In this document: piece by piece, positions 1 to 34,088 of the stretch
Layout of the letters: each line of letters opens with the position of its first letter
How positions within the stretch are numbered: position 1 is the stretch's first letter
Assembly: GCA_900316275.1 (NCBI GenBank)
Contig: ONCF01000057.1
Coordinates: 1 to 34,088 of the forward strand
Reading direction: 5' to 3'
Length of the DNA: 34,088 bases
Source: an uncultured Veillonellaceae bacterium
GTDB lineage: Bacteria > Bacillota > Negativicutes > Selenomonadales > Selenomonadaceae
The notes under the pieces: model-generated
Seen by the model: the letters and a program-made list of their open reading frames with translations, nothing else
What the model was told of the DNA's origin: nothing
The model's database searches: none
Program-made: the position numbers and the translations under genes

Positions 1-1556
1 ATTTGCCAAACGGCTTGCCGCGCCGCGTGCGGAAAGTCGCCCCTCACGTGGGGGCGTGGATTGAAATACTATGGTCTCCCACATGCACATCAAAGCCGAA
101 GTCGCCCCTCACGTGGGGGCGTGGATTGAAATGTGACGGCAGGGAAATGGTTGGCACTTTTCGTGTCGCCCCTCACGTGGGGGCGTGGATTGAAATAAAC
201 TGAATTTGAACAACGCGCGTTCCAACGCGTCGCCCCTCACGTGGGGGCGTGGATTGAAATACCATAAAAGACGTCATCCCCTTCCAACTGTGGGTCGCCC
301 CTCACGTGGGGGCGTGGATTGAAATTATTGCTCTTTTTCGGCTGCCATGACCTCCAGGTCGCCCCTCACGTGGGGGCGTGGATTGAAATTGATAGATGCG
401 GTCGGCGTCCGCGTCACGGTCGAGTCGCCCCTCACGTGGGGGCGTGGATTGAAATTTCCAGCCCCGCCCGATACTCCCCGCGCCGCCCGTCGCCCCTCAC
501 GTGGGGGCGTGGATTGAAATAAGATGTTGCTGTGCCGTGAAGCCCCGCCTTCAGTCGCCCCTCACGTGGGGGCGTGGATTGAAATGACATCATTATCGAC
601 CTCAGCGACCTGCCGAATGTCGCCCCTCACGTGGGGGCGTGGATTGAAATTTCCTGCCCATACGTCCAGCGCACCATCGGATTGTCGCCCCTCACGTGGG
701 GGCGTGGATTGAAATCTGTTCCTTGGTGGCATCAAGCAGGAGGTCGGGTCGCCCCTCACGTGGGGGCGTGGATTGAAATACGCAGGTAGTCGAAAGTGTC
801 CTGCGCGATATCGTCGCCCCTCACGTGGGGGCGTGGATTGAAATTGCAGGATACGTGCGGACTCCAATTCGCGGAAGTCGCCCCTCACGTGGGGGCGTGG
901 ATTGAAATGTCGTCGGTTACTTTGATAGCCGCAGGTGCTCCGTCGCCCCTCACGTGGGGGCGTGGATTGAAATGTGCCGCATATATCAGTGATTCGCGCG
1001 CTAGCGTCGCCCCTCACGTGGGGGCGTGGATTGAAATTAGGCAGTACATGAAAAAAATAGGTTTACCATGTCGCCCCTCACGTGGGGGCGTGGATTGAAA
1101 TAGCACAAGTAAGGGGGCAGACATATTTTCGCGGGTCGCCCCTCACGTGGGGGCGTGGATTGAAATGATAGCGCGGCCGGACGACTCGGCAGGGATATCG
1201 TCGCCCCTCACGTGGGGGCGTGGATTGAAATGATTATGCCGTGCGTCTGGCGGATATTATCGAGTCGCCCCTCACGTGGGGGCGTGGATTGAAATGCGTC
1301 CGTGAAGTCGGCCGTGGATGCGGTCTCAGTCGCCCCTCACGTGGGGGCGTGGATTGAAATACTTGCAGGTCTTCCACAGCTATCGTTTGGTTTGTCGCCC
1401 CTCACGTGGGGGCGTGGATTGAAATCTTGGCGAACATGAGTTTATAGACCGTGGCGGGGTCGCCCCTCACGTGGGGGCGTGGATTGAAATATTGACGGCA
1501 CCGACACCCAGCCCCAGGCGCAGGGTCGCCCCTCGCGTGGGGGCGTGGATTGAGTA
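1..1556 (+). CRISPR. CRISPR array, type I-C-like repeat, distal (trailer) end
   Basis: Twenty-four 32-nt repeats starting at 36, 101, 165, 229, 294, 358, 424, 489, 554, 619, 684, 748, 813, 877, 942, 1006, 1070, 1135, 1200, 1264, 1329, 1394, 1459 and 1525 are separated by 23 different spacers of about 32-34 nt. The repeat starts GTCGCCCCTCACGTGG and ends GCGTGGATTGAAAT, with a CGCCCC/GGGGCG hairpin, as in type I-C (Cas5d/Cas8c) systems. Bases 1-2 (AT) fit the end of another repeat, so the array continues to the left. The last repeat (1525) has an A-to-G change at position 11 and a degenerate 3' end. This marks the old, leader-distal end and puts the leader and cas genes to the left, outside the window. 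Short reading frames here are repeat artefacts. Confidence 0.98.
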
Positions 1557-1626
1557 CGGGCGCGCGGCTCTTGTATCTCGCCGGAAAAATGGGTAAAATA
1601 AGGAGAAAAAGCATTATCAGTTGTAG

Positions 1627-2124
1627 ATAGATGCGCAGATACTGTCGCAAGGGCACGATTTTGCTGAGCTGCGGCAGACGCTCGTAATCTTTATCTGCCC
1701 GTTCGACCCGTTCGGGCGCGGCTGGCACCTGTACTGGTTCGAAAACACCTGCCACCGCGACGCGGAGCTGCGGCTCACGGACGGCGCGGTGAAAATTGTC
1801 CTGAACACGCGCGGCACGGGCGAGGATATTTCCCCGCAGCTGCAGGCTTTTATGGACTATGTGAACAGCGGTATCCTGACCACCAATCCACTGGTGCAGG
1901 CGCTGTACCAGCGCCTGCAGGATGTCAAGCACAGTGAAGCAGAAAGGGTGAGCTATATGACTTACGAACTACACCTGCGCGACGCGCGCAAAGAAGGAAA
2001 GTTGGAGGCAGTTTTGGAAAACATTCGTTCCCTGATGAAGTCACTGCCTTGTGATGCGTCTAAGGCTATGGATCTGCTGAATGTGCCAGCGACGGAGCGG
2101 AAAGCAATCATGGCTCAGCTCTGA
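1627..2124 (+). pseudogene. Rpn-family recombination-promoting nuclease/putative transposase, 5'-truncated
   Basis: An open frame with no plausible start runs from just after a stop at 1624 to TGA at 2122-2124. It translates to about 165 residues typical of the C-terminal half of Rpn (PD-(D/E)XK) proteins. It contains LVIFICPFDPFGRGWHLYWF, then ENTC, a LTDGAVKIVLNTRGT block, FMDYVNSG and a tail ending in AIMAQL. The N-terminal catalytic half is missing; upstream sequence runs straight into the degenerate end of the CRISPR array. The GTG at 1789 is only an internal codon. Intact Rpn proteins are about 280-320 residues and promote recA-independent recombination. This copy is very probably dead. 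Confidence 0.82.
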
Positions 2125-2186
2125 CCGCCAATCCGCTGGTGCAGGCACCGGCGGCCGACCGGCAGGCGATACTGGGACAGCTGTGA
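2121..2186 (+). pseudogene. Second, internally deleted Rpn C-terminal remnant
   Basis: Immediately after (and overlapping the stop of) the Rpn fragment, another frame reads LTANPLVQAPAADRQAILGQL and a stop at 2184-2186. Its first half copies the LTTNPLVQA segment and its second half the PATERKAIMAQL tail of the preceding fragment. It is therefore a second Rpn copy from which the middle has been lost. It is non-functional; it records a former tandem arrangement. Confidence 0.6.
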
Positions 2187-2275
2187 GCGGGAACGCGCGG
2201 CGGATATAGCATATATGGGAGCTCAGCAGCAGGCGGACGGGCATGCTTTTTTTGCGTGCGCTGGTGGATTTTCAT

Positions 2276-2304
2276 TTGCTTTTTCTATCTAACTGTGCTA
2301 GACT
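2276..2304 (+). promoter_or_regulatory. Promoter of the pheST leader
   Basis: TTGCTT (2276-2281), a 17-bp spacer and TAGACT (2299-2304), preceded by TG one base upstream (extended -10). It lies just upstream of the T-box leader, with transcription expected from about 2311. The 90 bases before it (2187-2275) show no gene. Confidence 0.65.
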
Positions 2305-2310
2305 GTAACG

Positions 2311-2620
2311 TATCGTGGCGATGATGAAGGAAAGTAGTCCGCAGCGGCTGTGCAGAGAGAGCCTCCGGGTGGTGTAAGGGGGCGGCAGGGCGCGGGTGAA
2401 GTTCCCTTCGGAGTTCCCAGGTGAACGGGCAGATAGAGAGCGCCGTTGTGTTGGCAGCATGTTTGGTGACAACGGGCGCGCAGGTTTGTCTGCAGTGGCA
2501 GTAGCTTGGGCGCAGGGCAGCGTTAGGGCCGGCAATAAGTGATAAATCAGAGTGGTACCGCGAAAGCGTTTTACAGCCTTCGCCTCTGGGAGTATGGTCT
2601 CCCGGGGCGGAGGCTTTTCT
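2311..2620 (+). promoter_or_regulatory. T-box leader (tRNA-Phe sensing) of pheST
   Basis: The long untranslated leader carries an AGAGAG element near 2355 (stem I S-turn type) and several UUC triplets between about 2395 and 2425, where the phenylalanine specifier is expected. The 14-base T-box AGAGTGGTACCGCG lies at 2549-2562 and is followed at once by a GC-rich terminator with a T run. Uncharged tRNA-Phe is expected to pair with the specifier and the T-box, forming the antiterminator. Identity as a T-box is certain from the T-box sequence and terminator. The exact specifier triplet was not resolved; UUC is inferred from the downstream genes. Confidence 0.93.
2576..2619 (+). terminator. T-box regulated terminator
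   Basis: The GCCTTCGCCTCTGGGAG arm pairs with the TCTCCCGGGGCGGAGGC arm around a short loop and is followed by TTTTCT. The 5' arm follows the T-box sequence, so antiterminator and terminator are mutually exclusive. Confidence 0.88.
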
Positions 2621-2749
2621 GTTGTGCGAATGCACACGGGCATCAGTGGCCGGTCATATTTTAGCAGTATCGGCGCACAGCCATAGCGGCACGGGTACAG
2701 TTGCCGTTACGTACAGTAGATGCCGGGTGCATTTGGAGGAGGTTTTGTC

Positions 2750-3784
2750 ATGGCTATGGAAGAAAAAATCGCCGCACTGCAGGCGCAGGCGGCCGAGGCA
2801 ATCAAGAACGCCGCGACGACGCTCAGTGAGCTCGACGACATCCGCGTGCAGTTCCTGGGTAAAAAAGGCGAGTTCACGTCCATCCTGCGCGGCATGGGTG
2901 CCGTGGCCAAGGAGGACCGGCCGAAAATCGGTAAAATCGTGAATGAGGCCAAGGCACAGGTCGAGGCGCTCATCGCGAGCAAGAACGAGGAGCTCAAGGC
3001 CCGCGCGCTGGAGCAGCGCCTCGCCGAGGAGAAAATCGACGTGACGTTGCCGGGCCGCCGCCAGCCACTCGGCCATCTGCATCCGCTGACGCTCACGCTG
3101 GAGCGCAGCAAGGATATTTTCTTCCGCATGGGCTTCTCTGTGGAGGAGGGCCCGGAGATTGAAAAGGACTATTTCAACTTCGAGGCGCTGAACCTGCCGA
3201 AGGATCATCCGGCGCGCGACATGCAGGACTCGTTCTACATCACGGAGGACATCCTCATGCGTTCGCAGACGTCGCCGGTGCAGGCGCGCACGATGCAGAA
3301 AAATGACCCGAACACGCCCATCCGCATGATTGCGCCGGGTCGCGTGTACCGCCGCGACGAGTACGACGCCACACATTCACCGATGTTCACGCAGGTCGAG
3401 GGCCTCGTCATCGATAAGGGCGTGAGCCTCGGCGACCTCAAGGGCACGCTCGAGCTGTTTCTGCACCAGATTTTCAACGAGAACGTGGGCGTGCGCTTCC
3501 GCCCGAGTTTCTTCCCGTTTACGGAGCCGTCGGCCGAGGTCGATATCTCCTGCGTCATGTGCCACGGCAAGGGCTGCAAGGTCTGCAAGGGCACGGGCTG
3601 GCTGGAAATCCTCGGCGCTGGCATGGTGCACCCGCACGTGCTGGAGATGAGCGGCTATGACCCGCACGAGGTCAGCGGTTTCGCGTTCGGCATGGGCGTG
3701 GAGCGCATCGCGATGCTGTCGTACGGCGTCGATGACCTGCGTCTGTTCTACGACAACGACCAGCGTTTCCTGAGCCAGTTCTGA
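2750..3784 (+). CDS. pheS: Phenylalanine--tRNA ligase alpha subunit
   Basis: Class II aminoacyl-tRNA synthetase catalytic subunit, which with PheT forms the cytosolic (alpha-beta)2 enzyme that charges tRNA-Phe. The product is 344 residues, normal for the family. The N-terminal coiled-coil arm spans about residues 1-85. Motif 2 is seen as [16 protein letters not shown] and motif 3 as [18 protein letters not shown] CxxC...CxxC insert ([16 protein letters not shown]) before [10 protein letters not shown] is common in Firmicute PheS. The start is ATG 2750 because GGAGGAGG (2735-2742) sits 7 bases upstream. An in-frame ATG at 2720 would put the ribosome binding site inside the gene. It is the first gene of the T-box operon, 21 bases before pheT. 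Confidence 0.98.
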
Positions 3785-3805
3785 GCCTGCGGGGAGGAGA
3801 AAATC

Positions 3806-6241
3806 ATGCAAGTTTCCATTAAATGGTTAAAGAGTTATATCGATTTTGACTGGACGGCGGAGGAGCTCGCCGATAAATTCACGCTGGCCGGCGTACCGGT
3901 GGAGAACGTCGTGCGCCAGGACGAGGGTTTCGAGCATGTCGTGACGGGGCGCATTGAGCAGATTACGGCGCATCCGGACTCCGACCATCTGCAGGTCTGC
4001 CAGATGAATGTCGGCGGCAAGGATCGCATCCAGATTATCACGGGCGCGCAGAATGTGCGCGAGGGGCAGGTCGTGCCCGTGGCCATGGTTGGCGCGCATC
4101 TGCCGAATGGCGCGCATATCAAAAAGGGCAAGCTGCGCGGCCTGCCCTCCAACGGCATGCTCTGCAGCGCGGGTGAGCTGCACCTCGACACGACGCACAT
4201 GACGGAGGAGCAGCTGAACGGTATCTACATCCTGCCCGCGGATACGCCCGTCGGCGTGCCGGCGGCCAGTGTGCTGGGCCTCGATGACGCCGTGCTGGAG
4301 TTCGAGCTCACGGCGAACCGCGGCGACTGCTTCAGCGTGCTGGGTCTCGTGCGCGAAATCGCTGTGCTCTCGGGCAACGAGCCGCACTGGCCGGAGATTG
4401 CCTGCCGCGAGGACGATGCGGCGAAGGCCTCCGATATGCTCAGCTGCGCGATTGCGGCGCCGGAGCTCTGCCAGCGCTACACGGCGCGTGTCATCAAGAA
4501 CGTAAAAATCGGTCCGTCGCCGGTCTGGATGCAGGAGCGCCTCGAGGGAGCGGGCATCCGCGCTATCAACAACGTCGTCGATGTCACGAACTATGTCATG
4601 GTGGAGCTCGGTCAGCCCATGCACGCCTATGACTACGACCAGATTACGGGTCATACGCTGACGGCACGCCTCGCCAAGGCGGGTGAAAATCTGCACACGC
4701 TCGACGACAGCGACCGCGTGGCGCAGGGCACGGAGCTCGTCATCGCGGACAGCGAGCATCCGGCGGGCCTTGCGGGGGTCATGGGTGGTCTGGAGACCGA
4801 GGTCACGGAAAACACGACGACCATCGTGCTGGAGGCGGCCTCTTTTAACGGGCCGAGCATCCGCCGCACGTCGCGCGCCTGTGGCCTGCACACGGAGGCC
4901 TCGGGGCGTTTCGAGCGCGGCGTGAATGTGCCGGATATCCCGCGCGCTCTCGACCGTGCCGCGCAGCTGCTGCAGGATATGGGTGCCTGCACGGTCACGC
5001 AGGGCATTATCGACGTGTACCCGGCGCCGCAGGCTCCCGTGACTATCGACTATACGACGGAGCAAATCAACCGCCGCCTCGGCACGCAGCTGGAGGACGC
5101 GCAGATTAACGCCATTTTGACCAAACTCGGTTTCACCATCGCGCCGCAGGGCGAGGGCCGCTATCGGGCCACGGTGCCGAACTGGCGCAATGACTGCACA
5201 TACATGGAGGACCTCTCGGAGGAGGTCGCGCGCATCTACGGCTTTGACCATATCCCGAGCACGACGCCGCGCGGCGCCATGATGCAGGGCCGCAAGAGCG
5301 ACAAGCAGTCCTTTGTCGAGCGCATCAAGCACATCCTTGTCGGTCTCGGCATGACGGAGGAGCTCTCGTTCAGCTTTACGAATACGGATATGCTCGACAA
5401 GCTGCTCGTGCCGACGGACTCGCCGCTGCGTCAGGCTATCCCCATCATGAACCCGCTGACGGACGAGGCGCCGCTCGTGCGCACCTGCCTGCTCACGTCG
5501 CTCATGGAGAACGCGCTGCGCAACTTCTCGCGCAAGAACATGGATCTGAAATATTTCGATATCGCGCCGGTGTTCTTCCCGAAGCAGCTGCCGCTTACGG
5601 AGCTGCCGGAGGAGCGCCTCGAGCTCGTCGGTCTCATCACGGGCCGGCGTGAGGTCACGGGCTGGAACCAGGGCAACGAGACGGTCGATTTCTACGATAT
5701 GAAGGGCCTCGTTGAGGAGCTGTTCGCGCAGCTCGGCCTCAGCCGCTACACTGTGGAGGCGGGCGAGCATTTCGCCCTGCATCCGGGCAAGACGGCACTG
5801 TTCAAAAAGGGCCGCGACGTGCTGGCGGCCGTGGGCGAGCTGCACCCCCAGGCGGCGGCGAACTTCGGTGTGAAGCAGAAAATCTACCTGTTCACGATGG
5901 ATGTCGCGACGCTCATGAAGTATACAGGCAAGCAGGCGAAAATCGAGTCGCTGCCGAAATACCCGGCTATCGCGCGCGACCTCGCTATGGTCGTGGATGC
6001 GGACACGCAGGCGGCTGACATCGAGCGTGTAATCAAAAAGCACGGCGGTAACGAACTGCAGTCTATCACGTTGTTCGACGTCTACACGGGTCTGCAGGTC
6101 GGCGCGGGCAAAAAGAGCCTCGCATTTAACTTGCAGTTCCAGTCAAAAGAGCGTACACTAAAAGACGAGGAAGCAGATAAGGCTTTCCAGAATATCCTGC
6201 AGGCAGTCGAAAAGCAGTTTGCGGCTGAACTGCGCAGCTGA
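3806..6241 (+). CDS. pheT: Phenylalanine--tRNA ligase beta subunit
   Basis: The 811-residue beta subunit of PheRS, responsible for tRNA binding and editing of mischarged tyrosine. An EMAP-type tRNA-binding domain covers about residues 40-150 (GRIEQITAHPDSDHLQVCQ). The B3/B4 editing domain follows at about 210-385 (NNVVDVTNYVMVELGQPMHAYD), then the B5 domain near 400-480, the catalytic-like core, and a C-terminal ferredoxin-fold anticodon-binding domain at about 715-810 (LPKYPAIARDLAMVV). Length and domain order are standard. GGGGAGGAG stands upstream of ATG 3806. It lies between pheS and zapA and is read from the same T-box leader. A 738-residue frame on the opposite strand is only a shadow of this GC-rich gene. 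Confidence 0.98.
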   Translation: MQVSIKWLKSYIDFDWTAEELADKFTLAGVPVENVVRQDEGFEHVVTGRIEQITAHPDSDHLQVCQMNVGGKDRIQIITGAQNVREGQVVPVAMVGAHLPNGAHIKKGKLRGLPSNGMLCSAGELHLDTTHMTEEQLNGIYILPADTPVGVPAASVLGLDDAVLEFELTANRGDCFSVLGLVREIAVLSGNEPHWPEIACREDDAAKASDMLSCAIAAPELCQRYTARVIKNVKIGPSPVWMQERLEGAGIRAINNVVDVTNYVMVELGQPMHAYDYDQITGHTLTARLAKAGENLHTLDDSDRVAQGTELVIADSEHPAGLAGVMGGLETEVTENTTTIVLEAASFNGPSIRRTSRACGLHTEASGRFERGVNVPDIPRALDRAAQLLQDMGACTVTQGIIDVYPAPQAPVTIDYTTEQINRRLGTQLEDAQINAILTKLGFTIAPQGEGRYRATVPNWRNDCTYMEDLSEEVARIYGFDHIPSTTPRGAMMQGRKSDKQSFVERIKHILVGLGMTEELSFSFTNTDMLDKLLVPTDSPLRQAIPIMNPLTDEAPLVRTCLLTSLMENALRNFSRKNMDLKYFDIAPVFFPKQLPLTELPEERLELVGLITGRREVTGWNQGNETVDFYDMKGLVEELFAQLGLSRYTVEAGEHFALHPGKTALFKKGRDVLAAVGELHPQAAANFGVKQKIYLFTMDVATLMKYTGKQAKIESLPKYPAIARDLAMVVDADTQAADIERVIKKHGGNELQSITLFDVYTGLQVGAGKKSLAFNLQFQSKERTLKDEEADKAFQNILQAVEKQFAAELRS

Positions 6242-6257
6242 TAGGTGGTGACGCCCG

Positions 6258-6533
6258 ATGCCGGACGCTAAAAAAGAGCCGAAGCCCAAGAAGCCCGTGG
6301 AGCGGGTGGTCGTAGAAATCTACGGCAGTGAATACGTATTCAAGACCGATGAGCCGGAGTACTTGCGACAGATTGCGGCCGTGGTGGATCAGCAGATGAA
6401 GCAGACCGCCCGCAAGGCGCGCAGCTTCGACGCGACGAAAATCGCCGTCATGGGCGCGCTGGAGATTGCAGACAAGTATTGCCAGCTGCGCAAGGACTAC
6501 GACGAGCTCGTGGAGCTCTTGGACGAAAAATAA
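6258..6533 (+). CDS. zapA: Cell division protein ZapA
   Basis: A 91-residue protein of the ZapA family, which crosslinks FtsZ protofilaments at the division site. After a Lys/Pro-rich start it has the family pattern VVVEIYGSEYVFKTDEPEY, then a helical stretch with VDQQM and a C-terminal coiled coil (IAVMGALEIADKYCQLRKDYDEL). Its position just after pheT is conserved in many Firmicutes. GGTGGTGA precedes the ATG, 16 bases after the pheT stop, so it should be co-transcribed with pheST. Confidence 0.9.
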   Translation: MPDAKKEPKPKKPVERVVVEIYGSEYVFKTDEPEYLRQIAAVVDQQMKQTARKARSFDATKIAVMGALEIADKYCQLRKDYDELVELLDEK

Positions 6534-6546
6534 GTATCGTGTTGAG

Positions 6547-6577
6547 ACCCCACTGGCCACTCTGTGGCTGGCGGGGC
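6547..6577 (+). terminator. Hairpin after zapA, probable terminator
   Basis: The arms ACCCCACTGGCCAC and GTGGCTGGCGGGG pair through 12 of 13 positions around a TCT loop. Only a weak T-rich tail (CCTCTTGC) follows, so its efficiency is uncertain. It separates pheST-zapA from the kinase gene. Confidence 0.6.
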
Positions 6578-6596
6578 CTCTTGCTATGTCGACGTT

Positions 6597-6645
6597 GTTA
6601 AACTTTTGTTAAACTAGCGACTATGGCCTGTTGAACAGTTATACT
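6597..6645 (+). promoter_or_regulatory. Direct repeat (11-bp period) and -10 box upstream of the sensor kinase
   Basis: GTTAAACT occurs at 6597-6604 and again at 6608-6615, an 11-bp period typical of sites bound by OmpR/PhoB-type response regulators. A TATACT -10-like box follows at 6640-6645 with no good -35. This suggests an activator-dependent, possibly autoregulated promoter for the two-component genes. The regulator gene downstream is now broken. Confidence 0.4.
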
Positions 6646-6696
6646 AGAGGTAGTTGTTCAGGACGGGCGTCGCTGTTTGCAATATGAGGCGAATAG

Positions 6697-8187
6697 ATGA
6701 AACGTCAACTTTCGGTGCGGCAACGGTTTTTGCTGCAGAATATCGTGCTGGTGCTGGTGCCTATTTTGCTGCTGGTGCTGTTGGGCTCGGGCATTTACTA
6801 CGGTCTGCGCGCCACGGGTAATTTCCGTGACCGGGAAATGGAACTGCTCTGGCCGGAGGCGGGTTCGGCAGTGACCGTGGAGCTCGCCATCAGCCATCTG
6901 CGGGCACACGTGGATAAATCCGAGCTGGATGAGATGGGCAAGCCAACGGTGCCGCGCCGCTATTTTGCCAGTGCTGAGGCCATGGGCATGCGGGGGGCTA
7001 TCGTCAATGACGGCGTGGTCGCGTATGAGACGGAGCCGGGCACGGCTCAGGCGCTGATAGCCGCCACCTATGCGCGCGTGCCGACAGGGCGCAACGTCTA
7101 TTTGTGGGATGATAACGGGCTCGTGTTCCGCTATCAGAGCGCGGATGGCAGCTCCATAGCGGCCGCAGTGATGGATGTGCCGTTTGTCATCGATGAGGGC
7201 TATTTCCCCAAGCATGTTAACCGCCTGCTGGAAAAAGTCCTGCTGCTCGTGGTGCTGCTCGGCGCGGCTATCATCGTGGGTGTGGGCTACGCGCTGGCGC
7301 GCAGCGGCTCACATCAAATCCTGCGGCCGCTGGATGCGCTGCGGCAGTCGGCGCGGCGCATCGGCGCGGGTGACTACGACACGCCCGTGCCCGTCTACCG
7401 TGCGGATGAACTCGGCGAGACGGCAGCGGTGTTTGAGGACATGCGCCAGCAGCTGCGCGCGGACCGCGAACTGCGCAAGCGCTACGAGCACAACCGGCAG
7501 GAACTCATGGCGGGCATTGCGCACGACCTCGCGACGCCACTGACGAAAATTCAGGGGTTTACCGAGGGCATTATAGATGGCATCGCCGATACGCCGGAGA
7601 AACAGCGCCGCTATCTGGAGCGTGTGCACAGCACGAGCAAACAGATGGAGGCACTCGTGCGGCGGCTGTTCCTCGTCTCGAAGCTGGAACTGGGGCAGGT
7701 GGCCTTTCAATGGCAGCAACTGCCCGTCAGGCACTTGTTACAGGATTACGTGGCCGAGCAGCAGGAGAGCCTGCCCGCAGGCTTTACCTTGGCTTTTACC
7801 GATGACTGGCCAACGGACAGCGAGCCCGTGTTGCGGCTGGACAAGGCACAGTTCCACCGCGTGCTGGACAATCTGCTCAGCAACAGCATCCGCTACCGCG
7901 CGGGCGAGACGGGCAGTCTGACGCTCAGGCTCTACGCAACGGGGAAGCGGCTGGCCATCAGCGCGCAGGACACGGGGCGCGGCGTGGCGCCCGAGGAGGC
8001 TGGGCACCTCTTCGAGAGTTTTTACCGCACGGACAAGGCACGCGTTGACGTGGCGGGGGGCAGCGGCCTTGGCCTCGCCATAGTGCGGCATATCGTGCAG
8101 ACGATGCAGGGCAACATCCATGCGGAGAGCAACCTGGGTGCTGGACTGAACATCATTATGACATTTCCGCGGACGGCGGAGCAGTAA
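6697..8187 (+). CDS. Sensor histidine kinase, two-component system
   Basis: A 496-residue membrane histidine kinase. Transmembrane helix 1 is at about residues 12-35 and an extracytoplasmic sensor region of unknown ligand spans 36-175. Helix 2 is at about 178-198, followed by a HAMP linker to about 255. The HisKA domain has the phosphoacceptor His276 in AGIAHDLATPLTK. The ATPase domain has an N box (LDNLLSNSIRYR), a G1 box (DTGRGV) with FESFYRTDKAR, and a G2 box (GGSGLGLAIV). All catalytic motifs are present and the frame is intact. The next gene, which should be its OmpR-type partner, is broken by a deletion and frameshifts. The kinase is therefore an orphan here unless it signals to another regulator. 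Confidence 0.93.
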   Translation: MKRQLSVRQRFLLQNIVLVLVPILLLVLLGSGIYYGLRATGNFRDREMELLWPEAGSAVTVELAISHLRAHVDKSELDEMGKPTVPRRYFASAEAMGMRGAIVNDGVVAYETEPGTAQALIAATYARVPTGRNVYLWDDNGLVFRYQSADGSSIAAAVMDVPFVIDEGYFPKHVNRLLEKVLLLVVLLGAAIIVGVGYALARSGSHQILRPLDALRQSARRIGAGDYDTPVPVYRADELGETAAVFEDMRQQLRADRELRKRYEHNRQELMAGIAHDLATPLTKIQGFTEGIIDGIADTPEKQRRYLERVHSTSKQMEALVRRLFLVSKLELGQVAFQWQQLPVRHLLQDYVAEQQESLPAGFTLAFTDDWPTDSEPVLRLDKAQFHRVLDNLLSNSIRYRAGETGSLTLRLYATGKRLAISAQDTGRGVAPEEAGHLFESFYRTDKARVDVAGGSGLGLAIVRHIVQTMQGNIHAESNLGAGLNIIMTFPRTAEQ

Positions 8188-8307
8188 CGTGGTTTGGCTA
8201 GCGCTCGTCGCTTTAGCTAGGGCCGGTGTTATAGCCACCAGGCTATTGGCTGTATTGACTATAGCAAACAGGCAGCAGATGTTATATGGGAGGAAAAGGG
8301 GAATATT

Positions 8308-8761
8308 ATGGCAGAACAAAAAATCCTCATTGTGGAGGACGACCAGGATATCGCGGAACTGGAGCGCGACTATCTGGAGGCGGCGGGCTTCGCCGTGACG
8401 ATAATATCACGAAACCATTCAGCCCGAGCGAGCTCGTGGCGCGCTGTCAGGGGCATCTGCGCCGCTATCAGCAGCTCAAGGGCAGCGGGCAGGCGGCAGA
8501 GCACACTTTGCGCGCCCATGGACTGGAACTGCGCCCCGAGGAGCACCGCGTGTTCCTCGATGGGCAGGAAATCGTTATGCCGCACCGAGAGTTCGAACTG
8601 CTGGCGTTCCTCATGGAGAACGCGGGGCCGTGTTTTCGCGCGATACGCTGTTTGAACGCCTCTGGGGCCTCGACGCGCTCGGCGACACAGCGACCGTAGC
8701 CGTGCACATCAACCGCATCCGCGAACGCCTCGGCGACAACAGCGCCCAGCCGCGCACCGTG
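8308..8761 (+). pseudogene. OmpR/PhoB-type response regulator, broken
   Basis: A good GGAGGAAAAGGGG site precedes ATG 8308. The frame gives the start of a receiver domain (KILIVEDDQDIAELERDYLEA). Near 8400 it then jumps, in another frame, to DDNITKPFSPSELVAR, the end of a receiver. About 60-70 residues, including the phosphoacceptor Asp, are missing. The winged-helix domain follows (ELRPEEHRVFLDG, MPHREFELLAFLMENAG) but is interrupted by a second frameshift near 8629. It resumes as VFSRDTLFERLWG and VAVHINRIRERLGD and stops short of the usual GVGYRF end at about 8761. The gene is clearly non-functional as read. Confidence 0.88.
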
Positions 8762-9737
8762 CGCGTGCCCGTGGCGTACATGTTGTTAAAGAAGAAAGCG
8801 TCCTGTGTCAGTGCGTCGAGGTACGGCGTCTGCGTCTCCTGGGCACCGAAAGCGCCGCAGTAGCTGGCGCTCAGGCTTTCGACCGTAATCACGACGACGT
8901 TCGGCCGTTTGCCCGTCAGGGCATTTTCATTGTGGATAGCGCGCCGCGTGCTGTCGTCATCGAGGAACGTCACGTTCGGTGCCGCGAGCTCGGCGCGCAA
9001 CTCTGTCAGGCTGGCGCGTTTGTCGCCCGTCGCATAGAATGTATCGTAGTCGAGCTCGTTGGCAAAATAGGCGTGCACGAACTCATAGGGACCGTTGCCT
9101 GCGAGCTCGTTGTTGTAGCGGTTCGCCGTGAGGTGTGTGTGCCAGCTGGCCGAGGTCAGTGTGACGACGCCCACCGGAAATACGATGGCGGCCGCGAGCA
9201 GCGCGGGGCGAACGTATAGTCACGCGGCAAAAAGCGGCTCTGTCCCCAGGTAATGAGCCCCGCGAGCACGAGGATGGCCGGGATGATGAGTCCCATGTGA
9301 AACGACTGGAAAATCGTGCCAATCATTTCGTGTGTGTAGACGAGGTAGTCCACGGCGATAAAGCTGAAATTTGTGTGGAACTCCGCCCAGTACAGGTACA
9401 GCGCGATAGCGCAGAACACCATAAAGACATTCAGCAGGAACGTCAGAGCCGCAAGCCCCATGCGGTGCGCGCGCGCTGAGAGAAAATGCTGCGGCACGAG
9501 CAAATACAGCAGCGGCAGCAGGCAGAAAAACACGCCCGCGCTCACATCATACAGCACACCCAGCCCCAGACTGCGCACGAGGTCCAGCGGCAGCCAAGAG
9601 GCCGTCCCCGCCACATTCAGGAGCTGCGCCAGCCGCGTGAGCGACTGCACGCCGCACCACGTCGCGAGCAGCAAAAGCAGATAAAACGCCGTCTCACCCA
9701 GACGGTCACGTAAAGCACGCCAGCATTGCATAGTCAT
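8752..9737 (-). pseudogene. LtaS-like sulfatase/phosphoglycerol transferase, truncated and frameshifted
   Basis: Read on the minus strand from ATG 9737, or better ATG 9731, which has AAAGGG at correct spacing. The first ~180 residues are hydrophobic, with several membrane helices (FYLLLLLATWCGV, LLPLLYLLV). A frameshift near 9210 moves the reading to ALLAAAIVFPVGVVTLTSASW. The start of the alkaline-phosphatase/sulfatase fold follows: RPNVVVITVESLSASYCG (metal-binding Glu) and NNMYATGTRTVRG (nucleophile Thr region). There it stops, fused to the tail of the response regulator gene. Most of the catalytic domain is absent. Intact relatives make glycerol-phosphate polymers or modify envelope glycans; this one cannot. 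Confidence 0.82.
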
Positions 9738-9851
9738 TACCCTTTCTTTGGCAAAAATTTACTGTAATCAGCATACAAGAAGCATGTAGCCAGTGAATAA
9801 TGTCTGCTTAAATAAAAGGTAAACTAATCATACCCACCCATAAAGATACCA

Positions 9852-9880
9852 TTTACATACCAAATAACGAGTAGTATAAT
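9852..9880 (+). promoter_or_regulatory. Promoter of the XRE-Uma2 gene
   Basis: TTTACA (9852-9857), a 17-bp spacer and a perfect TATAAT (9875-9880), 37 bases before the start codon. The rest of the AT-rich gap 9738-9917 shows no gene and should also hold the minus-strand promoter of the sulfatase remnant. Confidence 0.75.
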
Positions 9881-9917
9881 AAACGGTAGCAATACGGATG
9901 AAAGAAGGCGGGCAAGC

Positions 9918-10703
9918 ATGAATATCAGTGCCATGCAGCAGCGTAAGCAGGAAATGGGCTACTCTTTAGCCACATTGTCGTCGCTGACGGGGGTGCCACT
10001 GGGGACGTTGCAAAAAATTTTCAGCGGGCAGACGCAGCACCCGCGGCAGGCGACGCTGGAAAAACTGGCGGCGGTGCTGAGTCCCGCGTCTGCTGGTGGT
10101 ATGAGCGTGGCTGAACAGGCACCTGCGTATGGTGCCGGTAGCATTGACCCGCAGCGCCAGGGCAGCTATACCATCGAGGATTATTTCGCGCTGCCGGAGG
10201 ACAGGCGCTATGAGCTCATCGATGGCGTTATCTATGAAATGGCCTCGCCCTCGCGGCAGCACCAGGTGATTGCCGGAGCGCTCTTTAGCCAGCTGTTACG
10301 CTGCGTGGAGGAGCACGGCCCCGCGGACTGCTACCCCTATATTGCACCGCTGGACGTGCAGCTCGACCGGGACAATAAGACGATGGTGCAGCCGGATGTC
10401 ATGCTCTGCTGCGAGTCGGCACAGCAGAGCGGCGCGCGCATTTTTGGTGCACCGGCGTTCATCGCGGAGGTCATCTCGCCCAGTTCCCACGAGCGTGACA
10501 TTTTCCTCAAATTGCGTAAGTACAAAAACGCCGGTGTCAAGGAATACTGGATCATCTCCCCCGAACGGCAGAAAGTCGTGGCCTACCTCCTCTGCCAGGA
10601 CGACGACGTCTCCGTTTACACCTTCGACGACGTTATCCCTCTCACCATTTCTGAGGGGAAATGCAATATCAGTTTTGCCAGCATCAAAGAACGGCTAGGT
10701 TGA
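9918..10703 (+). CDS. XRE-type helix-turn-helix fused to a Uma2-family (DUF820) nuclease
   Basis: A 261-residue two-domain protein. Residues about 1-55 form a Cro/C1-type helix-turn-helix (LATLSSLTGVPLGTLQKIFS). A short linker leads to a Uma2 domain of the PD-(D/E)XK fold at about 75-250: YTIEDYFALPEDRRYELIDG, the PDVML acidic motif, FIAEVISPSS with the second acidic residue, and KLRKYKNAGVKEYWII with the basic residue. The nuclease residues look intact. Uma2 proteins are abundant, poorly characterised putative endonucleases; the HTH suggests sequence-specific DNA targeting or self-repression. It has its own promoter and precedes a toxin-antitoxin pair. Domain assignment is firm, biological role unknown. 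Confidence 0.88.
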   Translation: MNISAMQQRKQEMGYSLATLSSLTGVPLGTLQKIFSGQTQHPRQATLEKLAAVLSPASAGGMSVAEQAPAYGAGSIDPQRQGSYTIEDYFALPEDRRYELIDGVIYEMASPSRQHQVIAGALFSQLLRCVEEHGPADCYPYIAPLDVQLDRDNKTMVQPDVMLCCESAQQSGARIFGAPAFIAEVISPSSHERDIFLKLRKYKNAGVKEYWIISPERQKVVAYLLCQDDDVSVYTFDDVIPLTISEGKCNISFASIKERLG

Positions 10704-10705
10704 GA

Positions 10706-10734
10706 TTGCAAAAGCCTGACATTGGCGCTACAAT
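10706..10734 (+). promoter_or_regulatory. Promoter of the toxin-antitoxin pair
   Basis: TTGCAA (10706-10711), a 17-bp spacer and TACAAT (10729-10734), in the short gap after the Uma2 gene and 43 bases before the antitoxin start. Confidence 0.65.
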
Positions 10735-10777
10735 AAAATCAAAAGTATTGAGTAAAGTGCTGTCGGGAGGGATAAGT

Positions 10778-11071
10778 ATGCCTAAAACTGCAAGTATCAG
10801 CATGCGCATCGAGCCAGAGGTGAAAGCACAAGCGGAGGAAGTGTTTGCGAACCTCGGCATTTCGGTGACAGATGCTATCAACGTGTTTTTGCATACGTCT
10901 ATTTTAGAGGGCGGTTTCCCTTTTCGCCCGCGTCAGCCCCGTTATAATGCCGAAACGTACGCAGCCATGCAGGAGGCACGTGATATTATGAGTGGCAAAG
11001 TCCAGGTCAAACGCTATGCGTCGTTAGATGAACTGTTACAGGAAATCGATGCGGAGGATGCCGATGCTTGA
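10778..11071 (+). CDS. RelB/DinJ-family antitoxin
   Basis: A 97-residue protein with an N-terminal ribbon-helix-helix (TASISMRIEPEVKAQAEEVF, then LGISVTDAINVFL) that should dimerise and bind the operator. The variable C-terminal tail (YASLDELLQEIDAEDADA) should wrap the toxin. The start is ATG 10778, preceded by GGGAGG; an upstream extension from 10661 lacks a site and overlaps the Uma2 gene. Its 3' end overlaps the YafQ-type toxin start by 8 bases, the usual translational coupling of such pairs. Confidence 0.9.
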   Translation: MPKTASISMRIEPEVKAQAEEVFANLGISVTDAINVFLHTSILEGGFPFRPRQPRYNAETYAAMQEARDIMSGKVQVKRYASLDELLQEIDAEDADA

Positions 11072-11336
11072 CTTGGTAACTACGGCTAAGTTCCGTAAGG
11101 ATGTGAAACGTTTGCGCAAGCGTGGTGCAGACCTTACGAAACTGGATACGGTATTGAAAAAGCTGCAACGGGAAGAAGCCTTGCCGGCAAGGTATCATGA
11201 CCATCCCTTGATAGGCGATTTTGTTGGTTTCCGCGAATGCCATATCGAGCCAGACTGGCTACTCGTCTATGTCATTGATGAGGGGCATCTGATTTTGACT
11301 GCTTCGAGGACAGGACCACATGCAGATTTATTTTGA
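11064..11336 (+). CDS. YafQ-family mRNA interferase toxin
   Basis: A 90-residue RelE/YafQ toxin expected to cut mRNA in the ribosomal A site. The catalytic set matches E. coli YafQ in order and spacing: His47, His60, Asp64 (CHIEPDWLLVY), His86 and Phe90 (TGPHADLF at the C-terminus). The N-terminal basic helix KFRKDVKRLRKRG fits. The start is ATG 11064, with GGAGG about 6 bases upstream inside the antitoxin gene. All catalytic residues are kept, so the toxin is probably active and held by the upstream antitoxin. Confidence 0.92.
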   Translation: MLDLVTTAKFRKDVKRLRKRGADLTKLDTVLKKLQREEALPARYHDHPLIGDFVGFRECHIEPDWLLVYVIDEGHLILTASRTGPHADLF

Positions 11337-11365
11337 ATTGCAGGTTTGTTTGGGTGCTATGACTT

Positions 11366-12163
11366 ATGAATGAGACTGTGGCGCTTGACGTAAGGCATTT
11401 ACAGGTCGTACTGGGCGAGCACGTGATTGTGCGGGATTTGTCGCTGGCGTTTCCGGTGGGCCGGGTGACGGCCGTGATGGGGCCGAACGGCGCGGGTAAG
11501 TCGACGCTGCTGCGCGTGCTCGCGGGACTGCTCGCGCCGACGGCGGGGGAGGTGCTGCTCGGCAGGCGGCCGCTCGCCGCGTACGGGCGGCGTGAGCTCG
11601 CGCGGCGGCTGGCCATCCTGCCGCAGCGGCCACAGGTGCCGGCGGACATGACCGTGGCGCGCCTCGTGGCCTGCGGGCGCTATCCCTACGGCAGTCTGTT
11701 GCACCGCGACAAGGCGGCCGACAGGCGCGCCGTCGCCGCCGCACTCGCGCTCACGGGCATGACAGACTTTGCCGAGCGGCAGGTCGCGAGCCTTTCGGGC
11801 GGTGAGAGCCAGCGCGCCTGGCTCGCCCTCGCGCTCGCGCAGGAGCCCGAGCTGCTGCTGCTCGACGAGCCCACGACCTACCTCGACATGGCCCACCAGT
11901 TGCAAGTCATGGAAATCATCCGCCGCGTGAACCACGAGCGCGGCACCACCATCATCATGGTCCTGCACAACCTGCAGCAGGCCGCGCGCTACGCCGACAA
12001 CCTCGCCATCCTCTCCGACGCCGAGCTCCAGGCCTGGGGCCCACCCGCCGACGTGCTCACGCCAACACTTCTCGCACGCGTTTTCGGCGTACGGGCAGAG
12101 TATTTCCACACAGATGGTGGTCGGCAGGCACTACTACCTGTAGGATTATTGGAAGAATCGTAA
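11366..12163 (+). CDS. ABC transporter ATP-binding protein, FecE/FepC-like (iron-siderophore or haem uptake)
   Basis: A 265-residue ATPase. It has Walker A GPNGAGKST (residues 39-47), a Q-loop in ILPQRPQVP, the ABC signature LSGGE, Walker B LLLLDEPTTYLDMAHQ and the switch His in MVLHNLQQA. The TTYLDMAHQL stretch and length are typical of FecE/BtuD-like importers of siderophores, haem or cobalamin. No permease or binding-protein gene lies next to it, and its ribosome binding site is weak. It sits between a toxin-antitoxin pair and the feo operon. It either serves a permease elsewhere or is a leftover of a disrupted iron-uptake cluster. The substrate is inferred from family only. Confidence 0.88.
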   Translation: MNETVALDVRHLQVVLGEHVIVRDLSLAFPVGRVTAVMGPNGAGKSTLLRVLAGLLAPTAGEVLLGRRPLAAYGRRELARRLAILPQRPQVPADMTVARLVACGRYPYGSLLHRDKAADRRAVAAALALTGMTDFAERQVASLSGGESQRAWLALALAQEPELLLLDEPTTYLDMAHQLQVMEIIRRVNHERGTTIIMVLHNLQQAARYADNLAILSDAELQAWGPPADVLTPTLLARVFGVRAEYFHTDGGRQALLPVGLLEES

Positions 12164-12230
12164 GTAGGGAGAGCAGATAGAGAACCACACGCATTGATGG
12201 AATAGAGGCAGAGCACTCAAAGTGGGAGGA

Positions 12231-12417
12231 GCAGGGGCAGGCAGGCCACACGGAACGTTGATATTTTGCGTTAAGAAAGATTTTTTTGCCAACTAGCTTC
12301 CTGAAAAAGTTTCAACCGTTCAAGCGCAGCGCGTTTTGAAACTTTTTTAGGCATAATCCTTGGCAAAAAAATCTTTTAGCAAAATATCTCAGTGGAGTGT
12401 GGCCTGCCTGCCCCTGC
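12231..12417. repeat. Long-hairpin intergenic element, copy A
   Basis: A 187-bp near-palindrome. Its outermost 21 bases (12231-12251 and 12397-12417) are perfect inverted repeats, followed by conserved unpaired patches (GGAACGTT on one side, CAGTGGAG on the other). An A/T-rich inner stem and a central loop related to ACGCGCTTCGCTTGAACG (here reverse-complemented) complete it. The same architecture recurs at 15138-15327 and 21710-21901, in the opposite orientation. It lies between the ABC ATPase and the feo operon. No coding sequence is visible from 12164 to 12655. Confidence 0.88.
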
Positions 12418-12478
12418 GTCCCCCGTGTAGTTAGCTTGCCCTTTGTCTTTCACGTATGTCACAACAATAGATAATAGT

Positions 12479-12521
12479 AGAGAACAGTAACGCACCTGAC
12501 GGTGCTGCTGTTCTTTTTTTT
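12479..12521 (+). terminator. Terminator upstream of feo
   Basis: AGAACAG (12481-12487) and CTGTTCT (12508-12514) pair, with an inner CACC/GGTG stem, and are followed by a run of T. It ends any transcript entering from the ABC ATPase side before the feo promoter. Confidence 0.75.
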
Positions 12522-12549
12522 GTGCGCGCGAAAAATACAGTGATTATCC

Positions 12550-12608
12550 TTGACAACTGTAAATGAGTTTTGCTATCATAATTGTCGGAAGAAATTATAG
12601 TCATTATC
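12550..12608 (+). promoter_or_regulatory. feo promoter with probable Fur box
   Basis: TTGACA (12550-12555), an 18-bp spacer and TATCAT (12574-12579) with an extended TG. The 19 bases at 12590-12608 match the classical Fur box at about 14 of 19 positions, including TCATTATC. They cover the expected transcription start, so iron-loaded Fur should repress the operon. Confidence 0.65.
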
Positions 12609-12655
12609 ATTTGCAAACACTTTGCAAGGACAGACAGTTTTAGGAGGCGTTTTCT

Positions 12656-12880
12656 TTGACACTCAAAGAGGCAAAGACCGGTACGACGGTCAAGGTTCGC
12701 GACATCGGCGACTCGGAGCTCAAGCAGCGTCTGATGACTATGGGCCTCATCCCTGGCACGCAGCTCAAAATCCTGCGCTCGGCACCGCTTGGCGACCCCA
12801 TCGCCATCGGCATCCGCTCGTACACGCTGGCCCTGCGCCGCGCAGACGCAGAGCAGGTCGAGGTCGAGCAGGTCGGCTGA
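12656..12880 (+). CDS. feoA: Ferrous iron transport protein FeoA
   Basis: A 74-residue SH3-like FeoA protein that assists FeoB in Fe2+ uptake at the cytoplasmic face. Family features are L-x-x-A-xx-G near the start, DIGDSELKQRLMTMGLIPGT and a terminal RSYTLALRRADAEQVEVE. The start codon is TTG at 12656, chosen because AGGAGGCG sits 7 bases upstream and the protein start MTLKEAKTG is canonical. It is first in the feo operon; a 123-base gap with a possible hairpin (12883-12920) separates it from feoB. Confidence 0.93.
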   Translation: MTLKEAKTGTTVKVRDIGDSELKQRLMTMGLIPGTQLKILRSAPLGDPIAIGIRSYTLALRRADAEQVEVEQVG

Positions 12881-13003
12881 GCCCCGTGCCAGCCACTAAC
12901 AGCCAGCTGGGGAAAACGGGACTAAGTCCAGGCTTCCCACACAGAACGAACAGGTGCCAGCTACATGGTTGACACCGGCATCACAAAGGAGTAATGTGCA
13001 GCT

Positions 13004-14902
13004 ATGGCCACTTTAGCAGTAGCCCTCACCGGTAACCCGAATACCGGTAAATCCACCATTTTCAACGAACTCACCGGCGCACGCCAGAAAATCGGTAACT
13101 GGCCGGGCGTCACGGTCGACAAGAAGGTCGGCTATGTCAGTCACGACGGCCGTGCCATTTCCATCGTCGACCTGCCGGGCACGTACAGCATCAACGCGCG
13201 TTCCCCGGAGGAGCAGATCGTCATCGACTACCTCACGCAGAACAAGCTCGACCTCGTCATGGATGTCGTGGACAGCTCCAACCTCGAGCGTAACTTGTTC
13301 CTGACGCTGCAGCTGCTCGAGCAGGGTATCCCCGTGCTCATCGACCTCAACATGCAGGATGAGGCGAAAAAGCGTGGCCTGCACATCGACGTGCGCAAGC
13401 TCGAGGACGCCATCGGTATGCCGGTCGTGGAGACCGTCGGCCGCAGCCACAAGAGCACGGAGAAACTGCTCGACGTGTTCACGAGCACGGTCATGAGCCA
13501 GTATCACCCGAGCCAGCTCGTGCAGGAGCACATCGAAAAGGTGCACGCCATCCAGGCCAGCAGCCTCTCGGATATGGAAAAGGACGAGCAGCTCAGCGCG
13601 GCCCGTTATGCGCTCATTGACCAGATTATGGCACAGGCCGTGACCGTCACGAACGTGGGCCCGTCTGTTTCGGAGAAACTCGACCGCTACCTTGCCAACG
13701 GCGTGCTGGCACTGCCGATTTTCCTCGCTATCCTCTATCTCGTATTCCAGATTACGTTCACCTGGATTGGCGTGCCGCTGCAGGATGCGCTCGACGGCCT
13801 CATCAATGAGGACTTCATGGACTGGGCCGTGGGGGCACTCGAGGGTGCCGGCGTGGCTGACTGGATGCAGTCGCTCATCACGGACGGTGTCATCGCCGGC
13901 GTCGGCGCGGTCGTCACGTTCGTGCCGCTGATTTTCGTCATGTTCTTCCTGTTGTCGTTCCTCGATGGTACGGGCTATATGGCGCGTATTGCGTTCATCA
14001 TGGACCCGATTATGCGCCGTTGCGGCCTCACGGGTAAAGGCATCATGCCGCTCATGATGGGCTTCGGCTGCGGCGTGCCGGCTATTATGGGTGCGCGTGC
14101 ACTCGACTCGGAGAAAGACCGTAAAATCTCCATCCTCATCACGCCGTTCCTGACCTGCTCGGCGAAGCTGCCGATTATGGCCCTGTTCGCGGCGATGTTC
14201 TTCCCGGATAATGCGGCGAACGTGGTCTTTGCCATGTACGTCGCGGGCGTCGTCATGGCCATCATTGTGGCCAAGGTGCTCGGCTCGACGCTGTTCAAGG
14301 ATAAGGGCTCGACGTTCCTGCTGGAGCTGCCGCCGTACCGTATCCCGGATATGAAAACGGTGCTGCTCGAGACCTGGGATAAAGGTAAGGGCTACCTCGT
14401 GAAAGCCGGTACGATTATCTTCGCGATGTCCGTGCTCATCTGGTTCCTCTCAAACTTCAACATGGATGGCATGACGGACGAGATGAGTGAGTCGTTCCTC
14501 GCGACGCTCGGCGGCTGGATGTCCACGCTGTTCGTGTTCCACGGCTTTGCGACGTGGGAGGCCGGTGCCTCGGTGCTGGCGGGCATCATGGCCAAGGAGA
14601 CGGTCGTCTCGACGATGGGTATTCTCTATGGTGTGGCCGAGGTCTCCACGGAGGCCGAGGATGCAGTGGAGTCCGCCGCCTCGATGATGGGCACGGATAT
14701 GGGCACGGCGTTCTCGACGATGTCGGCGCTGGCGTTCATGGTGTTCTCGCAGCTGTACACGCCGTGTGCAACGGCACTCGGCACGATTAAGAAAGAGGCC
14801 GGCGGCTGGAAATGGATGGCGTTCTCGGCGGTCTACCAGTTCGTGGTGGCCTGGGTCGTATCGCTGATGGTGTACCGCATCGGCATTATGCTCGGTTTCT
14901 GA
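13004..14902 (+). CDS. feoB: Ferrous iron transporter FeoB
   Basis: A 632-residue membrane GTPase, the Fe2+ permease. The cytosolic G domain has G1 GNPNTGKST (residues 10-18), the GVTVD switch I, G3 DLPGTYS and G4 NMQD. It is followed by a helical spacer to about residue 220 and two Gate regions with conserved Cys (GFGCGVPAIMGARAL and TPFLTCSAKLPI). The membrane core spans about 230-630 and ends in VSLMVYRIGIMLGF. Length fits the compact Firmicute FeoB. An AAAGGAG site precedes the ATG. It acts with FeoA and the small Cys-rich protein downstream; Fur control is likely from the site upstream of feoA. Confidence 0.97.
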   Translation: MATLAVALTGNPNTGKSTIFNELTGARQKIGNWPGVTVDKKVGYVSHDGRAISIVDLPGTYSINARSPEEQIVIDYLTQNKLDLVMDVVDSSNLERNLFLTLQLLEQGIPVLIDLNMQDEAKKRGLHIDVRKLEDAIGMPVVETVGRSHKSTEKLLDVFTSTVMSQYHPSQLVQEHIEKVHAIQASSLSDMEKDEQLSAARYALIDQIMAQAVTVTNVGPSVSEKLDRYLANGVLALPIFLAILYLVFQITFTWIGVPLQDALDGLINEDFMDWAVGALEGAGVADWMQSLITDGVIAGVGAVVTFVPLIFVMFFLLSFLDGTGYMARIAFIMDPIMRRCGLTGKGIMPLMMGFGCGVPAIMGARALDSEKDRKISILITPFLTCSAKLPIMALFAAMFFPDNAANVVFAMYVAGVVMAIIVAKVLGSTLFKDKGSTFLLELPPYRIPDMKTVLLETWDKGKGYLVKAGTIIFAMSVLIWFLSNFNMDGMTDEMSESFLATLGGWMSTLFVFHGFATWEAGASVLAGIMAKETVVSTMGILYGVAEVSTEAEDAVESAASMMGTDMGTAFSTMSALAFMVFSQLYTPCATALGTIKKEAGGWKWMAFSAVYQFVVAWVVSLMVYRIGIMLGF

Positions 14903-14921
14903 TGTATGGAGGTGTTTTAGC

Positions 14922-15092
14922 ATGATAGCGACGATTATACTCAGCATAGTTTTGGCCGTGGCGTTGTTCTTCGCTGTACGGCATGTCGTGTATAATTTCC
15001 GTGACGGACGCGAGGATTGCTGCCCCGGCAGCGGCAGCAGTTGCAGCTGTTGCAGCCATTGCGCGCCACAGGCTGGTGCTAAAACCAAATAA
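14922..15092 (+). CDS. FeoB-associated Cys-rich membrane protein
   Basis: A 56-residue protein with one N-terminal membrane helix (residues about 2-19, ATIILSIVLAVALFFAV). A short basic segment VRHVVYNFRDGRED follows, then a Cys-rich tail with Cys at 33, 34, 41, 43, 44 and 47 (CCPGSGSSCSCCSHC). This layout matches the FeoB-associated family found after feoB in Firmicutes, thought to help iron handling. GGAGGTG precedes ATG 14922, 19 bases after the feoB stop, and a strong terminator follows. Confidence 0.85.
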   Translation: MIATIILSIVLAVALFFAVRHVVYNFRDGREDCCPGSGSSCSCCSHCAPQAGAKTK

Positions 15093-15096
15093 AAAA

Positions 15097-15127
15097 GTCC
15101 CGACTCGCTAAGGGTCGGGATTTTTTT
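15097..15127 (+). terminator. Terminator of the feo operon
   Basis: TCCCGAC (15098-15104) pairs with GTCGGGA (15114-15120), followed by seven T. A-run upstream makes it potentially bidirectional. Confidence 0.92.
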
Positions 15128-15137
15128 ACGCGGGGAC

Positions 15138-15327
15138 GCAGGGGCCGACAGACCACACTCCACTGAGATATTTGGCTAAAAGAAAAATTTTCCCAATCAA
15201 TTAGGCATGAAAAAGGACTTAAACGCGCTTCGCTTGAACGAAAGTCATTTTTCATGGTTTTAGATAGGGAAAATTTTTCTTTCTTAACGCCAAATATCAA
15301 CGTTCCGTGTGGTCTGTCGGCCCCTGC
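15138..15327. repeat. Long-hairpin intergenic element, copy B
   Basis: A 190-bp near-palindrome with perfect 21-base outer arms (15138-15158 and 15307-15327). The middle of the arm reads CCGACAGA where copy A has CAGGCAGG, and both arms changed together, so pairing is kept. The unpaired patches (TCCACTGA and CAACGTTCC) and the central loop ACGCGCTTCGCTTGAACG are conserved. It is inverted relative to copy A, so A and B bracket the feo operon, and it lies between the convergent feo and SDR genes. Confidence 0.9.
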
Positions 15328-15367
15328 TTGTTGCTATCCTTAATTGTTGTGTCCTTTATTACTACCC

Positions 15368-16144
15368 TTAGTGGTGCAGCTTGTGAAACAGTACACTAGC
15401 TGCCATCAAAAAGCGGTGCGGCAGCAACGTGCAGCAGATGCGGTGAAGGAAGGACATGACGTCGGGAGTGCAGACGGTGATGCCGTTCTTGGCGGCGCGC
15501 AGGGAGCGGTGTGCTACCTGCGCAGCTGTGCTGGCGAGGGGAAAGCCGGTGAAGAGGTGGCGCGTGTCGGTCTGCTGGGCGACGCCGATGAATTCGGTGT
15601 CTTTGATCCAGTAGGGACAGACGGCGGTGACCTGGATGCCCTGCGGGGCCAGCTCGTAGGCCAGGCCACGGCTGTAGCGCAGGAGAAAGGCTTTGCTCGC
15701 TGCGTAGAGGTTGAGCCCTGGGATGGGCTGGAAACCAGCGCAGGAGGCAATCTCGAGGATGTGACTGCCCGCAGACATGAACGGGAGCACGAGCTGCGTG
15801 AGGGCGACGGCGGCTTTGACGTTGAGGTCAATCAGCTTTAGCTGGTCGGTGAGCGGGATGTCGGTCGTGTAGCCGATGCGCCCGTAGCCGGCCGCGTTGA
15901 TGAGCCAGCGCACCTCCGTGTCGCGGCGTTCGCCAAGTCTGGCCTGCAGGCCGGTGAGCACGTCGTCTGCCGTGAGGTCACGGGCAAAAACACGGCAAGG
16001 TGTCGTGAGCTCGTGCGCGAGGGCCTGCAGCCTGTCTTCGCGTCTGGCGACGAGCCAGAGCTCGTCTAGCTGCTCTTCGTCGAGCAGCCGGGCATAGGCA
16101 CGTCCCAGGCCGCTCGAAGCGCCCGTAATAATGGCAATATTCAA
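15368..16144 (-). CDS. Short-chain dehydrogenase/reductase (SDR), classical
   Basis: A 258-residue NAD(P)-dependent oxidoreductase. It has the glycine-rich TGASSGLG at residues 8-15, NAAGYG (93-98 region of the fold), catalytic Ser134, Tyr147 and Lys151 (YAASK) and a PYWIKDTEF segment after the active site. An Arg pair follows strand 2 (VARRED), which favours NADP. Length is normal for the classical subgroup; the substrate cannot be told. The ATG lies 2 bases after the stop of the FIST chemoreceptor gene, so the two should be one transcript. Confidence 0.9.
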   Translation of the reverse strand: MNIAIITGASSGLGRAYARLLDEEQLDELWLVARREDRLQALAHELTTPCRVFARDLTADDVLTGLQARLGERRDTEVRWLINAAGYGRIGYTTDIPLTDQLKLIDLNVKAAVALTQLVLPFMSAGSHILEIASCAGFQPIPGLNLYAASKAFLLRYSRGLAYELAPQGIQVTAVCPYWIKDTEFIGVAQQTDTRHLFTGFPLASTAAQVAHRSLRAAKNGITVCTPDVMSFLHRICCTLLPHRFLMAASVLFHKLHH

Positions 16145-16146
16145 AG

Positions 16147-18252
16147 TCAGATCCCCAGCTCGATGTTCTTGATGGTGGTGGTGAGCTCTTCCATCTGGGC
16201 CTGCGTTTTAGCGTTGATGGCCTGCAGCGACTGGATGGACTGCGTGGAGCTCTGGATGTGGCGGATGCCTTCGTCGAGACTCTTGTGCAGGTCTTTCATC
16301 TCACTGGCGAAGTGCTCGTCAAACTCGTTGATCCGTGCCTCGAACGTGTGGTTGGCCTCGAGGATGCCGTCGATTTCCTTGACGTCATTGAGCAGTACGC
16401 TGATGGCGGCGTCGGAGGTCGCGAGGCTGGACTGTGTGTTTTCGGAGAGTTTACGTACTTCCTGCGCGACGACGGAGAAGCCGCGGCCGGCCTCGCCGGC
16501 GCGCGCAGCCTCGATGGCCGCGTTGAGGGCGAGCAGGTTGATCTGCGCCGCGATTTCGTCAATCATCTTCATGACGTCGTTGATTTTCTGCGTGTTCTGC
16601 GAGAGCATATCGAGCTTCGGCGTGATTTCACCGTTGCGCTGCATGAGCTGGTCAAAGAGGCCGTTCTGCTCGTCGATGCCGCCCGCGAGTTTTTTGATGG
16701 AGCCCTGAATCATCTCCACGTCATCCGACATACGCGTGATGGTCTCGACGATGGCCGGCATGTTGGCCTGATAGTCCTGGAACATCTTGATGACGCTGTC
16801 CTTGAGATGCTCCGTGTGCGCCTGGCGGTCAATGACGCGGCGCAGGAAGAACGCGCGGCAGTCGGCGTAGATGCGCGCGAAGTTGTCGAGGTAGCTGTCG
16901 TGGTAGGACTGCCCCGCCGGGGTGTGGTAGAAGAACACGGCCGTGAGCGTCTCGTTGACGTGCAGGCCGGCGATTTCGCCGAAGCTGGAGAAACCGGCCA
17001 CGGGGATGTCCTTGAACTCGTCGACGTGTTTGATTTCCTCCGGATAGCCGAGGCGGCGCAGAATGCAGTCATTGAGGATACCGCCGATGGGGGCAGGCTT
17101 GCCCTCGCGGTAGGCGGCTGTGTCACGCTGGATGGTCTGGCCGAGTGGCTGGCGGCGCATGAGGTAGAGTTTCTCACCCGTGACGACGTCGCAGAAGAAC
17201 GAGACGCTGTCCTGCGCGTCGTCGATACCCGAAATGGTACGGATGAAGTACTCGCCGTCGACGTCCGTGGCGAAGGTGTAATCCTGCATGGCGGCGTTCA
17301 GCTGGTCGGTCGTGCTCACGCCGAAGTGGTTTTTCAGAGCCTGAATAAAGGAGATGTCTTCGCCCGTCTGCGGGTCCTGTACGGTCTTGACGAAGCGCAG
17401 GGCCGTGTTGGCGCGGCTGATTTTAAAGCTGTCGCCGGTGGGCTGAACGGCCTGCGTTTTGAGAATGCCGTAGCGGTATTCTTTCGCGAGGCGCACGAGC
17501 GTGATGACGGCGTGGTTCTCCTGGCACTGCTCGTTGTCGTAGATGTAGGTGTGCTGGAAGTCCATGTTGCCGCCTGCGCTGCCGCCGATGAAGGGGCAGG
17601 GAAACTTGCCAGACTCGTAGAGCGCCTGCAGCGCGAAGGTCTCGCAACCCGAGACGCCATCGACGTAGATGAGCGCGAACGTGTGGTTTACGCTGATGCG
17701 GAACGGCACCTTGGCACGGCTCACGATATCGGTCATCTGCTGTACGCGCTCGGCCACGCTGAGCCGGACCTCGCCTGCGCGCAGGTCGTCATTCGGCAGC
17801 GGCAGGCTGATGATGCAGGTGTCCTCAATCATTTGGCAGGAGAAGGACTGCAGCAGCACACGCGCGCGGCCCTCGGGAGCCTCGCAGTAAATAGTGTTTT
17901 TGCCAGGCTGGCGGCAGAGCTCACCAGAGGTCGTCATGAGCACGACTTTCGTGTTCGGCGGCACCTGCTGCTTGATTTTGCGCGACACGCTGGGCATGTC
18001 GAGGTCCGGCGAGACGAAACCGAGTACGAGTGCCGTACCCTGCGGCAGACTGCAGAGGTCTTTCAGGTGGCTTGCGTCGAGCTCGCTTTCGTGCAGGTAG
18101 GCCGTCTTGATATCGGGCTGGTTGGCACTCGGCTGTGCAGCCGGGCGGGTCGCATGGATGCGGCTGGCCGGACTGGGCACACTGGGGGCCGCCTGCGGCT
18201 GGGCCGGCGTGGCTGCGTTTTGTGACTTGTTAGAGGAAAAAATACTGAACAT
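16147..18252 (-). CDS. Soluble FIST-domain methyl-accepting chemotaxis-type protein
   Basis: A 701-residue protein without signal peptide or membrane helix. Residues 1-55 are Ala/Pro/Gln-rich and look disordered. A FIST-N domain covers about 55-250 and a FIST-C domain about 265-420 ([28 protein letters not shown]-like segment). FIST is a sensory module predicted to bind small ligands such as amino acids. A coiled-coil and MCP signalling domain follow at about 480-700, with the conserved tip [32 protein letters not shown] split across the hairpin; key part [17 protein letters not shown]. It should signal to CheA/CheW in the cytoplasm. GAGGTG precedes ATG 18252. An SDR gene follows 2 bases after its stop. 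Confidence 0.9.
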
Positions 18253-18309
18253 GCGTCAAACACCTCGCATTATAGATAGTAACGGACTGTTGCGCCGCGT
18301 GGGCACAAG

Positions 18310-18522
18310 TTGTATACATAGTTTGCCTAATATTTAATATTCGTGGCGGCAGGCGTTTTTCCTGCCTGCGACGGGGGAAAGTTGGCGTTTGTTTAGGTAA
18401 CACTTGCTAGCGCTGGAATGGTCTGATAGTAAGATTTAATATTACTGATGTCCATTCAAATGCTGTAAAAGTTTACAATAAACCTTGACAAAATTGTATA
18501 CATAGGTAATAATGTATACAAT
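18310..18522 (+). promoter_or_regulatory. leuC promoter with GntR-type operators
   Basis: TTGACA (18485-18490) with a TAATAAT -10 region (18507-18513) drives leuC. An 11-base perfect inverted repeat, ATTGTATACAT (18493-18503) and ATGTATACAAT (18512-18522), covers the spacer and -10. Each half is itself the palindromic TTGTATACA core that fits the TnGT...ACnA pattern of FadR/FCD-type GntR regulators. A third TTGTATACATA lies at 18310-18320, near the divergent chemoreceptor gene. The remaining AT-rich gap, including a GGCAGG/CCTGCC hairpin near 18344-18366, shows no gene. Confidence 0.65.
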
Positions 18523-18575
18523 TTGATACTTTGGCATAGCAAATGTGTGATTATATCTAAAGGAGAGTTGATACG

Positions 18576-19853
18576 ATGGGCATGACCATGAGCGAGAAAA
18601 TTTTAGCGCGCCATGCGGGCGTGGCAACGGTGCACCCGGGGGAACTGGTGACCTGCCGCCTCGATATGGTACTGGCCAACGATATCACGGCACCGCCGGC
18701 TATCAAGGTGTTTAATGAAATTGGCCGCCCCGTATTTGACGCGGCGCGCATCGCGCTCGTGCCGGACCATTTCCAGCCGGCGAAGGACATCAAGTCGGCG
18801 GAGCTGGCGAAAACGGTGCGCGACTTTGCGCGGGCGCACCACATCGTCAACTATTTCGAGCAGGGACGCGTGGGTATCGAGCATGTCATCCTGCCGGAGT
18901 TCGGCCTCGTGGCACCAGGCATGCTGACTATCGGCGCCGACTCGCATACCTGCACCTATGGCGCGCTGAACGGCTTCGCGACGGGTGTGGGTTCGACGGA
19001 TCTCGGCGTGGCCATGGCTACGGGCCGCGCCTGGTTCAAGGTGCCGCCCAGCATCCGCGTAGAGCTCACAGGGCAGAAACCGGCGGATGTCACGGGCAAG
19101 GATATCATCCTCACGCTTATCGGCCGCATCGGCGTGGCGGGTGCACGTTACCAGTCGCTGGAGTTCGCAGGCCCTGGCGTGGCGGAGCTCTCCATGACCG
19201 ACCGTCTGACCATCGCGAATATGGCCATCGAGGCGGGCGCAAAAAACGGCATTTTCCCCTATGATGCGGTGACGGAGGCCTACGTCAAGGGGCGCGTACA
19301 GGGCGACTACGAGCCCGTGGCAGCTGACGCAGATGCTGTGTATGCGCGCACGGTCAGTATCGACTTCAGCGAGCTGCGGCCGGTCGTGGCCTTCCCACAT
19401 TTGCCGGGCAATACGCGGCGCGTGGCGGACATTGCGGAGCCTATCCCTATCGACCAGGTTATCATCGGCTCCTGCACGAACGGGCGGCTGGAGGATTTGC
19501 AAATCGCGGCGGCGGTGCTGGCGGGCCATCAGGTGCATGAGCGCGTGCGCTGCATCGTGATTCCGGGCAGTCAGGCCATTTACAAAGAGGCTATGCGGCG
19601 CGGCTATATTGACACGTTTATCGACGCGGGCGCTGTGGTGTCCTGCCCGACCTGCGGCCCCTGCCTCGGCGGCTACATGGGCATCATGGCGGCAGGTGAG
19701 CGCTGCGTCTCCACGACGAACCGCAATTTCCGCGGCCGTATGGGTCACGTGGACAGCGAGGTATATCTCGCCGGCCCGCAGACCGCCGCCGCGAGCGCAG
19801 TGCTGGGAAGGATTGCAGAACCGAAGGAGATAGAGAGTGAAGAATTGAGATAA
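18576..19853 (+). CDS. leuC: 3-isopropylmalate dehydratase, large subunit (LeuC/HacA type)
   Basis: A 425-residue aconitase-family enzyme that, with LeuD, isomerises 2- to 3-isopropylmalate in leucine synthesis. The [4Fe-4S] ligands are in GSCTNGR and CPTCGPC. GADSHTCTYGALN and ATGVGSTD are also family hallmarks. The length marks the shorter HacA/archaeal-like LeuC group; homoaconitase is a possible alternative, but the leuD-leuB neighbours favour leucine synthesis. AAGGAGA precedes ATG 18576. The last codons (about 19832-19851) look like a minisatellite unit replacing the native end. Confidence 0.94.
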   Translation: MGMTMSEKILARHAGVATVHPGELVTCRLDMVLANDITAPPAIKVFNEIGRPVFDAARIALVPDHFQPAKDIKSAELAKTVRDFARAHHIVNYFEQGRVGIEHVILPEFGLVAPGMLTIGADSHTCTYGALNGFATGVGSTDLGVAMATGRAWFKVPPSIRVELTGQKPADVTGKDIILTLIGRIGVAGARYQSLEFAGPGVAELSMTDRLTIANMAIEAGAKNGIFPYDAVTEAYVKGRVQGDYEPVAADADAVYARTVSIDFSELRPVVAFPHLPGNTRRVADIAEPIPIDQVIIGSCTNGRLEDLQIAAAVLAGHQVHERVRCIVIPGSQAIYKEAMRRGYIDTFIDAGAVVSCPTCGPCLGGYMGIMAAGERCVSTTNRNFRGRMGHVDSEVYLAGPQTAAASAVLGRIAEPKEIESEELR

Positions 19854-19922
19854 ACTGGGGTCTTTTGGCATTAGTGGAGTGACGTGAAAAATCGTGCTAA
19901 CTTATGTTTGGGAGGTTACTTT

Positions 19923-20414
19923 ATGCAGTATGAAGGCAAGGTGTGGCGCTACGGGGACAATATTGATACGGACGTGATTATCCCTGCGCGCTATTTGAAT
20001 ACGTTCGTGCCGGCGGAACTGGCACAGCATTGTATGGTGGATATCGATGAGAGCTTTGCGCAAAATGTGCAGGCAGGTGATATCATGGTGGGCGGCGAGA
20101 ATTTCGGCTGTGGCTCGTCGCGCGAGCACGCGCCGATTGCTATCAAGGCGTCAGGGGTGCCCGTGGTCGTAGCGGCGAGCTTTGCACGCATTTTCTACCG
20201 CAACGGCATTAATATCGGCCTGCCGCTGCTGGAAATCGGCAGCAACGTGGAGAAAATCCATGCGGGCGATACGCTGCGCGTCGACGTAGCGACGGGCACG
20301 GTGGAGGATGTCACGACGGGGGATGTGTTCCACGCGCCGCCGCTGCCCGGCTTTGTGCAGGAGATTGCACGGGCCGGGGGATTGGTCAACTACGTTAAAC
20401 AGAGTGAGCAATAG
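19923..20414 (+). CDS. leuD: 3-isopropylmalate dehydratase, small subunit
   Basis: A 163-residue swivel-domain subunit that completes the LeuCD isomerase. Hallmarks are GDNIDTDVIIPARYLN near the start, GGENFGCGSSREHAP and FYRNGINIGLPLLE. ATG 19923 is chosen because GGGAGG precedes it and the protein start matches the family; an extension from 19884 does not. It follows leuC by 69 bases and precedes leuB across a 96-base gap with a palindromic repeat. Confidence 0.95.
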   Translation: MQYEGKVWRYGDNIDTDVIIPARYLNTFVPAELAQHCMVDIDESFAQNVQAGDIMVGGENFGCGSSREHAPIAIKASGVPVVVAASFARIFYRNGINIGLPLLEIGSNVEKIHAGDTLRVDVATGTVEDVTTGDVFHAPPLPGFVQEIARAGGLVNYVKQSEQ

Positions 20415-20441
20415 AGAGGTCGTGTTGCGTTTGTTTTATTG

Positions 20442-20498
20442 CCTCCACCCTTTGGGGGAGGTGTCGAGCGTAGCGAGACGGAAGGGGTCGTCACTCCA
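20442..20498. repeat. Dispersed palindromic repeat in the leuD-leuB gap
   Basis: A strong hairpin CCTCCACCC-TTT-GGGGGAGG (20442-20461) is followed by a GTC...GAC mini-palindrome (GAGCGTAGCGAG) and GAAGGGGTCGTCACTCCA (20481-20498). The last 18 bases recur exactly at 22162-22179 inside cydDC. The repeat ends on the leuB ribosome binding site, so it could modulate leuB expression. Confidence 0.7.
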
Positions 20499-20510
20499 GG
20501 AGGTTAGCTA

Positions 20511-21578
20511 ATGTCACATAGTATAGTAGTTATTCCCGGCGACGGTATCGGGCAGGAGATTACCACGGCGGCGGTGCAGGTGCTGCAGGCCGCAGACGCG
20601 AAGTTCGGGCTGGATTTGCATTTTACGTATCAGGATGCGGGTGGCACGGCTTACGATAAATACGGCACGCCGCTGCCGGAGGAGACGCTGGCGGCGTGCC
20701 GCGCGGCGGACGCGGTGTTGTTCGGTGCCGTGGGCGGCAATCAATGGGACAACGTGGAGCCGTCGCTGCGGCCGGAAAAGGCCATTCTCGGGTTGCGCAA
20801 GGGACTGGGTCTCTATGCGAATTTGCGTCCCGTGAAAATCGAGCCGGCGCTCGTGGATTATTCGCCGTTGAAACCAGAGCTCGCGCGCGGGGTGGATCTC
20901 GTGATTGTGCGCGAGCTCGTGGGTGGCATTTATTTCGGCGAGCGCTGCGAGAGTGAGCAGCACGACGGTGTGGAAAGGGCCTGGGATCTCGAGAATTATT
21001 CGGTGCCCGAGGTGGAGCGCATTGCCAAATTAGCTTTCCAGACGGCGCAGCTGCGGCGTGGGCGCGTCACGTCGGTGGATAAGGCGAATGTGCTCGCGAC
21101 GTCGCGGCTGTGGCGGCGCACGGTGGAGCAGGTGCATGCACAGTATGCGGATGTGGAGTTGCAGCATCTGTATGTCGATAACTGTGCTATGCAGCTGGCG
21201 GTGCGGCCGGCGCAGTTCGATGTGATTGTGACGGGCAACCTCTTTGGCGATATTCTCTCGGATGAGGCGGCCGTGGTGGGCGGCTCCATCGGTATGCTGC
21301 CATCGGCGAGTATCGGCGCGCAGACGAGTCTTTACGAGCCCATTCATGGCAGTGCACCGGATATCGCGGGGCAGGGGATTGCGAACCCGCTGGGTACGAT
21401 TCTCTCGGCGGCTATGCTGCTGCGCTATTCGCTGCACGTGGAGCAGGCCGCGGACGCCGTGGAGGCTGCCGTGCGTCAGGCATTAGCCGACGGGTATCGC
21501 ACGGTCGACCTGTGGCGTGAGGGGTGCCAAAAGGTCAGCACGGAGGCGATGGCCGAGGCCGTGGCCGCGCGGGTCTAG
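20511..21578 (+). CDS. leuB: 3-isopropylmalate dehydrogenase
   Basis: A 355-residue beta-decarboxylating dehydrogenase that oxidises 3-isopropylmalate to 2-oxoisocaproate with NAD. Hallmarks are PGDGIGQEI at the N-terminus, the substrate loop LGLRKGLGLYANLRPVK and LVGGIYFGER. DKANVL, NLFGDILSDEAAVVGGSIGMLPSAS and the NAD site EPIHGSAPDIAGQGIANP complete the set. AGGAGG sits 7 bases before ATG 20511. It is the last gene of leuC-leuD-leuB; leuA is not in the window. Confidence 0.97.
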   Translation: MSHSIVVIPGDGIGQEITTAAVQVLQAADAKFGLDLHFTYQDAGGTAYDKYGTPLPEETLAACRAADAVLFGAVGGNQWDNVEPSLRPEKAILGLRKGLGLYANLRPVKIEPALVDYSPLKPELARGVDLVIVRELVGGIYFGERCESEQHDGVERAWDLENYSVPEVERIAKLAFQTAQLRRGRVTSVDKANVLATSRLWRRTVEQVHAQYADVELQHLYVDNCAMQLAVRPAQFDVIVTGNLFGDILSDEAAVVGGSIGMLPSASIGAQTSLYEPIHGSAPDIAGQGIANPLGTILSAAMLLRYSLHVEQAADAVEAAVRQALADGYRTVDLWREGCQKVSTEAMAEAVAARV

Positions 21579-21598
21579 GTTTACAGAAAAACTGCCGA

Positions 21599-21690
21599 GA
21601 TTAGGTTCGAGGCAGAGGGTCGGCCACGGGCGGGTGGCACCAACGCTACGCTAAGTAAATTTGCTAAGTGAAAAATTTTGCCAAGAATTA
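21599..21690. repeat. Partial long-hairpin element (5' arm only)
   Basis: About 90 bases repeat the 5' arm of copy C at an offset of about 86 bases. They share TTAGG(T)TCGAGGCAGA, CCAACGCTACGCT, AAATTTGCTA and GAATTA. The loop and 3' arm are absent, so it is a truncated tandem copy. Confidence 0.65.
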
Positions 21691-21709
21691 GGTCGAGGCA
21701 GACGGTCAG

Positions 21710-21901
21710 CCGACGGCAGGGCACACCAACGCTACGCTGAGAAAATTTGCTACAGAAAAATTTTTCCGGGAATTAATCCTGTAAAAGTACTTAAACGCGC
21801 TTCGCTTGAACGAAAGTACTTTTACGAGGAAGCTAGTCGGAAAAATTTTTCTGCTTAACGCAAATTTTCAACGCTTCGCTTATGGTATACCCTGCCGTTG
21901 G
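21710..21901. repeat. Long-hairpin intergenic element, copy C
   Basis: A 192-bp near-palindrome between the convergent leuB and cydDC genes. The outer arms (CCGACGGCAGGG and CCCTGCCGTTGG) pair with few mismatches, and an inner AGAAAAATTTTTCCG stem follows. The central hairpin AAGTAC...GTACTT carries the loop ACGCGCTTCGCTTGAACG, identical to copy B. The TTAACGCAAAT patch matches copies A and B, and GAAGCTAGT matches copy A. Orientation is as in copy B. Confidence 0.85.
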
Positions 21902-21920
21902 CTTCGTTCGTTGCAAAACG

Positions 21921-24900
21921 TTATCCCAGCTTTATCACCTGCTCGCAATACGACAACGGCAGCGGGTCGTGGGTGATGATGAGCAGGGCTTGGTGGGTGC
22001 GTTCTACGCGGGCGAAGAGGGCGGCGAGGAGGCGCTGCGTGGTGGCGGTATCGAGGCCGGCCGTGGGCTCGTCGAGGATGAGCAGCGGCGTATCGCTCGC
22101 GATGGTGAGAGCAGTGAGCAGGCGGCTGCGCTGGCCGCCAGAGAGCTGGCTGGCGCTGACTGAAGGGGTCGTCACTCCATTTACCTCAAACTGGGCGTCT
22201 TGCAGGGCGGCCAGTATTTTTTTGTCCTCAATGTCTGGGAAGAGGGCTCTGAAGTTGTCATGTATAGAGGCGTTAAAGAGCTGGCAGCCCTGCGGGATGA
22301 CGGTGATGGCGCCGTGGTGCTCGATGGTGCCGCTGTCGGGCGGCCAGACGCCGGCGAGGAGCTGGGCGAGGGTGGTTTTGCCCGCGCCGCTTTCGCCGAC
22401 GAGGGCGGTGTGCTGGCCAGGAGCGATGGTGAAGGAGAGGTCGCGCAGGAGCGGCTGGGCGGGTGTGTGGCCGAAGGTCAGGGAGCGGACGTTTAGGAGA
22501 GTTGGGAGTGAAGAGTTGGGAGTTGTAAGCTGAGAGGCGCTTTTGCAGGAACTTTGCGACGCGCCAGAGTGAGGAAAATTATCCTCGACCGGTGGGAGTA
22601 TATTTTTTGCGGCGGTGCGGGCGATTTTCGCTTGGCGGGCGGCGGTGGGGAGCAGGTTGTAGTTATCCAACAGGGTGAGCAGGAGAAGCAACCAGACGGC
22701 GAGGCCGACGCCGGAGAGTGGCGTTATCATGGTGGCAGAGGCTGGTGCTGCGGTGACGCAGGGAATGAGGGTGGCAGTGAGCAGGAGCAGGGTGGCGTGG
22801 GCGGTGAGGGATAGCAGGGTGTCGGTGAGGTCCTGGCGTGTATCTGCGTGAGCGCGTTGCTGCTGCCAGTTTTGAGCGCACTGGTTCAGGCGGCCCATAG
22901 CCGTGGCCGTGGTGCCAGCGAGGGTGAGCTCATCGCGGCCGGCGTGACAGTCGGCGAGGGTGGTGCGGTAAAGGGATTCGGCAGAACGGATAGGACTGGA
23001 GAGTTGAGAGTTGAGAGTTGAGAGTTTAAGCAGAGAACCACTTTTGCAGGAGCTTTGCGACGCGCAAAAGTGTGCGAATCGCTTAGTCAAGTTGTCGTCA
23101 GACGAGCTTGACTTCCTTATTATCGCGTAGGGTAGTAGCAGGTGCAGGAGACAGCAGGCTGGGAGCAGGAGGGCGAGCGCGCCGATATGGGGCCAGAGGA
23201 GGGCGGTAAAGAGAATGGTGGCGAGGCCGAGGGTGAGGGGCGGCAGCAGGGCGCGCAGGTAGAAATCGCGCAGGTCGGCACTGCCAGTGAGCAGGTCGTG
23301 CAGGAAAGCGCCTTGCGCGGCGAGGCCGGAGCGCAGGGGGAGCAGGGCGGAGGCCTTTTTATAGAGGAACATATGCAGGCGCGTCTGGATGCGGAAGGCG
23401 GTGCGGTGGGTGTAGTAGCGCTCGGCGTAGCGGGCGGCAGCGCGGCCGAGGCCACAGGCGCGCACGGCGGTGATGCCGAGCGTGAGGGCATAGAGGGGCG
23501 GCTGCAGGGCGGCCGTGGCGATGAGCCAGGCGGCGGCGCCGAGCAGGCCAAGGCCGGTGGCGAGGGCGAGGAGACTCACGGCTAGGAGGAGCAGGAGCGA
23601 AGGAAAGGAGATAAGAGTGAAGAGTTGGGAGTTGAGAGTGGTAAGCAGAGAGCCACTTTTGAAGGAGCGAAGCGACGCGCAAAAGTGAGCGGCTGTTGGA
23701 GGGAGTTGAGAGTTGAGAGTTGGGAGTTGGGAGGGATTTGGCGATGCTGTGGCGGTGTCGGCGGAGTTTGTTGCAGCGGTTGTGATGGGCGGTGCTAGGG
23801 TGAGGACGTTGTCAGCTAGCGCTAGCACGGCGGGGCGGTGGCTGATGATGATGAGGGTGCGGTGGTAACTGAAATTTTTGAGTGTCTGTAGGATGATCTG
23901 CTCGGTGGCGGCGTCGAGGCCGGCCGTGGGCTCGTCGAGGATGACGACGGGGCGGGCCTGCAGCAGAGCACGGGCGAGGCCGAGGCGATGGCGCTCGCCT
24001 TGGGAGAGGGTGAGGCCGCCGGGGCCGAGCGGAGTGTCGAGGCCTTGTGGGAGGAAACGGTACCAGTTGGTGAGGGCGGCTTGATTCAGGGCAGAGAGGC
24101 AATGCTCATCGGAGACGGATTGAGAGAGTTGGGAGTTGAGAGTGAGGAGTTTAAGCATAGAGCCGTTTTTGAAGGAGCTTTGCGACGCGCAAAAGTGAGT
24201 ACTATCTCCATCGCCAAAGTTTAACGTGAGGTTTTCACGCAGTGTCGCGGCGTAGAGGTGGGGCTCTTGCGGGACGTAGGAGAGGATTTTGGCACGGCTG
24301 GCGGCGTCCATGGTAACGAGAGGCTGATCCTCAAACAGGATGGTGCCGTCACTGGGCTGGGCAAGACCAGCGAGCAGGCGGCAGAGTGTGCTTTTGCCAC
24401 AGCCGCTGGGGCCGGTGACTACGGTTATTTGGGAGGCGGGGATGGTGAGGGGTGAGAGTGAAGCGTTGGGAGAGTCGTTGGTAGTGTTGAGAGTTGAGAG
24501 TGGGGAGTTGGGAGTATGGTTTGGTGACCAGGAGGCAGTGGTCAAGTCAAGGGCATTATTGGTAGTGTCTGGGTAGCGGTAGCGGAGGTTTTGCAGGTGG
24601 ATGGCAGGCGGGATGCGCAGCTGGGCGTGGTGGCTGTGAGGCGCGGGCGTGTCAGCAGCGGCGAGGCAGGGGGCGAGTTTTTGCCAGGCGGTGCGGGCAG
24701 TCATGGCGGCGTGGAAACTGGCCCCCGCACTGCGCAGGGGCTGGTAGAAAATGGGGGCGAGCAGCAGCACGGTAAAGGCAGTCAAAAAGTCCAGCTGGCC
24801 GTAGAGCAGGCGCAGGCCGATGCTCACGGCGAGCAGGGCGATGGCGAGTGTCGTAATGAGCTCGAGGGCGAATGTGGAGAGGAAGGCCACCTGCAGTACG

Positions 24901-25598
24901 GCGAGCGAGGCGGTGCTGAAACGCTGACTGAGTGCGTGCAGGCGCTCGCCCTGCCGCGCGACTTGACCGAACAGTTTCAACGTGGGCAGGCAGGCCAGAA
25001 GCTCGCCAAAGCTGGCGCTGAGCGTGGCGAGCTCTTGCCAGGCAGCCGCACTGCGCTTTTGTGTCACGCTGCCGATGAGCCAGAGCAGCAACGGCGCGAT
25101 GGGCAACGTGACGAGCGCGAGCAGGCCCGTGGGCCAGTCGAGCAGCCAGAGCGCGATGAGCAGGCAGGGCGTGCTGCAGACGAACTGCGCGAGGTTCGGC
25201 AGGACCTGCATGACGGCTCCGTCAAGTGCATCCGTCGTCTCCAAGGCAAGCGTGAGCAAGCGCTGGCTGTCTTTGATAGCTGTTTGGGGTTCCAGACAGG
25301 CGTGATGTAATTGCTGCCGGATATCCTGCCTCAGGCTGAGTGAGAGCTGGCGCAGCAGTCTTTTTTGATACAGCGCCAGTCCCGCCTGCCCTGCGAGCAC
25401 GCCAAAAAGCGCCAGAAGAACTGGCGCTGTGGCAGCTAAATCCCAATCTCCCAGGAACACACCATTGATGGCCGCCGCCAGCAGCAGACAGGCACTGATT
25501 TGCAGGCCCGTCATGCCAACGGTGGTCAGGCTCAGCCGTAAGCGTACGGCAAAAGAAAAGTGGCGTAATACCAATGGCGGGAGGGAGAGTTTCTTCAT
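21921..25598 (-). CDS. cydDC: Fused CydD-CydC thiol (glutathione/cysteine) ABC exporter with repeat-encoded insertions
   Basis: A single 1225-residue chain carries two full ABC half-transporters needed for cytochrome bd assembly. The CydD half is about residues 1-620. It has six membrane helices, Walker A GPSGCGKST, signature LSQGERHRLG and Walker B VVILDEPTAGLD. The CydC half is about 660-1225, with membrane helices from FPSLLLLLAVSLLALATGLG, the RYAERYYTH motif, Walker A GESGAGKTT, LSGGQRSRL and LLILDEPTAGLD. Five low-complexity insertions, four with HFCASQSS-like and TLNSQLS-like stretches, sit at about residues 360-386, 466-493, 622-662, 841-867 and 1007-1034. They are encoded by a DNA repeat. 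Usual CydD and CydC are separate proteins of about 550-590 residues. It follows cydB after 109 bases. Confidence 0.93.
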   Translation of the reverse strand: MKKLSLPPLVLRHFSFAVRLRLSLTTVGMTGLQISACLLLAAAINGVFLGDWDLAATAPVLLALFGVLAGQAGLALYQKRLLRQLSLSLRQDIRQQLHHACLEPQTAIKDSQRLLTLALETTDALDGAVMQVLPNLAQFVCSTPCLLIALWLLDWPTGLLALVTLPIAPLLLWLIGSVTQKRSAAAWQELATLSASFGELLACLPTLKLFGQVARQGERLHALSQRFSTASLAVLQVAFLSTFALELITTLAIALLAVSIGLRLLYGQLDFLTAFTVLLLAPIFYQPLRSAGASFHAAMTARTAWQKLAPCLAAADTPAPHSHHAQLRIPPAIHLQNLRYRYPDTTNNALDLTTASWSPNHTPNSPLSTLNTTNDSPNASLSPLTIPASQITVVTGPSGCGKSTLCRLLAGLAQPSDGTILFEDQPLVTMDAASRAKILSYVPQEPHLYAATLRENLTLNFGDGDSTHFCASQSSFKNGSMLKLLTLNSQLSQSVSDEHCLSALNQAALTNWYRFLPQGLDTPLGPGGLTLSQGERHRLGLARALLQARPVVILDEPTAGLDAATEQIILQTLKNFSYHRTLIIISHRPAVLALADNVLTLAPPITTAATNSADTATASPNPSQLPTLNSQLPPTAAHFCASLRSFKSGSLLTTLNSQLFTLISFPSLLLLLAVSLLALATGLGLLGAAAWLIATAALQPPLYALTLGITAVRACGLGRAAARYAERYYTHRTAFRIQTRLHMFLYKKASALLPLRSGLAAQGAFLHDLLTGSADLRDFYLRALLPPLTLGLATILFTALLWPHIGALALLLPACCLLHLLLPYAIIRKSSSSDDNLTKRFAHFCASQSSCKSGSLLKLSTLNSQLSSPIRSAESLYRTTLADCHAGRDELTLAGTTATAMGRLNQCAQNWQQQRAHADTRQDLTDTLLSLTAHATLLLLTATLIPCVTAAPASATMITPLSGVGLAVWLLLLLTLLDNYNLLPTAARQAKIARTAAKNILPPVEDNFPHSGASQSSCKSASQLTTPNSSLPTLLNVRSLTFGHTPAQPLLRDLSFTIAPGQHTALVGESGAGKTTLAQLLAGVWPPDSGTIEHHGAITVIPQGCQLFNASIHDNFRALFPDIEDKKILAALQDAQFEVNGVTTPSVSASQLSGGQRSRLLTALTIASDTPLLILDEPTAGLDTATTQRLLAALFARVERTHQALLIITHDPLPLSYCEQVIKLG
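22162..22179. repeat. 18-bp repeat inside cydDC
   Basis: GAAGGGGTCGTCACTCCA is identical to 20481-20498 in the leuD-leuB gap. Here it is coding (minus strand) and gives the unusual stretch GVTTPS just before the CydC signature LSGGQ. Confidence 0.75.
22498..22580. repeat. In-frame repeat unit R1 in cydDC
   Basis: Minisatellite GAGTTGGGAGT followed by a decayed palindrome (CGCTTTTGCAGGAACTTTGC...GCGCCAGAGTG). Read on the minus strand it encodes GASQSSCKSASQL and TTPNSSLPTL in the linker between the CydC membrane and nucleotide-binding domains. Confidence 0.8.
22998..23078. repeat. In-frame repeat unit R2 in cydDC
   Basis: Three GAGAGTT units, then a palindrome with arms CACTTTTGC and GCAAAAGTG (9 perfect pairs). 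Encodes HFCASQSSCKSGSLLKL and STLNSQLS within the CydC membrane domain, in a loop between helices. Confidence 0.85.
23613..23735. repeat. In-frame repeat unit R3 at the CydD-CydC junction
   Basis: Minisatellite, palindrome (CACTTTTG...CAAAAGTG) and a second minisatellite tract. Encodes LPTLNSQL, HFCASLRSFKSGSLL and TTLNSQLF exactly between the end of CydD and the first CydC helix. Confidence 0.85.
24121..24203. repeat. In-frame repeat unit R4 in cydDC
   Basis: Minisatellite followed by a partly decayed palindrome (GTTTTTGAAGGAGC...GCGCAAAAGTG). Encodes HFCASQSSFKNGSMLKL and LTLNSQLSQS in the CydD nucleotide-binding domain, between RENLTLNFGDG and the helix before LSQGE. Confidence 0.85.
24441..24520. 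repeat. Minisatellite tract R5 in cydDC
   Basis: Only the GAGTTGAGAGT-type units, with no palindrome. Encodes PNSPLSTLN and SPNASLSPL in the linker before the CydD nucleotide-binding domain. Confidence 0.65.
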
Positions 25599-25628
25599 AG
25601 TGGTTGCTTTCCTAAAGTTGAGATTAAA

Positions 25629-25688
25629 AGAGTTGAGAGTGAAGAGTTGAGATAGGACATTGCCCTCTCACTCCCAACTCTCAACTCT
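25629..25688. repeat. Inverted minisatellite in the cydB-cydDC gap
   Basis: AGAGTTGAGAGT (25629-25640) and ACTCTCAACTCT (25677-25688) are perfect 12-base inverted repeats built of the same unit as the cydDC insertions. They may form a hairpin in the intercistronic RNA. The rest of the 109-base gap holds only the cydDC ribosome binding site. Confidence 0.75.
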
Positions 25689-25707
25689 AAAAAGTTAATC
25701 GTTGGTT

Positions 25708-26721
25708 TTAGTGTGTACCTTTTACATCATCTGGCGTCACGCGGTGCCTAAAGATGTACCAGCACCAGCCCTGATAAAGGAGCACGATGGGCACCATGAC
25801 GAGGGCGGCGACGGTCATGACGGAGAGCGTGTAGGGCGTGCTCGCGGCGTTCGTGATGGTGAGGCTCCAGGCCGGATTCAGACTGGAGACCATGAGCCGC
25901 GGAAACAGCGCCACGAACAGGCTGACGCTCGTGCAGACGATGGCGAGGCTGCTGAGCATGAAGCCGGCTTTGCCTTTCGCCATGGAGAACGAGAGCCCAC
26001 TCATGACGAAGAACAGGGCGCCGAGGACGAGCAGCATGACGGCCCAGGGGGTGGCGAAGAGGTCGGTCACCTGATAGAGCAGCACGCCCCAGGCGAGGAA
26101 GGTCAGCGTGCCCAGTGTGGCCATGCGCAGGCCCAGCGACTGGATGCGCAGGATGAGCCCCGTATGCGTGAGCCTGAGCGTGAGGAAAGCCGCGCCGTGG
26201 TAGGCAAAGACAAACAGGAACGCGAGGCCGCCGAGGATGCTCACGGGGGAGAGCAGGCCAAAGAAGTCACCGCGGTAGGCCATGTTCTCCCCGATGGGCA
26301 GGCCGGCGAGCAGGTCAGTCACGGCCACGCCCCAGAGGAACGCGGGCACGGCACTGCCAAAGCAGATGGCCCCGTCCCAGAGGCGACGGCGGCAGATAGA
26401 GCGCGTATGGCCGCGCAGCTCAAACGCCACGCCGCGCAGGATGAGCGCCACGAGCATGAGGAACAGCGCGAGGTAGAACGTACTGAACATGGTTGCGTAG
26501 ACATGTGGGAACGCCGCGAACATGGCGCCGCCCGCCGTAATCATCCAAACCTCGTTGCCGTCCCAGACGGGGCCGATGGTGCGGATGACCTGCGTGCGTT
26601 CCTCGTCGCGCGGGCTGACCCAGGGCAGCAGCGTGCCCACGCCGTAGTCAAAGCCCTCGAGGAAGAAGAAGCCCGTAAAGAGCACGACGATGAGGATAAA
26701 CCAGAACACATTGTAATCCAT
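25708..26721 (-). CDS. cydB: Cytochrome bd ubiquinol oxidase subunit II
   Basis: A 337-residue membrane protein with about eight helices, the second subunit of the cytochrome bd quinol oxidase. The N-terminus VFWFILIVVLFTGFFFLEGF and the DYGVGTLLPW and GPVWDGNEVWMITAGGAMFAAFP motifs are diagnostic. The length is normal. Its ATG overlaps the cydA stop by one base (TAATG), so translation is coupled. Together with CydA it reduces oxygen to water using quinol, allowing oxygen scavenging in an otherwise fermentative anaerobe (inference). Confidence 0.97.
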   Translation of the reverse strand: MDYNVFWFILIVVLFTGFFFLEGFDYGVGTLLPWVSPRDEERTQVIRTIGPVWDGNEVWMITAGGAMFAAFPHVYATMFSTFYLALFLMLVALILRGVAFELRGHTRSICRRRLWDGAICFGSAVPAFLWGVAVTDLLAGLPIGENMAYRGDFFGLLSPVSILGGLAFLFVFAYHGAAFLTLRLTHTGLILRIQSLGLRMATLGTLTFLAWGVLLYQVTDLFATPWAVMLLVLGALFFVMSGLSFSMAKGKAGFMLSSLAIVCTSVSLFVALFPRLMVSSLNPAWSLTITNAASTPYTLSVMTVAALVMVPIVLLYQGWCWYIFRHRVTPDDVKGTH

Positions 26722-28094
26722 TATGCCCGCCCCCCTTCGGCGTCATAGGTGACTGTGGTCTGCCGGATGTGGCGGCAGGCGATGCGCAGCGCGATGACGA
26801 TGAGTACGAGATAAAGCAGCGTAAAGCCGGTGAGGGTCGCCCAGACGTCGAGGCTCGTGAGGTTCGGCGAGACGGCCGTGGCCGTTTTCTGCAGGCCCAC
26901 GACAATCCAGGGCTGACGGCCCGCCTCCGCGACGAACCAGCCCGCTGTGTTTGCGAGGAACGGCAGCGGCAGCAGGCAGGGGAGCAGTTTCAGCCAGATA
27001 GGGAAACGCTCGAGCTGGCCGCGCCACGCGAGGAAACCGGTGAGGAGCGCCGCGAGCAGCATGAGCCCGCCCGCACCAACCATGGTGCGGAACGCCCAGA
27101 ACAGGCCGCAGACATCGGGACGGTAGTCGCCGCCGCCATATTTCTGCTCCCACTCGGCGTTGATGGCGTTGATGCCTTTGATTTCGCCCGCAGGCTCGTT
27201 GTAGACCATAAAGGAGAACAGCGCGGGCACGGTGATTTCAAAATTGTTGCGCTGGCCGCGCTGGTCGATATCGGCCACGACGGCAAATGGCGCGGGATTT
27301 TCCGTCTCCCAGAGCGCCTCCATGGAGGCGAGCTTCATGGGGTTGGCCTGCGCGAGGTACTGCGTGTGCATGTGGCCCGTGCCCATGACGCCGAGCACGC
27401 CGACGGCGAGGAAGATGGCGCCGGCCTTGAGCGTCTGCGTGAACGCGTAGCGCGAGGCGGCGTCGTGCACGTATTTCCAGGCCGAGACGGCGAGGATGAG
27501 CACGCCGGTCGTCGTGAGGCCGGCCATGAGCGCGTGTGTGTACTCGCCGAGCACGTAGTGGTTCGTGACGAGCGCGAAAAAGTCACTCATCTCCGCGCGG
27601 CCGCCGTTCACGACGTAGCCGACGGGGTGCTGCATGAAGGAGTTCGCCACGAGAATCCAGAACGCCGAAAGGTTGCTGCCGAGCGCGACGAGCCAAATGC
27701 AGGCACAGTGGAGTTTCGGCGAGAGCTTATCCCAGCCGAACATCCAGATGCCGAGGAAGGTCGACTCGAGGAAAAAGGCGGTGAGCGCCTCGAGTGCCAG
27801 CGGAGCGCCGAAGATGTCGCCCATGAAGCGCGCGTACTCGGACCAGTTCATGCCGAAGTGGAACTCCTGCACGATGCCCGTGACAACGCCGAGCGCAAAG
27901 TTGATGAGGAACAACGTGCCGAAAAAACGCACGAGCTGACGGCAGGTGTCGCGCCAGCGCGGCCGCGCCGTATGCACGGAGCACGTCTCCAGCAACGCGA
28001 CCCAGATGGACAGGCCGAGCGTGAGCGGCACAAAGAGAAAATGGTAAATAGTCGTGATGGCAAACTGCCAACGCGACAGGAGCAGAGCATCCAT
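26721..28094 (-). CDS. cydA: Cytochrome bd ubiquinol oxidase subunit I
   Basis: A 457-residue catalytic subunit holding haems b558, b595 and d. His18 (b595 ligand, in RWQFAITTIYHFLFVPLTLG) is visible, as are the QHPVGYV segment with the b558 His and GRQPW near the C-terminus. The Q-loop is short, as in Firmicute enzymes. ATG 28094 is chosen because GGAGGG precedes it and MDALLLSRWQ is the family start; the frame is open further up to 28151. cydA-cydB-cydDC form one minus-strand unit. A P1B-ATPase-like gene lies 124 bases upstream on the same strand and may share the transcript. Confidence 0.97.
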   Translation of the reverse strand: MDALLLSRWQFAITTIYHFLFVPLTLGLSIWVALLETCSVHTARPRWRDTCRQLVRFFGTLFLINFALGVVTGIVQEFHFGMNWSEYARFMGDIFGAPLALEALTAFFLESTFLGIWMFGWDKLSPKLHCACIWLVALGSNLSAFWILVANSFMQHPVGYVVNGGRAEMSDFFALVTNHYVLGEYTHALMAGLTTTGVLILAVSAWKYVHDAASRYAFTQTLKAGAIFLAVGVLGVMGTGHMHTQYLAQANPMKLASMEALWETENPAPFAVVADIDQRGQRNNFEITVPALFSFMVYNEPAGEIKGINAINAEWEQKYGGGDYRPDVCGLFWAFRTMVGAGGLMLLAALLTGFLAWRGQLERFPIWLKLLPCLLPLPFLANTAGWFVAEAGRQPWIVVGLQKTATAVSPNLTSLDVWATLTGFTLLYLVLIVIALRIACRHIRQTTVTYDAEGGRA

Positions 28095-28203
28095 AAAAAT
28101 CCCTCCCGAAGCAGATAGTGTAGTAGAGTATGTCAATGATTTCTCATACACTTTAGTTCGCTTTGGAGAGGGGGTTTTCCTGCCGAGGGGGAGGGATTTT
28201 TAG

Positions 28204-28215
28204 ACTCTCAACTCT
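28204..28215. repeat. Single minisatellite unit
   Basis: ACTCTCAACTCT, the same 12-base unit as in the cyd repeats, just outside the stop codon of the P1B-ATPase-like gene. The remaining gap to cydA (28095-28218) shows the cydA ribosome binding site but no convincing promoter. Confidence 0.6.
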
Positions 28216-28218
28216 TTA

Positions 28219-29361
28219 TTAACTCCGTAGTGAATTAAGCGCCACGATGAGGCAACTCACTCCGAGGCCAGCCGCAGCCCCTGCCACGCCCAGCAGGGGC
28301 CCGCCGAACGTATGCACCAGCCCCGAGGCCAGGGCGAGCAGCACGAGAGTGCAGAGCAGCGCGAGAATGTGGCCCTGACGCAGGCGGTGCGCCGTGTGCT
28401 GGCTGCGCGGCAGCAGCTGCGCGAGCTCGGGCAGCGTGAGGCCGGTGAGCGCGAGGTCGGCCTGCGCGAGGGCAGCCTCTTCCTCGGCGGCGTCGGCGAG
28501 CACGGCTACGGTCTCACCGTGCAGGCGCAGGTTCTGTACTTCCTGGGCCTTGGCTGTAGGCGTGAGGTTACCCTGGGCGGCGTCGACCTGCGTGCGCTTT
28601 TCCGTAGCGCGGGCGAGGCGCTGGTTGTCGGCTGTGAGCAGCACGACGCGCATACCCGCACGTTGCAGACTGTGGATGGCCGCAATGGTGCTGTCAGCGA
28701 TTTCGTCATCGAATATGAGGATGCCGCGTATGTACTGGCCATTGGCAACAAAGATGGGCTGGCGGCCGCGCGTGGAAATCTGGTCAGCCCGCGTGAGAAA
28801 TGCGGCGTCGAGCTCGATGCCTTCCTTTTGCAGCCATTCCGGACGGCCGACGCGTACGGGCAGGCGGTTGATCATGGCCTCGACGCCCCGGCCGGGCAGT
28901 TCGTTGCAGGTAGCCGGTGTGGGCAACGTGAGCTCGTGGGCGGTGGCAAAGGCGACAATGGCCTGACCGATGGGGTGCCCAGCGCCCTGTTCAGCTGCTG
29001 CGGCCAGGCTGATGAGCGCGTTGCGGCTCAGGCCCTCCGGTATCATGTTCGCGATGTAGGGCTGGCCGCTCGTGATGGTGCCGCGCCGTGAGATGACGAG
29101 CGTATCGATGAGGGCGAGCTCAGCCAGTATATTTTTATCCGTGAGCGTGATGCCCAGGGCGCGCGCCTGCCGCTGCGCGCGCCAGAGGACGAGAGGCCGC
29201 GCGAGCAGCCAGGGCAGCGGCAGCACCGCGATGAGCGTGGCTGCGGCGACACTTACCGCCAGCGTCGGTTGCCCTGTCTCCAGCCACCAGTACGTGCCGA
29301 GCGCGCAGGCCAGTCCCAGGCCCAGCAGCAGGAGCAGACGCCAAGAATGTGTTTGTTTCAT
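28219..29361 (-). CDS. Catalytically degenerate P1B-type ATPase-like membrane protein
   Basis: A 380-residue uninterrupted protein aligned by motif order to the C-terminal two thirds of heavy-metal P1B-ATPases. Two N-terminal helices are at about 8-28 and 33-58; the second carries LPLP (47-50) where the CPC metal motif belongs. The phosphorylation motif DKTGT is SRRGT (Ser91 for Asp). The N-domain HP (129-130) and PGRG (156-159) are kept. TGDN is TADN (243-246) and GDGxND is ADAAEE (289-294), although ALAQADLAL follows as usual. Two C-terminal helices end in CLIVALNSLRS. Metal-binding domains and the first helices are absent. It cannot work as a pump; a scaffold or nucleotide-sensing role near cytochrome bd is only a guess. 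Confidence 0.85.
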   Translation of the reverse strand: MKQTHSWRLLLLLGLGLACALGTYWWLETGQPTLAVSVAAATLIAVLPLPWLLARPLVLWRAQRQARALGITLTDKNILAELALIDTLVISRRGTITSGQPYIANMIPEGLSRNALISLAAAAEQGAGHPIGQAIVAFATAHELTLPTPATCNELPGRGVEAMINRLPVRVGRPEWLQKEGIELDAAFLTRADQISTRGRQPIFVANGQYIRGILIFDDEIADSTIAAIHSLQRAGMRVVLLTADNQRLARATEKRTQVDAAQGNLTPTAKAQEVQNLRLHGETVAVLADAAEEEAALAQADLALTGLTLPELAQLLPRSQHTAHRLRQGHILALLCTLVLLALASGLVHTFGGPLLGVAGAAAGLGVSCLIVALNSLRS

Positions 29362-29489
29362 ATTTAAAGAACCTCGTTCCAGTCGTAGTATACAGCAGAT
29401 GTTTGGTTGGTAGTGCGCCTGGCGCAGATACCAACTCCCATTGTAGCAAAAAATCGTGACAGAAAAAAGGCTTTTGCCGGTTGGTGTAC

Positions 29490-29518
29490 TTGAAGGGACT
29501 TTTGTAGCATGATATAAT
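29490..29518 (+). promoter_or_regulatory. Promoter of the ferredoxin-ispE unit
   Basis: TTGAAG (29490-29495), a 17-bp spacer and TATAAT (29513-29518) with extended TG. Transcription should start near 29525, which rules out the TTG at 29523 as the gene start. Confidence 0.8.
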
Positions 29519-29558
29519 TTTTTTGTTTGAACCAGATGCGAAAGTGAGGTGCGGGGGA

Positions 29559-30620
29559 TTGGCGGAGCGTTCTATTGAGCTGAGTCACTGCCTGTTTCAG
29601 TATGCCTCGGCACATTGTCAAAGGTGCCAGCAGGCCTGTCCGCAAAAGGCTATCAACGGGCGGGAGATTGACGCAACGCTTTGTGACGACTGCGGCCTCT
29701 GCACGGGTGTGTGCCCGACGGGCGCCGTGGTGGCACATGTGGACTACGCGGCTGGATTGTCGCAGGTCACGGCTATGGAGCGGCAGCTACTCGTCTGTGA
29801 CGCGGTGCGGCCGTCGCCTTTCCCGTGTCTTGGCTTTCTGAACCGTCGCCTGCTCTGGGCGCAGGCGCAGCGCGGCGATGTCTATGTGGAGTTGTCGCAT
29901 TGCGAGGCCTGCCGTCCGGCCGTCTACAACTGGCTGCGGCAGGAAATCGCGGCGGCGAATGCGGCGCTGGCCGAGCCGCAAGGCACGGCAGCGTCAGTCA
30001 ATGATGGTTCTACAGCAACCACTCCGGTGGCTGCTGGTAACCTGTCAGCAAAGCCTGCGGGGAGCGGACCAGATGCGGGCGCGGCTGCAGCGCCCACGCC
30101 ACGCATTCACCTTGTCCAGTTAAAAGGCGAACGACAGGCGGCACAGCCACTCCTGGAAAAGGGCGTGTCACGACGCGGCATTTTCTCCGCGTTGCTGCAT
30201 GCGGCACGGGATAAGGTTGAGGAGGTCGAGCAGCGCAATGCAACGGCGCTCGGCCTGCGCTTTGACAGTACGGAGTACATCCTGCAGACGGCCGGACAGC
30301 GTGAGCCCGCGCAGATACCGCACCTGTTCCCCGGTATCAGCGTGGCGCGGCGGTGCAACGTCTGTGGCCTCTGCGCCTCCGTGTGCCCGGAGAACGCCTT
30401 GCAATGTTCGTGGGGTAAAAAGGAAGTGCGCTTTGACCCGCTGGCCTGCACGGGCTGCGGTCTCTGCGTGCAGAACTGCGGTTCGGATGCGCTGACACTG
30501 CTGGAGGCTTTTGACGGGCAGACCGTGTTCCGGCCGCAGGAGCAGTCGGCAGCCGCTTCACCACAGGTTGCTGCCACCCTGCCCGATACTGATGCGACTG
30601 ATATGGAGGAAGAAGAATGA
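29559..30620 (+). CDS. Protein with two 2[4Fe-4S] ferredoxin modules
   Basis: A roughly 353-residue iron-sulfur protein. The N-terminal module has HCQRCQQACPQKAI and CDDCGLCTGVCPTGAV. The C-terminal module has RCNVCGLCASVCPENAL and CTGCGLCVQNCGSDAL. Between them lie a segment with HCEACRP, an Ala/Thr-rich linker of about 50 residues and SRRGIFSALLHAA. TTG 29559 is preferred because GAGGTG lies 8 bases upstream; GTG 29544 is an alternative. The stop overlaps the ispE start by 4 bases (ATGA), so the two are translationally coupled. It may supply electrons, conceivably to the Fe-S enzymes of the MEP isoprenoid pathway, but this is only from context. Confidence 0.78.
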   Translation: MAERSIELSHCLFQYASAHCQRCQQACPQKAINGREIDATLCDDCGLCTGVCPTGAVVAHVDYAAGLSQVTAMERQLLVCDAVRPSPFPCLGFLNRRLLWAQAQRGDVYVELSHCEACRPAVYNWLRQEIAAANAALAEPQGTAASVNDGSTATTPVAAGNLSAKPAGSGPDAGAAAAPTPRIHLVQLKGERQAAQPLLEKGVSRRGIFSALLHAARDKVEEVEQRNATALGLRFDSTEYILQTAGQREPAQIPHLFPGISVARRCNVCGLCASVCPENALQCSWGKKEVRFDPLACTGCGLCVQNCGSDALTLLEAFDGQTVFRPQEQSAAASPQVAATLPDTDATDMEEEE

Positions 30621-31510
30621 GCACAAATAGCGTATTGCCGTCTGTCACCTTGGACGCGCACGCGAAAATCAATCTGACGCTGGATATTCTGGGCCAGCGC
30701 GACGACGGCTTCCACGAGGTCGCGATGGTCATGCAGTCCATCGGCCTGCACGACACGCTGACCCTGAAGCCGCGTGATGACGGCGATATCACGCTCAGCA
30801 TCGATGTGCCGGGGCTGGCGGCGGATGCGAGCAACCTCGCCTGGCGGGCGGCGGAGGCCGTGCGTCAGGCTGCGGGACTGCAGCAGGGCGTGGACATCCA
30901 GCTCACGAAACGCATCCCCATCGCGGCGGGCCTCGCAGGCGGCAGCACGGATGCAGCGGCCGTGCTCGTGGGCATGAACCGGTTGTTCCAGCTCGGCATG
31001 CCCACGGCCAGGCTTTGCGAGCTGGGGGCGGCGCTGGGCTCGGATATTCCTTTCTGCATCCAGGGCGGCACGATGCTGGCGACGGGACGCGGTGAGGTGC
31101 TCAGGCGCCTGCCGGACCTGCCGTCACTGTACGTGGTGCTGGCGAAGCCGCCCGTGGGCGTCTCAACGGCCTGGGCCTATCAGCATTACGATGCCGAGGG
31201 CGCGGCGGCGCATCCCGACAATGCGGCGGTGGAGCAGGCTTTACAGCGGCAGGATGCGTCTTTAGTCACTAAATTATTGTGTAATGTGCTCGAAAGTGTT
31301 ACTATAAAGAAGTATACGGTGATTTCTGCATACAAGCAGCTGATGCTGGATAAAGGCGCTCTCGCCAGCATGATGTCCGGCAGCGGCCCCACGGTCTTCG
31401 GTTTGACAGACACCGAGGAGCGGGCGCGGGAAATCGCGGCATATCTGCGGCAACAGGCCCCGGAGGCAGCCGTCTTCGTGACCAGGACCGCAGCGGGGAT
31501 GAAAGAGTAA
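30617..31510 (+). CDS. ispE: 4-diphosphocytidyl-2-C-methyl-D-erythritol kinase
   Basis: A 297-residue GHMP kinase that phosphorylates CDP-methylerythritol in the MEP isoprenoid pathway. Motif 1 is AHAKINLTLDILGQRDDGFHE, given here as AKINLTLDI plus DGFHE. The ATP loop is PIAAGLAGGSTDAAA, and the third motif is MMSGSGPTVFG. Length is standard. It overlaps the upstream ferredoxin gene by 4 bases and is followed by a GntR regulator 65 bases on. Confidence 0.96.
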   Translation: MSTNSVLPSVTLDAHAKINLTLDILGQRDDGFHEVAMVMQSIGLHDTLTLKPRDDGDITLSIDVPGLAADASNLAWRAAEAVRQAAGLQQGVDIQLTKRIPIAAGLAGGSTDAAAVLVGMNRLFQLGMPTARLCELGAALGSDIPFCIQGGTMLATGRGEVLRRLPDLPSLYVVLAKPPVGVSTAWAYQHYDAEGAAAHPDNAAVEQALQRQDASLVTKLLCNVLESVTIKKYTVISAYKQLMLDKGALASMMSGSGPTVFGLTDTEERAREIAAYLRQQAPEAAVFVTRTAAGMKE

Positions 31511-31575
31511 ACGCTGACACTGTGCAGCGCTGCTCATGCCTCACTTTCTGCATGTAACGAGAGAGGGTCGTATCT

Positions 31576-32307
31576 ATGGAAGCAAAATTAACACCTATTA
31601 AACTGGACAGCTATCAGCCGCTCAGAGAGGTCGTCTGCGAGGCACTGCGTGATGCCATCCGCGAGGGCACACTGAAACCGGGCGAGCGCCTCATGGAAAT
31701 CCAGCTCGCCGAGCAGCTGGGCGTGAGCCGCACGCCGGTGCGTGAGGCCATCCGAAAATTGGAGCTAGAGGGCTACGTCATCATGATGCCGCGTCGCGGC
31801 ACCTACGTGGCGAACATGTCCATGCGCGATATCAGTGACATCTTTGAGATTCGCTCGGCGTTGGAATCACTCTCTAACGGCCTCGCGGCGCAGCGCATCA
31901 CGCCGGAGGAGCTTGAGCATCTGCAGCGTCTGCTGGTCATGATCAGCTCCTACGTGGCTGAGAAAGATATGGATAAAATCGTTGAGGTCGATATCGAGTT
32001 CCACGATTTGCTCTATCATGCGTCGCGTAACAAGCGTCTCGTGGGCATCATCTCGAACCTGCGCGATCAGCTCACGCGTTTCCGTACGGTCTCCATGTCC
32101 TACCCAGGTCGTCTCGAGGCCACGATGGAGGAGCACCGGGCCATTGTCGACGCCATTTCCAATGGTGACAGCAAGGCCGCGGAGAAAGCGGCCGAGAAGC
32201 ATATGGAAAACTCGGAAAAAACGCTGCTCAAGGCTATGGATGCTATGAAGCAGAAGGAAAAAGCCAAGAAAGGCAAGCGCAAGCCCGCCGCAGAGTCTGT
32301 GGACTGA
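31576..32307 (+). CDS. GntR family transcriptional regulator, FadR/FCD subfamily
   Basis: A 243-residue regulator. The N-terminal winged helix covers about 10-80 (GERLMEIQLAEQLGVSRTPV, then REAIRKLELEGYV and PRRGTYVANMS). The all-helical FCD effector domain covers about 90-220 and keeps the metal/ligand set: Asp and His in EVDIEFHDLLYHAS, His in EEHRAIVDAI and His in EKHMENSEK. The Lys-rich tail is unusual. The effector is unknown. FCD regulators commonly bind TnGT...ACnA palindromes, like those before leuC, but a link is unproven. Between ispE and glmU, on the same strand, and followed by a hairpin. Confidence 0.92.
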   Translation: MEAKLTPIKLDSYQPLREVVCEALRDAIREGTLKPGERLMEIQLAEQLGVSRTPVREAIRKLELEGYVIMMPRRGTYVANMSMRDISDIFEIRSALESLSNGLAAQRITPEELEHLQRLLVMISSYVAEKDMDKIVEVDIEFHDLLYHASRNKRLVGIISNLRDQLTRFRTVSMSYPGRLEATMEEHRAIVDAISNGDSKAAEKAAEKHMENSEKTLLKAMDAMKQKEKAKKGKRKPAAESVD

Positions 32308-32325
32308 GCTTACGTCTGGCCTGAA

Positions 32326-32357
32326 GGAGCCACTACTGATAGCTTCAGTAGCGGCTC
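32326..32357 (+). terminator. Terminator-like hairpin after the GntR gene
   Basis: GGAGCCACTACTGA pairs with TCAGTAGCGGCTCT apart from one A/C mismatch; a TATATATTGT tail follows. The lack of a clean T run makes termination partial at best. Confidence 0.6.
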
Positions 32358-32421
32358 TATATATTGTCTGAAATAAGGTGTGACTACCAAAAATCAGGCG
32401 TGATAAAGAGGAGACAGAAGC

Positions 32422-33792
32422 ATGTCAGATTTAGTAACCGTCATCTTGGCTGCCGGTAAAGGCACCCGCATGAAATCAAAACTGCCGAAGGTCCTGCATA
32501 AGGCGGGTGGCAAGAGCATGGTGCAGCACGTCATCGATGCGGCCAAGGCAGCGGGCAGCCGCCGCACGGTCGTCATCACGGGCTTTGGCGGCGAGCAGGT
32601 GCGCGCGGCTATCGGCGACCAGGCGGAGTGCGTGGAGCAAAAGGAGCAGTTGGGCACGGGTCATGCCGTGCTGCAGACCAAACAGCTGCTCGCGGACGAA
32701 CAGGGCACGATTATGGTGCTCTGCGGCGATACGCCACTCCTGACAGGCGCACTGCTGAAAAAACTCTACGACGAGCATGTGCAGGCCGCTGCCAAGGCCA
32801 CGGTGCTCACGGCTATCATGCCGGATGCGACGGGCTACGGCCGCATCATCCGCGGCGCGGACGGCTCCGTGGAGAAAATCGTCGAGCACAAGGACGCGAC
32901 GGAGGCGGAGCGTGAGGTGCGCGAGGTCAATTCGGGCATTTACTGCTTTGACGCGCAGGCACTGTTTGCCTCGCTCGCCAAAGTGACGAACGACAACGCG
33001 CAGGGTGAGTACTACCTGCCGGACGTGCTCGGCATCCTCAAGCAGCAGGGTGAGAAAATCTGGGCCGTGGCTGCTGATGACTACGAGGACACGCTGGGCA
33101 TCAACTCGCGCCAGCAGCTTGCGGGTGCGGAGCGCATCCTGCGCCGCCGCAAGAATGAGGCGCTCATGGCGGCGGGTGTGACCATTATGGATCCCGCGAC
33201 GACCTATATTGATGCGGATGTGCAGGTGGGCCGCGATACGGTCATCTACCCGCAGACTTGGCTCGAGGGCAGTACGGTCATCGGCGAGGACTGCGAGATT
33301 GGCCCCTGCGTGCGTTTCCAGAACATGCAGGTTGGCAATCGTGTGACGGGGCAGTTCACCTACGCACATGATGCCGTGGTCGACGATGATGTCATCCTCG
33401 GTCAGTTCACGCATATCCGCCCGAACACGCACCTCGCACCGCGCGTGAAAATCGGCAATTTCGTCGAGGTCAAGAACTCGAACGTCGGCGAGGGCTCGAA
33501 GCTGCCGCATCTCTCCTATATCGGTGATACGGATATGGGCTCGGGTGTCAATATGGGCTGCGGCACCATCACGGTCAACTATGACGGCAAGAAAAAGTTC
33601 CGCACGAAGATTGGCAATGACGCCTTCGTCGGTTGCAACTCGAACCTCGTGGCACCGGTGACGGTGGAGGACAACGGCTACATCGCGGCCGGCTCGACCA
33701 TTACGGACACGGTACCGTCCAAAGGCCTCGCCATTGCGCGCGCGCGTCAGGTCATCATCGAGCATTGGTCGGATAAACGCGACCAGAAGTAA
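32422..33792 (+). CDS. glmU: Bifunctional N-acetylglucosamine-1-phosphate uridyltransferase / glucosamine-1-phosphate acetyltransferase
   Basis: The 456-residue enzyme that makes UDP-GlcNAc for peptidoglycan and envelope glycans. The N-terminal uridyltransferase (about 1-230) has LAAGKGTRMKSKLPKVLH, CGDTPLL and EVNSGIYCF. The C-terminal left-handed beta helix acetyltransferase has hexapeptide repeats, RPNTHLA, GNFVEVKNSNVGEGSK, HLSYIGDTDMG and NYDGKKKFRT. Length is normal. GAGGAGA precedes the ATG. The glmU-prs order is widely conserved in Firmicutes. Confidence 0.98.
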   Translation: MSDLVTVILAAGKGTRMKSKLPKVLHKAGGKSMVQHVIDAAKAAGSRRTVVITGFGGEQVRAAIGDQAECVEQKEQLGTGHAVLQTKQLLADEQGTIMVLCGDTPLLTGALLKKLYDEHVQAAAKATVLTAIMPDATGYGRIIRGADGSVEKIVEHKDATEAEREVREVNSGIYCFDAQALFASLAKVTNDNAQGEYYLPDVLGILKQQGEKIWAVAADDYEDTLGINSRQQLAGAERILRRRKNEALMAAGVTIMDPATTYIDADVQVGRDTVIYPQTWLEGSTVIGEDCEIGPCVRFQNMQVGNRVTGQFTYAHDAVVDDDVILGQFTHIRPNTHLAPRVKIGNFVEVKNSNVGEGSKLPHLSYIGDTDMGSGVNMGCGTITVNYDGKKKFRTKIGNDAFVGCNSNLVAPVTVEDNGYIAAGSTITDTVPSKGLAIARARQVIIEHWSDKRDQK

Positions 33793-33841
33793 CAGGCGAT
33801 AAGTGTAACAAGGTGCACAACGTGTATTTTTCCTGTGATGG

Positions 33842-33871
33842 TTGTTAATCTTTAGGAAACCGTGTTATACT
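33842..33871 (+). promoter_or_regulatory. prs promoter
   Basis: TTGTTA (33842-33847), an 18-bp spacer and TATACT (33866-33871). The leader holds a small CGTGA/TCACG hairpin (33886-33903) and the GGAGG site at 33941-33945. Confidence 0.6.
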
Positions 33872-33956
33872 ATCAATACAGGACGCGTGACCTGTTTTTC
33901 ACGTGATTTCGGAAAAGTTCATATCCAGGCAAAGATTTATGGAGGTTTTTTACAAA

Positions 33957-34088
33957 ATGGCTTTAGACACTGGCAATTTATGCATCCTGACCGGTAACGC
34001 CAACCCGGACCTGGCCAAGAAGATTGCTGACCACATCGGCGTCAATCTCTGTGATGCATACGTCGGTCATTTCAACAACGGTGAGACG
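33957..34088 (+). CDS. prs: Ribose-phosphate pyrophosphokinase, N-terminal part (runs off the window)
   Basis: ATG 33957 follows GGAGG at 11 bases. The 44 visible codons read MALDTGNLCILTGNANPDLA and on to VGHFNNGET, matching the start of PRPP synthetase, including the F-x-N/D-GE segment. PRPP feeds purine, pyrimidine, His, Trp and NAD synthesis. The gene is cut by the window edge, not broken. Its place right after glmU is the usual Firmicute order. Confidence 0.93.
   Translation, partial: MALDTGNLCILTGNANPDLAKKIADHIGVNLCDAYVGHFNNGET

Follow-up and report, generated by a model that had tools for sequence, protein, structure and literature searches.

A non-coding hairpin repeat of the Negativicutes probably entered cydDC and spread within the gene as tolerated, in-frame protein segments

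Introduction

How does a transporter gene come to hold several copies of a DNA repeat, all in frame, and are the residues encoded there insertions or old protein sequence that only looks repetitive? The question is posed by cydDC in a 34,088-nt stretch of DNA (contig ONCF01000057.1, hereafter the window) from an uncultured Veillonellaceae bacterium, the window being one contig of a 2.19-Mb draft genome in 116 contigs. An initial annotation had proposed that four units joining a palindrome to a minisatellite, and a fifth tract of minisatellite only, are inserted in this gene, and had named Rickettsia palindromic elements as the known precedent. Our analysis indicates that a non-coding hairpin repeat probably entered cydDC, spread within the gene and is tolerated there as protein ballast.

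Results

The gene (21921-25598, minus strand) is a single ORF of 1225 aa for a fused CydD-CydC thiol/heme ABC exporter, to which the curated models TIGR02857 (E 5e-161) and TIGR02868 (E 7e-128) match, and cydB-like and cydA-like ORFs lie directly upstream. The spacer behind it (21582-21903) holds an 86-bp tandem repeat in 2.3 copies and nested inverted repeats (21753-21768/21838-21853, GTAAAAGTACTT/AAGTACTTTTAC), enclosing a loop, CGCGCTTCGCTTGAACG, that loosely resembles the loop of the hairpin family described below; these repeats are perhaps another family. Elsewhere the window contains a CRISPR array (161-1490; 32-nt repeat GTCGCCCCTCACGTGGGGGCGTGGATTGAAAT, period about 65), which we take to be type I-C-like, a probable toxin-antitoxin pair (10661-11336) made up of a RelB-like antitoxin ORF and a small ORF behind it, with an HTH-Uma2 protein before them, and, on the minus strand at 16147-18252, a receptor that combines a NosP/FIST-like sensor part with a chemotaxis signalling part.

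All four hairpin-plus-heptamer units and the heptamer-only tract lie in cydDC where the initial annotation had placed them, all on the minus strand. R1 (22497-22573; aa 1010-1035, in the linker from the CydC membrane domain to NBD2) consists of a truncated hairpin with decayed arms and a CAAAG loop (22524-22571), followed by heptamers (22497-22523). R2 (22999-23118; aa about 828-867) turned out to be longer than first described: it is a full 92-nt element (23027-23118) with perfect inner arms, a CAAAG loop and a second hairpin, GTCAAGCTCGTC/GACAACTTGAC, followed by an array of four heptamers that is 100% identical (22999-23026). R3 (23614-23735; aa about 622-662, at the CydD/CydC junction) has a hairpin with perfect arms and a TTCG loop (23640-23687) and, unlike in the earlier description, heptamers on both flanks (23614-23639 and 23701-23735; 4.4 units at 95%). 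R4 (24123-24199; aa 468-492, within NBD1 past the Q-loop) is again a truncated hairpin, with one arm decayed and a CAAAG loop (24150-24197), followed by heptamers (24123-24149). The fifth tract (24440-24520; aa about 360-386, in the N-terminal part of NBD1) contains heptamers only, with a tandem array at 24486-24515. The order hairpin-GCTTA-heptamers is common to all four units, and R1, R3 and R4 are truncated at one common point, the start of the inner arm (CACTTTTG), R2 being of full length. All four units are read in the same frame, so that their hairpins give related peptides (HFCASQSS../HFCASLRS../HSGASQSS..), the ORF runs on uninterrupted, and the segments of about 23-40 aa agree with the 25-40 given before.

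Searched with a covariance model of the hairpin, the window yields exactly four matches. Each falls in cydDC and on its coding (minus) strand: 23027-23087 (R2, E 8e-23), 23642-23702 (R3, 4e-17), 24152-24212 (R4, 8e-11) and 22526-22586 (R1, 1e-7). Because these copies also went into building the model, these E values are no independent test; BLAST within the genome, which is independent of the model, matches unit to unit with E values of 1e-16 to 1e-21, excluding chance. The gene makes up 0.17% of the genome and holds 4 of its 8-9 hairpins (P about 1e-9) and 7 of its 23 heptamer tracts (P about 1e-14), both P values assuming independent places.

On inspection of the sequence, the heptamer (AACTCTC)n is free of stops in all three frames of the coding strand; its opposite strand contains TGA, and every frame there is closed from three units on. 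The 92-nt element of R2 and its 28 nt of heptamers sum to 120 and are divisible by three only as a whole, so that arrival in steps would have meant an interim frameshift. Since seven is not a multiple of three, one might suppose that heptamer slippage toggles CydDC on and off, as a contingency switch. The seven-base units themselves, with four perfect copies in R2 and the 4.4 at 95% in R3, fit this reading, and repeat-driven switching is known in Haemophilus (PMC2651432). However, the tracts are short and mostly imperfect, similar ones are common between the genes of this genome, and CydDC is no surface antigen, so we regard such a switch as very unlikely. Heptamer tracts also occur here as inverted pairs, about 15-40 nt apart, which are frequent between genes (L087:4345-4435, L088:5102-5180) and could themselves fold as hairpins; one such pair, with its arrays on opposite strands (25616-25652 and 25665-25688), fills 25616-25688 of the window, in the cydB/cydDC spacer.

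Are the segments insertions? According to the initial annotation, they would be ancestral protein if orthologues free of the repeat carried the same residues at these sites. Alignment with 11 relatives, a comparison it had proposed, gives a clear answer for three of the five places. R2 is a clean insertion found in the window only, its residues being absent from the orthologues of all 11 relatives, and R4 and the fifth tract are extra residues absent from relatives outside the genus. Alignment with solved structures agrees: R4 adds 31 aa exactly between D449 and A450 of E. coli CydD, the fifth tract is about 26 aa longer than in E. coli CydD, and R2, aligned with the CydC membrane domain alone, has 36 aa where E. 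coli CydC has three, between residues 195 and 199 (about 33 extra). The CydC half gave no match in the PDB at E 1e-40. At the empty sites a target-site duplication is unreadable in the alignment, the flanks having diverged too far. R1 and R3 lie in linkers that vary across all relatives, the R3 linker having another length and content in the genomes UBA2897 and RUG072, and for this reason their status is weaker than that of R2 and R4; that repeat DNA is present at both is certain, and we consider them likely insertions, judging from sequence. That the residues are old linkers which only resemble repeats could be argued from just these variable sites. Against it stand the 88% DNA match over 92 nt to intergenic elements, and the residues missing from relatives, on which ground we abandoned it for R2, R4 and the fifth tract; as an account of the whole we find it scarcely credible. 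From their positions, the inserts would lie at the protein surface.

The sister genome of the window genome, UBA2897 (support 100/99), carries the repeat in its own cydDC, arranged differently. Its fifth site is occupied by a full 92-nt element (L064:1509-1569, covariance model E 4e-22), as against the bare heptamers of the window, and heptamer-like peptides (NSQRSTLN etc.) stand at several shared linkers and at an additional position in NBD2. In RUG072, on the next branch, no such repeats are visible in the alignment of cydDC. Judged on four genomes of the genus, the invasion of the gene therefore probably dates to the branch of the window genome and UBA2897. A draft of 116 contigs invites the suspicion of an assembly error, to which repeats are prone, or else the gene might be dead. 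But UBA2897 independently shows hairpin and heptamers in its cydDC, which speaks against misassembly, and in the window gene no insert closes the frame, and both nucleotide-binding (ATPase) domains retain their motifs. Compared with UBA2897, pN/pS is about 0.4-0.5 in most segments and 0.8 in aa 880-1000; cydDC is thus mostly under constraint between and after the inserts, and either artefact or dead gene is extremely improbable.

The full unit, defined from copies in the window genome and UBA2897, is about 92 nt long and reads AAGGA, hairpin 1 (GTCAAGCTCGCC..GGCGACTTGAC), TAAGCGATTCGCA, hairpin 2 with variable arms around TGCGCGTCGCTACGCTCCTTC, and then GGCTCTCTGCTTA. The widespread part is hairpin 2 alone. 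Among 44 copies 91% of cells pair, double changes occur in 14 of 20 pairs, and 96 double-change cells are observed against 22 in shuffles; slid structures, as a control on the same copies, give no covariation signal. All four Watson-Crick types occur at two inner-stem pairs (columns 18-48 and 19-47), and the TAAGC...GCTTA outer stem is paired in 93.5% of cells. Such strong covariation makes selection for pairing across the family a well-supported reading of the sequences. Tandem copies in UBA2897 have TA in common.

The search of the genome and its relatives that had been proposed with the R2 palindrome reveals a family spread across the class. Matches to the exact core pattern occur only in Negativicutes among 84,980 species searched, and the covariance model finds the hairpin in at least 107 of 380 Negativicutes genomes and at least 34 of 102 genera, both lower bounds with 14 candidates scored per genome. 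No Rfam family reaches its gathering score at the hairpin elements, and searches of the literature on hairpins in Negativicutes spacers or Selenomonas palindromes returned no relevant description, so that, within the scope of these searches, the family is apparently undescribed. The earlier suggestion that a comparable system is undescribed accordingly holds for this hairpin family; it does not hold for in-frame palindromic repeats as such, which are already known from Rickettsia, Wolbachia, Methanocaldococcus (M. jannaschii) and enterobacteria and from REP families (PMC2996958, PMC2229807, PMC3733652, PMC10969869).

Outside the genus, 14 of the 20 best-per-genome copies, which are high-scoring copies and not a random sample, have a 16S, 23S, 5S or tRNA gene no more than about 160 nt away, and several further copies abut the 23S 3' end. 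The hairpin recurs at that end, behind 16S, near 5S and between tRNAs (e.g. L157:3098-3161, L158:3158-3221, L274, L263), and one copy (L203) has RNase P RNA as its neighbour, at about 30 nt. Next to rRNA and tRNA genes the hairpin is possibly an RNA-processing structure. The pattern is different in the window genome and UBA2897, where the majority of copies are found in spacers between protein genes, frequently at stop codons; the window genome may nevertheless possess an rRNA-side copy, because drafts assemble rRNA operons poorly. In two species of one Selenomonadaceae genus the hairpin stands just upstream of obgE (L154:3747-3810, L264:1501-1561), and its presence in both suggests an old, retained copy.

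Given this family, did the units reach cydDC one by one, or did they spread inside it? The exact CAAAG loop (CGCGTCGCAAAGNTCCTNCA) is present in R1, R2, R4 and the UBA2897 cydDC copy, at non-homologous sites, and has no match elsewhere in 41 genomes; it thus occurs in four of the five cydDC copies and in none of the 39 other copies. A loop exclusive to cydDC suggests, as far as sequence can tell, that the repeat spread inside the gene. It is conceivable instead that the units were never copied within the gene and that each arrived on its own from intergenic copies, with cydDC as a permissive or favoured target. The TTCG loop of R3, the full length of R2 against the truncated others, and the different cydDC site of the UBA2897 copy would all accord with this, yet it leaves the private loop, the common truncation point and the shared composite order without a common source, and we think it unlikely. 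Those same three features make copying within cydDC the best reading, R3 excepted, which may be a separate arrival because its loop is TTCG.

The covariation also raises the possibility that the hairpins in cydDC mRNA serve at the RNA level, as processing or stability elements such as RNase III sites. Selection for pairing in the family, and the concentration of the best copies outside the genus near rRNA and tRNA genes, several at the 23S 3' end, favour such a role. In cydDC, however, pairing has not been preserved, the inner stem of R1 and R4 being decayed, and the small apical stem is broken by CAAAG, which together render the idea quite improbable. The decayed arms point rather to tolerated ballast, as do the differences between inserts, which are mostly non-synonymous (pN/pS 0.74, over only 16 codons in four copies). 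As for the means of movement, a RAYT-type transposase was rejected as the mover, since a search of four genomes from the genus found no Y1 (PF01797)/RAYT transposase; a MITE-like route is suggested by the TA ends.

A second gene shows the same outcome. In Dialister UBA7295 the exact core pattern lies inside hypF (L133:1739-4327, plus strand, an 893-aa ORF), whose product carries 125 extra residues in frame. Most of this insert consists of sequences that recur in other parts of that genome, and it includes the hairpin core on the opposite strand (FLKERSDAQK) and another heptamer-like tract (PNPQSSIPNP). Two congeneric HypF proteins have an empty site with continuous sequence, and between aligned blocks the structure 3vth has 25 residues against 143 in UBA7295. 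This is an independent case. Peptide searches in both open frames of 380 genomes, a set that does not include the UBA7295 genome, gave no further internal insertion beyond cydDC, and so in-frame insertion is a rare event. Stop-to-stop ORFs overlapping an element (UBA2897 C17 and C62; G027, G293, G295, G292) were considered as in-frame cases and rejected, since they lie upstream of start codons or at gene ends or are spurious antisense frames. Heptamers also occur in frame (SPSSQLSTPNTS) at the domain junction of a CbiM-PDGLE fusion in the window genome (contig C70, L091:3827-4867, plus strand).

Discussion

Taken together, we propose that the units would be copies of a Negativicutes non-coding hairpin repeat, joined to the heptamer minisatellite, which would have entered cydDC once RUG072 had branched off, in the lineage of the window genome and UBA2897. 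It would then have spread inside the gene as a roughly 75-nt, 25-codon cassette, settling at sites where it did little harm (an NBD1 loop, a membrane-domain loop, the CydD/CydC junction and a linker), and copies would be retained only if the total of added bases was divisible by three and the gene read them on the open strand and in an open frame. The inserted peptides would be ballast with little or no function. Copying within cydDC, tolerance and translation of the inserts are here what we infer. More tentatively, the hairpin might be native to the rRNA/tRNA operon spacers of Negativicutes, where it would probably be an RNA-processing structure, and might then have multiplied and finally become the coding cassette spreading in one transporter gene; if that origin is true, it traces a path from stable-RNA spacer to protein segment.

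The case for repeat DNA as a source of new protein segments has so far drawn chiefly on Rickettsia, together with a few further lineages. The present case comes from a common gut and rumen bacterial class and offers one gene with several copies and a sister species with a different set, to which hypF, whose site is empty in two congeners, adds an independent case; with these comes an apparently undescribed, widespread hairpin family at rRNA and tRNA operons. For annotation, peptides such as HFCASQSSFKSGSLL would be translated repeat and not a domain.

Among known systems, the precedent named at the outset, the Rickettsia palindromic elements, holds as an analogy, in that both have a palindrome between genes and in frame in genes. 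In the accounts that PMC2996958 and PMC2229807 give of them (after Ogata 2000, 2002), those elements are short palindromes, mostly intergenic, also found in frame in genes for conserved proteins at positions that tolerate extra residues, and in stable RNA genes (tmRNA, RNase P RNA). Our family likewise has intergenic and in-frame copies (cydDC, hypF). It differs in belonging to another phylum, in being shorter (61-92 nt against 105-146), in placing several copies in one gene where theirs, in the same accounts, are single copies in many unrelated genes, and in joining its hairpin to a heptamer minisatellite. Spread over many unrelated protein genes of one genome is not seen here, cydDC being the only gene found in the 380-genome peptide searches. 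We know of no sequence in common between the present hairpin and the Rickettsia elements, and on the descriptions compared here the two would be separate families with the same outcome. A review of 2024 already held a similar process elsewhere to be conceivable (PMC10969869).

Heptamer tracts such as these may resemble the heptamer repeats of cyanobacteria. Like heptanucleotide short tandem repeats in general, they have a seven-base unit at many intergenic places; unlike them, they also stand inside ORFs (cydDC, the CbiM-PDGLE fusion) and are joined to a hairpin. Several hairpin units in one gene are also known from the intragenic GTAG/CGTC REP sequences (Di Nocera 2013), hairpins in coding regions with more than one unit in uvrA of O. 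terrae and Thioalkalivibrio (PMC3733652). Those units, however, are 20-40 bp long and carry a GTAG or CGTC tag, the GTAG group being tied to transposase genes (PMC3733652), whereas no Y1 transposase was found in the four genomes from the genus of the window; the paper makes no mention of Selenomonas, Veillonella, Acidaminococcus or Megasphaera. Finally, the bacterial MITEs ERIC, Correia/NEMIS and YPAL, which have been fused in frame (PMC2229807, PMC10969869), share with the present element a small, non-autonomous hairpin with terminal inverted repeats and TA at both ends that can extend or enter ORFs, and differ from it in that its terminal repeat is only about 5 bp (TAAGC/GCTTA).
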